DNA of 64,000 bases, from the NCBI RefSeq assembly GCF_900112265.1, contig NZ_FOLO01000006.1:62872-126871 (forward strand). Reading direction: 5' to 3'. The first letter of the stretch is position 1, and each line of letters begins with the position of its first letter. Positions 1-64,000 of this stretch are shown in pieces. The position numbers and the translations under genes were made by a program. Under the pieces are notes generated by a model. It made no database searches, had not been told where the DNA came from, and saw only the letters and a program-made list of their open reading frames with translations. Source of the DNA: Pseudoalteromonas denitrificans DSM 6059. Lineage in GTDB: Bacteria; Pseudomonadota; Gammaproteobacteria; Enterobacterales; Alteromonadaceae.

Positions 1-3
1 AAG

Positions 4-80
4 TGGTGGGCGCAGGAGGAGTCGAACCTCCGACCGCCTGGTTCGTAGCCAGGTACTCTATCCAGCTGAGCTATGCGCCC
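4..80 (-). tRNA. tRNA-Arg (anticodon ACG)
   Basis: On the minus strand the sequence folds as a cloverleaf. The 7-bp acceptor stem pairs 74-80 with 8-14, the D-arm has AGCTCAGC, the anticodon loop CTACGAA gives ACG, the T-loop is GTTCGACT, and CCA is encoded at 4-6. ACG is normally modified to ICG and reads CGU/CGC/CGA. The gene is probably co-transcribed with the upstream tRNA-Ser, 43 bases away. Confidence 0.96.
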
Positions 81-123
81 ACTTCATAATTACTTAACAA
101 GACAACACCATATATAAAATAAA

Positions 124-216
124 TGGCGGAGAAGGAGGGATTCGAACCCTCGATAGAGCTACAAACCCTATACTCCCTTAGCAGGGGAGCGCCTTCGGCC
201 ACTCGGCCACCTCTCC
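124..216 (-). tRNA. tRNA-Ser (anticodon GCT)
   Basis: This is a class II tRNA on the minus strand. The acceptor stem pairs 210-216 with 128-134, with an encoded CCA at 124-126. The anticodon loop CTGCTAA gives GCT, which reads AGC/AGU. A long variable arm lies between the anticodon stem and the T-arm, as expected for serine. It is the promoter-proximal member of a Ser-Arg tRNA pair. Confidence 0.96.
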
Positions 217-231
217 GTCTTGTTGGGGCGT

Positions 232-259
232 ATAATAAAGAATTCAAAAAATAAGTCAA
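232..259 (-). promoter_or_regulatory. sigma-70 promoter for the tRNA-Ser/tRNA-Arg pair
   Basis: The minus strand reads TTGACT (254-259), a 16-base spacer and TATTAT (232-237). A C-rich discriminator, ACGCCCC, follows just before the tRNA. A near-consensus -35 plus a GC-rich discriminator is typical of stringently controlled stable RNA promoters. The rest of the 217-427 gap holds only the lysS terminator. Confidence 0.7.
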
Positions 260-371
260 ACCTTTTTACAAGGTATTTTATTGTCTGCTCAGACTTTACA
301 CACCATTGCTTATTTTATGTTTCATTAGAGTAAAATCAACTCAAAAAAGTATTTATTTAGCTTAAATAAAA

Positions 372-400
372 CAAAAAATAAACGCCGCTATTGCGGCGTT
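372..400 (-). terminator. Rho-independent terminator of prfB-lysS
   Basis: A perfect GC-rich hairpin (AACGCCGC / GCGGCGTT, stem 381-400) is followed on the minus strand by TTATTTTTTG. It lies about 28 bases beyond the lysS stop. The plus-strand side is also followed by TTATTATTT, so it may work in both directions. Confidence 0.85.
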
Positions 401-427
401 TTATTATTTAATAATGAATAAATAACT

Positions 428-1963
428 TTACTCAGCTTCTGGACGCATATGCGGAAACAAAATAACATCTTTAATTGTCGGTGAGTCAGTAAATAACATT
501 ACTAAACGATCAATACCAATACCTTCACCAGCCGTTGGCGGTAAGCCATACTCTAGTGCACGAATGTAATCTTCATCAAAATGCATCGCTTCATCATCAC
601 CTGCATCTTTTTCTTCAACTTGACGCGAAAAACGCTCAGCTTGATCAGCTGCGTCATTTAATTCTGAGAAGCCATTAGCTAATTCACGGCCACCAACAAA
701 AAATTCAAATCTATCAGTTACAAATGCATTATCATCATTACGACGCGCTAATGGCGATACTTCCCAAGGATATGCTGTAATAAAAGTAGGTTGAATCAAT
801 TTATGCTCGGCTGTTTCTTCAAATATCTCACATAAAAACTTGCCTGGACCCCAAACACACTTTTCAGGAATTCGAACGTTTACTTGTTTTGCGTAAGCTT
901 TCAATTCCTCAAAATGGTTTTCTGGATCTTGAAAAACTTCAGCTTTAAAATCTGGATTATACTTTAAGATTGCATCTGCCATAGTAATACGTGTAAATGG
1001 TTGACCAAAATCATACTCAACTGTATCGACAACTTCACCCGCTTCATCTTTTGTTGTATTAATCACAATAGGTGAACCAAGTACGTCAGTAGCAACTGTA
1101 CGTAACATATCTTCCGTTAAGTTCATTAGGTCATTATAGTCAGCATATGCTTGGTAGAATTCAATCATAGTGAACTCTGGATTATGACGGGTAGATAAAC
1201 CTTCATTTCTAAAGTTACGGTTGATTTCGAATACACGCTCAAAACCACCAACAACTAAACGCTTAAGGTAAAGCTCTGGTGCAATACGTAAATACATATC
1301 GATATCTAACGCATTATGATGTGTTTCAAATGGACGAGCCGTTGCACCACCAGGAATAGTTTGTAACATTGGCGTTTCAACTTCCATGAAGTCACGCTCA
1401 GCTAAGAAGCGACGAATACCTTCAACGACTTTAGAACGGATACGGAATGTTTTACGTGTCTCTTCGTTAGTGATCAAGTCAACATAACGTTGGCGGTATT
1501 TAGTTTCTTGATCAGATAGACCATGAAATTTCTCAGGTAATGGGCGTAATGATTTAGTTAATAACTGATACTCAGCCATATCTACGTATAAATCACCTTT
1601 ACCTGATTTATTTAACGCACCCGTTACACCAATAATGTCACCGATATCTAATTGACCATATTTTTCTTTTAAATCTTTTTGTACTGGTTTTGCTGCATAT
1701 GCTTGAATGCGGCCTTTCATGTCTTGTACAACATAAAAAGGACCACGTTTAGCTAAAATACGACCCGCAATTGATACTACCTGGTTTAATTCTACTAATT
1801 CTTCTTTTGACTTTTCGCCAAACTCAGCTTGTAAGTCCAAAGTATAATGTTCACGATTAAACTGGTTAGGGTGACCATTTGCGGGGCAGTTTTCACGGAT
1901 TGCGTCTAATTTGCCTCTACGTTCTGCAATTAGCTTATTTTCATCTTGAATTTGATCTGTCAT
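428..1963 (-). CDS. lysS: Lysyl-tRNA synthetase (class II)
   Basis: This enzyme charges tRNA-Lys with lysine using ATP in the cytoplasm. The 511-residue product is close to the usual length of about 505. It has an N-terminal OB-fold anticodon-binding domain (about residues 60-150) and then the class II catalytic core. Motif 2 is visible ([18 protein letters not shown]), as is C-terminal motif 3 ([13 protein letters not shown]). I chose the ATG at 1963 because AAAGAG lies 6 bases upstream; an in-frame TTG two codons earlier is less likely. The gene follows prfB by about 40 bases on the same strand, the classic prfB-lysS operon, and ends at a strong terminator. Confidence 0.97.
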
Positions 1964-2005
1964 TTTCAACTCTTTATCGATTCTATTATCTATTCGTTAT
2001 ATTAA

Positions 2006-3104
2006 TTACAAGCCTGATTTAAGGCTTGCTTCAATAAATCTATCTAAGTCACCATTTAGTACAGCTTGAGTATTACGGTTTTCAATTCCCGTACGTAAAT
2101 CTTTAATACGAGAATCATCAAGTACATAAGATCTAATTTGACTACCCCAACCAATATCTGATTTAGCATCTTCCTGAGATTGCTTTTCAGAATTTTGCTT
2201 TTGTAACTCTAGCTCAAACAACTTAGCTTTAAGTTGTTTCATTGCGTGCGCTTTATTTTTATGTTGTGAACGTTCATTTTGACATTGCACAACCGTATTT
2301 GTTGGTACGTGTGTAATACGTACTGCTGATTCAGTGGTATTTACGTGCTGACCACCCGCACCTGATGCTCGGTATACATCAATGCGTAATTCAGCAGGAT
2401 TAATATCGATTTCTATATTGTCATCTATTTCTGGGTAAATAAACGCAGAAGCAAATGATGTATGGCGACGGCCACTTGAATCAAATGGGCTTTTACGTAC
2501 TAAACGGTGTACGCCTGTTTCTGTACGTAACCAACCATAAGCGTATTCGCCTGATACTTGAATTGTTGCACCTTTGATACCCGCAACATCTCCTGGCGTT
2601 ACTTCAATGACTTGTGCTTTAAAACCTTTAGCTTCAGCCCAACGTAAATACATACGAAGCAACATTTCACACCAGTCTTGGGCTTCTGTTCCGCCTGATC
2701 CTGATTGTAAATCTAAATATGCGTTATTTTCATCTTGCGCACCAGAGAACATGCGACGAAATTCAAGTTTCTCTAATTGTATAACTAGAGCCTGAGCTTC
2801 TGATTGTGCTTCAACAAAGGTATCTTCATCTTCGGCTTCAACAGCTAATTCAACTAAGCCTTCTACATCTTCAACACCGGCGTCTAAAACATCAATTGTT
2901 TCAACTATTGCTTCCAATGATGACTTTTCTTTACCCAACGCTTGTGCGCGCTCTGGTTCATTCCATACTGCAGAATCTTCAAGTTCAGCATTCACTTCTT
3001 CTAACCGCTCTTTTCTCAGAGGGTAGTCAAAGGTACCCCCTAAGCATATCGGTTCTTTCGCGAATATCCTTGATTTGATTCATCACAGGGTTCACTTCAA
3101 ACAT
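2006..3104 (-). CDS. prfB: Peptide chain release factor 2, with programmed +1 frameshift
   Basis: RF2 recognises UAA and UGA stops and triggers peptide release. The reading frame is split. An ATG at 3104 opens 25 codons ending MLRGYL, followed by an in-frame TGA (3027-3029). A +1 slip at CTT-TGA-C joins it to the main frame, giving 365 residues, the E. coli length. The shift signals are present: an SD-like AGGGGG (3036-3041) three bases before CTTTGA. The main frame has the SPF stop-recognition motif ([12 protein letters not shown]) and the catalytic GGQ (SGAGGQHVN). The residue corresponding to E. coli position 246 is Ala (RASGAGGQ), the common form, not the Thr of E. coli K-12. It is co-directional with lysS. 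Confidence 0.97.
3015..3045 (-). promoter_or_regulatory. prfB: Programmed +1 ribosomal frameshift site in prfB
   Basis: The minus strand reads CTTAGGGGGTACCTTTGACT. The internal Shine-Dalgarno AGGGGG is three bases from the slippery CTT followed by the weak stop TGA-C. Low RF2 slows reading of the UGA and favours the shift, so the protein autoregulates. This is an exact match to the well-known prfB arrangement. Confidence 0.95.
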
Positions 3105-3294
3105 TCAATTGCTCCATAAAGCCAAGCTTAAATTATAAGGCGCAAATATTAGCAAAAAAAACACGCTTTTATTAGCTCTAAACTGACTATTTAATGAATA
3201 ATGTAAAAAATAATAAATGATATTGTGTTTACCTGTACTTTCACCTCAGGGCTATTGATAATATAGCCATCAAAAAAATATAAGAATAATTACA

Positions 3295-3849
3295 ATGTTC
3301 GGAAATAAAAAATCTGATCGTCAGGTCATATTGGATATGGCTGATAAACAAAAACGTTATGAAGCACTGGTTCAAACATACCACAGCGAACTTTATAGGT
3401 TTGCATGTTGGTTATGCAGAGATCCCAGCATTGCTGAAGACGTATTACAAGAAACCTTTTTACGTGCTTGGCGCTCATTAGACTCATTGCTTGATCAAAA
3501 AGCAGCGAAGTCTTGGCTGATCACAATATTAAGAAGAGAAAACGCACGCCGTTTTGAGCGTAAACAATTTGATTACTCTGATGTTGAACAAGATACCCTA
3601 GTTGATACAACAACTGATTCTCTTGAGCAGAATATGGAGCAAACAAATTTACAACGTCAAATAATGAAATTGCCTGATGAATATAGAGAGCCTTTATTAT
3701 TGCAAATAGTCATGGGATGTTCAGGCGAAGAAATTAGTACCATTTTAGAACTGAATAAAAATACCGTAATGACTCGACTATTTAGAGCAAGAAACCAATT
3801 AAAAGACTCAATGACAAACCCTCAAGATCAAATAAGAGGAGTAAAATAG
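3295..3849 (+). CDS. ECF-family RNA polymerase sigma factor
   Basis: This is a 184-residue sigma-70 family protein with only regions 2 and 4. Region 2 covers about residues 25-95 (YHSELYRFACWLCRDP, AEDVLQETFLRAWR). Region 4 covers about 123-172 with a helix-turn-helix (GEEISTILELNKNTVMTRL). Such factors direct polymerase to a small stress or envelope regulon and are held by an anti-sigma factor. The next gene begins one base after this stop and encodes a single-pass membrane protein, the likely partner. The gene is divergent from prfB across a gap of about 190 bases in which I see no convincing promoter. Its target genes are unknown. Confidence 0.85.
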   Translation: MFGNKKSDRQVILDMADKQKRYEALVQTYHSELYRFACWLCRDPSIAEDVLQETFLRAWRSLDSLLDQKAAKSWLITILRRENARRFERKQFDYSDVEQDTLVDTTTDSLEQNMEQTNLQRQIMKLPDEYREPLLLQIVMGCSGEEISTILELNKNTVMTRLFRARNQLKDSMTNPQDQIRGVK

Positions 3850-3850
3850 T

Positions 3851-4558
3851 ATGGATGAGCTAGAATTTCGCCGCCGCCTTTATGCAGAACCCCATGTGCA
3901 AGATCCATTATTAGATGAGTTTGCACAAACGGATCCTGAACGAAAAAAGTTCATGAATGATATAAAACAGCTAGACAAGGATATTGAGCAAGCGTTAAAT
4001 ATTCCTGTACCAGAAAATCTAGCAAGTAAGTTAATCCTAAATCAAGCGATTGATTCTCACAGAGTTGAAAAGAAAAAACGCCGAGTACATTTAGCAATTG
4101 CAGCCTCGGTTGCATTTAGTTTTAGTGTTTTAGTTAATTTCTCTTTAAAGCAAGGGCCATTAGATATAGGACAACATGCATTAGCACATGTAAATCATGA
4201 AATTCGTTCACTGGATCCAACGGATAGAAGATATCAAATAGATCAAGTAAATACACAACTAGCATCTTTTGGTGGGCACGTGTCTAAGTTACCAGGTGAA
4301 ATTACTTATTCCACTTTTTGTGATTTTGACGGTCAAAGGAGCTTACATTTAGTATTTCAAACCGAACAAGGGCCGGTAACCTTATTTATTGTGCCTTCGA
4401 TAAATGGCTATAAGGCAGAATCTGAATTCAAGAATGAACGCTTTAATGGTCAAATTTATCAAACTAAAAAAGCAAACATCATTATGGTCGGCGATAAAGG
4501 CCAAAGCTTAAATAAATATCAAAAGCAACTCGCTGATAATATCATTTGGGAAGCTTAA
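3851..4558 (+). CDS. DUF3379-like membrane protein, probable anti-sigma partner
   Basis: This 235-residue protein has a hydrophilic N-terminus (about 1-75), one membrane segment (about 80-98, after KKKRR) and a periplasmic C-terminal domain. It resembles the DUF3379 proteins encoded after ECF sigma genes in Vibrio and Alteromonadales. The N-in, one-helix topology and translational coupling to the sigma gene suggest that the first about 75 residues bind the sigma factor. That role is inferred. I see no CHCC zinc motif (ZAS type). Confidence 0.7.
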   Translation: MDELEFRRRLYAEPHVQDPLLDEFAQTDPERKKFMNDIKQLDKDIEQALNIPVPENLASKLILNQAIDSHRVEKKKRRVHLAIAASVAFSFSVLVNFSLKQGPLDIGQHALAHVNHEIRSLDPTDRRYQIDQVNTQLASFGGHVSKLPGEITYSTFCDFDGQRSLHLVFQTEQGPVTLFIVPSINGYKAESEFKNERFNGQIYQTKKANIIMVGDKGQSLNKYQKQLADNIIWEA

Positions 4559-4565
4559 CCAACTC

Positions 4566-4588
4566 TCCCCCGTATTTTCGCGGGGGGA
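4566..4588 (+). terminator. Stem-loop after the sigma/DUF3379 pair
   Basis: CCCCCG pairs with CGGGGG (4567-4572 with 4581-4586) around an 8-base loop, eight bases past the stop. It lacks a good T-run, so it may be a weak terminator or an mRNA 3' stabiliser. Confidence 0.45.
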
Positions 4589-4769
4589 AACCACTCAAAT
4601 TCACTCATCTAAATTTCAACTGAACAGTAATCAAACTTTAAGTTAAGCTTATATTTTTATTATATTATTTTAAATTTTAAAACAACCACGTACTTATTCT
4701 CCATTTCACATTGACAAGCACTTTGTAGACTCTACAATCGTGACCGAATTATTTTTAAACAGGTCAGTT

Positions 4770-5609
4770 ATGAAAAAACTATTTATAATCTTTACGCTTT
4801 TTACTTTAATGCTAGGAACCAGCTTTGATTCCGAAGCCCGAAAAAAATTTGGCAGCCGTAGCAAAGGTAAAACACAACAAACTACTCAAGCAAAAAAAAC
4901 AGATACAACTACACAGCAAAAAACAGAGCCAAAGAAATCTTCAAGTAAAAAAGGCTTAATGGCCGGGATTTTTGGTGGCCTACTTATGGGTGGCTTGATA
5001 GCCTCTATGATGGGTGGTGACTTTGAAGGCTTGCAAATGATGGATATGCTATTGATGGCATTGGTCGCATTTGTATTATTCAAATTATTTAAAAGCTTTA
5101 TGCAGAAAAAAGCACAAACACAATCTGCTTATGCTGGCCCTCAAAGTGAGAATTTTTCTAATCAGCAGCAAAAAGATAATGTAACACCATTTACAACAGG
5201 CTCTGCTAAACAGTCTGAAGAAGTCCCATTTAACTTACCTCAAGGTTTTGATGTAAGTGGGTTCTTAAAAGGTGCTAATGATCATTACCATACACTTCAA
5301 AAAGCATGGAATGAAAATAATTTAGAAACAATTCAAGAATATGTTTCAATTGAATTATTTAACGAGTTAACAGCTGAAAGAAAAGATGTTGAAAACGTTG
5401 ATACGCAAGTTGTGTTTGTAGATTGTGAATTAGCCAGAGCAAATACTAGCCCTATTTTATGGGAAGTCAGTGTTAAGTTTTCGGGTAAGTACCGTGATTT
5501 AACAGAGCAAACAGATGAGCAAGTTATTGATGAAGTTTGGCATTTAGAAAGAAATCTCACTCAAGCTGACTCTCCTTGGTTAATTGTTGGTATTGAAGAT
5601 AAAGCATAA
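4770..5609 (+). CDS. Tim44-like domain membrane protein
   Basis: The product is 279 residues. It has an N-terminal signal or anchor (MKKLFIIFTLFTLMLGTSF), a Lys/Gln/Thr-rich linker, a Gly/Met-rich hydrophobic stretch plus a second membrane segment (about residues 62-110), and a C-terminal alpha/beta domain (about 160-275). The last resembles the bacterial Tim44-like family (PF04280). The function of bacterial members is poorly known and they are probably inner-membrane proteins. I preferred the ATG at 4770, with AGG upstream, to the GTG at 4740 because it gives a clean signal sequence. It is a single gene ending at a bidirectional terminator shared with putP. Confidence 0.75.
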   Translation: MKKLFIIFTLFTLMLGTSFDSEARKKFGSRSKGKTQQTTQAKKTDTTTQQKTEPKKSSSKKGLMAGIFGGLLMGGLIASMMGGDFEGLQMMDMLLMALVAFVLFKLFKSFMQKKAQTQSAYAGPQSENFSNQQQKDNVTPFTTGSAKQSEEVPFNLPQGFDVSGFLKGANDHYHTLQKAWNENNLETIQEYVSIELFNELTAERKDVENVDTQVVFVDCELARANTSPILWEVSVKFSGKYRDLTEQTDEQVIDEVWHLERNLTQADSPWLIVGIEDKA

Positions 5610-5653
5610 TAGCCCTTCTATTAAGGCTACTATCTGGCAATAATTACAACGAC

Positions 5654-5690
5654 AAAAAAAGCATATTCATAGTTTGAATATGCTTTTTTA
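5654..5690. terminator. Bidirectional terminator between the Tim44-like gene and putP
   Basis: AAAAAAAGCATATTCA and TTGAATATGCTTTTTTA form a hairpin flanked by an A-run on the left and a T-run on the right. It can therefore terminate both converging genes. Confidence 0.85.
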
Positions 5691-5742
5691 TTAGCTAAAA
5701 ATAATACCAGATAATGGCCTTATTTAAATTTCCTTGAAAAAT

Positions 5743-7227
5743 TTAATGTTCCTTAAGCATCTCATCGAACTTACTTGAAACTGACTTGTCAGGTTCACCT
5801 GAGAGCTTACTTACCATAATGATAGTCAAAGTACATAAAATAAAGCCCGGTACTAACTCATACATAGTTGCACTTAGCGATTGACCATTTATTGTAATTG
5901 GCGCATATATCCAGAACAATACTGTTGCAGCACCTACAACCATGCCAGCTAACGCACCATTACGATTCATTTTATTCCAGTAAAGACTTAATATCACAAC
6001 AGGACCAAACGCAGCACCAAAACCAGCCCATGCATTACTGACTAATGTAAGAATAGAGCTATCTCTATCATACGCTAAGAATATAGCGACTAAAGCCACT
6101 AAAAATACAGAGATACGACCAACTAAAACTAACTGCTTATCCGTTGCTTCTTTATTTAAAAATGCTTGATAAAAGTCACCCGTTAATGAACTAGAAGTCA
6201 CTAATAATTGAGATGATATCGTACTCATAATTGCAGCTAAAATTGCAGCCAATAAGAAACCTGCAATTAATGGGTGAAATAAGATCTGTGAGAGTAAAAT
6301 GAATATTGTTTCCGGATCATCTAATTGAATTCCCGTTGACGCAACATAAGCAATGCCAGCAAAACCCGTCGCCATTGCACCTATCAGCGATACTATCATC
6401 CAGCTCATTCCTATACGTCTTGCAACAGGCATATCTTTAACTGAACGAATCGCCATAAATCTTACAATAATATGTGGCTGACCAAAATAGCCTAATCCCC
6501 ATGCCATTGCAGAGATAATTCCTAGCAAGCTCACGCCATTAAACATATTTAATAATTCAGGATTGATAGCTGTAATAGACTCATGCATTTTGTCTATTCC
6601 GCCAACTTCATTTATTGCAACAAATGGCACTAAAATTAAAGCAACAAACATGATACAACCCTGAACAAAGTCAGTCAGGCTTACCGCTAAAAAACCACCA
6701 AACAAAGTATAAGCAACCACAACACCAGCAGTAACATAAAGACCTAACTCATAATTCATGCCAAATGATGATTCAAATAATTTACCGCCAGCAACTATCC
6801 CTGATGAGGTATATAAAGTGAAAAATACGATAATAACAACAGAAGAAACCAGTCTTAACATACGAGACTTATCTTCAAATCGATTTTCAAAAAAATCAGG
6901 GATGGTAATAGAGTCATTCGCAATTTCAGTATAAGTACGTAACCTAGGAGCAACGATTAAATAATTTAAAAATGCGCCTATAACAAGACCTATACCTATC
7001 CATAGACTACTAATACCAGAAAGATACATAGCACCTGGTAATCCCATCAGCATCCAGCCACTCATATCTGAAGCACCAGCAGATAATGCCGCAACACTAG
7101 GGCTCAGACTTCGACCACCCAACATATACCCAGATACATCACTAGTTGATTTTTTATAAGCATAAAGACCTATGCCTAACATGACCATAAAATAAATAGC
7201 CAAAGAAACGAGAGTACCTAATTCCAA
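5743..7227 (-). CDS. putP: Sodium/proline symporter
   Basis: This is a member of the sodium:solute symporter family that imports proline with Na+. The roughly 494-residue, 13-helix protein has the PutP hallmarks YMLGGRSLSP near residue 40, SAGASDMSGWMLMGLPGA and the SSQLLVTSSSLTGDF segment. The likely start is a TTG at 7227, preceded by TGGAG at good spacing, giving MELGTLVSLAIYF. The upstream in-frame TTG at 7239 lacks such a site. The gene stands alone on the minus strand. The 7228-7488 gap separating it from the divergent EAL/HDOD gene is AT-rich with no clear motif. Proline versus another substrate is inferred from family resemblance. Confidence 0.9.
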   Translation of the reverse strand: MELGTLVSLAIYFMVMLGIGLYAYKKSTSDVSGYMLGGRSLSPSVAALSAGASDMSGWMLMGLPGAMYLSGISSLWIGIGLVIGAFLNYLIVAPRLRTYTEIANDSITIPDFFENRFEDKSRMLRLVSSVVIIVFFTLYTSSGIVAGGKLFESSFGMNYELGLYVTAGVVVAYTLFGGFLAVSLTDFVQGCIMFVALILVPFVAINEVGGIDKMHESITAINPELLNMFNGVSLLGIISAMAWGLGYFGQPHIIVRFMAIRSVKDMPVARRIGMSWMIVSLIGAMATGFAGIAYVASTGIQLDDPETIFILLSQILFHPLIAGFLLAAILAAIMSTISSQLLVTSSSLTGDFYQAFLNKEATDKQLVLVGRISVFLVALVAIFLAYDRDSSILTLVSNAWAGFGAAFGPVVILSLYWNKMNRNGALAGMVVGAATVLFWIYAPITINGQSLSATMYELVPGFILCTLTIIMVSKLSGEPDKSVSSKFDEMLKEH

Positions 7228-7488
7228 GCTAATCTCCAAACAAATTAATTATTATTGCGTGAATAATAACATTATTGAAGAAATCAATACTACTATAACC
7301 TATGTAGTTAAAACGAAAACACCCTAAATACATTTACAAACAAACATAACTATAAAGACTGAATTAGATGAAAAATGACACAATAGGATCAGATAATTTA
7401 AAATTTATAATGAAAAAATCTCCCATTTACAATATATTCGAAGTAGCAGAACAATAAACTGAGCATTTAGGATACAGGTCCATAATTT

Positions 7489-8706
7489 ATGTATTTTTAC
7501 GCAGCAAGACAACCAATATTAGATCGCAACAAAAAACTCTTTGCTTATGAGTTATTATTCCGTGATAGCTTAGACAATGTATTTCCAAATATTGATGAAA
7601 ATGAAGCAACTTCAAAATTAATTGAAGGTAGCCAGCTTGGTTTAGATGATATGACAGGCGATAAACCTGCATTTATCAACTTTACACTTGAAACACTTCA
7701 AAAACGTTATGCAACGATGCTAAATAAAGAGCAAGTTGTCGTTGAAATTCTTGAAACCGTACAACCAGGCAAGCGACTACTCGCTATCGTTAAAGAGCTT
7801 AAAGATTTAGGCTATACCCTTGCATTAGATGATTACATTCACAACCCTGTGTGGAAGCATTTTTATCCATATATCGATATTATTAAAATTGATTTTTTAG
7901 AAATGCAGATGGATGAAATTCAAAATGTTATTAAAGATGTTTCAGAGTTTCCCAATGTGAAATTTTTAGCTGAAAAAGTTGAAACTCATGAGCAGTTTCA
8001 GGCTGCATTAGATATGGGATTTGAATATTTTCAAGGTTATTTCTTTTCAAAACCAGAAGTCATTCAGAGTAAAAATCTAGCACCATCACAAATGACTTTG
8101 GCTGAACTGCTTTATGAAACCTCTCAACCAGAAATGGATTTGAAAAAAATCACAGATGTTTTTCAACGCGATGTAAACTTAGCTTATAAATTATTACGCT
8201 ATACAAACTCAGCTGCATTTAATCGCAGAGCAGAAATCAGTACAATCAAGCAAGCGTTGGTCGTGTTAGGTTTAGAAGAACTAAAAAAATTCTTATCCGT
8301 ACTATTCACAGCACAAGTTGCTTCAACAAAACCCCCTGAATTAATGCGACTATCGCTTACTCGTGCAAGGTTTGCTGAATGTTTAGCGATTAAACATGGA
8401 CAAATGAAAGATACTGCAATGGCCTTTTTAGCTGGCATGTTTTCTTTAATTGACGGAATATTAGATCAAAAAATGGAAGACATTTTAGAAAAACTGCCGT
8501 TATCAATTGAGATTAAAGATGCAATTCTCAACAAAGAAGGACTTATCGCTGATTACCTTTCTTTAGTTGAACATTATGAACTAGCCCAATGGGATGATGC
8601 TAAAGTTATTTCTGAGCGTTTAAAAATAGATGTTAAAAGCATACCTGATGCATATCATGACGCTGTAAACTGGGCTAATACGCAAATGGATGCAATGTCT
8701 AAATAA
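7489..8706 (+). CDS. EAL-like plus HDOD domain signalling protein (CdgJ/YuxH type)
   Basis: The 405-residue protein begins with an EAL-like domain (about 1-200) and ends with an HDOD domain (about 200-400, LKKITDVFQRDVNLAYKLLRYTNSAAF). The EAL signature is degenerate: YELLFRD replaces E-A-L-x-R, although ALDDY, KIDF and the LAEKVE strand are kept. Cyclic-di-GMP hydrolysis is therefore doubtful, and the protein may act as a scaffold or binder. Vibrio CdgJ, of the same layout, affects motility. No signal peptide or membrane segment is present, so it is cytoplasmic. It is monocistronic with its own terminator. Confidence 0.88.
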   Translation: MYFYAARQPILDRNKKLFAYELLFRDSLDNVFPNIDENEATSKLIEGSQLGLDDMTGDKPAFINFTLETLQKRYATMLNKEQVVVEILETVQPGKRLLAIVKELKDLGYTLALDDYIHNPVWKHFYPYIDIIKIDFLEMQMDEIQNVIKDVSEFPNVKFLAEKVETHEQFQAALDMGFEYFQGYFFSKPEVIQSKNLAPSQMTLAELLYETSQPEMDLKKITDVFQRDVNLAYKLLRYTNSAAFNRRAEISTIKQALVVLGLEELKKFLSVLFTAQVASTKPPELMRLSLTRARFAECLAIKHGQMKDTAMAFLAGMFSLIDGILDQKMEDILEKLPLSIEIKDAILNKEGLIADYLSLVEHYELAQWDDAKVISERLKIDVKSIPDAYHDAVNWANTQMDAMSK

Positions 8707-8719
8707 AACGAGTTCAAAT

Positions 8720-8752
8720 AAAAAAGCTTGAATATGATATTCAAGCTTTTCT
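8720..8752. terminator. Bidirectional terminator between the EAL/HDOD gene and mlaA
   Basis: AAAAAGCTTGAATAT and ATATTCAAGCTTTTC form a long hairpin with A/T tails on both sides, placed between two converging genes. Confidence 0.85.
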
Positions 8753-8767
8753 TGGTTATTATTTATT

Positions 8768-9499
8768 TTAAAGCTCTTCTAAGAAGTCTTCATCAAAGTC
8801 TTCAACCTCTTCCTCTAACGGAGGGTTACCATCATAAAGGTCATATACTTGACGTTGTAAATACGCTTCTTTTACAAATATATAAGGATCTAAAGATTCA
8901 TTCAATAACGCTTCTTGAGGAATTAAAGATGCCCTAGCTTCTAAGGCTTTTATTGCAAATAACAAAAATGATTGTGGCATAGATAAAGCGATAGAAGGGA
9001 TCACAAAACCATCAATAACGTCACCTGATATATTTCTTGCAGTACTAGGGCCATAAGCAGGCAGCATCAGATAAGCACCATCATCAACACCCCAAACACC
9101 CAAGGTTTGACCAAAATCTTCATCAATTTGCTCTAAACCTATCTCAGATGCAACATCAAAAAAACCAAATATTCCCACTGTTGAGTTTATTAAAAATCGC
9201 GCTACACTTACCCCTGCGTTACCAACCTTCCCTTGCAGCGCTGCATTTATGCCATCAACGGGTTCATTGATATTCTCCGCAAAATTAAGTAAACCTCGAC
9301 GTACTGGCTGTGGTGTTATTGCAACATAACCAACAGTTGCAGGTCTTAAAATATATGAATCTAAAATATCCATATTAAAGTCATAAACAGGTCGATTGAC
9401 TGTTTGCAGAGGATCTCGATCATCTTGATTTTCTACTGGTATTTGAGCACAGCCAATCAGTGAAAATAAAATGAGAAAAAGCACGCCATTTTTAAGCAT
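8768..9499 (-). CDS. mlaA: MlaA (VacJ) outer-membrane phospholipid-retrieval lipoprotein
   Basis: MlaA removes phospholipids from the outer leaflet of the outer membrane and passes them to MlaC. The 243-residue product has a lipoprotein signal with lipobox LIGC (Cys17). The family core follows, with DPLQTVNRPVYDFNMDILD, FLINSTVGIFGFFDVA, DFGQTLGVWGVDDGAYLMLPAYGPSTARN and a Glu/Asp-rich tail. It starts 12 bases after ccmI on the same strand, so it probably rides at the end of the ccm transcript. The mlaBCDEF genes are not in the window. Confidence 0.95.
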   Translation of the reverse strand: MLKNGVLFLILFSLIGCAQIPVENQDDRDPLQTVNRPVYDFNMDILDSYILRPATVGYVAITPQPVRRGLLNFAENINEPVDGINAALQGKVGNAGVSVARFLINSTVGIFGFFDVASEIGLEQIDEDFGQTLGVWGVDDGAYLMLPAYGPSTARNISGDVIDGFVIPSIALSMPQSFLLFAIKALEARASLIPQEALLNESLDPYIFVKEAYLQRQVYDLYDGNPPLEEEVEDFDEDFLEEL

Positions 9500-9511
9500 T
9501 AAGATTCCTTA

Positions 9512-10843
9512 TTAAAGTAGTTGATCAATTAAGACATTTACTTTAGGTGAATTTTTAACTTCAATAACTTTACTTTGCCCTTGAAGTTCTCCAGCAGCAG
9601 ACATTACATTTTCATCAACTGAAACCCTAGCAGTAATAATTACCTGCTCAAACTTTGCTATTGACACCCCTTCAACCATTGCATTCTCTTCAGACAAAAC
9701 AACGTCTAAAGGAAAACTGAATGCATTCTTTTTCACAACAGCTAACGGCATTCTAGGTCCAGAAACAGCCTTAGCAAAAACAAATAGTGTTGCATTATCA
9801 GGGATTTTTTGAATCAAACTTTCTGCTAACGTAATTGTCACTTTTATAGCATTAGCCTGTCCAGAAGAACTTTGTTCAAATTTGTTAAATGAAGCGTCAG
9901 TTGAAGTCTTTCTCAGCTGAGACTGAGCACCAAGAGTGTCATCAGTCTTTGTTGAAGATGGCGTAAGCTTAGCTGTAATTTCATCTACACGCGACTTAAT
10001 CATTAAATAACGTTCATCATCTTTGCTCATTGAAGATAGCAATACATTAAAAGCAGATTTGGCTTCAGCTAAGTCACCACGTTCATATGCTATTAATCCT
10101 AACAAAGAAATAGCATCAAAATTATTAGGCTCTACAGCCAAAATATTAGTTAGCATTCTTCCAGCTCGATTATAATCTGGGTTACCACTAATGAGTATTA
10201 ACTGAGTATAACTAAGTAAAACAGTGACATTATTTGGGTTTATTACAAGTGTTTTATCAAATGCTTGCATGGCCATTTTATAATCACCTAATGACATACT
10301 GACCTGCCCTAAGAGCATCCAGGCCATTTCATCTTCGCCTTGCTTAGCTATTTTAGTCCTTAATGCTAATGCAAACTGTTGCAGTTCATTTGAGGTTAAA
10401 GGTTCACCTTTTTGCATCATGGCACGTTCACCTAACTGAGGTAGTGCTAACTGTGCTTTTTCCCATTGAATTAATTGATTATGATTCCCAGATAAAGAGT
10501 AAAAAATAACAGTAAAGCTCAATAAAAATAAACTACCGGCAACCAATAAAGTAACGTTATTTCCTCTGAAATTGAGGTTTTTCTCAGGTGAAAGTTCGTT
10601 TAATAATCCGCGTTTTAATTCAATAACTGCAGATTTAAAATCTTCATTACTCATTTTTGATAACTGAACATCATCATCTAATTCAGCTAAACGTTGATGA
10701 TAGATTTGAATACGCTGCTCATTTTCACCACTACTTTGTAATAAATGTTCTGCAGTTACATCTGATTTTCGGATAAAAGGTATAATCACAAAAAATGTTG
10801 CAACTAATACTAAAACAAACATGGTGAACCAAAGTGATATCAT
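9512..10843 (-). CDS. ccmI: Cytochrome c maturation protein CcmI (TPR apocytochrome chaperone)
   Basis: CcmI holds apocytochrome c for haem ligation. The product is 443 residues. It has two N-terminal membrane helices (about 1-22 and 95-115) flanking a cytoplasmic loop (EQRIQIYHQRLAELDDDVQLSKMSN), then TPR repeats (about 160-290, including AWMLLGQVSMSLGDYKMAMQAFDKTLVINPNN), then a periplasmic C-terminal domain. Its ATG overlaps the end of ccmH. It is the last Ccm gene of the operon. Confidence 0.93.
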   Translation of the reverse strand: MISLWFTMFVLVLVATFFVIIPFIRKSDVTAEHLLQSSGENEQRIQIYHQRLAELDDDVQLSKMSNEDFKSAVIELKRGLLNELSPEKNLNFRGNNVTLLVAGSLFLLSFTVIFYSLSGNHNQLIQWEKAQLALPQLGERAMMQKGEPLTSNELQQFALALRTKIAKQGEDEMAWMLLGQVSMSLGDYKMAMQAFDKTLVINPNNVTVLLSYTQLILISGNPDYNRAGRMLTNILAVEPNNFDAISLLGLIAYERGDLAEAKSAFNVLLSSMSKDDERYLMIKSRVDEITAKLTPSSTKTDDTLGAQSQLRKTSTDASFNKFEQSSSGQANAIKVTITLAESLIQKIPDNATLFVFAKAVSGPRMPLAVVKKNAFSFPLDVVLSEENAMVEGVSIAKFEQVIITARVSVDENVMSAAGELQGQSKVIEVKNSPKVNVLIDQLL

Positions 10844-11322
10844 TAACTCAACTCCTGTTTATCTTCCACTGATGTATTTTGATATTTCAAAATTAATTTA
10901 GACAATTTGTCTTCATCTTTATCTGACCAATCTTGCTTTAACGATGATTTTTTTTGACGAAAAACGATACTGCCAAAACCAATTAATACGAATAAAATGG
11001 GTAAAATCCAAAGTACTAAAGTAGATGCTGTAACAGGCGGCTTGTAATGTACAAAATAACCATATCTATCAATCATATAATCAACAATATAATCTTTAGA
11101 TTCATTTTTCTTTACAAGTTCAATCACTTTATCACGTAAATCTTTAGCCACAACAGCATTAGAGTCTGCAATGTTTTGATTTTGACATTTTGGGCACCTT
11201 AGCTCTAAGCTCAATTCTTTGAACAGTTTTGCTTGCTGTTCATTATGAAAAGTTTGCGCTTCTTCAACAGCAAAAGTAACAGCTGAAAAACTCATTAATA
11301 ATACAAAAAGGAAATATTTCAT
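10843..11322 (-). CDS. ccmH: CcmH thiol-reducing cytochrome c maturation protein
   Basis: CcmH is a periplasm-facing redox protein that keeps the apocytochrome CXXCH cysteines reduced. The 159-residue product has a signal peptide (first about 18 residues), the diagnostic LRCPKCQN motif (Cys43, Cys46) and a C-terminal membrane helix (about 102-122). It is the short CcmH form, with the TPR function in the separate CcmI. It is spaced 2 bases from ccmG. Confidence 0.95.
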   Translation of the reverse strand: MKYFLFVLLMSFSAVTFAVEEAQTFHNEQQAKLFKELSLELRCPKCQNQNIADSNAVVAKDLRDKVIELVKKNESKDYIVDYMIDRYGYFVHYKPPVTASTLVLWILPILFVLIGFGSIVFRQKKSSLKQDWSDKDEDKLSKLILKYQNTSVEDKQELS

Positions 11323-11324
11323 TA

Positions 11325-11921
11325 CTACAACTTAACCTCTTTTAACTCGGTAAACTTAGAAGCGAATTTGGCACGCCATATGCGCTCATTTAAATCACCT
11401 GTGTGGTGTAATAAAATAACACCTTTACTATCAACTAAAAATGTTTCAGGTGCACCAGACACACCTAAATCAAAAGCTAAGCTACGATTTAAATCAAATA
11501 TATTGTATTGATATGGGTTACCAGTACGGGCAAGCATTTGAGAGACTTCATCCCTTAATGCTTGGATATTAAATTCACCATCAAAATCTGGATCATAACC
11601 CTGCTCAAGATAAAGACCAATAATGTTAACACCGCGCTCACGAAGCTTGGTTAGATATGGCAACTCAACTAAGCACGTTGTACACCAAGTACCCCAAACA
11701 TTAATTAAATATACTTTACCGGCCAAATCTTTATCAGACCAAAGTTTATCATCGACCATTAAATCCGGTAATGTAAATGCGGGCACTGCTTGGCCTAAAC
11801 GACCTGTTTGCAATTCTCTTGGATTTGAAAATAACCCTTTAAATAAAAATACACATAATAATAAAAAAATGATCAATGGCACAGCAAATACTAATTTACT
11901 CTTTTTATTGTCAGAACTCAT
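11325..11921 (-). CDS. ccmG: CcmG/DsbE thiol:disulfide interchange protein
   Basis: This is a membrane-tethered periplasmic thioredoxin-like reductase acting with CcmH on apocytochrome c. The product is 198 residues with one N-terminal anchor (about 9-29). The thioredoxin fold has active site WCTTC (Cys80, Cys83) and the usual cis-Pro segment GAPETFLVD. Its first codons overlap the end of ccmF by 4 bases. Confidence 0.95.
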   Translation of the reverse strand: MSSDNKKSKLVFAVPLIIFLLLCVFLFKGLFSNPRELQTGRLGQAVPAFTLPDLMVDDKLWSDKDLAGKVYLINVWGTWCTTCLVELPYLTKLRERGVNIIGLYLEQGYDPDFDGEFNIQALRDEVSQMLARTGNPYQYNIFDLNRSLAFDLGVSGAPETFLVDSKGVILLHHTGDLNERIWRAKFASKFTELKEVKL

Positions 11922-13912
11922 AGTTGTACCTCAGCTGATGGCACTGTTTTTATTTTACCACTTTGCCTTTGTTCAGCGCTTGATGTGCCCCGATAGCGTT
12001 TATCTAATAAAATAAGTAATCCAGCAAAGGCCATAATTAAACCACCCAACCACATCCAACGAATATAAGGCTTATGATAAATTCTAAGGGCCCAAGCACC
12101 ATCATTTAACTGTTCGCCTAACGCAACATATAAATCACGGGCTAATGAAGCATCAATTGCCGCTTCAGTCATAAACTGCATACCCACATTATATCGACGT
12201 TTTTCAGCATGTAACTCTGCCACTTTCTCGCCTTCAGAGTGCACACTTACAACAGCAGCATGACCAGTATAATTTGCACCTATAATTTCTTTTATGCCAT
12301 CAAAGTGATATTCATATCCATTTAACTGAACTTGCTCACCCGGATGCATTCTTACATCGCGCTCAACGGAGTAAGCCGATGTTAAGGCTACACTCATAAC
12401 TACACATGCAAAACCGATATGACCACTCACCATAGCCCAATAGCTATTAGTCAGTTGCTTCAGGCCTAAGGTTATACTTGTTTGTTTTGTAGTTTTTTCT
12501 ACGATATCAAATAAAGTTGAAACAAAAACCCAAACAGCTAATAACACGGCCATAAATGTAATGGGCGCAACAAAATCGTAACTTGAATATAACCAAGCTC
12601 CAGTGATCACTATGCTAATAATGGCAACTAGAGCAAGTTTACTTTGCAGTGCATTAAATTTATTTTGCTTCCAACGCAATAGTGGTGCAATACCTAAAAT
12701 AAAAGCAAAAGGAACTAATAAATAACTGAACATTTCATTAAAGAAAGGTTCACCTATTGAAATAGAACCCATACCAAGTTCTTTATGAACTAAAGGCAGC
12801 AAAGTCCCTAACATTACAATCAAGGTTGCAACACAAAGCAAAATATTATTACACCATAAAGCAACTTCTCGTGAAAACAAACGATAGCGTCCGGCACTAT
12901 TTACCTTTGACGCTCTCATTGCATATAAAGCTAAACTACCACCAACAACAATTGCGAGAAAACCCAATATAAACATGCCTCGTCCAGGATCTGTGGTGAA
13001 AGCATGCACAGAAACCAATACTCCAGAACGTACAATAAAGGTGCCTAAAAGGCTAAATGAGAAGCCTGCAATCGCTAGTAGAACTGTCCAAGATTTAAAA
13101 ACGCCGCGCTTTTCTGTTACAGCTAAGGAATGTAATAATGCAGTTGCGATTAACCAAGGCATTAGCGATGCATTTTCAACAGGATCCCAGAACCACCAAC
13201 CACCCCAGCCAAGTTCTGAATATGCCCACCAACTTCCTAATGCAATGCCTAATGTTAAAAATAACCAAGCAGCTATAGTCCAAGGTCGAGACCATTTAGC
13301 CCAAGTATTATCAAGTTTCCCGGTTAATAATGCGGCGATAGCAAAAGAAAAAGTAACTGATAAACCGACATAACCCATATAAAGTAATGGCGGATGAATT
13401 ATCATGCCTGGATCTTGTAATAGCGGGTTTAGATCATGCCCTTCTACAGGGTAATAAGGTAATAAAGATTCAAAAGGGCTCGACATAAGCAAGGTATAAA
13501 CCATAAAACCAACACCTAAAAAACCTAATACACCTAAAACACGTGCACGAAGCGGCCAAGGTAATGATTTTGATGAAATAGATACAAGCGCAGTCCAACC
13601 TGCTTGCATAACAACCCATAAAAGCATTGCACCTTCATGCCCTCCCCAGGTTGAGGTTATTTTATAGTACCAAGGTAAGCTGCTACTTGAATTACTTGCA
13701 ACATATACCAGCGTAAAATCATCAGTTAAACTGGCATAAACAAGTGCTGCATAAGAAAGAAAAACAAATACACACTGACCTAAAGCCAAAGCGGGTGCCG
13801 CACGCATCAATCTCAAGTTATTTGTATACGCTCCCCATAAAGGATAAATACATAATAAAATGGACAAACCTAACGCAATTGTTAGAGAGATATAACCCAG
13901 TTCAGGGATCAT
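11918..13912 (-). CDS. ccmF: CcmF haem lyase subunit
   Basis: CcmF, with CcmH/I, attaches haem to apocytochrome c. The 664-residue polytopic membrane protein carries the WWD haem-handling motif (GWGGWWFWDPVENASLMPW, near residue 240). It also has conserved His-containing periplasmic loops (STWGGHEGAMLLW near 90; DPGMIIHPPLLYMGYVG near 168). It follows ccmE directly and overlaps ccmG by 4 bases. Confidence 0.96.
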   Translation of the reverse strand: MIPELGYISLTIALGLSILLCIYPLWGAYTNNLRLMRAAPALALGQCVFVFLSYAALVYASLTDDFTLVYVASNSSSSLPWYYKITSTWGGHEGAMLLWVVMQAGWTALVSISSKSLPWPLRARVLGVLGFLGVGFMVYTLLMSSPFESLLPYYPVEGHDLNPLLQDPGMIIHPPLLYMGYVGLSVTFSFAIAALLTGKLDNTWAKWSRPWTIAAWLFLTLGIALGSWWAYSELGWGGWWFWDPVENASLMPWLIATALLHSLAVTEKRGVFKSWTVLLAIAGFSFSLLGTFIVRSGVLVSVHAFTTDPGRGMFILGFLAIVVGGSLALYAMRASKVNSAGRYRLFSREVALWCNNILLCVATLIVMLGTLLPLVHKELGMGSISIGEPFFNEMFSYLLVPFAFILGIAPLLRWKQNKFNALQSKLALVAIISIVITGAWLYSSYDFVAPITFMAVLLAVWVFVSTLFDIVEKTTKQTSITLGLKQLTNSYWAMVSGHIGFACVVMSVALTSAYSVERDVRMHPGEQVQLNGYEYHFDGIKEIIGANYTGHAAVVSVHSEGEKVAELHAEKRRYNVGMQFMTEAAIDASLARDLYVALGEQLNDGAWALRIYHKPYIRWMWLGGLIMAFAGLLILLDKRYRGTSSAEQRQSGKIKTVPSAEVQL

Positions 13913-14395
13913 TTAGCTGTCTCCTTTAACTGTGTTGTAAACTGGTTTTTCATGTTTAATACCTTTAACAGCTTCGGCTACTTCCGGAGGCATATATTTT
14001 TCATCATGCTTTGCAAGCACTTCAAATGCTTCAATTGTATTTGGTGCAATGAGCTTTCCTTGCGCGACTATCCCCTGACCTTCCCTAAATAAATCAGGCA
14101 AGATCCCTTGATAAATTATTTTAACCGTTGGTCCGGTATCCATTAGTTTAAATTCAACATGCAATGAATCCTGATCACGCTGAACCGAACCTGGCACAAC
14201 CATGCCACCGATTCTTAATTTTTGACCTACAAATGGTTTTTGTTTTTCAGGGCCTTTACCTTCAACTAACTCTGTAGGGGTATAAAATAAATTAATATTA
14301 CCTTCCAGCGCATAAAGTACCAAAGCCACAGCAGTGCCTAAACCAAAAACAACCGCAAGTACCGTCATCATGCGTTTTTTTCTTCTTGGGTTCAT
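13913..14395 (-). CDS. ccmE: CcmE haem chaperone
   Basis: CcmE carries haem covalently in the periplasm from CcmC to CcmF. The 160-residue product has a basic N-terminus, one membrane anchor (about 9-30) and an OB-fold. The haem-attaching His130 lies in [10 protein letters not shown] with Tyr134 beside it, at the same positions as E. coli. The start overlaps the ccmD stop by one base. Confidence 0.96.
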
Positions 14396-14595
14396 TATTT
14401 TGACTCCTGTTTTGCTTTTTTAATGCGTGCTTCACGCTCTAATTGTTTACTAACTGCGTTTAATGTACGTTGATGACTCAATTTACTATCTAAAAAAATA
14501 CCAAGCAATATCAAAGCACAACTTCCAAATGATAACCAAACATAGAAACCATACCCGCCCATAGAAATAAAATCTGAAAAAGAATTAAACTGCAT
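14395..14595 (-). CDS. ccmD: CcmD small membrane subunit
   Basis: This 66-residue single-helix protein (helix about 11-35, [20 protein letters not shown]) ends in a charged tail rich in Arg and Lys. CcmD helps release holo-CcmE from the CcmABC complex. I chose the ATG at 14595, which has GGAG six bases before it. An ATG at 14610 within the ccmC end is also in frame. Confidence 0.88.
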
Positions 14596-15364
14596 TTTTA
14601 TCTCCAACATTTTGATTTTCTAATTGAGTTTGATTTGTAATTAAACCTTTCACCCAAGGGCGATGTTTTTCACGTAACAATATTTCATTCTTTAATCGCA
14701 TTAAAACAACAGTACCAACAAATGCGGCAAAGGCTAAAATATTAACCATCAGAGGCCAAAACATACTTGCATCTATTGCCCCACCATCAAATTTAGTAAT
14801 AGTTGCACCTTGATGTAATGTATTCCACCATTCAACAGAGAAATGAATAATTGGTAAGTTAATGGCACCTACTAAAGCTAAAATACAGGAAGCTCTTCCT
14901 GCACTGCCTTTATCTTCAAAAGCATTATAAAGAGAAATCACGCCTAAATATAAAAATAATAAAATAAGCTCAGAGGTCAATCTGGCATCCCAAACCCACC
15001 AAGCCCCCCACATAGGTTTCCCCCATGCAGCACCTGTGATCAAAGCAATTAAAGTCATTGCTGCACCAACAGGTGCAATAGCAATCACTGCTAGTTCAGC
15101 ATTTCTTAATTGCCATACTAAAGCTATGAATGCAGCGATTGCCATAGAAGAATATGCTCCCATAGACAAAATAGCTGATGGCACATGTATAAAAATTATT
15201 CTATAACTATCTTTTTGTTGGTAATCAGCTGGCGCAAAGCCTAAGCCCCAAACCCAACCTATGATAATACTCGCGACTGCTACCACAGCAAAATAAGGTA
15301 GCAGAGTATTGCACAATCGATAGGCTGTTTGCGCCTTAGCATAAGGATGTAACCACTTCCACAT
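14585..15364 (-). CDS. ccmC: CcmC haem-presenting membrane protein
   Basis: CcmC loads haem onto CcmE. The 259-residue, six-helix protein has the WWD motif (WGAWWVWDARLTSELI, about residue 122). It also has flanking haem-ligand histidines in FIHVPSAILSMG and IIHFSVEWWNTLHQG. It overlaps ccmD and is separated from ccmB by about 70 bases, the only sizeable gap in the ccm operon, in which I see no clear terminator. Confidence 0.96.
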   Translation of the reverse strand: MWKWLHPYAKAQTAYRLCNTLLPYFAVVAVASIIIGWVWGLGFAPADYQQKDSYRIIFIHVPSAILSMGAYSSMAIAAFIALVWQLRNAELAVIAIAPVGAAMTLIALITGAAWGKPMWGAWWVWDARLTSELILLFLYLGVISLYNAFEDKGSAGRASCILALVGAINLPIIHFSVEWWNTLHQGATITKFDGGAIDASMFWPLMVNILAFAAFVGTVVLMRLKNEILLREKHRPWVKGLITNQTQLENQNVGDKNAV

Positions 15365-15435
15365 AACAAATCCACACTTTTTTAAACACGAAACAACGCA
15401 ATTATATTGAATATAAACAACAATATAAAAATAAA

Positions 15436-16122
15436 TTAACTTACACTTACCTTCAATGCCGATGACACCGCAAATGGTGCCATAACCAAAGCAATAGCCA
15501 ACATTGCACCTAAAATTGCAAGTTGCCCTGTATAATCCAATGACATCGCACTGGTATCTATTGCTGAAGTTGCAAAAATAAGTACAGGAATGTACAAAGG
15601 TAGTACCAATAAACTCAGTAAAATCCCCCCTTTTTGTAAACCAACAGTTAAACCAGCGCCTATAGCACCAATTAAACTTAGTAACGGTGTTCCTATTAAC
15701 AAAGTAATAATTGCAGCTTGCATAGCATTTGAATCTAAATTAAGCAACAAACCAAACATAGGAGATAACAAAACTAAAGGTAAACCAGTAATAGACCAAT
15801 GAGCTGTTACCTTAGCAATAACAATAAGCGAAGTTGGATACGGGCTTACAAGAAGTTGTTCCAAAGAACCATCTTGATAATCATCTCTAAATATTTTATC
15901 TAAACCTAACATAGTTGATAAAAGTGCAGCCACCCAAATGATACCTGGCGCCATACGTGCTAATAACTGAGGTTCAGGACCAATTCCCAAAGGAAACAAG
16001 CTAATGACAATCAAGAAAAATAATAACGGATTAATAATTTCAGAACGCTGCCTAAATGCCAGTAAAACATCTTTTTTATAAACAGAAATGAATAGCTGGC
16101 GATATGAATATTGTCTTTGCAT
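15436..16122 (-). CDS. ccmB: CcmB ABC-transporter membrane subunit
   Basis: CcmB pairs with the CcmA ATPase in the complex that frees holo-CcmE. The product is about 228 residues with six helices and the family segments INPLLFFLIVISLFPLGIG and RMAPGIIWVAALLSTMLGLD. The ATG at 16122 overlaps the ccmA stop (TGATG); an adjacent TTG at 16125 is also possible. Confidence 0.95.
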   Translation of the reverse strand: MQRQYSYRQLFISVYKKDVLLAFRQRSEIINPLLFFLIVISLFPLGIGPEPQLLARMAPGIIWVAALLSTMLGLDKIFRDDYQDGSLEQLLVSPYPTSLIVIAKVTAHWSITGLPLVLLSPMFGLLLNLDSNAMQAAIITLLIGTPLLSLIGAIGAGLTVGLQKGGILLSLLVLPLYIPVLIFATSAIDTSAMSLDYTGQLAILGAMLAIALVMAPFAVSSALKVSVS

Positions 16123-16757
16123 CAAATTTTATACTCCAAAGACAATATTTTTAAGTCTTCAAAATGTTCAGTTAAATCTTGATGTGATGTTAAAAAGACG
16201 CTTCCGCCTCTGGCTAACTGCTTCTTAAATTGCTCTTGAAGTAAAGTAACCCCTTTTTTATCAACTGCAGTAAAAGGTTCATCTAACATCCATAATTTTG
16301 CTTCTGATATCCATAACCTTGCCAAAGCGACACGACGTTGCTGTCCTGCGGATAACATTCTTACCGGAATATCTTCAAGGCCGACTAACCCTAAGTTAGC
16401 TAATAAATCGTAACAATCAGACACATCATTTTTTGAAATATGGGTATAACCATGAGTTTCTTGCCAAAAGCGAATATTTTCAACAGCATTAAGCTGTGTA
16501 TTTACACCCGTTTTATGGCCGATATAAAGTAATTCAGACAAAAAGGTTTCTTCGTCATCGACAACATTTTTACCAAACCAAAAACGCTTACCTTGCTCTA
16601 ATCGGGTAAAGCCAGCTAAAATTCTAAATAAAGACGTTTTACCTGCACCATTAGGACCTTCTAATTGCATTATTGTACTTTGAGGTAATTCAAAACTTAA
16701 GTTCTCAAATAAGCAACGGTCTTGTCGAATGCATGTAATATTTTCAACTTTTAACAA
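16122..16757 (-). CDS. ccmA: CcmA haem-exporter ABC ATPase
   Basis: This is the ATPase of the CcmABCDE complex; hydrolysis releases holo-CcmE. It has Walker A (GPNGAGKTS), the ABC signature (LSAGQQRRVALAR) and Walker B (KLWMLDEPF). The start is uncertain. An ATG at 16784 has no ribosome-binding site and would add nine residues before the normal family N-terminus (LKVENITC). TTG codons at 16757 and 16760 sit 8 and 5 bases after GAGAG, so I prefer one of these. It is the first gene of the ccm operon and divergent from the FliK-like gene. Confidence 0.92.
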   Translation of the reverse strand: MLKVENITCIRQDRCLFENLSFELPQSTIMQLEGPNGAGKTSLFRILAGFTRLEQGKRFWFGKNVVDDEETFLSELLYIGHKTGVNTQLNAVENIRFWQETHGYTHISKNDVSDCYDLLANLGLVGLEDIPVRMLSAGQQRRVALARLWISEAKLWMLDEPFTAVDKKGVTLLQEQFKKQLARGGSVFLTSHQDLTEHFEDLKILSLEYKI

Positions 16758-16983
16758 CAAAAATACTCTCAATAGCCCCCTCATTAAGTAGGGGTATTTT
16801 ATATAGGAAGTAGTCTATCATAATGATATTGTAAAACGTAAAAGCTTTAGGCCGAAATACGGGCGAATCACCAAAAATTTGATTTATGCCAATTTTCAGT
16901 TTTTTATCCTAGATTTTTATAAAAATAAGATAAAATTCAAACTTTAAAATAGTAAATAAAAGATAATAAATGACTTGACTGAT

Positions 16984-19305
16984 ATGACAGATACTACAGG
17001 AATATCCAAAACGCGAGTACAACAGGAATTATTAATTGCTGAAGATGCACCTATTTTACAAAAACACCTTAAATCAAATACGCAATATAGTATTAGAAAT
17101 GCCAGCACGGATGGTGCTAACCTCCAATTAGAGGTACAAATTAAAGGTCAATGGAAAAAGTTGACAATTGCTCTTGAAGATAATCAAAATACTAAGAACC
17201 TTCAAATAAGCAGTGGAAAATTAATTATAGATGAGTCCGGTTTAAAGATAACCTTATTACAAAATATGGGTAAACCAACAACCCCTTTAAATCGGCAAGA
17301 CTTACTTAAGGTTTTGAACTTATTACTTCAACCTAAAAGCGCCCAAGAAAAGTTATTATTAAATACAAAAGAAACTCACTTTCCACAAGAAGTTATACTG
17401 TTAGCAAAGTTCAATAAAACCCAGCAAAATACGTTAAACATTCCTGCTCTTAAAGCAAATATCCCAGTACCTGAAAATATCGCAGCCTTGATATCAACAA
17501 AACAGAATATAAAGCTCAGTTTACAAGAATCCCAAGGTACTATTACAGCTAGAATATTTTTACCAAAGTCGGATACTCCCGCATTAGAGTTAAAAATTCC
17601 AATTTCAAAACTAACAAATTGGTTAAATCAAATACCTGCTGATTTAAAAATAAAAAGTGCAAGTGCAACAAACATAGAAGTAAAGCAAAACAATAATATT
17701 ACGAAATTATCGGTCAATACCACGCCTAAAATCAATAACTGGCAAACAGCAAAATTAACCACTAAAGAAAATATAACAAAAATAGAACCGATTACTGAGC
17801 CTATTCAACTTAATCTATCGAAAAGGATTAATGCAAACCCACAAAATCAAAATAATACCTCGGTGAATATCACTCCTCAGTCAAATACTGAACAAACACT
17901 TAAAAATAATACAACATCGACTACTAACAAAACTACAACACAAATCAATCAAAATACTGATAATTCCAAAGCTGTTACTCAAATAAATAAAAAGCCGATC
18001 ATTTTAGAACACTCTATATCCAAGTTAGTTAATTCATTAAAAGCTGCATTAGTGCCAACTAAAAGCAACTCCACAGATGGTTCAATAAACCCCAATAATG
18101 AAAAAGCCCTCCAAATAAATATAGCGATGACAAAAGAACAAACTCAATCAGGCGTTAAAAATAAGATAGAGCCAGGAGCTACAAATAAATCAGAACAAAT
18201 AAATCCTAAAGCCCCCACTGATTTATCAAGATTAAAGGGTCAATTAAAAAAAACTGTTTTAAATATAGAAACTGCTGACAATATTAACAAACCGGTGAAT
18301 TTTATTGGTGAAAAAACATCTCCACTAAAAAATACTGAACTAACTAAAAATAATGACTTGAATACAAACAAAAATATTTTAAATCAATTTGTAATGGAAA
18401 AAATAAAAAAACTTATTCCAAATCAAAATCAAGCAGATGTAAATGATTTAAATAAACCAAAAGTAGAAAATTCACTTTCTATTAAACAAAATAGTCAAAC
18501 GCCAGACTTAAATAAATTAGTTAATATTGCCTTTAGTAAAATGATTAACCCACAGAATATTTCCGCGCAAAAAGTACGTTCAGAAACACTGTCATTTATT
18601 CAACCTAACTTATTAACTAATACAGAAAAAACAGGAGTTATAAAAAACTCAATCCAAGAGCTCTTAATTAGCATGCTATATGCTCAAACTATAAATCACC
18701 AAACAGAACAAAATAATGATATATCCATTAAGCCACAACAAAAATTAGATCATTTATTACAACTTTTATTTCCAAGCTTAAAAGCTAAACTATCAAATAT
18801 AATAAAAGAAACAAACTCAAAGCCCGGTCAAAGTTTACTTCAAGAATTAGGGCAAATTCAGCAAATTTTTCAACAGTCACAGCAGCAAGTTGCTCAAGGA
18901 CATAGTGTCAATCAACAAACAGATACAAGTTTAAATTCTCTTTTTCAATTTTTACTACCTATGCAATTACCAGAAAATGTAAAACAAACGGAAATAAACT
19001 TAGGCCACTATAAAAAGCAACAGAAGGGGTATGAAGACAAAGATGTATGGTTTATTCGACTTAATTTTGATCTTGGCGATTTAGGCCAGTTACAAGCACA
19101 TGCTCAGTTAATGGATAAAAATATTGATTGCACCTTTTTAAGTAGTACAAGTAATTTAATACACAAGGCTCAGCCCCACATAAGTATGTTAAAACAGAGA
19201 TTAATTGAGCAAGGCTTATCTATTGGAGAGATATCTATAGAACAAGGTTCAAAGCAAGATACAGACTTCATTAAACAGCATTCCATTATAAATATTAAGG
19301 TGTAG
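16984..19305 (+). CDS. FliK-like flagellar hook-length control family protein
   Basis: The product is about 773 residues. The body is low-complexity and very rich in Asn, Lys, Gln and Thr (about 200-600). The C-terminal domain resembles the FliK hook-length domain (GQLQAHAQLMDKNIDCTFLSS; PHISMLKQRLIEQGLSIGEISIEQG). The canonical fliK is present separately at 39438, so this is a second member. It is coupled (2-base gap) to an FlhB C-terminal paralogue, a pair also found next to ccm genes in Pseudomonas and Shewanella relatives. I chose the ATG at 16984; a TTG at 16975 is in frame and no strong ribosome-binding site is seen. A role in export substrate switching is inferred. Confidence 0.75.
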   Translation: MTDTTGISKTRVQQELLIAEDAPILQKHLKSNTQYSIRNASTDGANLQLEVQIKGQWKKLTIALEDNQNTKNLQISSGKLIIDESGLKITLLQNMGKPTTPLNRQDLLKVLNLLLQPKSAQEKLLLNTKETHFPQEVILLAKFNKTQQNTLNIPALKANIPVPENIAALISTKQNIKLSLQESQGTITARIFLPKSDTPALELKIPISKLTNWLNQIPADLKIKSASATNIEVKQNNNITKLSVNTTPKINNWQTAKLTTKENITKIEPITEPIQLNLSKRINANPQNQNNTSVNITPQSNTEQTLKNNTTSTTNKTTTQINQNTDNSKAVTQINKKPIILEHSISKLVNSLKAALVPTKSNSTDGSINPNNEKALQINIAMTKEQTQSGVKNKIEPGATNKSEQINPKAPTDLSRLKGQLKKTVLNIETADNINKPVNFIGEKTSPLKNTELTKNNDLNTNKNILNQFVMEKIKKLIPNQNQADVNDLNKPKVENSLSIKQNSQTPDLNKLVNIAFSKMINPQNISAQKVRSETLSFIQPNLLTNTEKTGVIKNSIQELLISMLYAQTINHQTEQNNDISIKPQQKLDHLLQLLFPSLKAKLSNIIKETNSKPGQSLLQELGQIQQIFQQSQQQVAQGHSVNQQTDTSLNSLFQFLLPMQLPENVKQTEINLGHYKKQQKGYEDKDVWFIRLNFDLGDLGQLQAHAQLMDKNIDCTFLSSTSNLIHKAQPHISMLKQRLIEQGLSIGEISIEQGSKQDTDFIKQHSIINIKV

Positions 19306-19307
19306 TT

Positions 19308-19607
19308 ATGGATAAAACAAAATCAGCAATAGGTTTACTTTATGATGGTTCAGCTGCACCAACAGTGACAGTAAAAGGGTTTGGAGAACTCGCTGAGCAA
19401 ATTATCCAATTAGCACAAGAGAAGGGAATATTAATTCATGAAGATAAACTATTATCTGAGACATTAAAAACTTTAGAGCTGGGGCAAGAAATTCCAAAAG
19501 AGCTTTATATCATTATTGCCGAGTTAATTGCATTTTCATATGTACTACAAGGAAAATTCCCTCCAGGCTGGAAAGCCCTTGCAGGAACTTTAAATATAAA
19601 AGCATGA
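19308..19607 (+). CDS. FlhX: FlhB cytoplasmic-domain paralogue
   Basis: This 99-residue soluble protein matches only the C-terminal export-switch domain of FlhB (SAIGLLYDGSAAPTVTVKG, then LSETLKTLELGQEIPKELYIIIAELIAFSY). It has no membrane part. The autocleavage motif NPTH of FlhB is replaced by the DGSAAPTV region, so it resembles an already cleaved C-terminal fragment. Stand-alone FlhX proteins can partly replace the FlhB C-terminus in some bacteria. It is translationally linked to the FliK-like gene and ends 3 bases from the convergent DUF2802 gene. Confidence 0.85.
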   Translation: MDKTKSAIGLLYDGSAAPTVTVKGFGELAEQIIQLAQEKGILIHEDKLLSETLKTLELGQEIPKELYIIIAELIAFSYVLQGKFPPGWKALAGTLNIKA

Positions 19608-19610
19608 GCT

Positions 19611-20012
19611 CTACTTTTGTTGATGCAACGAAAGTAAAAGTTCCGCTTCTGCCTGGGGTAACTCACATTCTTTCATTACTTCGTCTAGTTGCGCCCCTAG
19701 CTCCACCATCTTAACTGCTCGAGAATACATTTTTGAATCAGGATCGGCAAATTGAAGCTCTTGCTGATTTTGAGATAATTCCTGACTCATTTGTTCCAAT
19801 TGCACAATTCGTTTTCCCATATTAAGCATTCCCCCTCTGAGCTCATCAATTTCACTGCGCAGAATTGTATTTTGATGCTTAACTTCAGATAAAATTTTAT
19901 TACTTTGGTTATTTTCTATTTTACTTTTTTTATAATAGAAAAATAAAAAGCCTATTATTGTAAATGATATAAATAAACTGAATAAAATGGCAATTATTAT
20001 GATATTTTCCAA
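19611..20012 (-). CDS. DUF2802 membrane-anchored coiled-coil protein
   Basis: This 133-residue protein has one N-terminal helix (about 3-27), a coiled coil (about 40-85, EVKHQNTILRSEIDELRGG) and a C-terminal segment (AVKMVELGAQLDEVMKECELPQAEAELLLSLH) typical of DUF2802. Such genes sit after cheW in polar-flagellum clusters of Vibrio, Pseudomonas and Shewanella. The last segment looks like a helix-turn-helix-type fold. The start is a TTG at 20012 with TAGG nine bases upstream. The function is not established. Confidence 0.8.
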   Translation of the reverse strand: MENIIIIAILFSLFISFTIIGFLFFYYKKSKIENNQSNKILSEVKHQNTILRSEIDELRGGMLNMGKRIVQLEQMSQELSQNQQELQFADPDSKMYSRAVKMVELGAQLDEVMKECELPQAEAELLLSLHQQK

Positions 20013-20065
20013 ATCTAAAAACCTACTTATATAAAATTAAAGGTTTTTGTAGATGAAAAAAATGA

Positions 20066-20557
20066 CTACAAGTCATTTAAATCTCTCCATTCTTCTTCAC
20101 TTAGTAATTTATCTAAATCAACTAAAATCAGCAATTGACCATTACGATTAGAAACACCTTGAATAAACTTAGCACTTTCCTCAGTGCCTATATTAGGTGT
20201 ACTGTCAATTTCAGAGCGGCGTAAATAAACAACTTCTGCGACACTATCTACTAGAATACCTATAACTTGTTTTTCAGCTTCAATGATCACAATTCTTGAA
20301 TCGTCAGTCACATCTAAGCCGGTCAAGCCAAAACGAGTGCTCGTATCAATTACAGTTACAACGTTGCCACGTAAATTGATAATGCCCAATACATAGCTAG
20401 GAGCTCCCGGTACAGGGGCTATTTCGGTATAACGCAGTACTTCTTGCACTTGCATAACATTAATGCCGTATGTTTCATTTTCTAAACGAAAAGTAACCCA
20501 CTGCAATACATCATCACTTGCATCTGCATTCACTGATGTAATTCTTTCTTCATTCAT
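20066..20557 (-). CDS. cheW: CheW chemotaxis coupling protein
   Basis: CheW links chemoreceptors to CheA in signalling arrays. The product is about 163 residues, a single CheW domain (WVTFRLENETYGINVMQVQEVL; GIINLRGNVVTVID; VLVDSVAEVVYL-type strand). I chose the second ATG (20557), which has GGAG seven bases upstream; the ATG at 20563 has GGAG only one base away. The downstream gene of the che operon is the DUF2802 gene. Confidence 0.96.
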   Translation of the reverse strand: MNEERITSVNADASDDVLQWVTFRLENETYGINVMQVQEVLRYTEIAPVPGAPSYVLGIINLRGNVVTVIDTSTRFGLTGLDVTDDSRIVIIEAEKQVIGILVDSVAEVVYLRRSEIDSTPNIGTEESAKFIQGVSNRNGQLLILVDLDKLLSEEEWRDLNDL

Positions 20558-20594
20558 ATTCATGCTCCTACGGCATTACTTATCTTAGTGACAA

Positions 20595-21338
20595 TTATTT
20601 TTCAATTTCTCTGCTATCTAATCCTTGGTCAAGTAATTCTGTTAACGAATCTACATCAATCAAAGCACACATTTTTTCTTTTATTAAACCTGCTAACCAA
20701 GGTCTTTTTCCTGTTTGCTCTCGCCACTTAACATCATCATTTTGTAATGTAATGTTATTGACTAAGCTTTCGGCCTGTAAACCCCAGTTAGTTTCTCCTA
20801 ACATTATAAGATATTTATAATTTAAACTTTCTTCAAGTTTTTTATTATATTTTTCGGGCATAACCCATTGTGCTGTATCAATAATGTTTAGTTTAGTACC
20901 TCGGTTTAGCATTACCCCTTTAAACCAGCTAGGTTTAGCAAATACTTTATTAATTTCACCTATTTTATGAATGCCACCGAGAGACTTTAAAGGAACAGCT
21001 AAAGTTAAACCGGCGACTTGAAAAAATAACGCCTGAAACTCTCCCTTTCGATATTCAGCTTCATATTTAGTTTTAGGTAAAGTTTTTTGTAATTCAAGTA
21101 TTTCATCTTCTACACTAGAGATTGTAGGTTGTTTTTCATCATCTTGCTTAGTGCTAACTTTTATTTCCGTCGGTTCGACTCTTTTTTTAGTCAAAACCTT
21201 TTTTTCAGGTTCTACAACTTGTTCCAATAATTTTTCAACAGGTTGTAAAGCGGCTTTAATTAGTGCTTCATCTTCAGTTAATAAAGCGGTTAAATATTGC
21301 TTCATTATTCTTTCATTTGCAAATAAAGGCTTATTCAT
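20595..21338 (-). CDS. parP: ParP: CheW-like polar chemotaxis-array protein
   Basis: The product is about 247 residues, with a variable N-terminal half (about 1-95, charged linker VEPEKKVLTKKRVEP) and a C-terminal CheW-like (AIF) domain (FQALFFQVAGLTLAVPLKSLGGI to the end). In Vibrio, ParP binds CheA and ParC and keeps chemotaxis arrays at the pole. The identification rests on its place directly after a ParA-like gene and before cheW, plus the CheW-like C-terminus. I prefer the ATG at 21338, with GAG seven bases upstream, to the GTG at 21350. It overlaps parC. Confidence 0.85.
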   Translation of the reverse strand: MNKPLFANERIMKQYLTALLTEDEALIKAALQPVEKLLEQVVEPEKKVLTKKRVEPTEIKVSTKQDDEKQPTISSVEDEILELQKTLPKTKYEAEYRKGEFQALFFQVAGLTLAVPLKSLGGIHKIGEINKVFAKPSWFKGVMLNRGTKLNIIDTAQWVMPEKYNKKLEESLNYKYLIMLGETNWGLQAESLVNNITLQNDDVKWREQTGKRPWLAGLIKEKMCALIDVDSLTELLDQGLDSREIEK

Positions 21339-22131
21339 GAGGTAACTCACTTAGTGCCTTTCCTTCTATTTTAAACAAATACTCCAACAGCGCTATATAG
21401 GCAAAAACACCTCGTGAACGAGGACAATATATTACAGGTGATTTCATAGCTAAACTTGCATCTCTAAACTTTGTATCTATTGGGATCACACCTGGCCAAA
21501 CGGCATCTTGATATGTTGCCCTTAGTGTTTTATATGCCTCTAATGAAGCCTTCGTTCGCTTATCATACATGGTTGGAATGATGGTATATTGATATTGTTT
21601 TGCTTGAGAGCTTTGCATCAGTTGCATTGTTCTCATCATTCTATCTAATCCCTTTAAAGCTAAAAACTCTGTTTGGACAGGAACTAAAACACGCTCACTT
21701 GCTGCTAATGCATTAACCATTAACACTCCAAGAACGGGTGGACAATCTAAAATAGCATAATCGTATTCTTCAGAAATTTTAGCCAAAGCTTTAGTCAATA
21801 TTAAACCCATCCCCCCTTTATTTCCCATACTTCTATCTAGCGTTGCAATAGCCATAGTTGCAGGTAGTATGTCGACCCCTTCCATAGTTGAGGGGCATAA
21901 GGCTTGCAAAATCTCTTCTTTAGACATTCCTTTATTACGAGCAAAAACATCATAAACACTCACTTCCAACTCTTCTGAGTCTATTCCGAAGTAATATGTA
22001 AGTGAAGCGTGAGGATCTGTATCAATAAGTAAAACACGATGACCTCTAGATGCGAGTATTCCACCTAAAGTTACTGTAGTTGTCGTTTTTCCAACACCAC
22101 CTTTTTGATTTGCAACCGTCCAAATTTTCAA
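21331..22131 (-). CDS. parC: ParC: ParA-like ATPase for polar chemotaxis arrays
   Basis: The 266-residue ParA/MinD-type ATPase has a deviant Walker A (NQKGGVGKTTTTV), switch I and II regions (DTDPHASLTYYFG; AILDCPPVLGVL) and no N-terminal DNA-binding extension. In Vibrio, ParC places chemotaxis arrays at the old pole through HubP. The start is a TTG at 22131 with AGGA at good spacing. It is distinct from FlhG (29231), the second ParA-like ATPase here, which controls flagellar number. It is encoded between motD and parP. Confidence 0.88.
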   Translation of the reverse strand: MKIWTVANQKGGVGKTTTTVTLGGILASRGHRVLLIDTDPHASLTYYFGIDSEELEVSVYDVFARNKGMSKEEILQALCPSTMEGVDILPATMAIATLDRSMGNKGGMGLILTKALAKISEEYDYAILDCPPVLGVLMVNALAASERVLVPVQTEFLALKGLDRMMRTMQLMQSSQAKQYQYTIIPTMYDKRTKASLEAYKTLRATYQDAVWPGVIPIDTKFRDASLAMKSPVIYCPRSRGVFAYIALLEYLFKIEGKALSELPHE

Positions 22132-22143
22132 ATTTGATCCTTT

Positions 22144-23130
22144 CTACTGCTCATTTTCTCGTGTTGTAATGCGTATACCGCCATCCGGTAGCTTTATAAT
22201 TTTAATCGTTTTATCATCTTGTTTTATTGCTTTATTCTCTACTTCTTGTAGCTTTATTTCTAGCTCTTTATTTTTTTGAGATAGATTATCTTCTAAGTTA
22301 ACCAATTTTTTTTCTGAAAATAAGCCAAATTTGGAAAGTGCAATAACAACTTTTCTATTTTCAGCTCTTCCTACTTTTGTACTGTTGTTTGCAAATGGTG
22401 AATACTGGCCATACCCTTCTATAGCCATTCTAGCTGGATTTATACCTTCTTTTTCTAGCGCTATAAGCATTTGAGTTGCACGCGAAACAGATAATTGCCA
22501 ATTTGAACTAAAAATTTCATTATTTATTGGTTGATCATCGGTATATCCTCTTACGCGAATATAATTATCAACTCCATTTAAAATATCATAAATGCGACGA
22601 ACAACTTGTTTTGCGGCTTGAGTAGAAACAGCACTACCACTGCCAAACAACAAGCCCGAATTCAACTCTATTGTTAACCAATCTTGATTTAATTCCAATT
22701 TAGCCTGACCAGTTTCTAACTCTTCAAATAAAGCTGTTTTAAGGTCTTGTTCTAAAGAATCTAACGGACTGCCTAATAGTTTTTGTTTTAGATTTGTTAA
22801 ATCACCAAACCCATCAACTAACTCAGGACCTTTTTCTTCATCTCTTAATGAATTTCCATATAATATAAACTCAGTATCAACAGCATTTTTTGTTAATAAA
22901 CCTTCCCCTTTAACCCCTTGTCCATCTTGTTCATATTGATTAGCTGATTTATCAAATACTTGCTCAAGTGAATCAGATAAAATCTCAAACTCATTTTCGT
23001 TAGTCATTGCTAAAGAATATAAAACTACAAAAAAAGCAAACATTAGAGTCATATAGTCAGCATATGATATCAGCCACCTATCTAGGTTATTAGATTCTGA
23101 TCCTGATATAGTTCTACGATAGCGTTTCAT
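22144..23130 (-). CDS. motD: Flagellar stator subunit MotD (MotB family)
   Basis: The 328-residue MotB-type protein has a basic N-terminus and one membrane helix carrying the ion-binding Asp25 (LISYADYMTLMFAFF). A periplasmic linker and an OmpA-like peptidoglycan-binding domain follow (RVRGYTDDQPIN...NWQLSVSRATQMLIALEKEGI), then a coiled-coil tail (ENLSQKNKELEIKLQEVENK). With MotC it forms a motor stator, and MotCD stators are generally thought to be proton-driven. The coupling ion cannot be read with certainty from sequence. It is encoded 19 bases after motC. Confidence 0.92.
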   Translation of the reverse strand: MKRYRRTISGSESNNLDRWLISYADYMTLMFAFFVVLYSLAMTNENEFEILSDSLEQVFDKSANQYEQDGQGVKGEGLLTKNAVDTEFILYGNSLRDEEKGPELVDGFGDLTNLKQKLLGSPLDSLEQDLKTALFEELETGQAKLELNQDWLTIELNSGLLFGSGSAVSTQAAKQVVRRIYDILNGVDNYIRVRGYTDDQPINNEIFSSNWQLSVSRATQMLIALEKEGINPARMAIEGYGQYSPFANNSTKVGRAENRKVVIALSKFGLFSEKKLVNLEDNLSQKNKELEIKLQEVENKAIKQDDKTIKIIKLPDGGIRITTRENEQ

Positions 23131-23149
23131 AATTTATACTGATTCAAAG

Positions 23150-23923
23150 CTAAGTAAGAGAGTTTACTTGAGAGTAATGTTTTTTAGTTTGATACGCAGA
23201 TAATTTAAGTTCAATATTACTTGGGCTTTCACCTTGTAAAATTGATAGCATGCCTTCAGCTAATAACTCGTGATACATCATTTGCTCTTCAATTACACAT
23301 TTTAATTTATTTGCCACGGGTAAAAAAAGTAAATTAGCAAAACCAACACCATAAATTGTTGCCACAAAAGCAGTGGCAATACCCGCGCCTAAAAGCTCAG
23401 GATCCTTAATGAAATTCATTGCTTGTATTAAACCTAAAACAGCACCTAAAATACCAATTGTAGGACTATATCCCCCCATAGCTTCATAAATTTTTGCAGA
23501 TTTTAACAAGGCTTCACGGTGTAAAATTAACTCCACTTCCATAGCCTCTCTAAACTGATCTGGTGCAACGCCATCAATCATCATGTTAAGACCTTTAGAA
23601 ATAAAGTAATCATTATTATTTTGTGCTTCTATTTCTAATGATAAATAACCTTCTTGGCGCGCTTTATTAGACCAAGTTTTAATTTGTTCGATTCCTTTAT
23701 CCACAGGGTAGTGAGGTGGTTTTATCACCCAAATAAACATTTTAATACCCTGAATAAACAATTCTTTTGGGGATTGCAACATAACAGCCCCTAAAGTACC
23801 ACCAACAACAATTAAAAAAGCTGAATAATTAACGAGACTAAGTAACAACCCACCTTCAAACCAATAACCAAAACCGATTGCTGATATTGCTAATATTAAG
23901 CCTGAAATAGATAATTTATCCAC
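23150..23923 (-). CDS. motC: Flagellar stator subunit MotC (MotA family)
   Basis: The 257-residue MotA/TolQ/ExbB-type protein has four membrane helices. The conserved proline/glycine segments of helices 3 and 4 are visible ([33 protein letters not shown]). A cytoplasmic charged loop (about 85-140) should contact FliG. The GTG start overlaps the end of cheB by 8 bases. It partners MotD. Confidence 0.93.
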
Positions 23924-25022
23924 AACCCACTTCTCTAACGATGCGAGTTGCTACATCAGGTAAAGGGATATTAGCCTCTGCAAGACCAGCGTTTGCAACC
24001 GCTTGTGGCATTCCATAAACAACGCAGGTTTTTTCATCCTGAACCCAAATTTTAGATCCTGCCTGCTTTAAAAGCCTAGCACCATCTCTACCATCAGCAC
24101 CCATTCCAGTTAAGACAACAGCCAATACTGAGTCGTTATAGCTTTTTGCAGCACTGGCAAAAGTAATATCAACACTTGGTTTATAAGTTACTCTAGCGCC
24201 ATCATCTTCATAGATGCGTATTTTTTGAGCACCTCTTCCTTCAACTAACATTTGTTTACCACCAGGCGCTAAATAAGCAACCCCTGGTTTTAATGTTTCA
24301 CCATTTTCAGCCTCTTTAACTTTAATTTTGCATAAAGTATTTAGACGTATTGCAAATGCTGGCGTAAATGCAGCTGGCATATGTTGTATTAATAAAATTG
24401 GATGAGGAAAGTTAGAGGGTAATTGCGTTAATATACTTTGTAGTGCAACAGGGCCCCCTGTTGACGTTCCAATTGCGACTAACTTATATTTCTTTCCTGA
24501 TGCTCTAATATCTGAAGTTTTTTTTCTTTGTACATTAAAGTCATTGCTAGATGATGCAACACTTGTTTTTCTTAGGTTTTGTTTTTCAATTGGTGCAGCT
24601 ATAGGTCTAGAGAAACGACTTATTCTACGCCGACCTATTTCTTTAACTTTTTGTTGTAATAGCCTAATTGCTTCTTCTTTATCTCTTGCAATATCCTCAA
24701 ATTTTTTGGGTAAAAAATCTAAAGCCCCTGCATCAAGTGCATCAAATGTAGCGCTTGCACCATGATGTGTTAAAGATGAAAACATGAGTATCGGTATTGG
24801 CGATGCTTTCATTATTTGTTTAACTGCACTGATCCCATCAAGTACAGGCATTTCAACATCCATAGTGATGACATCAGGCTTAATTTTAGCTGCTTTCTCA
24901 ACAGCTTCTTTTCCATTATTAGCCGTATCAATCACCTCTAATTCGGGATCTTGATTTAATATTTCTGTGACTCTTCGTCTAAAAAAACTTGAATCATCAA
25001 CAACTAAAACCTTAATTGCCAT
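23916..25022 (-). CDS. cheB: CheB protein-glutamate methylesterase
   Basis: CheB removes methyl groups from chemoreceptors after phosphorylation by CheA, giving adaptation. The product is 368 residues. It has an N-terminal receiver ([25 protein letters not shown]) and a basic linker. The C-terminal esterase carries the Ser ([12 protein letters not shown]), His ([10 protein letters not shown]) and Asp ([11 protein letters not shown]) of the catalytic triad. It is co-operonic with cheA; cheR is not in the window. Confidence 0.97.
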
Positions 25023-25039
25023 TCAATTTACTCTTTTAG

Positions 25040-27244
25040 TTATTTTACTTTACCAGCATAGTGTTTCAATAAATTTGGAACATCTAAAATTAATGCAATA
25101 CCACCATCAGAAGTAATAGTCGCACCAGCCATACCAGGAGTTCCTTGCAATAAGGCATCTAAAGGTTTAATTACAACTTCTTCTTGTCCTATTAATGAAT
25201 CAACAGCAAAGCCTATTTGTTGAGTTCCTAATTGAACAATAACAACATGCCCATCACCACTACGTTGTTGTGATGCTGAAGCTGGATTTCTAACCAGCCA
25301 CTTTTCGAGATAAAATAATGGAATTGCCTTATCTCTTACAATGATTGTTAATTGTCCATCAACAATGTTTGTCTTTGATAAATCAAGATGGAAAATTTCA
25401 TTAACACAAGCTAAAGGTAAAGCAAATGTTTGCTCTTCTACTAAGACCATTAAAGTCGGTAAAATTGCAAGTGTTAAAGGAACTTTTATTTCAAGAGTTG
25501 TTCCTGTTCCTCTTTGTGATTCAATGTTAATTGAACCGTTCAACTGTGTAATTTTAGTTTTAACAACATCCATGCCGACACCGCGGCCTGAAATATCAGA
25601 TATTTCTTCTTTTGTTGAAAATCCGGGTGCAAAAATTAAATTAAATGCCTCAGTATCTGTCATTCTTGATGCAAAGTCAGCATCAATAACACCTTTACCA
25701 ATAGCGATATCTTTTAGCTTATTGGGGTCCATACCCGCACCATCATCTTTGATTGTTAACAAGATATGGTCACCCTCTTGGGATGCTGACAAGGTTACTG
25801 TTCCCGTTCTTGATTTACCTGTTGCTTCACGTTCATCAGGCATCTCAATACCATGATCTACAGAGTTTCGGACTAAATGTACTAAAGGATCAGCTAAAGC
25901 TTCAACAAGATTTTTATCTAAGTCTGTATCTTCACCAACAAGTAAAAGGTTTATATCTTTTTTCAGGCTACGAGCTAAATCACGTACAACTCGAGGAAAG
26001 CGACCGAACACTTTTTTTATCGGCTGCATACGTGTTTTCATTACAGCACTTTGAAGGTCAGCAGTCACAACGTCAAGGTTTGAAATCGCCTTATTCATAC
26101 TTTCGCTACTATTTGTTGCCCCCAAACTGACTAAACGATTTCGAACTAAAACTAATTCACCAACCATATTCATGATTTGATCTAAACGTTTAGTATCTAC
26201 TCTTACCGTTGTTTCAGCCTGAACAGCTGCTGGTTTTGCTGGTGCTTTATCTTGCTTTTCTGGTTTATTTTCAACTTTTTTCGCTGTTGGTTTTGCGACA
26301 TCTTTTGACTTAGCAACAGGTTTGGGTTTAGAAGTTGGTTTAGGTTTTTCTACAGCTTTAGGTGCTTCTTTTTTCACAGAAGTTGCTTCAACGGTTTCTT
26401 CTGTAATTTTAGGCCCTTGGCCCTTGCCATGTAATTCATCAAGTAAAGCTTCAAATTCATCATCTGAAATATCATCGGAATCTAGAGCAGGTTCAGAAGC
26501 ACTTGCTGTATTTACTTCTTTTTCCTCTTCTGCTTCTCCAAAAGATCCAACACCATGAAGTTCATCTAATAGATTTTCAAATTGATCATCAGTAATATCA
26601 TCGCCTGAAATATCAGTTGTTTCATTAGGTTTTTCATCTTCTGCAGGCCCTTTCCCGGTGCCATGTAATTCATCTAATAAACTTTCAAATTCATCTTCTG
26701 ATATATCATCTATTCCTGAATCATCTGAGCTTCCATCATCCATGTCAAATAAGACATCATCAAAATCTGCATCACTACTACTTTGAGAGGCAGCATCTTC
26801 AACTTCCTCTGTCTTGGATGATTCGCTAGGCAGATCTATCGACTCATCTTCAGATTCTGGTTTACTTAATTGATGTAAAGCTTTAAGCAGGTTAGGGTCA
26901 GCAGCTTCAGGTTGTTCTCTATTTTGAATACAGGCAAACATAATATTTATGCAGTCTAATGCCTGCAAAATTACATCCATCAGCTCCGAATTAACGCTTC
27001 TTTGCCCTTGGCGTAATATATCAAAGACATTTTCAGCACCATGACAGGCATCAACAAGCTCGGTCATAGCTAAAAACCCAGCTCCACCTTTTACAGTATG
27101 AAACCCTCTAAAAATTGCATTTAATAAATCAGCATCTTCAGGGTTATTTTCCAGTTCTATTAGCTGCTCAGATAATAATTCGAGAATTTCTCCGGCTTCA
27201 ACCAAAAAATCCTGCAAAATATCTTCATCTAGTTCAAAACTCAT
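25040..27244 (-). CDS. cheA: CheA chemotaxis histidine kinase
   Basis: CheA phosphorylates CheY and CheB in response to receptors. The product is 734 residues: Hpt domain with His49 (FRGFHTVKGGAGF), a long acidic linker, a Pro/Lys-rich stretch (about 285-340), dimerisation, HATPase (VRNSVDHGIE; DDGAGMD; GRGVGMDVV) and a CheW-like regulatory domain. The acidic linker holds three copies of a 17-residue motif, DDIS(E/D)(D/E)EFE(S/N/A)LLDELHG-like, at residues 179-195, 215-231 and 257-273. I see no ordinary P2 domain. These repeats may bind CheY/CheB or ParP, which is an inference. Confidence 0.97.
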   Translation of the reverse strand: MSFELDEDILQDFLVEAGEILELLSEQLIELENNPEDADLLNAIFRGFHTVKGGAGFLAMTELVDACHGAENVFDILRQGQRSVNSELMDVILQALDCINIMFACIQNREQPEAADPNLLKALHQLSKPESEDESIDLPSESSKTEEVEDAASQSSSDADFDDVLFDMDDGSSDDSGIDDISEDEFESLLDELHGTGKGPAEDEKPNETTDISGDDITDDQFENLLDELHGVGSFGEAEEEKEVNTASASEPALDSDDISDDEFEALLDELHGKGQGPKITEETVEATSVKKEAPKAVEKPKPTSKPKPVAKSKDVAKPTAKKVENKPEKQDKAPAKPAAVQAETTVRVDTKRLDQIMNMVGELVLVRNRLVSLGATNSSESMNKAISNLDVVTADLQSAVMKTRMQPIKKVFGRFPRVVRDLARSLKKDINLLLVGEDTDLDKNLVEALADPLVHLVRNSVDHGIEMPDEREATGKSRTGTVTLSASQEGDHILLTIKDDGAGMDPNKLKDIAIGKGVIDADFASRMTDTEAFNLIFAPGFSTKEEISDISGRGVGMDVVKTKITQLNGSINIESQRGTGTTLEIKVPLTLAILPTLMVLVEEQTFALPLACVNEIFHLDLSKTNIVDGQLTIIVRDKAIPLFYLEKWLVRNPASASQQRSGDGHVVIVQLGTQQIGFAVDSLIGQEEVVIKPLDALLQGTPGMAGATITSDGGIALILDVPNLLKHYAGKVK
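26426..26710 (-). repeat. cheA: Three-copy acidic peptide repeat in the CheA linker
   Basis: The 17-residue unit with core EF(E)xLLDELHG occurs three times (residues 179-195, 215-231, 257-273), separated by acidic or polar linkers of about 20-25 residues. The copies differ at several residues, so this is an old protein-level repeat, not a recent DNA duplication. Confidence 0.85.
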
Positions 27245-27260
27245 GCAGCAGTTCTCCCAT

Positions 27261-28064
27261 TTAGAAACCTAAACTTGATAGTAAGTCATCAACATCATCT
27301 TGATCAGAAACCACATCATCACGATTTTCTGCATCTAAAATAGGCCCTTCAGCAACTTGATCTAATGTATTGTCAACAATTTGAGATGATTGTGTGTGTT
27401 CTTCTAAAGCACCAGTTTCAGGTGCTTCAACTTCAATAGTTTCACTAACAGGTGATCCAAAAACCTTCAACATATGGATCAAACTATCTTCAACTTCCCT
27501 AACCAGTTCTATTACTCTACGAATAACTTGACCCGTTAAGTCTTGAAAATCCTGTGCCATTAAGACTTCTGTCATTAAACTATGTAATTTTTGTGTATTT
27601 CCTTGAGCATCTGAAATAAATGAATCAAGTCCATGACATAGTGTTTTAAATTCACCAAGCTTAAGGTCTCGACTCATCAAACGTTCCCACGATGGTTTGA
27701 TTTTATTTAAATCATCTGACAACTTGTCTGATATAGGTAAACATGCCTCAATTGCATCCATCGTTTTATTTGCAGCTTGTTCCGTCATTTTAATGACATA
27801 ATTCAAACGCTCTTTTGCATCAGGTAATGCCTCTTGCGTCAAATCAGTAAGCTTTGAATCTAGCTGAAAATTATTCAATGAATCGTGCAATTGTCGAGTT
27901 AACTTCCCAACCTCTTCAAATAACTCAGATTGCATTTGTGTTGTTATTTGCAACAATAATTCATCTGCTTGCTCTTGTTTATTATTTTCTAAAAAAGAAA
28001 CAAGTTGCTTTGCTTGTTCAAGCGTAATTTGAGGTGATTCAGTTGTGATCATTAACTCTTCCAT
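27261..28064 (-). CDS. cheZ: CheZ protein phosphatase of CheY-P
   Basis: CheZ dephosphorylates CheY-P to end the tumble or reversal signal. The 267-residue product has the long helical hairpin of the family. The catalytic segment MAQDFQDLTGQVIRRVIE contains the conserved Asp and the catalytic Gln, and there is a C-terminal CheY-binding tail (DDVDDLLSSLGF). The start has TAGG seven bases upstream. It is coupled to cheY. Confidence 0.96.
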   Translation of the reverse strand: MEELMITTESPQITLEQAKQLVSFLENNKQEQADELLLQITTQMQSELFEEVGKLTRQLHDSLNNFQLDSKLTDLTQEALPDAKERLNYVIKMTEQAANKTMDAIEACLPISDKLSDDLNKIKPSWERLMSRDLKLGEFKTLCHGLDSFISDAQGNTQKLHSLMTEVLMAQDFQDLTGQVIRRVIELVREVEDSLIHMLKVFGSPVSETIEVEAPETGALEEHTQSSQIVDNTLDQVAEGPILDAENRDDVVSDQDDVDDLLSSLGF

Positions 28065-28067
28065 GAT

Positions 28068-28451
28068 TTAACCTAATCGCTCAAACACTTTTTCCAACTT
28101 GGTTTTTAGTGTGCCTGCGGTAAAAGGTTTAACAATATAACCATTTACGCCAGCTTGTGCTGCAGCTATTATTTGTTCTTTTTTAGCTTCAGCCGTAACC
28201 ATTAAAACAGGTATATGCTTTAAACTGTCATCAGCACGAATTGCTCTTAATAAATCAATGCCCTGCATACCAGGCATATTCCAATCTGTAACAACAAAAT
28301 CAAACTCTTGATTTTGCAACATCGGTAGTGCAGTGCTACCATCATCTGCTTCTTGGACATTGGTAAAACCTAAGTCTCTTAGCAAATTTTTAATGATTCT
28401 TCTCATAGTAGAAAAGTCATCAACTACAAGAATTTTCATATTTTTATCCAA
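28068..28451 (-). CDS. cheY: CheY chemotaxis response regulator
   Basis: This is a single receiver domain of 127 residues that binds FliM when phosphorylated. It has the acidic pair ([10 protein letters not shown]), the phospho-acceptor Asp in [13 protein letters not shown], the Thr/Ala of MVTAEAKK and the Lys of YIVKPF. It lies between fliA and cheZ. Confidence 0.97.
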
Positions 28452-28496
28452 AACATCCTCCTGTGAGGTACGAACTCAATGTTACAACCACTTAAT

Positions 28497-29222
28497 TTAA
28501 ACCCAGTCACTGATTTTAGCTTTTAGCCTTATCATTGCCTGTCCATGTATCTGACTAACACGAGACTCACTTACGTCAAGTATTTGTCCTATCTCTTTTA
28601 AATTCATTTCTTCATTATAGTAAAGAGATAATACAAGAGCATCTCTTTCAGGTAATGTTTTTATTGCCTGTAATAATGAAGCATTAAATTTATCATTTTT
28701 TATTGATGTAAACGGAGTATCACCAATATGTTTTTCTGATGAAACCTGAAGTACATCTTCATCTACACCTAAATCTTCAATTCCCAAGATTTTGCCAGAA
28801 TTTACATCGTTAAGAATATGATGGTATTCATTGAGCGTAATATCAAGTTTTTCAGCAACTTCAATATCTTTTACTTCACGACCTAAAATAGACTCTAGTT
28901 CAGATATAGCTTGAGCAACTTGCCGGCTATTTCTATGAACAGAGCGAGGGACCCAATCACCCTTGCGAATCTCATCAAGCATAGCACCTCTGATCCTTAT
29001 ACCACCATAAGTTTCAAAACTCGCTCCTTTACTACCATCAAAGTTTTTGGCAGCCTCTATTAATCCAATCATGCCAGATTGAATTAAGTCATCAAGTTGA
29101 ACACTGGCTGGTAATCGAGCCAACATATGATATGCAATTCGTTTTACAAGTGGCGTATGCTGTTCAACAACTTTTGCCATATTGTTAGTTTCGCTATAAC
29201 CAGCTACTTTAATCACTAACAA
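28497..29222 (-). CDS. fliA: FliA, flagellar sigma factor 28
   Basis: FliA transcribes late flagellar genes such as flagellin. The 241-residue product has sigma regions 2 (DDLIQSGMIGLIEAAKNFDG; YGGIRIRGAMLDEIRKGDWVPRSV), 3 and 4 (LKEIGQILDVSESRVSQIHGQAMIRLK). The start is uncertain: a TTG at 29222 is five bases after AAAGG, while a GTG at 29216 gives a slightly shorter product. It is 8 bases from flhG. A matching FliA promoter is visible upstream of the flagellin gene in this window. Confidence 0.96.
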   Translation of the reverse strand: MLVIKVAGYSETNNMAKVVEQHTPLVKRIAYHMLARLPASVQLDDLIQSGMIGLIEAAKNFDGSKGASFETYGGIRIRGAMLDEIRKGDWVPRSVHRNSRQVAQAISELESILGREVKDIEVAEKLDITLNEYHHILNDVNSGKILGIEDLGVDEDVLQVSSEKHIGDTPFTSIKNDKFNASLLQAIKTLPERDALVLSLYYNEEMNLKEIGQILDVSESRVSQIHGQAMIRLKAKISDWV

Positions 29223-29230
29223 AAATGCCT

Positions 29231-30088
29231 TTAGCGGTTAACAAGTTTTTCAATAAAAAACTCTAAATGACCCGATGGCTGATTAGGTATTGGCCATTTG
29301 CTTGCTTTTGTTGCTAATGTTTTAAATGCAATCGAAGCAGGTGATTTAGGAAAAAGATCAACTATCGTTTTTTGCTTACGTGTTGATTTTCTCATGTTTT
29401 CATCAAAAGGAACAGTGGCAACTAACTCTAATGCAACATCTAAAAATCTATCTGTTACTTTAGACAGTTTAGCAAAAAGTTCTTGCCCCTCTCTAAGGCT
29501 GCGAACCATATTTGCAATTATTTTGAATTTATATACTCCATGCTCTCGACTTAAAACTTTTATTAAAGCGTAGGCATCAGTTATTGAAGTTGGTTCATCA
29601 CAAACAACCATTAATACATCCTGAGCAGCTCGAGAAAAGCTCAGTACCATTTCAGAGATACCAGCAGCCGTATCTACAATTAAAACATCGTAATCAGCGT
29701 TGAGCTCACTGAATGCACGAATAAGACCTGCATGCTCAGAAGGTGATAGTTCAACCATAGTTTGTGAGCCTGATGTTGCAGGCACAATTCGAATACCATG
29801 AGGGCCTTCAACTAAAATATCCTCAAGCTCACACTCACCAGATAAAACATGTGATAAATTTTTCTCAACCCTTAATCCGAGCATCACATCACAATTAGCC
29901 AGTCCTAAATCAGCATCTAAAACTAAAACTCGTTGACCTTGCTGGCCCATAGCGATAGCCATATTTAAAGAGACATTTGTTTTACCCACACCGCCTTTGC
30001 CGCCCGTTACTGCGATTACTTTCACGGCGTTATTATTTTGTTTCATTTTACGCAGGCCACTTGCTTGATCCATAACTGTATTAATCAT
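29231..30088 (-). CDS. flhG: FlhG (FleN) MinD-like flagellar number regulator
   Basis: The 285-residue MinD/ParA-type ATPase limits polar flagellar number by acting on FlhF and FlrA. It has a deviant Walker A (VTGGKGGVGKTNVSLNMA), ADLGLANCDVMLG and DTAAGIS. The N-terminal segment DQASGLRKM is typical of the FlhG activation helix that contacts FlhF. The start overlaps the flhF stop by 8 bases. Confidence 0.95.
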   Translation of the reverse strand: MINTVMDQASGLRKMKQNNNAVKVIAVTGGKGGVGKTNVSLNMAIAMGQQGQRVLVLDADLGLANCDVMLGLRVEKNLSHVLSGECELEDILVEGPHGIRIVPATSGSQTMVELSPSEHAGLIRAFSELNADYDVLIVDTAAGISEMVLSFSRAAQDVLMVVCDEPTSITDAYALIKVLSREHGVYKFKIIANMVRSLREGQELFAKLSKVTDRFLDVALELVATVPFDENMRKSTRKQKTIVDLFPKSPASIAFKTLATKASKWPIPNQPSGHLEFFIEKLVNR

Positions 30089-31544
30089 ACATTCCTACTG
30101 TTTGAGATTCTACCGTTGAATCTCTTTGATATTGTGCGTTTGCTTTTTTAGCATACAATTGTTCTGCTTTTTTAACCAATTTTTCAGCATTTGCAACTCG
30201 AATATCTTCTGGTACACGCTGACCATTGGTAAGATACCCTATTGGCAGACGATTTTGAATCGCAATACTGATAATTTCGCCTAAACTGAGACATTCGTCA
30301 AGTTTTGTGAAAATACAGCCACTTAACTGTACCTTTTTAAAGTGTTTTACCGTTTCTTGTAAGACACCCATTTGTGCTGTGGCACTTAAAACTAAATAAC
30401 TACGTATATCTACTCTTACATTTCTCATTAGTGTATTTAATTGTTCTGTTAGACGTAAATCACGTTGACTCATTCCTGCAGTATCTACTAATACTAGACG
30501 TTTGCCTCGTAAATGATACAAAACTTCGGCTAATTCATTTGCATCTTTTACTTGTTTAACTGGACAACCAATAATACGCCCGTAAGTTGCTAATTGCTCA
30601 TATGCACCAATTCTATATGTATCAGTTGTAATTAAAGCAACTTTATCAGCGCCAAATTTTTGTGCACCCAATGCAGCTAATTTAGCCACGGTTGTTGTTT
30701 TCCCTACACCAGTTGGTCCTACAAGTGCAAACACCCCACCATGTCGCAATATTTCATTGTTAGTAGTATAAAGCTGACTTTGAACCATTTCTAACAATAC
30801 TTGCCAAGCTTTCTTTTCTGAAACATCATCAGGAATAAAACAGGCCATTTGCTCTGCTACATCATCATTTATACCCATTCCTTTTAATCTATCTATCATA
30901 TAGGCACGAGTTGGATCTCTTCGAGCTAAATCTTGCGTCATTAAACCCGAAACTTGGTGCTCTAATAATTGACGTATCGCAGACATTTCTTCTTGCATAG
31001 CCAAAATTTCATTATTACTTTGGTCAACTATCTTTTTATTTTCAGCACTATTTTTGACTGAACTTTGAGAATTATTATTTTTAGACTCTTTATACCAAGG
31101 AGATTCAAATGATTCATCTGTTATATTTTCTACATTTTCATCTAGTGCTTTTTCAAACATATTTGAAAATTCACTTGATTTTGATTTAGCCGACTGACGA
31201 TTAAGTAAAGCTTCTAAACTATCTGCAATATTTACCTCTGGTTCAGGTTTTGCTTTTAGTGGTTTTGGACGTACTAAATTATTTACTTTTGCCCGATATT
31301 GAGAGTTCATCTGAGTAGGAGCGGAATGCGAACCTAATGTTTGAGGTCTCACTTGATTTTGCTGTGCTACAGGCGGAGCAGATTTAACAGTCGGTGCAGC
31401 TTTGTCATAATCAATGGCCGCTACAATTTCAACGCCATCTGCCATTTTTTTATTTGACATTATTACTGCGTCCACGCCTAACTCTTCTTTAACTTCGTTA
31501 AGTGCTGTACGCATATCTTTTGCAAAAAAACGTTTAATCTTCAC
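30081..31544 (-). CDS. flhF: FlhF SRP-type GTPase, flagellar positioning
   Basis: FlhF marks the pole where the flagellum is built. The 487-residue product has an N-terminal basic domain (MKIKRFFAKDMRTALNEVKEELG-like start), a variable linker and the NG domain. The NG domain carries G1 (VGPTGVGKTTTVAKLAA), TTDTYRIGAYEQL, DTAGMSQRD and TKLDE. The GTG start at 31544 is six bases after AGGGG. It is co-transcribed with flhA upstream and flhG downstream. Confidence 0.95.
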   Translation of the reverse strand: MKIKRFFAKDMRTALNEVKEELGVDAVIMSNKKMADGVEIVAAIDYDKAAPTVKSAPPVAQQNQVRPQTLGSHSAPTQMNSQYRAKVNNLVRPKPLKAKPEPEVNIADSLEALLNRQSAKSKSSEFSNMFEKALDENVENITDESFESPWYKESKNNNSQSSVKNSAENKKIVDQSNNEILAMQEEMSAIRQLLEHQVSGLMTQDLARRDPTRAYMIDRLKGMGINDDVAEQMACFIPDDVSEKKAWQVLLEMVQSQLYTTNNEILRHGGVFALVGPTGVGKTTTVAKLAALGAQKFGADKVALITTDTYRIGAYEQLATYGRIIGCPVKQVKDANELAEVLYHLRGKRLVLVDTAGMSQRDLRLTEQLNTLMRNVRVDIRSYLVLSATAQMGVLQETVKHFKKVQLSGCIFTKLDECLSLGEIISIAIQNRLPIGYLTNGQRVPEDIRVANAEKLVKKAEQLYAKKANAQYQRDSTVESQTVGMYD

Positions 31545-31563
31545 ATTCTACCCCTTATCTAAA

Positions 31564-33684
31564 TTATTGCTGACCGACAGAGCTGATAATTTTAATTTGT
31601 TTTTCATCTGGTACTTCTTGATAAGACATTACTCTTAAACCAGGAATTGTATTTTTAACAAATCGCGATAAAACAGTTCTTAACATACCTGAAGTCAACA
31701 ATATTGAAGGTTCACCTGACATTTCCTGATTTTGATGTGCTTCACTTAATGAGTTTTGTAAACGCTCAGCAAGCCCAGGTTCAATGCCAGCACCTTCATC
31801 GCCTGCATTCTGAAGTGACTGATGCAACATCTGTTCCAACTCAGGAGCCAATGTTATGACAGGAACTTCATTCGAAGGTCCAGCCACATCCTGAATGATT
31901 AATCTACGTAAGGAAATTCTTACGGCAGCCGTTAATACGTCAGCATCTTGGCTCTTGGGACCATACTCAACTAGCGTTTGAACAATAGAACGCATATCTC
32001 TGATTGGCACGCCTTCATTAAGTAAGTTTTGCAAGACTTTGACTATGGTTGTAAGCGGTAAAATATCAGGCACTAAACCTTCAACTAACCTAGGGTGGCT
32101 TTTAGCTAGAATATCGAGTAAGTTTTGAACTTCTTCATGACCAAGTAGTAACGCGGCATTATTATGTAGTAACTGGCTTATATGAGTTGCAACAACAGTC
32201 GCTGCATCCACCACGGTATAACCTAATGATTGTGCTTCATCTTTTTGTTCAGGGCCTATCCATACAGCATCCAGACCAAATGCAGGGTCTTTCGTTTCAA
32301 CTCCTGCTACAGGACCAAAAACTTGCCCAGGATTAATAGCAAGTTCATTGCCATGTTTTAGTTCTCCCAATCCTGTAGAGACCCCCATAAGAGTAATTTG
32401 ATACGCATTAGGATCTAGCTCTAAATTATCTCTGATATGTACAGGTGGCACTAAAAAACCTAATTCTTGAGAAAGTTTCTTACGAACACCTTTGATACGA
32501 CTTAATAACTCTCCTCCTTGTGCCTGATCAACCATTGGGATTAATCTGTAACCGACCTCTAAACCGATCACATCAACTTGTTGAACGTCATCCCAACCAA
32601 GTTCTTTTTGCTCTTGTGCCGCAGGAGCAACCGTACCATCAGCATTAGTCGTAAGCTCTCCACCTTCTCCCTGCGCACTTTGGCTATCTTCGATGCGGGC
32701 TTGTTTGTGTCCAAAATACCCTGTAGCTCCAATTACGACCCCTAAGAAAATGAATGCGATATGAGGCATTCCAGGTACTAACCCCATAGTGATCATAATT
32801 CCGGATGCAATATAAAGTGCTTTTTCATTACCCAATTGTTTTGTTATTTGCTCACCCATTTTATGAGATTCATTTTGACGGGTAACAACAATAGCAGTAC
32901 CAATTGATAATAATAATGAAGGGAGTTGAGCAACGAGACCATCCCCTATAGTTAATAAAGTATATACTTCCATTGCAATACTAAAAGGTAAGTCATGTTG
33001 GATCATGCCAACAAACAAGCCACCTACAATATTAATAACTAAAATAACGATGCCTGCAATTGCATCACCTTTAACAAATTTACTGGCACCATCCATAGAA
33101 CCATAAAAATCTGCTTCTCGCGTTACTTCACCTCGTCGGTCTCTTGCTTCATCTGCAGTTATAAAACCCGCATTTAAATCAGCATCTATTGCCATTTGCT
33201 TACCTGGCATAGCATCGAGTGTAAAGCGTGCTGAAACCTCAGATATACGACCCGCACCTTTAGTGATTACAACAAAGTTAATAATAATGAGTATAATAAA
33301 AACAACTAAACCAACAGCATAATTACCACCAATTACAACATTACCAAATGCAGCAATAACCTGACCCGCGGCATCTGGTCCATTGTGGCCTTCTAATAAT
33401 ACAACGCGAGTACTTGCAACATTAAGGGCAAGCCTTAAAACCGTTGCAATCAAAATAACCGTAGGAAAGGCACCAAACTCAACAGGTTTTAATGTATAAA
33501 CTGTAATTAATAAAACAAGTAATGCCAGCGCAATATTAAATGAAAATAGCATATCTAATAAAAATGGCGGCATTGGCAGAACCACCATTGCAAGTGCTGC
33601 CAATACTAATAAAGGTGTACCAACACCTTTTAGATAATCCATTTTATCATTATTTATCTGGGTAAAAACGGCTTTTAAATCCAT
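31564..33684 (-). CDS. flhA: FlhA flagellar export gate protein
   Basis: FlhA is the large export-gate ring of the flagellar type III apparatus. The 706-residue product has eight N-terminal membrane helices and the conserved FHIPEP-family loop (RISEVSARFTLDAMPGKQMAID; GFITADEARDRR). A cytoplasmic ring domain (about 360-706) binds export chaperones. A plausible sigma-54 promoter lies upstream. It starts the flhA-flhF-flhG-fliA-che run. Confidence 0.97.
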   Translation of the reverse strand: MDLKAVFTQINNDKMDYLKGVGTPLLVLAALAMVVLPMPPFLLDMLFSFNIALALLVLLITVYTLKPVEFGAFPTVILIATVLRLALNVASTRVVLLEGHNGPDAAGQVIAAFGNVVIGGNYAVGLVVFIILIIINFVVITKGAGRISEVSARFTLDAMPGKQMAIDADLNAGFITADEARDRRGEVTREADFYGSMDGASKFVKGDAIAGIVILVINIVGGLFVGMIQHDLPFSIAMEVYTLLTIGDGLVAQLPSLLLSIGTAIVVTRQNESHKMGEQITKQLGNEKALYIASGIMITMGLVPGMPHIAFIFLGVVIGATGYFGHKQARIEDSQSAQGEGGELTTNADGTVAPAAQEQKELGWDDVQQVDVIGLEVGYRLIPMVDQAQGGELLSRIKGVRKKLSQELGFLVPPVHIRDNLELDPNAYQITLMGVSTGLGELKHGNELAINPGQVFGPVAGVETKDPAFGLDAVWIGPEQKDEAQSLGYTVVDAATVVATHISQLLHNNAALLLGHEEVQNLLDILAKSHPRLVEGLVPDILPLTTIVKVLQNLLNEGVPIRDMRSIVQTLVEYGPKSQDADVLTAAVRISLRRLIIQDVAGPSNEVPVITLAPELEQMLHQSLQNAGDEGAGIEPGLAERLQNSLSEAHQNQEMSGEPSILLTSGMLRTVLSRFVKNTIPGLRVMSYQEVPDEKQIKIISSVGQQ

Positions 33685-33724
33685 ACAAACTACAATTTCA
33701 AAAAATTGACACTTGACTGGTTAA

Positions 33725-33740
33725 GGCAAAAATCATTCCA
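33725..33740 (-). promoter_or_regulatory. Probable sigma-54 promoter upstream of flhA
   Basis: The minus strand reads TGGAATGATTTTTGCC. The GG and GC elements are at exact -24/-12 spacing with TTGC intact, but the -24 box departs from TGGCAC. flhA has a sigma-54 promoter in related polar-flagellum systems. The predicted start is near 33714, 30 bases from the ATG. Confidence 0.55.
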
Positions 33741-33758
33741 TAGTGTTAATAAGTTTTT

Positions 33759-34889
33759 TTAGTGTTTAAATTCATCAGGGATGGGTAGTTTATTACTCAA
33801 TTTAGTAGGTCTTTTACCACGACCTTTTTTAAACTGTTTAAGCTGAAAAACATATGCTAATACTTGTGCAACAGCAATGAATAACTGGTCTGGAATTTGA
33901 GCCCCAATCTCTGTGAAATGGTGTAAAGATCGAGCTAGTGGTGGAGATTCTAAAACAGGGATTTCATGCTCTTTAGCTATTTTTCTTATTTGCAATGCGA
34001 TTTGATCAATACCTTTAGCCAAAACAATTGGTGCACCTGCTTTATCAGTATCATATTTGATAGCAACAGCATAATGAGTTGGATTCGTTACAATGACATC
34101 AGCATCAGGTACATCTTGCATCATTCTTCTTTGTGACATTTCTCTTTGTGTTTGTCTGATCCTTGCTTTAATTTGAGGATCACCTTCACTATTTTTATAT
34201 TCATCTTTAATTTCTTGTAAACTCATTTTTAACTGTTTATTATGATTCCACTTTTGAAATGGTGCATCCACTAACGCAACAACAATTAAAGTACATGATA
34301 AGCCTAAAAATACCCAACTTAAAATCGTTAATGAATGCTCTATATTAGTAGGCACTGACTCCAAACTCAGATGTAAAATTTCATCAAAAAACTTCATAAT
34401 AATAAAAACAGCCACACCTGCTACTAAACCAAATTTAAGCAAAGCCTTTGTTAATTCAATTGCAGCTTGTGGACCAAACATACGCTTAAAGCCCTTTGCT
34501 ATTGATAATTTATTTGCCTTTGGAGCCGCAGCTCCCCAGCTAAAGTTAAACCCCCCTAAAAAAGTATTTCCAACAAACGCAGCTGCTAAAATAATTGAAA
34601 CAAACATAGCCAAGCCAAACCATAATTCGCCAGCGACCTCCCCCCAAGCTGCAAACATTTTTGTTGTATCATAGGTTTCATCATGATTAAGACTTAGCAT
34701 TCGGGTCATGATTAAACGTAAAGCGTTGCCAATATCAGGGCCGTACATTAATAACGAAACAGCAGACATAATTAAAACAAAAGCCGTACCCGTTTCTTTT
34801 GAACGGGCAATTTGACCTTTTTTACGTGCATCTTCTAGTTTTTTGGGAGTGGGCTCTTCTGTTTTTTCTGCTCCGGAATCTTCAGACAT
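33759..34889 (-). CDS. flhB: FlhB export-gate and substrate-switch protein
   Basis: The 376-residue product has four membrane helices and a cytoplasmic domain that autocleaves at NPTH (Asn269-His272, VIVTNPTHYAVAIKY) to switch export from hook to filament. The N-terminus is typical (GAEKTEEPTPKKLEDARKKGQIARSKE-like). A soluble paralogue of its C-terminal domain lies at 19308. It sits between fliR and flhA. Confidence 0.97.
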   Translation of the reverse strand: MSEDSGAEKTEEPTPKKLEDARKKGQIARSKETGTAFVLIMSAVSLLMYGPDIGNALRLIMTRMLSLNHDETYDTTKMFAAWGEVAGELWFGLAMFVSIILAAAFVGNTFLGGFNFSWGAAAPKANKLSIAKGFKRMFGPQAAIELTKALLKFGLVAGVAVFIIMKFFDEILHLSLESVPTNIEHSLTILSWVFLGLSCTLIVVALVDAPFQKWNHNKQLKMSLQEIKDEYKNSEGDPQIKARIRQTQREMSQRRMMQDVPDADVIVTNPTHYAVAIKYDTDKAGAPIVLAKGIDQIALQIRKIAKEHEIPVLESPPLARSLHHFTEIGAQIPDQLFIAVAQVLAYVFQLKQFKKGRGKRPTKLSNKLPIPDEFKH

Positions 34890-34946
34890 ACAATTCCTTA
34901 TTTTGTTTTACCTTAATTTTACTATCTATTAGAAAATTAAGGTTCA

Positions 34947-35723
34947 TTAATTACACCCAACCATGCCACACATTAATTGAAGCATCTGACGCCATTGAAA
35001 TTCAAACTGTGCAGTGAAATTACCAAGAGTTGCCCAAATAATGACAAGACCAGTCAATAAAGTGAATGGAAAACCAATTGAAAAGATATTTAACTGTGGG
35101 GCTGCTCTTGTCATTACACCAAATGACATACTAATAATCAACATAGCTGTTAAGGGAGCTAATGCTAATACAAGCGCAGTTGTGAAAAGCCAACCTCCCC
35201 ACATTGCAATTGTTCTAAAGTTATCTATGTTCCACCATGTACCATCTATGGGAATCATAATAAAGCTATTTACAATCATTTGGACCATCATTAAATGTCC
35301 ACCATAAATCCAGAAAAGCAAAGTAGCCAAAATCAAATAAAACTGACCAACTGCAGGTACACTTTGACCATTTGCAGGGTCTATTACTGATGCAAAACCT
35401 AAGCCTGTTTGCATTGCTAAAATTTGACCTGCTAAAACAAAAGTATTTAATAATAAAATAGATGCAAAACCGATAGCCACACCTATTAATAATTGTTGAA
35501 TTGCAACCAAAATCATTTCAAATGAAAATAAATTAGTAAACTCTGAAGGCGGTATTGTGGGAAGAGCAACAAGTGTGATCATCATAGCTAAGGGTATTTT
35601 AATGCGACTAGAAACATTTCTCGCCCCAATGCCGGCCATCACCATAAGCATGCTAGAAATACGAATGAAAGGTAATAAAAAATCAGCTAACCATTGAATA
35701 ATAATAGATAAGGGATATTCCAT
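34947..35723 (-). CDS. fliR: FliR export-gate membrane protein
   Basis: The 258-residue polytopic protein forms the FliPQR export pore. Family segments such as LPFIRISSMLMVMAGIGARNVSSR-type N-terminus, MQTGLGFASVIDPANGQSVP and APQLNIFSIGFPFTLLTGL are visible. It is encoded 10 bases after fliQ. Confidence 0.96.
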   Translation of the reverse strand: MEYPLSIIIQWLADFLLPFIRISSMLMVMAGIGARNVSSRIKIPLAMMITLVALPTIPPSEFTNLFSFEMILVAIQQLLIGVAIGFASILLLNTFVLAGQILAMQTGLGFASVIDPANGQSVPAVGQFYLILATLLFWIYGGHLMMVQMIVNSFIMIPIDGTWWNIDNFRTIAMWGGWLFTTALVLALAPLTAMLIISMSFGVMTRAAPQLNIFSIGFPFTLLTGLVIIWATLGNFTAQFEFQWRQMLQLMCGMVGCN

Positions 35724-35733
35724 ACTTATCTCA

Positions 35734-36003
35734 TTAACCCATTACTTCTGGTAAATTCATTATCAGTGTTTTAAAAAAATCAACTAATTCTTGTGTTAAC
35801 CAATGCCCACCAAATATTAACGCTAATAAAGTCACAATCAAACGTGGTAAAAAGCTTAAAGTTTGCTCATTAATAGAAGTGGCAGCTTGAAAAACAGCAA
35901 CAACTAAACCAACTGTTAGACTAGGAATAATAATTGCCGCAACCAACTTTATTACTAAAAATAAAGCATTACTCATAATTTCGACAACGACTTCAGGTTC
36001 CAT
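35734..36003 (-). CDS. fliQ: FliQ export-gate membrane protein
   Basis: This 89-residue, two-helix protein of the FliPQR pore has the typical start (MEPEVVVEIMSNAL) and the loop AVFQAATSINEQTLSFLPR. It follows fliP without a gap. Confidence 0.96.
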   Translation of the reverse strand: MEPEVVVEIMSNALFLVIKLVAAIIIPSLTVGLVVAVFQAATSINEQTLSFLPRLIVTLLALIFGGHWLTQELVDFFKTLIMNLPEVMG

Positions 36004-36747
36004 TTAACTACCTATACCAAAACTTTTAGCTAACGTTCCCATCACTAAACCCCAGCCATCGACCAATACAAAGAGCATTATTTTAAATGGTAAAGATACT
36101 ATCATTGGCGAAAGCATCATCATACCCATAGCCATTAAAATACTAGCAACAACTAAATCAACAATTAAAAAAGGAATAAAGAACATAAAACCTATGATAA
36201 ATGCAGTTTGAAGTTCACTGGTAATAAATGCAGGGATAATCACTAAAAAAGGGGTATCTTCTGGTTTATCAAGTTTATCGAAACCTGCAATTTGTGCAAA
36301 AGTTTCTAAATCTTTAATCCTTGTCTGCGATAACATAAATGCTTTCATGGGCTCTTTTGCCGCATTTAATGCCTCAAGAGAAGTCAAAGACTCATTTAGG
36401 TAAGGCGTTATAGCTTTTTCATTAACTTGTTGGTAAACAGGTGCCATTATGAACAAACTCATAAATAATGACATTCCGACTAATATTTGGTTTGAAGGTG
36501 TTTGCTGTAAACCGATTGCTTGGCGTAATATACCTAAAACAACAATGATCCTTGTAAAGGAGGTCATCATGATAACTGCGGCAGGTATAAAGCTTAACGC
36601 CGTCATCATTGCCAATACTTGTAAAGTCACTGAATAATCTTGTGAACCATTTGCATTAGTCGTGATAGTTAAAGCTTGTAGCCCTTGTTCAGCATACACA
36701 TTGGGAGATATAAATAATATTAAGATAATGGCAAATAACTTATACAT
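36004..36747 (-). CDS. fliP: FliP export-gate membrane protein
   Basis: The roughly 247-residue FliPQR pore subunit has a cleavable signal peptide ([19 protein letters not shown]). Signatures are [20 protein letters not shown] and a C-terminal segment [25 protein letters not shown] chose the ATG at 36747, which overlaps the fliO stop and gives a proper signal peptide. An in-frame ATG at 36786, inside fliO, would add 13 atypical residues. Confidence 0.96.
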
Positions 36748-37144
36748 TTTTATTATTCTTTTGTTGAAAATTTGATTTTTTAGCACCTAATAGCTGACTA
36801 AAAGTTTTTGCCAGTTGCGGCATCTCTTTCGCTTCTAATGGTTTTTCCAGTTGATATAAATAGTTTATTGTTTGTGGTGTAACACCCAATAAGTGTTGTT
36901 TTTCATCAATTTCAACCACAATTAACCTTTCTTTACTGCCCAAAGGAATGGATCTAATCACTTTAAATTCATCCAAATCTGTTAAATGTGGATTAAACCG
37001 TTTTACCAGCATAGCCAAAATTACAATTGCAAAAATAACGATTGCTAACGACATGGCAACAGACATCAAGTTTTCAACCCCTGGCGCTGCAAATACATTA
37101 TGGGCCTGTAAAAACAAAACGATAAAAAATAAACCTTTTTTCAT
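36740..37144 (-). CDS. fliO: FliO export-gate assembly protein
   Basis: FliO assists assembly of the FliPQR pore. The 134-residue product has a signal-like N-terminus, one membrane helix (about 25-48) and a cytoplasmic domain ([32 protein letters not shown]-type core) typical of FliO. The start overlaps fliN and the end overlaps fliP. Confidence 0.92.
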
Positions 37145-37548
37145 CGTAGTTTTTTGATCCTTTCAATTTGGCTTATCACATCAGTCAAACGTATACCAAA
37201 CTTGTCATTCACCACAACCACCTCACCATGGGCAATCAAAGTACCATTTACTAATACATCAAGAGGTTCACCTGCAACTCGATCCAGCTCAACTACTGAA
37301 CCTTGATTTAATTGCAATAAATTACGAATACTAATGCGAGAACGTCCGACTTCCATAGAAATAGTTACAGGGATGTCTAAAATAGTATCTAACTTTCTTT
37401 TTTCATCAACCGTAATATCTGCTTTTTCATCTGTTAATTCATCTAATTCAGCAAGTTCAGCTTCACCTTCTTCACCTGTATCATCATCTCCTTCGGCTTC
37501 GGCTAAGGCCGCAGCCCATTCATCCATCGTATCTTGGTCATCGCTCAT
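37141..37548 (-). CDS. fliN: FliN flagellar switch protein
   Basis: FliN forms the lower C-ring of the rotor. The 135-residue product has an acidic N-terminal extension (about 1-50) and the SpoA domain (LDIPVTISMEVGRSRISIRNLLQL; GEVVVVNDKFGIRLTDVIS). It overlaps fliO by 4 bases. Confidence 0.96.
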   Translation of the reverse strand: MSDDQDTMDEWAAALAEAEGDDDTGEEGEAELAELDELTDEKADITVDEKRKLDTILDIPVTISMEVGRSRISIRNLLQLNQGSVVELDRVAGEPLDVLVNGTLIAHGEVVVVNDKFGIRLTDVISQIERIKKLR

Positions 37549-37610
37549 GTAAAAAACCTCTAAAAACTTTTTAAAATAAATATCAAGCTAATAAAATTAA
37601 CTTATTAAAA

Positions 37611-38705
37611 TTACCAATCTAAATCAACACCTTCCGATAAGTGTAAATCGTCCTCAAGCAATGCAAGTTCAGCATCAGAATCAAGCTTTTTACCACCTTT
37701 GGTAAATACATGTAGTTCAGACTTTACTGATTCTGGGCGCTTAATTTTTTCACTAATTTGCAATGCAATATTATCTCTAGAGCGCCCCATTTTAGCACGA
37801 TATGTAGGTAAATCTTCTATAAATACAGTGATATGCTCAGGCATTTCAACAGGGATCACATCTCCCGCCTGTAGCTCCATAATTTGTGATAATGATAAAT
37901 CGAATTCAAGCATTCGCGTTGATAAATCAACTTCAACGTCCATAATTTCATCTCGAAGTGCTTTACTCCAACGTAAATCAGTATCTTCGGTATCGGATTG
38001 CACACCGGCATCAAGTAATTCACGAATAGGTTCAAGCATAGAGTAAGGTAAAGCAATATGAAAATCACCGCCACCACCATCCAACTCGATATGAAAAGAG
38101 CTAATAACAACCACTTCTGTCGGGCTTACGATATTCGCCATTGCAGGATTTACTTCTGAGTCTAAATATTCAAATGAGACATCCATTACCGGAGCCCAAG
38201 CATCTTTATAATCTTCAAAAATAATTTTAAGCAACATCTGTACAATACGGCGTTCGGTCGGTGTAAATTCTCGACCTTCAATTTTGGCATGGTAACGACC
38301 ATCACCACCAAAAAAGTTATCAACTAAAATAAAGACCAATCTAGCTTCCATGGTGATAAGGCCTGTGCCTTTAAGAGGTCTAAAACGCACCATATTTAAG
38401 CTGGTAGGTACAAATAATGTATGGATATATTCCCCAAACTTTATCATTTGTACACCATTAATTGATACTTCAGCAGTGCGTCGCATCATATTAAATAAGC
38501 TGATCCGCATATGACGAGCAAAACGTTCATTAACAATTTCCAGGGTAGGCATTCGCCCCCTGACAATTCGGTCTTGAGAAGAGAAGTCATATTGCAGGGC
38601 ACTGCCTTCACCGGACTCACCACCTTCATCTTCTTCTTCTTCCTCAACATCATCAACACCATGTAAAAGTGCGTCAATTTCGTCTTGGGATAATAAATCA
38701 CTCAC
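37611..38705 (-). CDS. fliM: FliM flagellar switch protein
   Basis: FliM is the CheY-P target in the C-ring. The 364-residue product has the N-terminal CheY-binding segment LLSQDEIDALLHGV, a Glu/Asp-rich spacer, a middle FliG-binding domain and a C-terminal SpoA domain. The start is a GTG at 38705 with GAGGA six bases upstream. It lies 125 bases after fliL, a gap in which I found no clear promoter. Confidence 0.97.
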   Translation of the reverse strand: MSDLLSQDEIDALLHGVDDVEEEEEDEGGESGEGSALQYDFSSQDRIVRGRMPTLEIVNERFARHMRISLFNMMRRTAEVSINGVQMIKFGEYIHTLFVPTSLNMVRFRPLKGTGLITMEARLVFILVDNFFGGDGRYHAKIEGREFTPTERRIVQMLLKIIFEDYKDAWAPVMDVSFEYLDSEVNPAMANIVSPTEVVVISSFHIELDGGGGDFHIALPYSMLEPIRELLDAGVQSDTEDTDLRWSKALRDEIMDVEVDLSTRMLEFDLSLSQIMELQAGDVIPVEMPEHITVFIEDLPTYRAKMGRSRDNIALQISEKIKRPESVKSELHVFTKGGKKLDSDAELALLEDDLHLSEGVDLDW

Positions 38706-38830
38706 CCTAAATCCTCATAATTAGAAAATTTATTCCTATCTTTAAATTTAACTAAAACCGATTCTATTACTAAAGAGTTAATAGCAAGTCCAAAGTAGAA
38801 TCAACGCTTTAGACTTAGTTTAAAAGTTTA

Positions 38831-39364
38831 TTATTGCATTACAAAACCTGTAAATAATACTCTTTCAACAATTTGATTGCCTTCAATTTCAGTTAATGCT
38901 TTTTGCACTTCTTGTAATGATTTATCTCGTAATGCTTTTTTACCCGCGCTAGTACTTAATGCATCAGCATTCGCTGTAGAAAAAATACTTAACAAGGTTC
39001 CTTCTATAAGAGGGATGTGTTTTTTAGCAGCCTCTTCATTTGCATCACTACGAACCAATAATTGAACTTTTATTTGAACTAAACGATCTCGTCCTGCCCC
39101 AGGTACATTAAAAACAAATGGCCTTGGCATACCAACATAAAGCGCAGTTCCAATTTCAGCGGAGTCCGCAGATTTAACTTCATTTTGAGCAGCTTCAGTT
39201 GATTCTTCAGCTAACGTTTCCTCAACTTCTGGCGCATCATCGCCTGACATCATAAAAAAAGCACCGATACCACCAACGACCAAAACAACAACAGCGATAA
39301 TAATAAATAACATTTTTTTGCTTTTACCACCGGATTCTATTTCTAAATCATTTTCTTCAGCCAT
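38831..39364 (-). CDS. fliL: FliL flagellar basal-body-associated protein
   Basis: FliL is an inner-membrane protein that supports stator function near the motor. The 177-residue product has one helix (about 18-38), an acidic linker and a periplasmic domain (LVQIKVQLLVRSDANEEAAKKHIPLIEGTLLS-type core). It follows fliK by 73 bases. Confidence 0.94.
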   Translation of the reverse strand: MAEENDLEIESGGKSKKMLFIIIAVVVLVVGGIGAFFMMSGDDAPEVEETLAEESTEAAQNEVKSADSAEIGTALYVGMPRPFVFNVPGAGRDRLVQIKVQLLVRSDANEEAAKKHIPLIEGTLLSIFSTANADALSTSAGKKALRDKSLQEVQKALTEIEGNQIVERVLFTGFVMQ

Positions 39365-39437
39365 TATTTGTTCCTGATACCTTTTAATAGATAATTTTTA
39401 TTGGACTATGCCTATCATACCAATTTCATTAACTATT

Positions 39438-41366
39438 TTAAGCATAAAAATCAACTCCTCCAAGTTTATTCCCCGCAACTTTTACAGTTGCGAGTACTTC
39501 CTCTTGTTCTGATGCATTATCATTTTGAGCATTCCCTCTCTGATTTGAGTCAGAATCATCACCTTGATCCTGTGATTGTTGCTGTATATCACTTTCACCT
39601 AAGTCAATCCCTTGCTCAGCTAACATTTCTCTAAGCTTTGGCATTGATTGTTCCAACAGCTCTTTAGCCTGCTGATTTTGAACAGTAAAATTTATTTGTG
39701 CTTGCTCAGCATCCGTTCTAACTCTTATTATCATACTACCAAGCTCTGGTGGGTCTAAACGGATATCCGCTTCAGGCTTATGTTGACTTAATAAAAATGT
39801 CACTCTTTCATTTAGTAATTTAGCTGCATCTGAACGCGCTATATTAATAGGTTGTTGTAATAACTTTTCGGTTTCTAATTTTGTATTGATACTTGTATGT
39901 GATGATGTATTAGCAGGTGTGCTTAATGAATCAGTTTGTTCAATAATAGAATCCGACTCTACTGCTGCACTTGAGTTAGGGTCAAGTTGCCTTATTAAAT
40001 CATTAAAAACTGAATTTACCTGTGACTTTGTCATTTGGTTTGAAACTAAATTTTCGGTGTTTAAAGCGGGGTTTACCTGTTGAGTTTTAATTTCAGCATC
40101 TAATTTTACATTTTCAGGTAAAACCTCATCTTTAGAAAACTCACTATCATACTTCTTAATATAGCTATTATTACTTTCTAAAGTTTTTTGTGCTGTATCT
40201 TTACCTTGATGGGTATTTTGGCTTTGCAATTGAGAAGCAAGCTGCGCTATATTTGCATTTTCAACAAACTTTATTTCTTCAGGTAAAGCTGGTAGAGAGT
40301 CAAAATAAACGGCATCATCCTTTAAATCAAAACTTTTTTCGTCCGCAATTTTATCTATTATTGGTGCACCTACATATTTATCTGAAGTTATAGGCTTTTT
40401 CTCACCTTGTGATGAATTAAGTTTATCTAAATTTAAGAGTTCTTTTTCAACACCCTCATTAATAATAGCTTCACTTTTTTTAGATAATACTTCAACTTGT
40501 GATAATAATTGACTTAACTTCTCAGTATTATCTCCCTCTAAAGCCCCACTTTCGTCAATAGGAAAAATAGCTCCTAATACCAACTTAAGTTCATTTTTTT
40601 GTTCTGGAGAAAGTTGTGGTAACAACTGCTTTAACTGGTTAAATAACTTAGGCGAAATTTCACTATCTGAAGAGTTACCTATTTTTTTATCTCGTTTTAC
40701 ATCTAACATTTCAACAGGCTTATGATCTGACATTAACTGTATATTTGGCTTATTTTCTTTTACGACTTTTTCATCAAAATAGCTCAAGTTACCTTTTAAA
40801 TCAGTTATTTCTTTTGAAATAAAATCATTCTTATCATCTTTAATTTCATTATTTGAAATAATATTTCCAGAATTTATCATTTTTTGAATATCAGATTTAT
40901 TTTCCACTTTAATAACAGCATCAGATACAACTAATTGTGTTTTATAAGATTGCTGGAGTTGAGATAAAAAAGAAAAAACTGAATTTTCAGTAGAGCCTGC
41001 ATTATTACTTGTGTCAGGTGCTATTGATAAGTCACCACTTAATAAATCCTCAGTTAGTAAAGCTTTATTTAATGTATTATCACTTTTTGCTAAATCAACT
41101 TCTGCAGACAGTAAATTATCATCGGTATTTATTAATGCTGTTTCCTCTGAAGTTACAGGCAAATTATTGCCACTTCCTTCATTATTTTTTTCTTTATGAG
41201 TACCTTTAAGTTCTTTATCATCGGATTGATTCGACTCACTTATTTGTGAGCTATACAAAGTTGCAAATATAGCACTATCACCATCATCTCCATTAGATGA
41301 AGCTTTAGTATTCTGTTTTGACTCAAAATTACTAGATTCAGATAATAACCTATCAATATTTACCAT
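39438..41366 (-). CDS. fliK: FliK hook-length control protein
   Basis: FliK is an exported ruler that measures the hook and triggers FlhB switching. The 642-residue product has a long, low-complexity N-terminal and middle region and a conserved C-terminal switch domain (about 520-610). The latter carries the family signature DIRLDPPELGSMIIRVRT and EQSMPKLREMLAEQGIDLGES. A good sigma-54 promoter lies upstream. It is distinct from the FliK-like protein at 16984, from which its body differs. Confidence 0.94.
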   Translation of the reverse strand: MVNIDRLLSESSNFESKQNTKASSNGDDGDSAIFATLYSSQISESNQSDDKELKGTHKEKNNEGSGNNLPVTSEETALINTDDNLLSAEVDLAKSDNTLNKALLTEDLLSGDLSIAPDTSNNAGSTENSVFSFLSQLQQSYKTQLVVSDAVIKVENKSDIQKMINSGNIISNNEIKDDKNDFISKEITDLKGNLSYFDEKVVKENKPNIQLMSDHKPVEMLDVKRDKKIGNSSDSEISPKLFNQLKQLLPQLSPEQKNELKLVLGAIFPIDESGALEGDNTEKLSQLLSQVEVLSKKSEAIINEGVEKELLNLDKLNSSQGEKKPITSDKYVGAPIIDKIADEKSFDLKDDAVYFDSLPALPEEIKFVENANIAQLASQLQSQNTHQGKDTAQKTLESNNSYIKKYDSEFSKDEVLPENVKLDAEIKTQQVNPALNTENLVSNQMTKSQVNSVFNDLIRQLDPNSSAAVESDSIIEQTDSLSTPANTSSHTSINTKLETEKLLQQPINIARSDAAKLLNERVTFLLSQHKPEADIRLDPPELGSMIIRVRTDAEQAQINFTVQNQQAKELLEQSMPKLREMLAEQGIDLGESDIQQQSQDQGDDSDSNQRGNAQNDNASEQEEVLATVKVAGNKLGGVDFYA

Positions 41367-41460
41367 ACTTGCCTCTTAGTATTAGTCGCCAGTTGTTAGC
41401 AACTTATTATCATATTCGTAGCCAATAGCAGCTAAAATTCAATCGCTTTAATTTATATTA

Positions 41461-41476
41461 AGCAATAAGTGAGCCA
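41461..41476 (-). promoter_or_regulatory. Sigma-54 promoter upstream of fliK
   Basis: The minus strand reads TGGCTCACTTATTGCT, with GG and GC at exact -24/-12 spacing and five of six bases of the TGGCAC box. It lies in the 166-base fliJ-fliK gap, with a predicted start near 41450. This splits the fli genes into two transcription units. Confidence 0.75.
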
Positions 41477-41532
41477 GTATATATAGAATTCAAACTAAGT
41501 AACTTGGATATAAAAAATAACTAGAAGTGGCT

Positions 41533-41979
41533 TTATAGTTGTCTTTGACGTTGAATAAACTGATTTGTCGTGAGTTCATCTAAATCAATTTGTTCAGCTT
41601 TATTCAATTTTGCAGTTTTTAATGCTTGTTTTTTGGCAATTAACTTTTCAATTGCTTTAGCTTTCATCTGTTGTTCAAGCCAAATTTCCTGCCTTTGGGC
41701 AACAACTTGCTTAGCGGTATTAATCACCTGAACTTGCTGATCCATTGCGTTTTCAATTTTAGTAATAAACGATTGAAAATGACTATAATTAGCTCCAGAT
41801 AATCCGGCCTCACCTTTGAGTTGCAACTGTTTCATATAATCAAAACGAAACTCAGATAACCCAGTTAGCTTTTCTCTATTTTCAATAAGGTATTGCTGCG
41901 ATTTCAAATATTCCATACGCAGCTTTTCTTCTTTATCATTGGTTATTTTTAAAACTAGTTCTAATTGTTTTAATGCCAT
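41533..41979 (-). CDS. fliJ: FliJ export-complex stalk protein
   Basis: The 148-residue protein is almost entirely alpha-helical coiled coil (KQLELVLKITNDKEEKLRMEYLKSQ-type start, then Lys/Glu/Gln-rich helices). It fits FliJ, the stalk of the FliI ATPase ring. Identity rests on size, coiled-coil form and position after fliI. Confidence 0.92.
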   Translation of the reverse strand: MALKQLELVLKITNDKEEKLRMEYLKSQQYLIENREKLTGLSEFRFDYMKQLQLKGEAGLSGANYSHFQSFITKIENAMDQQVQVINTAKQVVAQRQEIWLEQQMKAKAIEKLIAKKQALKTAKLNKAEQIDLDELTTNQFIQRQRQL

Positions 41980-41996
41980 GTAATTACCTTAGTAAT

Positions 41997-43325
41997 TTAA
42001 GTCTGACCTAATAATTTTGCCAAACCTTGTAGACCTTCATCATATGGGATGACATCTGACATTCCCTGCTGGAGAAATTGATTTACAGCTGGCATCATAG
42101 AGATGGCCTTATCTAATAATTGATCTGTTCCTTGTTGGTAAGCTCCCAAGGTGATCATATCTTTGTTTTGTTGGTACATAGAATAAACTTGTTTTAATAC
42201 TCTTGCTTGCTGCATATGCGCATCAGATACAACCTGTGGCATAACCCGACTAATTGATTTTTCAATATCAATAGCAGGATAGTGACCTCCATCAGCAAGT
42301 TCTCTAGACAGTACTATATGACCATCTAAAATTGCACGAGCGGCATCAGCGATAGGATCTTGCATATCATCACCTTCCGATAATACAGTGAAAAATGCAG
42401 TTATAGCCCCCTGACCTTCACCACCATTGCCAGCGCGTTCAACCAGTGCGGGTAACTTTGCAAATACTGAAGGTGGGTATCCTTTTGTAGCTGGAGGCTC
42501 ACCCACAGCCAAGGCAATCTCTCTTTGTGCCATCGCATAACGTGTTACTGAATCTAATAGTAGTAAAACATTTAGGCCTTGATCTCGAAAATATTCAGCA
42601 ATTGTTACTGCCGTTTCACAGCCTTTCAACCTCATTAAAGGCGAAGAATCCGCTGGTGCGGCAACAACGACAGAACGTTTTCGACCTTCATCGCCAAGTA
42701 TTTCTTCTATAAACTCTTTGACTTCTCGTCCGCGCTCTCCCACTAAACCGACGACAGTTACATCTGCGATAGAACCTCTGGTCATCATACCAAGCAATAC
42801 GGATTTACCCACACCACTACCTGCAAACAACCCCATTCTTTGACCTTGTCCAACCGTGATAACTGAGTTAATAGCTCTCACCCCAACGTCCATAGGTTGT
42901 GTAATCGATCGCCTTGATAATGGGTTTATTTGATTTTGAGCAAACTTTAGCTTTTTTTCACAAGCAATTGGTCCTAAGCCATCGAGGGGACGGCCTAAAC
43001 CATCAACGACTCTCCCTAACAATCCCATTCCAACAGGTAAACCCATATCTTTTACTTGTGGGATTACACGAGCGCCAGGCAACATACCTGAAATTGCATC
43101 ATTAGGCATCAAATAAAGCGTATCACCGTTAAACCCAATTACTTCGGCATCAACCATCCCATTTAATGTTTCTATTTGACACTGACTCCCTATCGGTGCT
43201 TTAACACCTTGTGCTTCTAAAGTTAGCCCAACGACTCTGGTTAAACTCCCTGCAATGGCTGGCGGTATCTTTTGAATATTCTTTTTATATGATGAAAATT
43301 TGTCTGCTAAATCTATTGATTGCAT
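41997..43325 (-). CDS. fliI: FliI flagellum-specific ATPase
   Basis: The 442-residue F1-beta-like ATPase drives export. It has Walker A ([17 protein letters not shown]), the Walker B region ([27 protein letters not shown]-type) and the flagellar ATPase signature. It lies between fliH and fliJ. Confidence 0.97.
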
Positions 43326-43338
43326 TTACAAAACCAAC

Positions 43339-44193
43339 CTAATCTTCATTTGGATCGAGTTTATCGATCCCGCTAGAATGTAAAAAACTATTTAAAGTAT
43401 CTGACACTCTATTTTGTAAAGAAAAATCAATTGAAGAGTTATTTGAGTTTATAATACACCCGCCACGCTCTAAACTAGGTTCTGACTTTAATCGCCATCC
43501 CCTATCGTCTAACTCTTCCTGACCATAACTACTAATTATAATATCCAGATCATCAGGGTGAAGCTGGATTTCACATTTTTGATGAGACAAAGGCAATGCA
43601 TCCATACATTGTTTTAAGGTAGATAAAATAACTTTGTCATTTGTTTTAACTTCCGTATAAATAACGGCTTGAGCCAGCATAGTTGCTAATGCTACAAGTT
43701 GCTTCTCAGCCGCATCATCATAATGACGCAAAGGTGTATTTAATGCTTCAAATAAACTACTTAATGATTGCAACTTTTCATCAATTAAAGGCTGTGCAAG
43801 TTCTAATCCTTGTTCTTTTCCTTGCGTTAGTCCATCTTCAAAACCCGTTTGGATCCCTTGTGTTTTTCCTTCCTCCAGTCCAACGGGATAACCCTCTTCC
43901 TTACCTTGGTTAAATCCTTCTTCATATGCATCTTGACGAATTGCTTCCAGCTCTTGCAAAGTCATGGGAGCAACCTCTTGCTCCGCTTCATTTAATTCTA
44001 CTTCATCAGCTTCATCTGGTACGGGTGGGTTATATAGGTCTTCTAATGGTGTACCCATAGCTGTTGAACGACCAGAATACAGTTCTTTCTTCTTTTCATC
44101 AGTCACTTCTGGCGCACTCCAGTATTTTAACAGCTCGCTAACGGCTTCTTCTGACTGAATTGGTTGACCATTACGATATTTACCTAACTTCAT
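43339..44193 (-). CDS. fliH: FliH regulator of FliI
   Basis: The 284-residue product has the middle Gly-x-x-x-Gly-rich repeat typical of FliH (EEGFNQGKEEGYPVGLEEGK and following). The C-terminal domain (about 150-275) binds FliI. The N-terminal about 100 residues are acidic and include the conserved region that contacts FliN. It lies 33 bases after fliG. Confidence 0.95.
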   Translation of the reverse strand: MKLGKYRNGQPIQSEEAVSELLKYWSAPEVTDEKKKELYSGRSTAMGTPLEDLYNPPVPDEADEVELNEAEQEVAPMTLQELEAIRQDAYEEGFNQGKEEGYPVGLEEGKTQGIQTGFEDGLTQGKEQGLELAQPLIDEKLQSLSSLFEALNTPLRHYDDAAEKQLVALATMLAQAVIYTEVKTNDKVILSTLKQCMDALPLSHQKCEIQLHPDDLDIIISSYGQEELDDRGWRLKSEPSLERGGCIINSNNSSIDFSLQNRVSDTLNSFLHSSGIDKLDPNED

Positions 44194-44226
44194 TTAGCTT
44201 TTTGGCTCCTCGCCTAAAGTTTAAAC

Positions 44227-45267
44227 TTACAAGAACTCTTCGCCGCCGCCGCCGCCAAGCATAATTTCCCCGGCATCAGCAAGCCTGCGAGACACTGCTA
44301 AGATTTCTTTTTGTGCACCTTCAACTTCACTAATACGAACAGGACCCATGGCCTCTAAATCATCAGCTAACATATCTGCGGCACGTTTTGACATATTTTT
44401 AAGAATTTTATCTTTAAGGCCTTCATCCGCACCTTTAATTGCCTTCATCAATACATCTTGCTGAACATCTCGTAAAATAGCCTGAATACCACGATCATCT
44501 ACATCAATTAAATTATCGAATACAAACATTAAATCCTGTATTTGTTGTGACATATCTTCATCATGCTCCCTGATTGAATCCATTAGTTGGCCTTCAATAT
44601 TAGTTTCAAGATAATTCATTATGTCTGCTGCTGCTTTTAAACCACCCATTTTTGCAGCCTGAGCGCCCGCTTGCCCGGCAAATTGTTTTTCCATTATTTC
44701 ATTCAATTCTTGTAATGCCGCAGGCTGAACTTCTTCTAAATTTGCAATTCGCATCGTTAGATCTAAACGCACTTTCTCAGGAAATTGAGCGATTATTTCA
44801 GCCGATTGTTCAGGATCTAAATATGACAATACAATAGTTTGAATTTGTGGATGTTCATTTCTTATAATATTTGCAACTTGTTTAGAGTCCATCCATTTTA
44901 GTGAATCAAGTCCTTTAGCACCTGAACCTAAAATAATTTGATCTATAATATTTGCAGCTTTTTCTTCACCCAATGCAGCAGTAAGAGCTTTTTTAATAAA
45001 GTCTTCAGACTGAAAACCAATGTTACTAAAGCTCTGTATTTGATCTATAAACAATTTATGCACAGCACTAATTTTGTCTTGGCTTAAGTCAGTTAGAGCT
45101 GCCATTGACATACCAACTTTTTGAACTTGTTTTGGTTCTAAGTTTTTTAGAATTTGTGCCGCATCTTCTTCTGAAAGGCTTAATAATAAAATGGATGCTT
45201 TTTCTACACCATCCAGTTTATCAACATCAAATCCCTGTGTTGTTTCTGGTATTTGTTCATCAGTCAT
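44227..45267 (-). CDS. fliG: FliG rotor/switch protein
   Basis: FliG is the torque-receiving rotor protein. The 346-residue product has the N-terminal FliF-binding domain, a middle domain with the EHPQ motif (RNEHPQIQTIVLSYL) and the charged C-terminal torque helix (LKNMSKRAADMLADDLEAMGP). The tail ends in the typical Gly-rich GGGGEEF. It overlaps fliF by 8 bases. Confidence 0.97.
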   Translation of the reverse strand: MTDEQIPETTQGFDVDKLDGVEKASILLLSLSEEDAAQILKNLEPKQVQKVGMSMAALTDLSQDKISAVHKLFIDQIQSFSNIGFQSEDFIKKALTAALGEEKAANIIDQIILGSGAKGLDSLKWMDSKQVANIIRNEHPQIQTIVLSYLDPEQSAEIIAQFPEKVRLDLTMRIANLEEVQPAALQELNEIMEKQFAGQAGAQAAKMGGLKAAADIMNYLETNIEGQLMDSIREHDEDMSQQIQDLMFVFDNLIDVDDRGIQAILRDVQQDVLMKAIKGADEGLKDKILKNMSKRAADMLADDLEAMGPVRISEVEGAQKEILAVSRRLADAGEIMLGGGGGEEFL

Positions 45268-46975
45268 CTTCAGTTAACCACGCTTTAACTACTTGAGAGG
45301 ATAATTCAGGCTCATTTGCAACCAAGGCTCTTATCGCTTTTAATAAATCGTCATCACCATGTAAATCTGGTAATTGTAAAGTACCATCCGGTGAGAAACC
45401 AACCGAAGCTTCATCAAAATCTTGCGATAACATATCGAGTGTACTATCGCCTAAATCTACACCTGAACTTAGAGAGTCTTCATCATATTCCTCAAGTGTA
45501 TCACTTGGGTTAATAAGTTTCTTCAACATAGGACGAACAACCGCCATAATTAAAACAATTATAACTAAAGCACCTAAGCCTAAACGAACAACTTTTATAA
45601 ACCATGCTTGCTCCCACATAGGAACTTCCACAATTTCTGACGATGCAGCTTTTACAAAAGGTACAGTTACAACTTCTAATACATCACCTCGTTGCATGTT
45701 AAAACCAACACCACCTTGCAATAACCGTCGGATATTTGCGAGCTCTTGCTGAGAGCGAGGCACTTGTGATGTTGCCCCTTCTGCATTTGTAGCTGATTTA
45801 TAGTCAACTGCAACGCTAATTCTACGAATGACGCCTGTTTGTTGGCGCTTATGAGAAATTGTTGTATCTAGCTCATAATTACGAGTCGCCTCTTTATGAT
45901 TTCTACTCGGTGCACTGGTAGATTGAGCCCCCTCACCTGTTTTTTCTGGAATGCTTGAATTAGCAGGAGGTTGATTTGATAATGCACCAGGAATACCTAC
46001 AGCCAATCCCCCTATATTATTTTCTTCTACGGTCATTTCACTTCGAATAGCGGGTAAATCAGGGTTGTAACGTTTTTGAGTTTCTTCCACTGAACTAAAA
46101 TCCATGACTAAATCTACTTGTGCTGTATAACTGCCCAAACCAACAACAGGAATTAAAATTGTATCAATTTTTTCTAAATAAACTTCTTCACGTTTACGTT
46201 CAATATCATATTCTTTACGTGAACGTGACGCTAACGAGTCTTGTGAACCTGAGTTTAGTAATCGTCCATTTTGATCAGTTACCGTGACCCGTGATGGCTC
46301 CAAACCTTGAACAGCCGAAGCAATAATATCAACAATAGCATCAACTTCTTCACCTCGTAAAATACGACCTCGCTTTAAAGTTAATACAATCGTTGCGGAT
46401 GGTTTTTTCTCTCGTCTGGCAAATACGTTTTCTTTTGGTATTGCTAATAAGACCTTAGCGCGATTAATATTTCTTAATTCTTCTATTGTTCTTGCTAATT
46501 GTTGCTCTCTGCCATGTTTTAAACGCTCTCTTTCTAACCTTTGACTAACACCAAACCCCATATCTTGCATCAGAATATCTGTACCAGAATTAGGACTTTG
46601 CTCTAAGCCTTCGCGTTTCATTAATAACTTAATGGTTTGATAATCAGTTTCAGGAACTAAAACAATATTACCATCAAGTTTATATTCAATTTTTTGTGCA
46701 TCTAAGAAATCTAACGTTTGAATAAGTTCATCCGTTGGCATTTTACCCAATGGACGCATATCAGGTTGACGTGCCCAAATAATGATAAAAACAGCAATGG
46801 CTAAACAGATAGTAAGTGCAATTATCAAAGTGGCTTGACGTAAAACATCAACACCACTCAGTGCACTTAAAAAACCTGATTTTTGCTCTTGTCCCATTTC
46901 ATTCATGCCACCAGCATCTAAAGTGCCGCCTGCATCTGGGATTGAAAGATCTGTGCTTTGATTACCTTGGGTCAC
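45260..46975 (-). CDS. fliF: FliF MS-ring protein
   Basis: FliF builds the membrane ring of the basal body. The 571-residue product has two membrane helices (about 48-68 and 455-476) flanking a large periplasmic region with the YscJ-type domain (KLLMKREGLEQSPNSGTDI-type; RTIEELRNINRAKVLLAIP). The C-terminal FliG-binding tail is present. The GTG start at 46975 has GGAG seven bases upstream. It is about 100 bases from fliE. Confidence 0.97.
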   Translation of the reverse strand: MTQGNQSTDLSIPDAGGTLDAGGMNEMGQEQKSGFLSALSGVDVLRQATLIIALTICLAIAVFIIIWARQPDMRPLGKMPTDELIQTLDFLDAQKIEYKLDGNIVLVPETDYQTIKLLMKREGLEQSPNSGTDILMQDMGFGVSQRLERERLKHGREQQLARTIEELRNINRAKVLLAIPKENVFARREKKPSATIVLTLKRGRILRGEEVDAIVDIIASAVQGLEPSRVTVTDQNGRLLNSGSQDSLASRSRKEYDIERKREEVYLEKIDTILIPVVGLGSYTAQVDLVMDFSSVEETQKRYNPDLPAIRSEMTVEENNIGGLAVGIPGALSNQPPANSSIPEKTGEGAQSTSAPSRNHKEATRNYELDTTISHKRQQTGVIRRISVAVDYKSATNAEGATSQVPRSQQELANIRRLLQGGVGFNMQRGDVLEVVTVPFVKAASSEIVEVPMWEQAWFIKVVRLGLGALVIIVLIMAVVRPMLKKLINPSDTLEEYDEDSLSSGVDLGDSTLDMLSQDFDEASVGFSPDGTLQLPDLHGDDDLLKAIRALVANEPELSSQVVKAWLTEDD

Positions 46976-47077
46976 AAAATAACTCCATCAGCCTATTTTG
47001 GCCATATTCATGATATTTTATATTTAACTCTTTCATAAATGCTTTCGCATTTAAAATAATTTTTGTATCACAAAAGC

Positions 47078-47401
47078 TTAGACTGGCATATTCATGATAT
47101 CTTTATATGCTTCAACAAGCTTATTACGTACTTGAACTGTAGCTTCAAATGCAACCGATGATTTTTGCGATGCAATCATTGCTTCAGCAAGAGAAACGCG
47201 TCGGTCTCCCATTTCAACTGCTGTTACTTTACTAGCGGCATCTCTTTGTAAACCTGCAACATTATCAATCGCACTTTGTAATAAATTACCAAACTCTGTG
47301 CTTGACGCCCCTTGTATAGGTAATTGGTTTTGCGTTTTAGTGCCAGCTTCAACCGACATTAATTGCATTTCTTGGAATATAGAATTAGCTGGTATTTTCA
47401 T
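47078..47401 (-). CDS. fliE: FliE MS-ring/rod junction protein
   Basis: The 107-residue product joins the MS ring to the rod. The C-terminal part is conserved (AEAMIASQKSSVAFEATVQVRNKLVEAYKDIM-type). I use the ATG at 47401 (MKIPANSIFQEM), with GGA upstream. The GTG at 47425 would lie only about 4 bases from the predicted sigma-54 start site. It opens the fliEFGHIJ transcript. Confidence 0.95.
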   Translation of the reverse strand: MKIPANSIFQEMQLMSVEAGTKTQNQLPIQGASSTEFGNLLQSAIDNVAGLQRDAASKVTAVEMGDRRVSLAEAMIASQKSSVAFEATVQVRNKLVEAYKDIMNMPV

Positions 47402-47438
47402 TGTTTTTCCATAATTTATAATCACTTAAAGTTATGAA

Positions 47439-47454
47439 TGCAATTTATTTGCCA
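47439..47454 (-). promoter_or_regulatory. Sigma-54 promoter of the fliE operon
   Basis: The minus strand reads TGGCAAATAAATTGCA: TGGCA, then TTGCA with exact -24/-12 spacing. The predicted start is near 47429, 28 bases from the fliE ATG. FlrC normally activates this operon in polar-flagellum systems. Confidence 0.8.
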
Positions 47455-47590
47455 CATTTTATTTACTATTAATTTCAACCTGTTACGGTTTTTTTTAATG
47501 CTTTAATTTAATGTCATTGTTTTGACTGTACATTATTTTATAGGTGAGAATATTTATTAAATAAGGTGTTAATATTTGGTAGGACTAAAT

Positions 47591-47621
47591 AAAGTGGGTA
47601 AAGCAAAGCATTACCCACTTT
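47591..47621 (-). terminator. Terminator of flrBC
   Basis: AAAGTGGGTAA pairs with TTACCCACTTT around a 9-base loop, followed on the minus strand by ATTTAG. It lies right after the flrC stop and is flanked by A/T on both sides. Confidence 0.75.
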
Positions 47622-47625
47622 ATAT

Positions 47626-49020
47626 TTATGCTGGTACTTGTATTCCTAAATCTCTCATTTTTGCTAATTTATAGCGTAGAGTTCTAGGGCTAATTCCTAG
47701 TTTTTCAGCAACATCTTTTCGGCGGCCATGACAAGATTCTAATGTTTCTAAAATAATCTTATTTTCTTGATCTTTTAATTCATCTTTAAAACTTGTCTCA
47801 CTAGAAACGGAATTTAAATTTTGTGAAATAGTCACTATGTCATCTGTTATAGGTGAAGAGTCATTTTTGTGTAAAGTTTCGTGTGTCGTTGGTTGCAATA
47901 ATTCAAGAAATATTTCACTTTCATCTATTACATCGCTCACTTGCAAAATTAAAGCGCGCTGAATAACATTATCCAATTCTCGTACATTTCCAGGCCAACT
48001 ATGTTGATATAACTTCTGTTTAGCAGAATCCGTTAACTCAGGCTTTACTTGTCCGGCTCTTTCACAATGTCGCTCAATTAAATGTTCGGCTAATGGCAAA
48101 ATATCACCAGCTCTTTCTTTTAAAGGCAACCACTGTAGAGGAAATACATTTAAACGATAATATAAATCTTCTCTAAACTTCCCTTCAGACACTGCTAGTT
48201 TTAAATCTCTGTTACTGGTTGCTAACACTCGCACATCTAGTTTAATTGTTTTGCGACTACCCAGCCTTTCAACTTCTCGCTCTTGTAACACTCTTAATAA
48301 CTTAGCTTGCAGACTCAAATCCATTTCAGTAATTTCATCAAGTAATATAGTGCCTTTTTGTGCTTGCTCAAATTTACCAGGACAAGCTGCAATAGCCCCT
48401 GTAAATGCACCTTTTTCATAACCAAATAATGTTGCTTCTAACATATTTTCAGGTATAGCAGCACAATTAATTGCCACAAAAGCAGATTCGGTACGTTCTG
48501 AATGATCATGTATATATCTTGCAAGTACTTCTTTTCCAGAACCACTAGGTCCTAATACCATGACACTTGCTTGTGATTTTGCAACTTTTTGCGCCAATTC
48601 AAGTAAAGCAAGGCTTTGACTATCAGCAACAATAGGACCATCTGTTTCTTTTTCCTTTTCAGGAAGATAACGGCTAACCATATTCAAAAGAACTTGAGGG
48701 GCAAATGGCTTAGCCATATAATCGATCGCACCTAAGCGCATCGCCTCTACGGCATCATCTATCGTTGCATAAGCAGTCATCATTAGTACTGGTAAGTCAG
48801 GCTGATTTAATTTAATACTTTTGAGAAGGTCAATTCCTGATAACCCACCCATTTGAACATCACTTACGACTAAGGAAACTTTTTCCTTTTTAAGTAACAT
48901 AATTGCTTGCTCAGCACTATTAGCCTCAATGCAGTCAATACCAGCTAATTGAAGCGTATCAATTAATGCTTCACGTAAACCAGCATCATCCTCAACCACT
49001 AAAATTTTATTTTCGTTCAT
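47626..49020 (-). CDS. flrC: FlrC (FleR) sigma-54 flagellar response regulator
   Basis: FlrC, phosphorylated by FlrB, activates sigma-54 class III genes. The 464-residue product has a receiver with phospho-acceptor Asp54 (LVVSDVQMGGL), an AAA+ domain with Walker A (GPSGSGKEVLAR) and the sigma-54-contacting GAFTGA loop. It ends in a Fis-type helix-turn-helix (GRRKDVAEKLGISPRTLRYKLAKM). It starts about 130 bases after flrB. Confidence 0.95.
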   Translation of the reverse strand: MNENKILVVEDDAGLREALIDTLQLAGIDCIEANSAEQAIMLLKKEKVSLVVSDVQMGGLSGIDLLKSIKLNQPDLPVLMMTAYATIDDAVEAMRLGAIDYMAKPFAPQVLLNMVSRYLPEKEKETDGPIVADSQSLALLELAQKVAKSQASVMVLGPSGSGKEVLARYIHDHSERTESAFVAINCAAIPENMLEATLFGYEKGAFTGAIAACPGKFEQAQKGTILLDEITEMDLSLQAKLLRVLQEREVERLGSRKTIKLDVRVLATSNRDLKLAVSEGKFREDLYYRLNVFPLQWLPLKERAGDILPLAEHLIERHCERAGQVKPELTDSAKQKLYQHSWPGNVRELDNVIQRALILQVSDVIDESEIFLELLQPTTHETLHKNDSSPITDDIVTISQNLNSVSSETSFKDELKDQENKIILETLESCHGRRKDVAEKLGISPRTLRYKLAKMRDLGIQVPA

Positions 49021-49150
49021 GCTCCCTCCAATACCGAATAATTAACAACGGACGGCATTAAAATTGATAAGTTTTGACAAATAAAATAGACCCTAAAAGA
49101 TCTTTTACTAAAGCCCACACCAAACTCATTTTGTATGGTTTTACTCTCTG

Positions 49151-50275
49151 TCACGAATCATCCTTTATGGGATTTTTCATCGCAGTTTGAATTGAAAAAA
49201 TAGGTAAGTGAATGTTAAATGCAGCACCTTCAATTTGATCTTGCATCAAACTCACTTTACCTTGATGACTCGCAGCTACAGCATTAACAACAGCTAAACC
49301 TAAGCCTGTTCCCTGACTTTTTGTTGTAAAGAATGGCTCAAATATTTTGCTCATTAATTCTTTTGGTACGCCCGGACCATTATCAGATACGCAAATACAA
49401 ACCATATCAGCCTCTAATTCATCTCTTTTTGCTGATAAAATAATTTTTGCGCCTTGGCCTTTTACCTGAATACTATTGTGAATTAAATTTGCAATCGCAC
49501 TCGCTAAAGCCGTTTTATTCCCCGTGATCTCAATATCTGGTTCAGGTAACTCAATACACAATTGACCTTGGTGCTGTAAAACCATCGCTTCCGAACTTGC
49601 TTTTACTTCCGTCAAAAGTTGTTGCATAGAAACTTTTTCAACAACTTGCTGCTCTCCACTTTTAGCAAAAAGCAACATGTCATTTACTTGTGTTTCAAGA
49701 TCTTGCAATCGAGACATTAGCTTAAGATGAAATTTATCTCTTGAATGTGCTTGAAGATTTTGATTACCTAAATGATCCGCATATAACATGGCAGCAGATA
49801 ATGGGGTTCGAACCTGATGTGCTAATGAAGCAACCATTTTACCTAAAGCACCTAAACGTTGCATATGTGCTAATCGTTCTTGTAATAAGCGTGTTTCTGT
49901 TAGGTCTGTCATTAAAATTAATTGACCGGGCTCAGGAGACAAAGGTGAAATATTAAGTTTCACACGTCGACCGTCTTTAAGTGAGACTTCATGACCATCA
50001 TCTTGTTTAGGACAAAATGATCTTTGGATAATAGATAGCCATTTCTCTCCCTTTAAGGGTTCACCAAGCATATCTATTGCAATTTGATTTGCTCTAGCAA
50101 TCATCCCTCTTCCATCAAGAACAATAACGCCTGCTGGCAAGGTATCTACCAAATGATTAAGCCAACTTGATTGTTGTCTTAATTCATTTAACTCGCCAAC
50201 ATACGACTCCTGCATTAAACAAGGGTTATATTGAGCTGATGAATAATCATTTTGAAATACTTGAGCAAGAGCCAT
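49151..50275 (-). CDS. flrB: FlrB (FleS) flagellar sensor histidine kinase
   Basis: FlrB is a soluble histidine kinase for FlrC. The product is about 374 residues with a PAS-like domain (LVDTLPAGVIVLDGRGMIARANQIA-type), the phospho-acceptor His in SLAHQVRTPLSAAMLYADH and a HATPase domain (NLIHNSIQVKG; DNGPGVP; GTGLGLAVV). No membrane segment is seen. I chose the ATG at 50275; a TTG at 50293 is in frame. A sigma-54 site lies upstream. Confidence 0.94.
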   Translation of the reverse strand: MALAQVFQNDYSSAQYNPCLMQESYVGELNELRQQSSWLNHLVDTLPAGVIVLDGRGMIARANQIAIDMLGEPLKGEKWLSIIQRSFCPKQDDGHEVSLKDGRRVKLNISPLSPEPGQLILMTDLTETRLLQERLAHMQRLGALGKMVASLAHQVRTPLSAAMLYADHLGNQNLQAHSRDKFHLKLMSRLQDLETQVNDMLLFAKSGEQQVVEKVSMQQLLTEVKASSEAMVLQHQGQLCIELPEPDIEITGNKTALASAIANLIHNSIQVKGQGAKIILSAKRDELEADMVCICVSDNGPGVPKELMSKIFEPFFTTKSQGTGLGLAVVNAVAASHQGKVSLMQDQIEGAAFNIHLPIFSIQTAMKNPIKDDS

Positions 50276-50313
50276 AACTTCCAAACCTAACAAATAAAAA
50301 CTACCTTGGATAA

Positions 50314-50329
50314 AGCAGAGATCGTGCCA
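50314..50329 (-). promoter_or_regulatory. Sigma-54 promoter of flrBC
   Basis: The minus strand reads TGGCACGATCTCTGCT, with a perfect TGGCACG -24 box and CTGCT at exact -12 spacing. The predicted start is near 50303, 28 bases from the flrB ATG. Activation by FlrA is expected from the Vibrio model. Confidence 0.85.
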
Positions 50330-50456
50330 TAAAAATAAAACTAAATATCAACCACTTAAAGATCAACTTGTATGTCAATAAAGTGACTAGTGCATATTTT
50401 AAATATAGAATTGCTATGTTAATGTATTAAATAAATCTATAACTGAGAAATTTTAA

Positions 50457-51047
50457 ATGTGTGAATACTGCCCTTGGCTTGATATGACTAAACCCGATTA
50501 TGTTCATTACCATGATGAGGAGTGGGGAGTACCATTATTTGATGATCAAAAACTATTTGAATTTATCACACTTGAATCAGCACAGGCAGGTTTAAGTTGG
50601 TATACAATTTTAATGAAAAGAGATAACTATCGTCTGGCATTTGATAATTTCAACCCAAATAAAATATCACTTTATGATGATAAAAAAGTATTAGAATTAT
50701 TAGGTAATTCAGGGATAATTCGTAATAAGTTAAAAATTAGAGCAACAATAAATAATGCTGCTAAATTTTTAGAAATACAAAAAGAATTTGGTAGTTTTGC
50801 TAAATACCAATGGCAATTTGTAAATGGCAAGCCCATAGTTAGTACAATTAAAACAGCTGGTGATTATGTATCTACCAGCAAAGAATCTGAAATTTTTGCA
50901 AAGGATTTAAAGAAACGAGGATTTAAATTTTTAGGGCCTACAACTGTATATGCACATATGCAAGCCTGTGGAATGGTTAATGATCACAGTTTAAATTGCC
51001 ACCGAAGAGCTCAAGTTCTAGATAGTTATAAAGAATTAGGCTTGTAA
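50457..51047 (+). CDS. tag: DNA-3-methyladenine glycosylase I
   Basis: This base-excision repair enzyme removes 3-methyladenine. The 196-residue product matches the TAG family: MCEYCPWLD N-terminus, YHDEEWGVPLFDDQKLFEFITLE, GLSWYTIL, KRGFKFLGPTTVYAHMQACGMVNDH and a C-terminal Cys/His. The Cys and His residues near both ends fit the family zinc site. It is on the plus strand between flrB and flrA, unrelated to flagella, and splits the usual flrABC run. Its stop is 28 bases from the convergent flrA stop. Confidence 0.96.
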   Translation: MCEYCPWLDMTKPDYVHYHDEEWGVPLFDDQKLFEFITLESAQAGLSWYTILMKRDNYRLAFDNFNPNKISLYDDKKVLELLGNSGIIRNKLKIRATINNAAKFLEIQKEFGSFAKYQWQFVNGKPIVSTIKTAGDYVSTSKESEIFAKDLKKRGFKFLGPTTVYAHMQACGMVNDHSLNCHRRAQVLDSYKELGL

Positions 51048-51075
51048 ATGAAACTGCAAACATTTTTGATCAAAA

Positions 51076-52533
51076 CTAATCTTTATTTAAATTATATTTT
51101 TTCATTTTTTCAACTAAAGTCGTACGCCTCACACCTAGTATTTCAGCAGCCCTAGCAACAACAAAATCATGGCGCTCTAGCGCTTGAGTAATCAAGCTTA
51201 CTTCAAGTTCTGCCAAATACTCTTTAAGCTCGATTCCTTCATCGGGTAATAAACCCATAACAGCTTCAGTTTGAGAAAACTCTAGATCATCCTCATCTTC
51301 AGCATTGCCAGAAAAGCCACTACCAAATATTTCATTTAATGCCTGACGCTCTAATATTTCTTCAGGATATTCAGGAATAAAAGTATCTACCTCTAAGTGT
51401 TGATATTTTTTTGGTAAATCTTGTGCATCGATGACCTTTTCAGGAAACATAATTACCATGCGTTCAACTAAATTTGCAAGTTCGCGTACATTTCCAGGCC
51501 AAGCGTGTTCTTTCAAGTTTTCTAATGCTTGTTCAGTAAATTTTGCAGTATTACCACCTTGCTCACAATTTCTCTTCATTAACTCTTTTAATAATAAAGG
51601 AATATCATCTTTTCTTTCACTCAAGGCTGGGTTTTCAATCGGGAATACATTTAATCGATAATATAAATCTTCTCTAAATTGACCAGATTCTATCATCTCA
51701 TCTAGATTTCGGTGAGTCGCAGCAATGACACGAACATCTGCTGAAATTGCTTTAGTGCCACCCACTCTTTCATATGTGCGTTCTTGCAACACACGCAGTA
51801 ATTTCACTTGCATTTGAAGTGGCATATCACCGATTTCATCTAAAAATAAAGTCCCTCCCTGTGCAAGTTCAAACCGCCCTTTTCGTGCAGAAATAGCCCC
51901 CGTGAAAGCTCCTTTTTCATGACCAAAAAGTTCACTTTCAAGTAATTCTGCGGGAATAGCGCCACAATTAACAGGTACGAATGGACCTTTAGAACGTTTT
52001 GATAATAAGTGAACATTTCGCGCTACAACTTCTTTACCTGTTCCCGACTCTCCTAAAATGAGAACATTTGCATTAGTAATTGCAACTTGTTCAATTAGAA
52101 AGCGAATATTTTTAATTACAGAAGTTTCCCCAATTAAACCATCAAAATGTTTTGCGCCTAAAGTTGAGCTTCCACTTTTGGGGATCAAACGGCGATATTC
52201 TTGGCAATCATGAATGAGTTGAGTTGTAATAGCATAATTAAATGGTTCGCTAATCAAGCCTATAACATTTGCCATAGATAATAGGGGTTGAAGTGTTTCA
52301 CCTAATAATAGAAATGGAATTTCAGGGTTATCGCGGATCACAGCTTCATGATCTAAATGAGTACTGGCACCCAAGATAAAAGCTGTTACACAATCAACAG
52401 GTGTACAAAGAGCTTGGTAATTTTTTTCATTTACAATCTGATTTACTTCATCTATAAAAAGTAAAGAAGTTGATAATGCTAATGCACGACTTTGATTATC
52501 ATCAAATATTAAAATTTTTGATGGACCTGCCAT
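51076..52533 (-). CDS. flrA: FlrA (FleQ) master sigma-54 flagellar activator
   Basis: FlrA starts the flagellar cascade. The 485-residue product has an N-terminal FleQ-type degenerate receiver (about 1-115), an AAA+ domain with Walker A ([13 protein letters not shown]), GAFTGA and a Fis-type C-terminal helix-turn-helix ([25 protein letters not shown]). In FleQ/FlrA, c-di-GMP binding uses an Arg in an LFRS motif just before the AAA+ core and a second Arg 41 residues later. Here the first is Asp131 (HFDG) and the second, Arg172, is kept, so c-di-GMP control may differ. Confidence 0.95.
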
Positions 52534-52617
52534 ATTTTATTATGACTAGATTGTAATCCGATTTAAACATGATGCAAGGTTAATGCGGCATTTTTTTGAC
52601 ATAGATTCAAATTTTTG

Positions 52618-52640
52618 ACAAATAAGAACAACTTATTTTT
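52618..52640 (-). terminator. Weak AT-rich hairpin after the flagellin gene
   Basis: AAATAAG and CTTATTT form a short stem around TTGTT, about 50 bases past the flagellin stop on the minus strand. It is the only hairpin I see in the flagellin-flrA gap and is a weak terminator at best. Confidence 0.3.
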
Positions 52641-52686
52641 AAAGCTTTATTTAATGTATTGAGCAAAAATGAAATTTAAGTTTAGT

Positions 52687-54495
52687 CTATTGAAGAAGAG
52701 ATAATGCTAACTGAGGCATTTGATTTGCCTGAGCCAGCAAACTTGTTGCAGCTTGTTGCTTAATTTGAACTTTTGTTAACTCAGTCATTTCTGTTGCATA
52801 ATCTGTATCTCGGATACGACCTCGACTTGCTGTTGTATTTTCATTTATATTGGCTTGATTATTTACCGTATTCCCTAAACGATTAATCACGGCTCCCAAC
52901 TGAGCTCTTGAAGAATCAATAATCCTTAAAGCGTCGTCAGCAGCAAACACTGCAAACTGTGGAAAATTAACCACATCAATATAATCGAGACCTAAATTTT
53001 GAGTGCTAAAAGTACCAACACTGAAATCAATTGTTTCAAATGAACCGGCACCAACTTGAATTGATACATTTCGCCCACCACCGCCATTAATTTCAACTTG
53101 GTAGTTCTCTAATCTGGTTTCATCAATATTAGGATTCCCGCTTACATCCCAGCTTGAAGAATCAAAATCTGTTGCGTTATTATCATCATCTCCTGAAATA
53201 AATGTTTCTAAAAATGATTTTGCTCCAATTGTACCATCACCCAAGCCTTGCATGGTATTTTCTCTTCTTGGTGCTTGCGAACCATTTGCATCAAACCCTC
53301 CAAACGCTCCATTATCTAAATTTGTCAGATCCATATTGGTATTGATAAAGTCTTCAAATACTGTTGCTGCAGTAGATGGAGCTGCCGGAGCTGCTCCCAA
53401 AGCAGTAAATAGCCCAGCTTCATTTGCCCAAGTACCATTTGATGCAGTATTCAGTGCAGCATCTAGAGTCGCACCTGTTGCTAATTCAGCATTTAAGTCT
53501 TTCATACCGGCTTGCCCAATTTGACTATGTATATAACGCTGAATTATATAACCTCCTGAATAAGCTCCCGCAGTACTCACAACAGCAGCAGAACCTGCTT
53601 CAGCCTGAGCAGAAACCCATAAAGCAGCAATACCAACAGTACCACCGCCTCCAGCAGCGATATCGTTTGCAACTCTTGAATCAGCTCCTCGGATCGCTTC
53701 AGCAGACCCTTCTTTAAACCAGGCTGGAATATTAGCCCAGTCTTCAAAATTAGCCCCTTGGATCGCATGTACCATTTCGTGAAGTATCACTTCATCTAGC
53801 TCTAACCCTGCCGGATCACCATTTGGTAAATTTGAAGCATTAAAATCATCCAAATCTATTACCATAACTTGATTAAATGCAGCCCCCCCTGCTGTTGCTG
53901 CACTAACAAAAGCAGCAGTACCTCCAGCGCCATCCACATGTTCTAAATCAATTTTAAGAGTGCGATCTAAACCATCGAGACCTAACTGATCCATAATGAT
54001 AGATTCAGACTCAAATAACCAAGTTGAAGTCATTCCTTTAACTAGGTCTCTCTCAACTATATCTAGTAACCTACCACCCGTTGGACCAAATAGTTTTTTT
54101 CCACCAAATGTTGTTGTATCGTTCACTCTATCAATTTCAGTTTGTAATTGTGACACCTCTTGTTGAATTGCTTTTCGGTCATCATTGCTTAAAGTCCCAT
54201 TTGCAGATTGTAAACTTAAGTCTCGTATTCTATTTAAAGCATTAGTAACTTCAGCCATAGCGCCATCTGCTGTTTGAGCCATAGAAATACCATCATTAGC
54301 ATTTTTCATAGCAACAAAAGTACCGTTTACTTGAGAGGTGAGCCTATTTGATATTTGTAAACCCGCAGCATCATCTGCCGCTGAATTTATTCGCAGTCCA
54401 CTAGAAATTTTTTGTAACGACTTTTCTAACTGATTTGAACTGCCAGTTAATTGTCGCTGTAGAAATAACGATGAGATATTTGTTGTAATTCTCAT
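52687..54495 (-). CDS. Flagellinolysin: flagellin with inserted zinc metallopeptidase domain
   Basis: The 602-residue product has an intact flagellin N-terminal D0/D1 region (about 1-137, [34 protein letters not shown]) and C-terminal region (about 455-602, ending [12 protein letters not shown]). Between them, in place of the usual variable domain, is a gluzincin-type metallopeptidase. It has HEMVH (His239, Glu240, His243) and a likely third zinc ligand Glu262 in AWFKEGSAE, 19 residues on. This layout defines flagellinolysins, which assemble into proteolytic filaments. The start is the ATG at 54495, with AGG six bases upstream; a TTG at 54501 is less likely. A good FliA promoter precedes it. 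It is the only flagellin in the window. Activity and substrate are not visible from sequence. Confidence 0.93.
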
Positions 54496-54526
54496 TATCA
54501 ACCTAAAATAGAACTAACCAGTATAA

Positions 54527-54553
54527 ATATCGACCAATTTATATATAACTTTA
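54527..54553 (-). promoter_or_regulatory. Sigma-28 (FliA) promoter of the flagellin gene
   Basis: The minus strand has TAAAGTTA (546-553 of the 54 kb segment), an 11-base spacer and GTCGATAT. This compares well with the consensus TAAAGTTT-N11-GCCGATAA. The predicted start is about 25-30 bases before the ATG. Confidence 0.85.
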
Positions 54554-54657
54554 ATTTAAAAGCATTCTTTATTTCACTGGTTAATAATATAATTTAAGAA
54601 ATTTTAATTTCAGTCGATACTCTGATTAGAAAGAGATTTAATCAAAATTAATACAAA

Positions 54658-54673
54658 TGGCATTTTTTTTGCT
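54658..54673 (+). promoter_or_regulatory. Sigma-54 promoter of fliS
   Basis: TGGCA, eight T residues and GCT give TGGCATTTTTTTTGCT, with exact GG-GC spacing. The predicted start is near 54684, 26 bases before fliS, which has AGGAG upstream of its ATG. Confidence 0.8.
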
Positions 54674-54709
54674 TACTTTAGTTAATTAAAGAAATTTTAG
54701 GAGTGTGTT

Positions 54710-55120
54710 ATGGCACATGTATCGATAAATAAATATCGCCAAGTTAGTATCAATAATGTTCAAGATATGGCCCCATATGAACAAGTTAAATTAATTTTAG
54801 TTAATATTGTAGGAAAACTCGCAGCTGTTAAAGGTTGTATTGAGCGAAAAGATATTGAGAAAAAAGGGCTGTATATTTCAAATTGTATTTCTCTTATTGG
54901 GGCATTACAAACAGCACTTAACATGGATGAAGGTGGTGAAATATCAGAAAATTTGGCCTCTTTGTATGAGTATTGTCAATTTAAGTTAGTTAACGCAAAT
55001 GTTGAAAATGACGTAGAAGGTATTATTGAAGTTTCAAATATAATAAAAAATATAAAAGAAGGCTGGGATGCTATCCCTCAAGATGTTAGGCAAAGTGCTC
55101 AGCAAGCGGCTACAGGTTAA
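54710..55120 (+). CDS. fliS: FliS flagellin export chaperone
   Basis: FliS binds the flagellin C-terminus in the cytoplasm and delivers it to FlhA. The 136-residue helical protein has the family start (INKYRQVSINNVQDMAPYEQVKLILVNIVGKLAAVKG-type) and the GGEISENLASLYEYCQFKLV helix. AGGAG lies upstream of the ATG. It is divergent from the flagellin gene; no fliD or flaG lies between or beside it here. Confidence 0.93.
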   Translation: MAHVSINKYRQVSINNVQDMAPYEQVKLILVNIVGKLAAVKGCIERKDIEKKGLYISNCISLIGALQTALNMDEGGEISENLASLYEYCQFKLVNANVENDVEGIIEVSNIIKNIKEGWDAIPQDVRQSAQQAATG

Positions 55121-55124
55121 AGCC

Positions 55125-55418
55125 ATGCTACAAACATTTGATCATGAACAACTTAAAATATTTATAAATGCATTAAAGTCCGCAATTGAAAACGGCGAAA
55201 ATGAAAAAGCGATAAAAGCTCAAGAAACATTAGATAATTATATACACCTAACATGTGGGAACAAAGAATACCCACAATCAAAAAAAACACTACAAGAAGC
55301 AAAATATTTAATCGATAATTTAAGTATTTATGCAACTGAAAAAAAACTGAATATAGGAAAGGAAATTATTCAAAAAAAACAGAATGCAAAAGCAATTGCA
55401 AAGTATCGTTCAGTTTAG
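55125..55418 (+). CDS. Small helical protein after fliS, FliT-like candidate
   Basis: The product is 97 residues and predicted all-helical (FDHEQLKIFINALKSAIENGENEKAIKAQETLDNYI). It starts 5 bases after the fliS stop. Size, charge and position fit the FliT/FlaI-type chaperones found after fliS, but I see no diagnostic motif. I reject the upstream in-frame ATG at 55068, inside fliS, in favour of 55125. Confidence 0.6.
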   Translation: MLQTFDHEQLKIFINALKSAIENGENEKAIKAQETLDNYIHLTCGNKEYPQSKKTLQEAKYLIDNLSIYATEKKLNIGKEIIQKKQNAKAIAKYRSV

Positions 55419-55476
55419 CAGCATATAGATTCTATATACTATTAATCATGTTAAGAGCATGATATAAATAGTTTAA

Positions 55477-57643
<2,167 letters not shown>

Positions 57644-57647
<4 letters not shown>

Positions 57648-58489
57648 AGCTTGTTTTAGGGACTGTGCAACTAGGTCTTGATTATGGTGTTAGCAATCAA
57701 CTAGGCCAAGTCAGCGTAAACCAAGCTCATGAAATTTTAAAAACAGCACTAAACTTAGGGATAAATACTTTTGATACAGCTGCTGCTTATGGGAATTCAG
57801 AAACAATCTTAGGCTCATTTTTACCTCAAGATTCAAAAATAATTTCAAAATTACCTCCACAAGTAAATAATGCTCAAAGCATTGAGCAGCTATTAAATTG
57901 CTCTTTTGATAAACTTCAAGTTTCTCAACTACATGCTTTAATGTTACATGATGCTGATTTACTAATTAAAAACCCAGATATTCTATTGCAATTAAAAAAG
58001 CTAAAAAAAGATAAAAAAATAACTAAAATAGGTGCTTCATTTTATTTTCCTGAACAGCTTGAGGCTTGCCTTGAATTTGATTTAGATATAATTCAAATTC
58101 CAGCAAATATTTTAGATCAACGCTTTATTAAGGCAGGGTTACTTAACAAGTTAAAAGAGAAAGGTATTGAAATTCATGTACGCTCAGTATTTTTACAAGG
58201 CCTACTGTTAATGAATATAGCTGAGTTATCTGAATATTTTCACCAATTTAAAATCCTTTATAAACTAGATAAACATTTATCAAGTATTAGCCTAAATAGA
58301 TTAAGTGCAAGCTTAGGTTTTCTTAAGTCTATTCCACAAATTGACGCTTTAGTAGTTGGCTGCTGTCACTACAAAGAGTTAATACAAATAAAGCAAGCTT
58401 TTGAGCAAGCCCCCGCATTTAATGCGAGTGCATTTAAAAGCCAAGACTTAGCACTAATTTATCCTGCAAACTGGCCGCAAAGGAGGTAA
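57644..58489 (+). CDS. Aldo/keto reductase family protein
   Basis: The 281-residue TIM-barrel reductase has the AKR N-terminal signature (LVLGTVQLGLDYGVSN), the catalytic region FDTAAAYGNSETILG and a Lys in KIGASFYFP. It lies between pseC and the acetyltransferase and is overlapped by pseC. It is not part of the core pathway, so a role in tailoring the nonulosonic acid is only inferred. Confidence 0.88.
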
Positions 58490-58491
58490 CT

Positions 58492-59037
58492 ATGGCTGCA
58501 CTGACTCCATTTTGCCAAGGAGCTTCGATATATCTAAGAGAAGTTCGTGAAGAAGATATCACTGATGACTATTATAATTGGCTAAATGATCCACAAATAA
58601 AGCGAAACCTTGAGACAAGATATGCACCGCAATCAAAAAGCCAGATCCGTGAGTTTATAACCAGTAAACAAGGTGAACCTTTTTTTGCTATTTGCTGTAC
58701 CCATACCCACAAGCATATTGGTAATATAAAGCTCAATGTACTAAATGTTATTCATAGACGAGCCGATATCTCCTTACTCATTGGAGATAAAAGTTATTGG
58801 GGCAAAGGTGTTGCAACAGAAGCAATCTCTTTAGTCACAGACTTTGCGTTTTCACAGCTTAACCTTAATAAAATACAAGCTGGTGCCTACCATACTAATA
58901 TTGGCAGTATAAAAGCATTTGAAAAGTGTGGTTATGAACAGGAAGGTTATTTAAAAGAATTTACAGTATGTAATAATAAGCCGTTACATTTGGTTTATTT
59001 AGGTCTAACACGAACACAATATTACGCAGAAAAATAA
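58492..59037 (+). CDS. pseH: GNAT acetyltransferase, probable PseH
   Basis: The 181-residue GNAT has the acetyl-CoA loop (YWGKGVATEAISLV) and family strands (RRADISLLIGDKSYWG, NIGSIKAFEKCGYEQEG). In this operon it is the best candidate for N-acetylation of the PseC product, the PseH step. The assignment rests on context and fold, not on a diagnostic motif. It has a GGAGG-type site and overlaps the next start (TAATG). Confidence 0.78.
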   Translation: MAALTPFCQGASIYLREVREEDITDDYYNWLNDPQIKRNLETRYAPQSKSQIREFITSKQGEPFFAICCTHTHKHIGNIKLNVLNVIHRRADISLLIGDKSYWGKGVATEAISLVTDFAFSQLNLNKIQAGAYHTNIGSIKAFEKCGYEQEGYLKEFTVCNNKPLHLVYLGLTRTQYYAEK

Positions 59038-59711
59038 TGATATTAGCAATAATTCAAGCCCGAATGTCTTCAAGTAGATTACCAGGTAAAGTGCTAAAAC
59101 CAATTTTAGGTAAGCCCGTTTTAGCATTACAAATAGAGCGCACTTTAAGAAGTAAAAAAATAGATAAACTTATAATCGCTACAAGCCAAGAGCACAGCGA
59201 TACACCTATCGAAGTTCTGTGTCATAAAATAGGTATTGAGTGCTACAGAGGTGATTTAAATGATGTACTTAAGAGATTTAATGACGCCGCTGAGCATTAT
59301 AAAGCAACACATATTGTTAGATTAACTGGAGATTGTCCGCTTGTTGATCCTGAATTAATTGACCAAGTTATTACGCATCATATTAACGGAAATTATGAAT
59401 ATACGAGTAACATTTATCCTAGAAGCTTTCCAGACGGGTTAGATATAGAAGTATTGAGCAAGGAAACACTTACAAGGATAAATCAAACAGCAACAAGTGA
59501 CGAAGACAGAGAACATGTCACATATTTTATAGATAAAAATACAACACAATTTTTCATGGGTAATATTGCGCAACAAGATGATCACTCATTAATGCGCTGG
59601 ACATTAGATACCCAAGATGATTTCGATTTTATTTCTCAGGTTTATGCTGCTTTATATCATAAAAAACCTAATTTTACGACGCTAAATATATTGGATTACT
59701 TAGAATTATGA
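59037..59711 (+). CDS. SpsF-like cytidylyltransferase, probable PseF function
   Basis: This 224-residue nucleotidyltransferase has the N-terminal IIQARMSSSRLPGKVLKPI motif and RLTGDCPLVDPELID, diagnostic of the SpsF/COG1861 family. It probably activates the nonulosonic acid as its CMP sugar. It is SpsF-type and not the classic NeuA-like PseF. It is embedded in the pse operon and overlaps both neighbours. Confidence 0.85.
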   Translation: MILAIIQARMSSSRLPGKVLKPILGKPVLALQIERTLRSKKIDKLIIATSQEHSDTPIEVLCHKIGIECYRGDLNDVLKRFNDAAEHYKATHIVRLTGDCPLVDPELIDQVITHHINGNYEYTSNIYPRSFPDGLDIEVLSKETLTRINQTATSDEDREHVTYFIDKNTTQFFMGNIAQQDDHSLMRWTLDTQDDFDFISQVYAALYHKKPNFTTLNILDYLEL

Positions 59712-61000
59712 GTATGTTTTCATTTGAAAAATCAGAACAATATTTAAAAAGAAGCCTGAAAACTATCCCTTTGGGCTCTCAAACTTTTAGTAAAAGCCAA
59801 CTAGTTTACCCTCATAAAGTATCACCTTTATTTTTAGAAAGTGGTAAAGGTGCAATAGTGACTGACCCTGATGGCAATCACTATATCGATTTTGTAAATG
59901 GTTTATTGAGTGTCATGTTAGGTTATTGCGATCCTGATATAGATAAAGCAGTAATAGAGCAGCTGAGCAATGGTGTTTCTTTTTCATTACCTCATAGGCT
60001 TGAGTTCGAAGTCAGTGAACTCATTACACAATTAGTACCTTGCGCTGAGATGGTACGCTTTGGAAAAAATGGTACCGATGCAACATCAGCTGCAGTCCGT
60101 TTAGCCAGAGCATATACAGGGAAAGAGCATATTGCAGTTTGTGGTTATCACGGCTGGCAAGATTGGTATATAGGTTCTACGACCCGTGATTTAGGTGTTC
60201 CAGCATCCGTTAAACACCTGACTCACAAATTTGAGTTTAATAACTTAGCATCTTTAGAAAGCCTTTTTGCGAAAAACCCCAACAAAATAGCAGCTGTGAT
60301 CATGGAACCTATGAACGTAGCCTACCCAGAAAATGATTTTTTACAAAAAGCAAAAGAAATAGCACATAAAAACAATGCACTTCTCATTTTTGATGAAACT
60401 ATAACAGGTTTTAGATTCGATATTGGTGGAGCCCAAAGTTTATTTGATGTAATACCCGACTTAGCAACATTTGGTAAAGGCATGGCAAATGGTTTCCCCT
60501 TGTCAGCAGTCACAGGCAAAAAAGAAATTATGTGCTTAATGGAAGATATTTTTTATTCCGGTACTTTTGGTGGGGAAACATTATCTTTGGCGGCAGCAAA
60601 AGCCACAATCACAAAATTAAAAAATGAAGACGTTTTACAACATATCTCTCACATTGGCACTGAGCTTATAAATGGTTTAAAAGAGATCATTATTCAATCA
60701 AAAGCAGAGTCTCTCTTTCATGTTTCAGGTCATCCGGCATGGTCATTTTTAATGATGTCAGAAACTGACAAAGCCAGCCCACAACAGCTTTCCTCCTATA
60801 TGCAGCAGGAAATGCATCAATATGGACTGCTCTGCTCTGGCGCACATAATATTTCATTTTCACATACACAAGCACATATAGACACATTATTGGCAGCCTA
60901 TCAAAAAATCATCCCTAAGGTCGTAGAAATAAATAAATTAGGTAATATAGAAGCGTATTTTAAAGGCGTCGTAACACAACCTGTATTCAAGGTACGCTAG
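59708..61000 (+). CDS. Class III aminotransferase (glutamate-1-semialdehyde mutase-like)
   Basis: The 430-residue PLP enzyme has FGKNGTDATSAAVRLARAYTGK, LLIFDETITGFRFDIGG and the PLP Lys in LATFGKGMANGFP. This is the HemL-like branch, but context argues against haem synthesis. It probably aminates a sugar or an acyl group of the nonulosonic acid; the substrate is unknown. It overlaps the cytidylyltransferase gene and the PseG start. Confidence 0.88.
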   Translation: MSMFSFEKSEQYLKRSLKTIPLGSQTFSKSQLVYPHKVSPLFLESGKGAIVTDPDGNHYIDFVNGLLSVMLGYCDPDIDKAVIEQLSNGVSFSLPHRLEFEVSELITQLVPCAEMVRFGKNGTDATSAAVRLARAYTGKEHIAVCGYHGWQDWYIGSTTRDLGVPASVKHLTHKFEFNNLASLESLFAKNPNKIAAVIMEPMNVAYPENDFLQKAKEIAHKNNALLIFDETITGFRFDIGGAQSLFDVIPDLATFGKGMANGFPLSAVTGKKEIMCLMEDIFYSGTFGGETLSLAAAKATITKLKNEDVLQHISHIGTELINGLKEIIIQSKAESLFHVSGHPAWSFLMMSETDKASPQQLSSYMQQEMHQYGLLCSGAHNISFSHTQAHIDTLLAAYQKIIPKVVEINKLGNIEAYFKGVVTQPVFKVR

Positions 61001-62082
61001 TGAATTATGTTTTTAGATGTGATGCAAATACTCAAGTTGGACTAGGTCACTTCACGCGCTGCTTAACTTTAGCCAACGCGCTAAAGAAAATAGCAGCTTT
61101 AGATGAGACTAATATAAACTGTATATTTATCATGGCTGAACCTTCCGTTGACATAAACCTAAACATTAAAAAAAGTCAGCACCAATTACTAACAATTAAA
61201 ACGCCCTCAGATGGAGAGTTTAATAATAATATTGATGCAAATAATTGTATTGAAGAACTTAAAAATGAAAATATTACACCTAATTGGATCATTATTGATC
61301 AGTACCAACTCACACCTACTTGGTGGCAAAACTTTAATAAATCATCAACTAAACTCATGCTATTAAATGATCCTGGCCTTGCTATTGAAGGTATTGACTG
61401 CATTTGGGATCCTGCTGCAACTAATGCAGATGTTTATTCAGCCCTTAGCAACAGACCCATATTACTATTAGGTCCTGAATATATTTTACTAAGGCCGGAA
61501 TTTTTAAGCCAGACAAGAAGCTATCAAACTCCTGAAGTAAATGAAAAAATAAATATACTTATTAGCATAGGTGCGACAGATCCCCTTAATACAGGAGGGA
61601 AACTCATATATTGGTTATTAGAATTAATGCCTAACTTAAATATAACCCTGATGGGAACTTCATCAAACCCACATATTAAAAGATTAAAAAGCACCTTTAA
61701 AAATAGTATTAATTTTGAAATTAATAGCCAATGCATAGCCAAAATAATGACTAAACAGCACCTAATCATTACCGCAGCTGGCAATATGCTATGGGAAGCT
61801 TTTAGTTTAGGTGTTCCCTGTGCAATAGTTAAAACCTGTGAAAATCAGCAAAGAAATATAAACTTAGTTACAAATGTAATGGAAGGTATTTATTTAGGTG
61901 AAGAGCTCACGTTAAACAAGCAAGCCGTGGTACATACTTTGCTTACTCTAATCAAGCATAAAGACAAACTGAGCTTACTATCTGATCTCGCCCATAAACT
62001 ATGTGATGGTGCAGGTAGTCTCAGAGTCGCAAAATCACTTTTAGCGTCACAAAAGCCTAGCAAAGAAGGGAAACATGACTGA
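61000..62082 (+). CDS. pseG: PseG-like UDP-sugar hydrolase
   Basis: PseG removes UDP from the diacetamido sugar before condensation. The 360-residue GT-B-like product starts YVFRCDANTQVGLGHFTRCLTLA, typical of PseG/SpsG, and has LISIGATDPLNTGGK and AAGNMLWEAFSLGVPCAIVKTCENQ. The GTG start at 61000 overlaps the previous stop, and the end overlaps the methyltransferase gene. Confidence 0.88.
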   Translation: MNYVFRCDANTQVGLGHFTRCLTLANALKKIAALDETNINCIFIMAEPSVDINLNIKKSQHQLLTIKTPSDGEFNNNIDANNCIEELKNENITPNWIIIDQYQLTPTWWQNFNKSSTKLMLLNDPGLAIEGIDCIWDPAATNADVYSALSNRPILLLGPEYILLRPEFLSQTRSYQTPEVNEKINILISIGATDPLNTGGKLIYWLLELMPNLNITLMGTSSNPHIKRLKSTFKNSINFEINSQCIAKIMTKQHLIITAAGNMLWEAFSLGVPCAIVKTCENQQRNINLVTNVMEGIYLGEELTLNKQAVVHTLLTLIKHKDKLSLLSDLAHKLCDGAGSLRVAKSLLASQKPSKEGKHD

Positions 62083-62794
62083 AATATTACAAAGCAGAAG
62101 CGAATTCTGGCAGAAACGATGGAATAACATGGCCAAACAAAGCGGCCACTTTGCAACTATGGGCAGAAGTAACTATTCAATTAGTGATTATTTTGCTTAT
62201 ATATCCGATCTCGTCAAAGGTCTAGGTAATGTATCACCCGAAGATACTTTATTAGATGCTGCTGGTGGGTGTGGATATTTATCTTTGTATTTCTCCCCTT
62301 TAGTTAAGGAAATAGATTTATTTGATTATTCAACTGAGGCAATCAAACGGGCCAAAGAAGAGTGTAAAAACTTTAATAATATCAATGCATACGAAGACAA
62401 TTTATTATCACTAAACGTTACAAAATCTAAAAATAAACAATACGATAAAATACTTGTTGGTGGTGCGTTACAATATTTTGACTCTTATGATGAACTCAGC
62501 CTCATCCTTAAAAATATTTACGATGTCACAAAAAGGCAAGGGCGTGTATTCGTTAGCCAAACAACAGATCTTTCCCTTAAAGATGCCCATATAGCCTCTT
62601 ACGAAAGATTAGATTGGTCAAATGAAGATAAACAAAATGCGATAAAAGAAGAATTGAATCACAGATTTTGGGTCGACTATGAGAAACTTAAAAAAATAGC
62701 ATTACAATTAGGTTTTAGTGAATGCCATAAGATGCCAATCAATAAACAAATATTTCAATCAACTCATATGTTTGATTTCTATTTAATAAAATAA
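62075..62794 (+). CDS. SAM-dependent methyltransferase
   Basis: The 239-residue class I methyltransferase has motif I LLDAAGGCGYLSLYF. Post-motifs include IDLFDYSTEAIKRA and KILVGGALQYFDSYDELS. The substrate is unknown. Its place between pseG and pseI suggests O- or N-methylation of the nonulosonic acid or a linked amino acid group. It overlaps pseG by 8 bases. Confidence 0.85.
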   Translation: MTEILQSRSEFWQKRWNNMAKQSGHFATMGRSNYSISDYFAYISDLVKGLGNVSPEDTLLDAAGGCGYLSLYFSPLVKEIDLFDYSTEAIKRAKEECKNFNNINAYEDNLLSLNVTKSKNKQYDKILVGGALQYFDSYDELSLILKNIYDVTKRQGRVFVSQTTDLSLKDAHIASYERLDWSNEDKQNAIKEELNHRFWVDYEKLKKIALQLGFSECHKMPINKQIFQSTHMFDFYLIK

Positions 62795-62805
62795 AGGCTC
62801 TAATA

Positions 62806-63861
62806 ATGAATCAAGTTGTAATTGGCAATAAAATAATCGCAGCCGATCAACCTCCCTTCATCATAGCTGAAGCAGGAATTAACCATAATGGTGATTTAGC
62901 AACAGCATATAAAATGATTGATACAGCAAAAGCCGCAGGCGTTGATGCAGTTAAGTTTCAGACTTTTAAAGCTGAAGAATTTTGTGGTGATGCAAAACAA
63001 ATGTTTACTTATCAATCTCAAGGTAAAGAAATTACAGAGCCCATGTTAGATATGTTTAAGCGCATGGAGTTCAGTGTAAAAGAGTGGCATCAAATTAAAT
63101 TGTATTGTGATAAACAGAAGATTATGTTTCTTTCAACCCCGCAAAACCCTTCTGATCTAAAGTTACTATTAGAAATTGGCATAGATGCAATTAAAATAGG
63201 CTCTGATGACCTCTCAAATATTCCTTTATTAAAAACATACCGCGCAGCTAACCTTCCTATGATAATTTCTTGTGGAATGGCAGATATGGCCGACGTATAT
63301 TTAGCATTAGAAACGTTAAATGCTTTAGATGGTTACCCTGTTATATTATGTTTATGTACATCCCAATACCCCACGCCAGCTGAAGATATCAACCTCGAAA
63401 AATTAACAACCCTTAGGAATGCATTTCCCATGCTTACCCTTGGTTTTTCAGACCATTCTCAAGGTATTTTGGCATCTTCTTTAGCCGTAGCTTATGGCGC
63501 ATGTTTATTTGAAAAACATTTTACCTTAAGTAATGATATGCCTGGCCCGGACCATTGGTTTTCAGAGAACCCAGAATCATTAAAACAATGGCGAGATGCA
63601 ATTCATACAGCCCATATAATGAAAGGCAGTGGAATCATCAGACCATCAGTTGCCGAACAAGATATGCGCACTTTAGCGCGTCGCAGCATAGTAGCGCTAT
63701 CAGATATCAAAGAAGGTGATACATTAGACATTAAAAACATTGGTCTAAGGCGACCAGGTAATGGATTGCCTCCAGCCCTTTTTGAAAATATATTAGGTTT
63801 AAAAGCCAATAAAAGTATAAAGAAAGGCGACTTACTAGCCATGGGGAATATGGAAAATTAA
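62806..63861 (+). CDS. pseI: Pseudaminic acid synthase (NeuB family)
   Basis: This enzyme condenses phosphoenolpyruvate with the PseG product to form the nine-carbon acid. The 351-residue NeuB-type barrel has IIAEAGINHNGDL, VDAVKFQTFKAEEF, FSTPQNP-type loop (FLSTPQNPSDLKLL), TLGFSDHSQG and KHFTLSNDMPGPDH. The C-terminal SAF domain is present (RRPGNGLPPALFENILGLKA). Pse is preferred to Neu or Leg from the pseB/C/G context. Confidence 0.9.
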   Translation: MNQVVIGNKIIAADQPPFIIAEAGINHNGDLATAYKMIDTAKAAGVDAVKFQTFKAEEFCGDAKQMFTYQSQGKEITEPMLDMFKRMEFSVKEWHQIKLYCDKQKIMFLSTPQNPSDLKLLLEIGIDAIKIGSDDLSNIPLLKTYRAANLPMIISCGMADMADVYLALETLNALDGYPVILCLCTSQYPTPAEDINLEKLTTLRNAFPMLTLGFSDHSQGILASSLAVAYGACLFEKHFTLSNDMPGPDHWFSENPESLKQWRDAIHTAHIMKGSGIIRPSVAEQDMRTLARRSIVALSDIKEGDTLDIKNIGLRRPGNGLPPALFENILGLKANKSIKKGDLLAMGNMEN

Positions 63862-63876
63862 GGGATATTTAAAACC

Positions 63877-64000
63877 ATGAAATTAGAGATTTTTAAATCC
63901 TTATTTGAAAAACTAACTCACTTTAAAGCCAATCGCTTCCATGCCTTAGTTTGGATTAATGGTGAGCCCGATATCGGAAAAAATGTATATATTGGGGGTA
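63877..64000 (+). CDS. Partial CDS: start of a left-handed beta-helix-type protein
   Basis: The frame opens at 63877 and runs off the window (41 residues). It ends DIGKNVYIGG, which resembles the start of hexapeptide-repeat acyltransferases. It follows pseI by 15 bases, so it is probably the next pse-operon gene. The fold call rests on a very short piece. Confidence 0.5.
   Translation, partial: MKLEIFKSLFEKLTHFKANRFHALVWINGEPDIGKNVYIGG

Follow-up and report, generated by a model that had tools for sequence, protein, structure and literature searches.

The gene flaMP, at 52687–54495 on the reverse strand of the window (the whole analyzed stretch of 64,000 nucleotides from Pseudoalteromonas denitrificans DSM 6059, contig NZ_FOLO01000006.1), encodes a flagellinolysin, a flagellin whose two conserved ends enclose a metallopeptidase, with a complete zinc-site motif. 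It is likely that the protein carries a working-type zinc metallopeptidase as a surface domain and joins the filament late, as a minor copolymer with the structural flagellins FlaA and FlaB, cutting peptides at the filament surface. The product is a further case of a known, rare, and already published protein family, as an earlier note on this DNA had recognized; the family has its own NCBIfam model (NF033876 “flagellinolysin”), was described in 2017 (PMC5595980), and was studied in H. gracilis in 2020 (PMC7643111), with a Pseudoalteromonas tunicata member included, according to the available parts of these papers. No paper on this particular P. denitrificans protein was present among the literature matches listed for flagellinolysins, proteolytic flagellins, and Pseudoalteromonas flagellins. 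The NF033876 match, which confirms family membership (Table 1), spans residues 110–533 at an E-value of 2.6e-89 and thus places the HEMVH motif far beyond a chance occurrence. Between the flagellin ends, the Pfam family Peptidase_MA_2 is matched weakly (28.2 bits, below the 32.4 cut-off), and Peptidase_M9 (PF01752), which is found in 19 of 60 aligned flagellinolysins, gave no match to the product at E ≤ 0.001.

Table 1. Coordinates, in window positions, of flaMP, its domains and motifs, and the flanking features.
Feature	Coordinates	Strand	Evidence
flrA/fleQ-type sigma-54 activator, syntenic marker of the slot	51076..52533	(-)	PF06490 + PF00158
Flagellinolysin gene flaMP, 602 aa	52687..54495	(-)	NF033876 300.4 bits (cut-off 205); Flagellin_N + Flagellin_C
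Flagellin C-terminal domain, residues 518-601	52693..52944	(-)	PF00700 E 2.3e-23
Metallopeptidase domain, residues ~137-404	53284..54087	(-)	domain model + fold matches
WFKEG, residues 259-263, with putative third zinc ligand Glu262	53707..53721	(-)	translated frame
HEMVH zinc-binding motif, residues 239-243	53767..53781	(-)	translated frame
Flagellin N-terminal domain, residues 3-136 (D0/D1)	54088..54489	(-)	PF00669 E 2.9e-40
Sigma-28 (FliA) type promoter of flaMP, TAAAGTTA-N11-GTCGATAT	54527..54553	(-)	13/16 letters of the assumed consensus
Sigma-54 (RpoN) type promoter of divergent fliS	54658..54673	(+)	10/11 letters of the assumed consensus; 1/300 shuffles as good
fliS, flagellin export chaperone	54710..55120	(+)	TIGR00208 72.7 bits, cut-off 53.75
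Nonulosonic-acid (pseudaminic type) operon	55501..63861	(+)	NCBIfam PseB, PseC, PseG above cut-off; Pfam

Both the coordinates and the translation agree with the earlier reading of HEMVH at residues 239–243 and of WFKEG with Glu262, 19 residues past His243, between intact flagellin ends. When the best 80 of 300 flagellinolysin relatives from the named genomes searched were kept, the complete flagellin–peptidase–flagellin make-up was recovered in 71 of them with our own profiles and the motif; the remaining nine comprise a truncated copy (L074), a frame lacking the N end (L079), a frame ended by a contig edge (L104), a protein that has HExxH and both flagellin ends but escaped the WF pattern (L115), and five Bacillota proteins whose ends were not both detected by these profiles. 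His239, Glu240, His243, and Glu262 are invariant throughout an alignment of 60 sequences (the window protein and 59 relatives drawn from the 80 kept loci), in which Pfam recognizes Flagellin_N in 60/60 and Flagellin_C in 56/60 proteins.

Structure prediction is in keeping with the gluzincin zinc site that had been proposed for this protein, the motif being complete, its ligands invariant, and the modeled fold gluzincin-like. Modeled at full length (pLDDT 85.1), the protein shows a normal flagellin core and finds its best matches among filament structures at Z ~22 (9n8h of Vibrio cholerae: Z 22.6 with an rmsd of 3.1 over 267 residues), while the peptidase modeled alone (residues 137–400; pLDDT 92.3, pTM 0.90) places HEMVH on one helix and Glu262 on the following one. 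The best 50 matches of the peptidase model in VIA-align 2 are M9 collagenases, M30 lugdulysin, and M1-type peptidases at Z 11.1–13.4, including 8jt1 (Z 13.4, rmsd 3.7 over 203 residues) and 4ar1 (Z 12.8, rmsd 4.0 over 210 residues); Foldseek alone returned no match at E ≤ 0.001, its best being 9.2e-3 with M1 peptidases ranked first. Searched against solved structures, the single peptidase sequence matched nothing at E ≤ 1, and a 55-row peptidase profile gave 10 weak matches (best E 0.011), namely six collagenases, one M1 aminopeptidase, and three unrelated proteins. In profile alignments, the zinc-site motif of the family aligns with WFEEGSAE of clostridial collagenase T (E 0.016), and both collagenase T and an M1 peptidase share the motif order of flaMP. 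The fold of the peptidase domain, as modeled, is thus that of a gluzincin of collagenase-like type, shared with M9 collagenases (clostridial and Vibrio), M30 lugdulysin, and M1 aminopeptidases at identities of 9–19%. To our knowledge, none of these enzymes has flagellin ends, and their substrates are other than those of flagellinolysin.

The closest functional parallels are C. haemolyticum FliA(H) and H. gracilis HgrFlaMP, which like flaMP combine flagellin N and C ends with a gluzincin peptidase in the hypervariable region, an HExxH motif with a downstream Glu, and a collagenase-like fold; their activity has been shown by experiment, and that of the flaMP product is predicted from sequence and model. 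Peptidase activity, dependence on calcium and zinc, and presence in filaments beside structural flagellin have all been published for relatives. A marine host would suit a calcium-needing flagellinolysin, as sea water contains ~10 mM calcium. In the available text on HgrFlaMP, full activity required 10 mM CaCl2 and 10 µM ZnCl2, and the full-length protein had only minor activity on casein, which counts against our preferred explanation (PMC7643111). In C. haemolyticum, flagellinolysin accounts for as much as 10% of the filaments, which cleave peptides once purified, as far as the accessible part of the study reports (PMC5595980). The gene contexts differ, in that HgrFlaMP lies among non-flagellar genes in the portion of the account at hand (PMC7643111), whereas flaMP lies between flrA and fliS by a glycosylation island. 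Within the genus, the P. tunicata flagellinolysin (UniProt A4C6E0) resembles the window in that a proteolytic flagellin occurs alongside a structural one, and an inactivated variant of it served, together with its structural flagellin, as a substrate in the same partly available study (PMC7643111); two flagellins were found to be biofilm-enriched in P. tunicata proteomics, the available part of which does not name the proteolytic one (PMC12153261).

The note had given weight to flaMP being the only flagellin in the window, and on the literal point it was right, as every other frame of 180 aa or more lacks one or both flagellin ends by our own profiles; the observation is not telling, however, since a search of the P. 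denitrificans genome (6.09 Mb, 130 contigs) uncovered two intact structural flagellins, FlaA and FlaB (539 and 541 aa; C39:147651 and C39:149479), on the same contig, and their position ~30 kb from flaMP makes its solitude an accident of the window. FlaA and FlaB adjoin FlaG (PF03646) and, by eye, genes resembling FlgL and FliD. The same search turned up one broken flagellin (L009:4172-5764, contig C24), with a stop in frame and, ~3.7 kb off at the contig end, a transposase-like frame (by eye), as well as a 240-aa mini-flagellin (L010:6302-7024, contig C48) near two chemoreceptor-like genes (by eye), for which no good sigma-28 or sigma-54 site was found. The strong version of the note's claim, that flagellinolysin is the main subunit and the fiber mostly enzyme, could draw on the good sigma-28 site and the lack of a second flagellin in the window; it is rendered very improbable by the two full-length flagellins on the contig, FlaA with a perfect sigma-54 site, by the two or three long structural flagellins that each of the other three genus members with an intact or truncated flagellinolysin also keeps, and by the minor share in C. 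haemolyticum filaments cited above (PMC5595980).

Co-assembly with these structural flagellins is plausible, because the N and C ends of the flaMP product are most similar to those of the resident FlaA (64% identity over 228 columns), and such ends would allow copolymerization with both FlaA and FlaB. Transcribed from a sigma-28 promoter, with FlaA served by a sigma-54 promoter, flagellinolysin would join late and as a minor subunit, and would therefore lie mostly away from the cell-proximal end of the filament. There, His239, His243, and Glu262 would bind the zinc and Glu240 would serve as the base, and peptides would be cut at the filament surface. We infer the late and minor incorporation, the position along the filament, and the activity of this very protein.

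The promoter argument rests on matches to the strings that we take to be the sigma-28 and sigma-54 consensus. The FliA promoter anticipated in the note is present upstream of flaMP (Table 1); FlaA has a perfect sigma-54 site (11/11) and FlaB a sigma-28 site of 13/16. At the flaMP spacing, a sigma-28 score of at least 13 was attained in 0/725 and 4/725 shuffled flagellin upstream regions in two runs over slightly different stretches, and one of 300 shuffles of the flaMP upstream region alone reached 13 when spacings of 10–12 were allowed; a sigma-28 score of 12 was reached by 22/725 shuffled regions and a sigma-54 score of 9 by 16/725. Among the structural flagellins of the Pseudoalteromonas loci fetched, sigma-54 sites of at least 9/11 precede 11 of 21 and sigma-28 sites of at least 13/16 precede eight of 21. 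For sigma-28, the three intact Pseudoalteromonas flagellinolysins reach 13/16, 13/16, and 12/16, and none of the three has a sigma-54 site of at least 9/11; the short flagellins of the fetched loci reach 13 for sigma-28 in 0/21 cases and 9 for sigma-54 in 1/21. We infer from these promoter-like sites a putative split between early FlaA and late flagellinolysin, and the low abundance proposed for the latter has the same basis. Such late control is perhaps particular to Pseudoalteromonas, as only 16 of 72 flagellinolysins from outside the genus reach 13 for sigma-28 (31 of 72 reach at least 12).

For this protein, the picture of an enzyme-bearing fiber that acts on host or particle proteins has no more support than for the family, members of which have been proposed to act on outside proteins (PMC7643111, available part), and that site of action meets an obstacle in P. 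tunicata, which has such a flagellin and is reported as sheathed. A rival reading, which contests the site of action and not the identity of the protein, holds that the flagellum is wrapped in outer membrane and that the peptidase faces the sheath lumen, acting on stray flagellin or sheath proteins, or outside only once the sheath breaks or is shed; with a closed sheath, the enzyme would face the lumen and not host or particle proteins. We consider this reading rather unlikely, with a chance that is still appreciable. A review, as far as available, lists several sheathed Pseudoalteromonas, citing papers on Alteromonas denitrificans, P. tunicata, P. piscicida, and P. luteoviolacea (PMC7175336), a TEM legend in the accessible portion of a P. 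tunicata biofilm study names a sheathed flagellum, with possible flagellar sheaths in the matrix (PMC7821379), and P. tunicata, reported as sheathed, has a flagellinolysin (PMC7643111, in part), all of which would be in keeping with a lumen-facing enzyme; conversely, Pseudoalteromonas spp. are listed as unsheathed in the available section of another database (PMC8191957). The denitrification-type genes of the window's genome, described below, would fit P. denitrificans, which is among the species that the review cites. The word “sheath” does not occur in the main texts of PMC5595980 and PMC7643111, and none of the papers searched contains both “sheathed” and “flagellinolysin”. Four papers mention proteolytic flagellins as well as a sheath; of these, in the parts available, PMC8931119 treats the sheath mainly as one made of flagellin outer domains, and PMC7821379 carries the flagellinolysin paper in its reference list only. 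It is also unlikely, and a little more so, that in sheathed Pseudoalteromonas the flagellinolysin is a protease on a filament inside a membrane tube, clearing escaped or unfolded flagellin or being packaged for shedding into the biofilm; late sigma-28 control would in that case load it onto the distal filament, nearest the shedding tip. P. tunicata and this locus together provide a marine setting that joins two questions, that of the late minor subunit and that of access to the outside, and either answer would help to choose between the roles proposed for flagellinolysins. The sharper question is the purpose of a protease in a flagellum reported as membrane-wrapped in a close relative.

The sugar-modification operon next to flaMP is real, its PseB, PseC, and PseG products passing their NCBIfam cut-offs, and it includes pseB, pseC, an aldo-keto reductase, an acetyltransferase (by eye), a pseF-like gene, an aminotransferase, pseG, a methyltransferase, and a NeuB/PseI-like gene (of these, the pseF-like and NeuB/PseI-like products stay under their cut-offs). 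The special significance attached to it was, however, not borne out. An flrA match at E ≤ 1e-180 was obtained in 43 of 45 genus genomes searched, that of the window included, and 25 flagellinolysin-free relatives were picked from the other 42 for a survey of the slot over stretches of 9.5–16 kb; an ordinary short flagellin occupies the slot in 18 and no flagellin in seven. A close pseB was present within the fetched stretch in 17 of the 25 (16 of these 17 with the short flagellin), so the operon is tied to the place and not to the enzyme. In G017, the nearest relative by flrA (86%), the interval from flrA to fliD is free of both flagellinolysin and glycosylation genes. Two Maf-type flagellin glycosyltransferases (PF20157; L007:8259-10307 and L008:1508-3526) were noted in the island between fliS and fliD. 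A 116-aa frame at window positions 55068-55418, without Pfam match, overlaps the end of fliS; several relatives likewise have a small frame after fliS, whose similarity is weak or absent and which is FliT-like by position only.

The ancestry of the gene was approached through separate trees of the flagellin ends and of the peptidase. In the N+C tree (119 rows, including 44 of the 75 flagellinolysins at hand, with near-copies left out), a starred branch (97/93) splits off 26 short flagellins, with all 44 flagellinolysins on its other side. A second starred group, a clade (99/98) of 43 of the 48 structural flagellins, contains no flagellinolysin. The window flagellinolysin, whose own place is not starred, lies outside both groups, which makes a recent insertion into a resident Pseudoalteromonas gene unlikely; a recent peptidase insertion into the slot's short flagellin, or into FlaA or FlaB, was likewise unsupported, as this tree keeps the flagellinolysins apart. 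The remaining five structural flagellins fall among the flagellinolysins, so that in other lineages a local insertion or exchange may have occurred. Three of L091 group with the flagellinolysin of their own genome (96/89, starred), and two of L069/L073 stand beside theirs (82/53, weak). An Aquibacillus short flagellin also joins its flagellinolysin (100/93), and these three groupings oppose a flagellinolysin lineage that is wholly separate everywhere.

In the tree of the peptidase (64 rows without near-copies), a starred clade (99/94) unites the window, the truncated copy of Pseudoalteromonas sp. NBT06-2, and four Ferrimonas sequences; G144 and G145, the two other genus genomes with an intact flagellinolysin (either of which may be P. 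tunicata), stand apart from it. The nearest intact peptidase domains are those of Ferrimonas (L061-L063, L081; 57–63% identical). The Ferrimonas flagellinolysins differ in the N+C tree, where they are grouped with those of Shewanella and Colwellia. In clade tests, the peptidase data reject a single Pseudoalteromonas flagellinolysin clade (p 0.0119; 0.0223 with the truncated copy) and likewise a single clade uniting Ferrimonas with Shewanella and Colwellia (p 0.00055; 0.0336), these p-values being lenient because the groups were chosen after viewing the tree; the N+C data do not reject a clade of window and Ferrimonas (p 0.161; 0.141 with the NBT06-2 N end). With this last clade standing on the N+C data, an exchange of peptidases between flagellin scaffolds, also considered, was not shown. 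Judged from these sequences, Pseudoalteromonas seems to hold two flagellinolysin branches, and the gene to have decayed in at least one species. The GC content, 33–36% across flaMP and its flanks, does not point to a recent import.

Flagellinolysin is sparsely distributed in the genus. Intact copies over the cut-off occur in three of 108 Pseudoalteromonas genomes (those of the window, G144, and G145), and in a fourth, NBT06-2 (G003:C124; NZ_NQMR01000021.1), the copy is cut short to 264 aa, ending a little past HExxH. This rarity and truncation could suggest that flaMP is itself a decaying gene without present function, a reading that its intact frame, promoter-like site, and full complement of catalytic residues make extremely improbable. 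The truncated copy (L052:2738-3532) has kept a near-perfect sigma-28 site (15/16) and is followed by a methyltransferase-like and then an oxidoreductase-like gene (by eye). In L051 (G442), the flagellinolysin frame has only 309 aa and adjoins a transposase-like frame (by eye), so that it looks interrupted by a mobile element. In G144 and G145, in contrast to the window, a short flagellin lies directly beside the flagellinolysin, and the peptidases belong to another branch; such short flagellins of ~250–270 aa were observed in Pseudoalteromonas (L054:7967-8719 and L057:8405-9160) and at the Psychrosphaera loci L069-L071. This neighbor, absent from the window, is possibly a partner subunit.

Another genus of the same family supplied a protein that bears on whether the flaMP product might be mainly an exported or shed protease and not a filament part, a role suggested for the family in the available text of PMC7643111. 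The protein, of 410 aa (L060:7554-8786, G426:C16), passes the flagellinolysin model with 237.8 bits (cut-off 205), yet Pfam detects no flagellin in it; what it has instead is a new N-terminal tail, as expected of a peptidase freed from flagellin. The other five of the six genomes matched among 295 in that search have, by eye, at least partial flagellin ends. The peptidase domain can therefore live alone, and passing the NF033876 cut-off is by itself no guarantee of a flagellin. In flaMP, however, both flagellin ends are complete and are modeled as a normal D0/D1 core, and a mainly exported protease is quite improbable here.

A minor observation concerns the metabolism of the organism. Its genome contains a nosZ-type propeller domain (G000:C59:73273), found in two of 108 genus genomes, and four stretches of cytochrome-d1 (nirS/nirF type) genes (G000:C58:31125-37956); among the four genomes searched for the latter, there were none in G006 and G003 and a fragment in G017. 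On the basis of these two gene types, the organism looks like a denitrifier.
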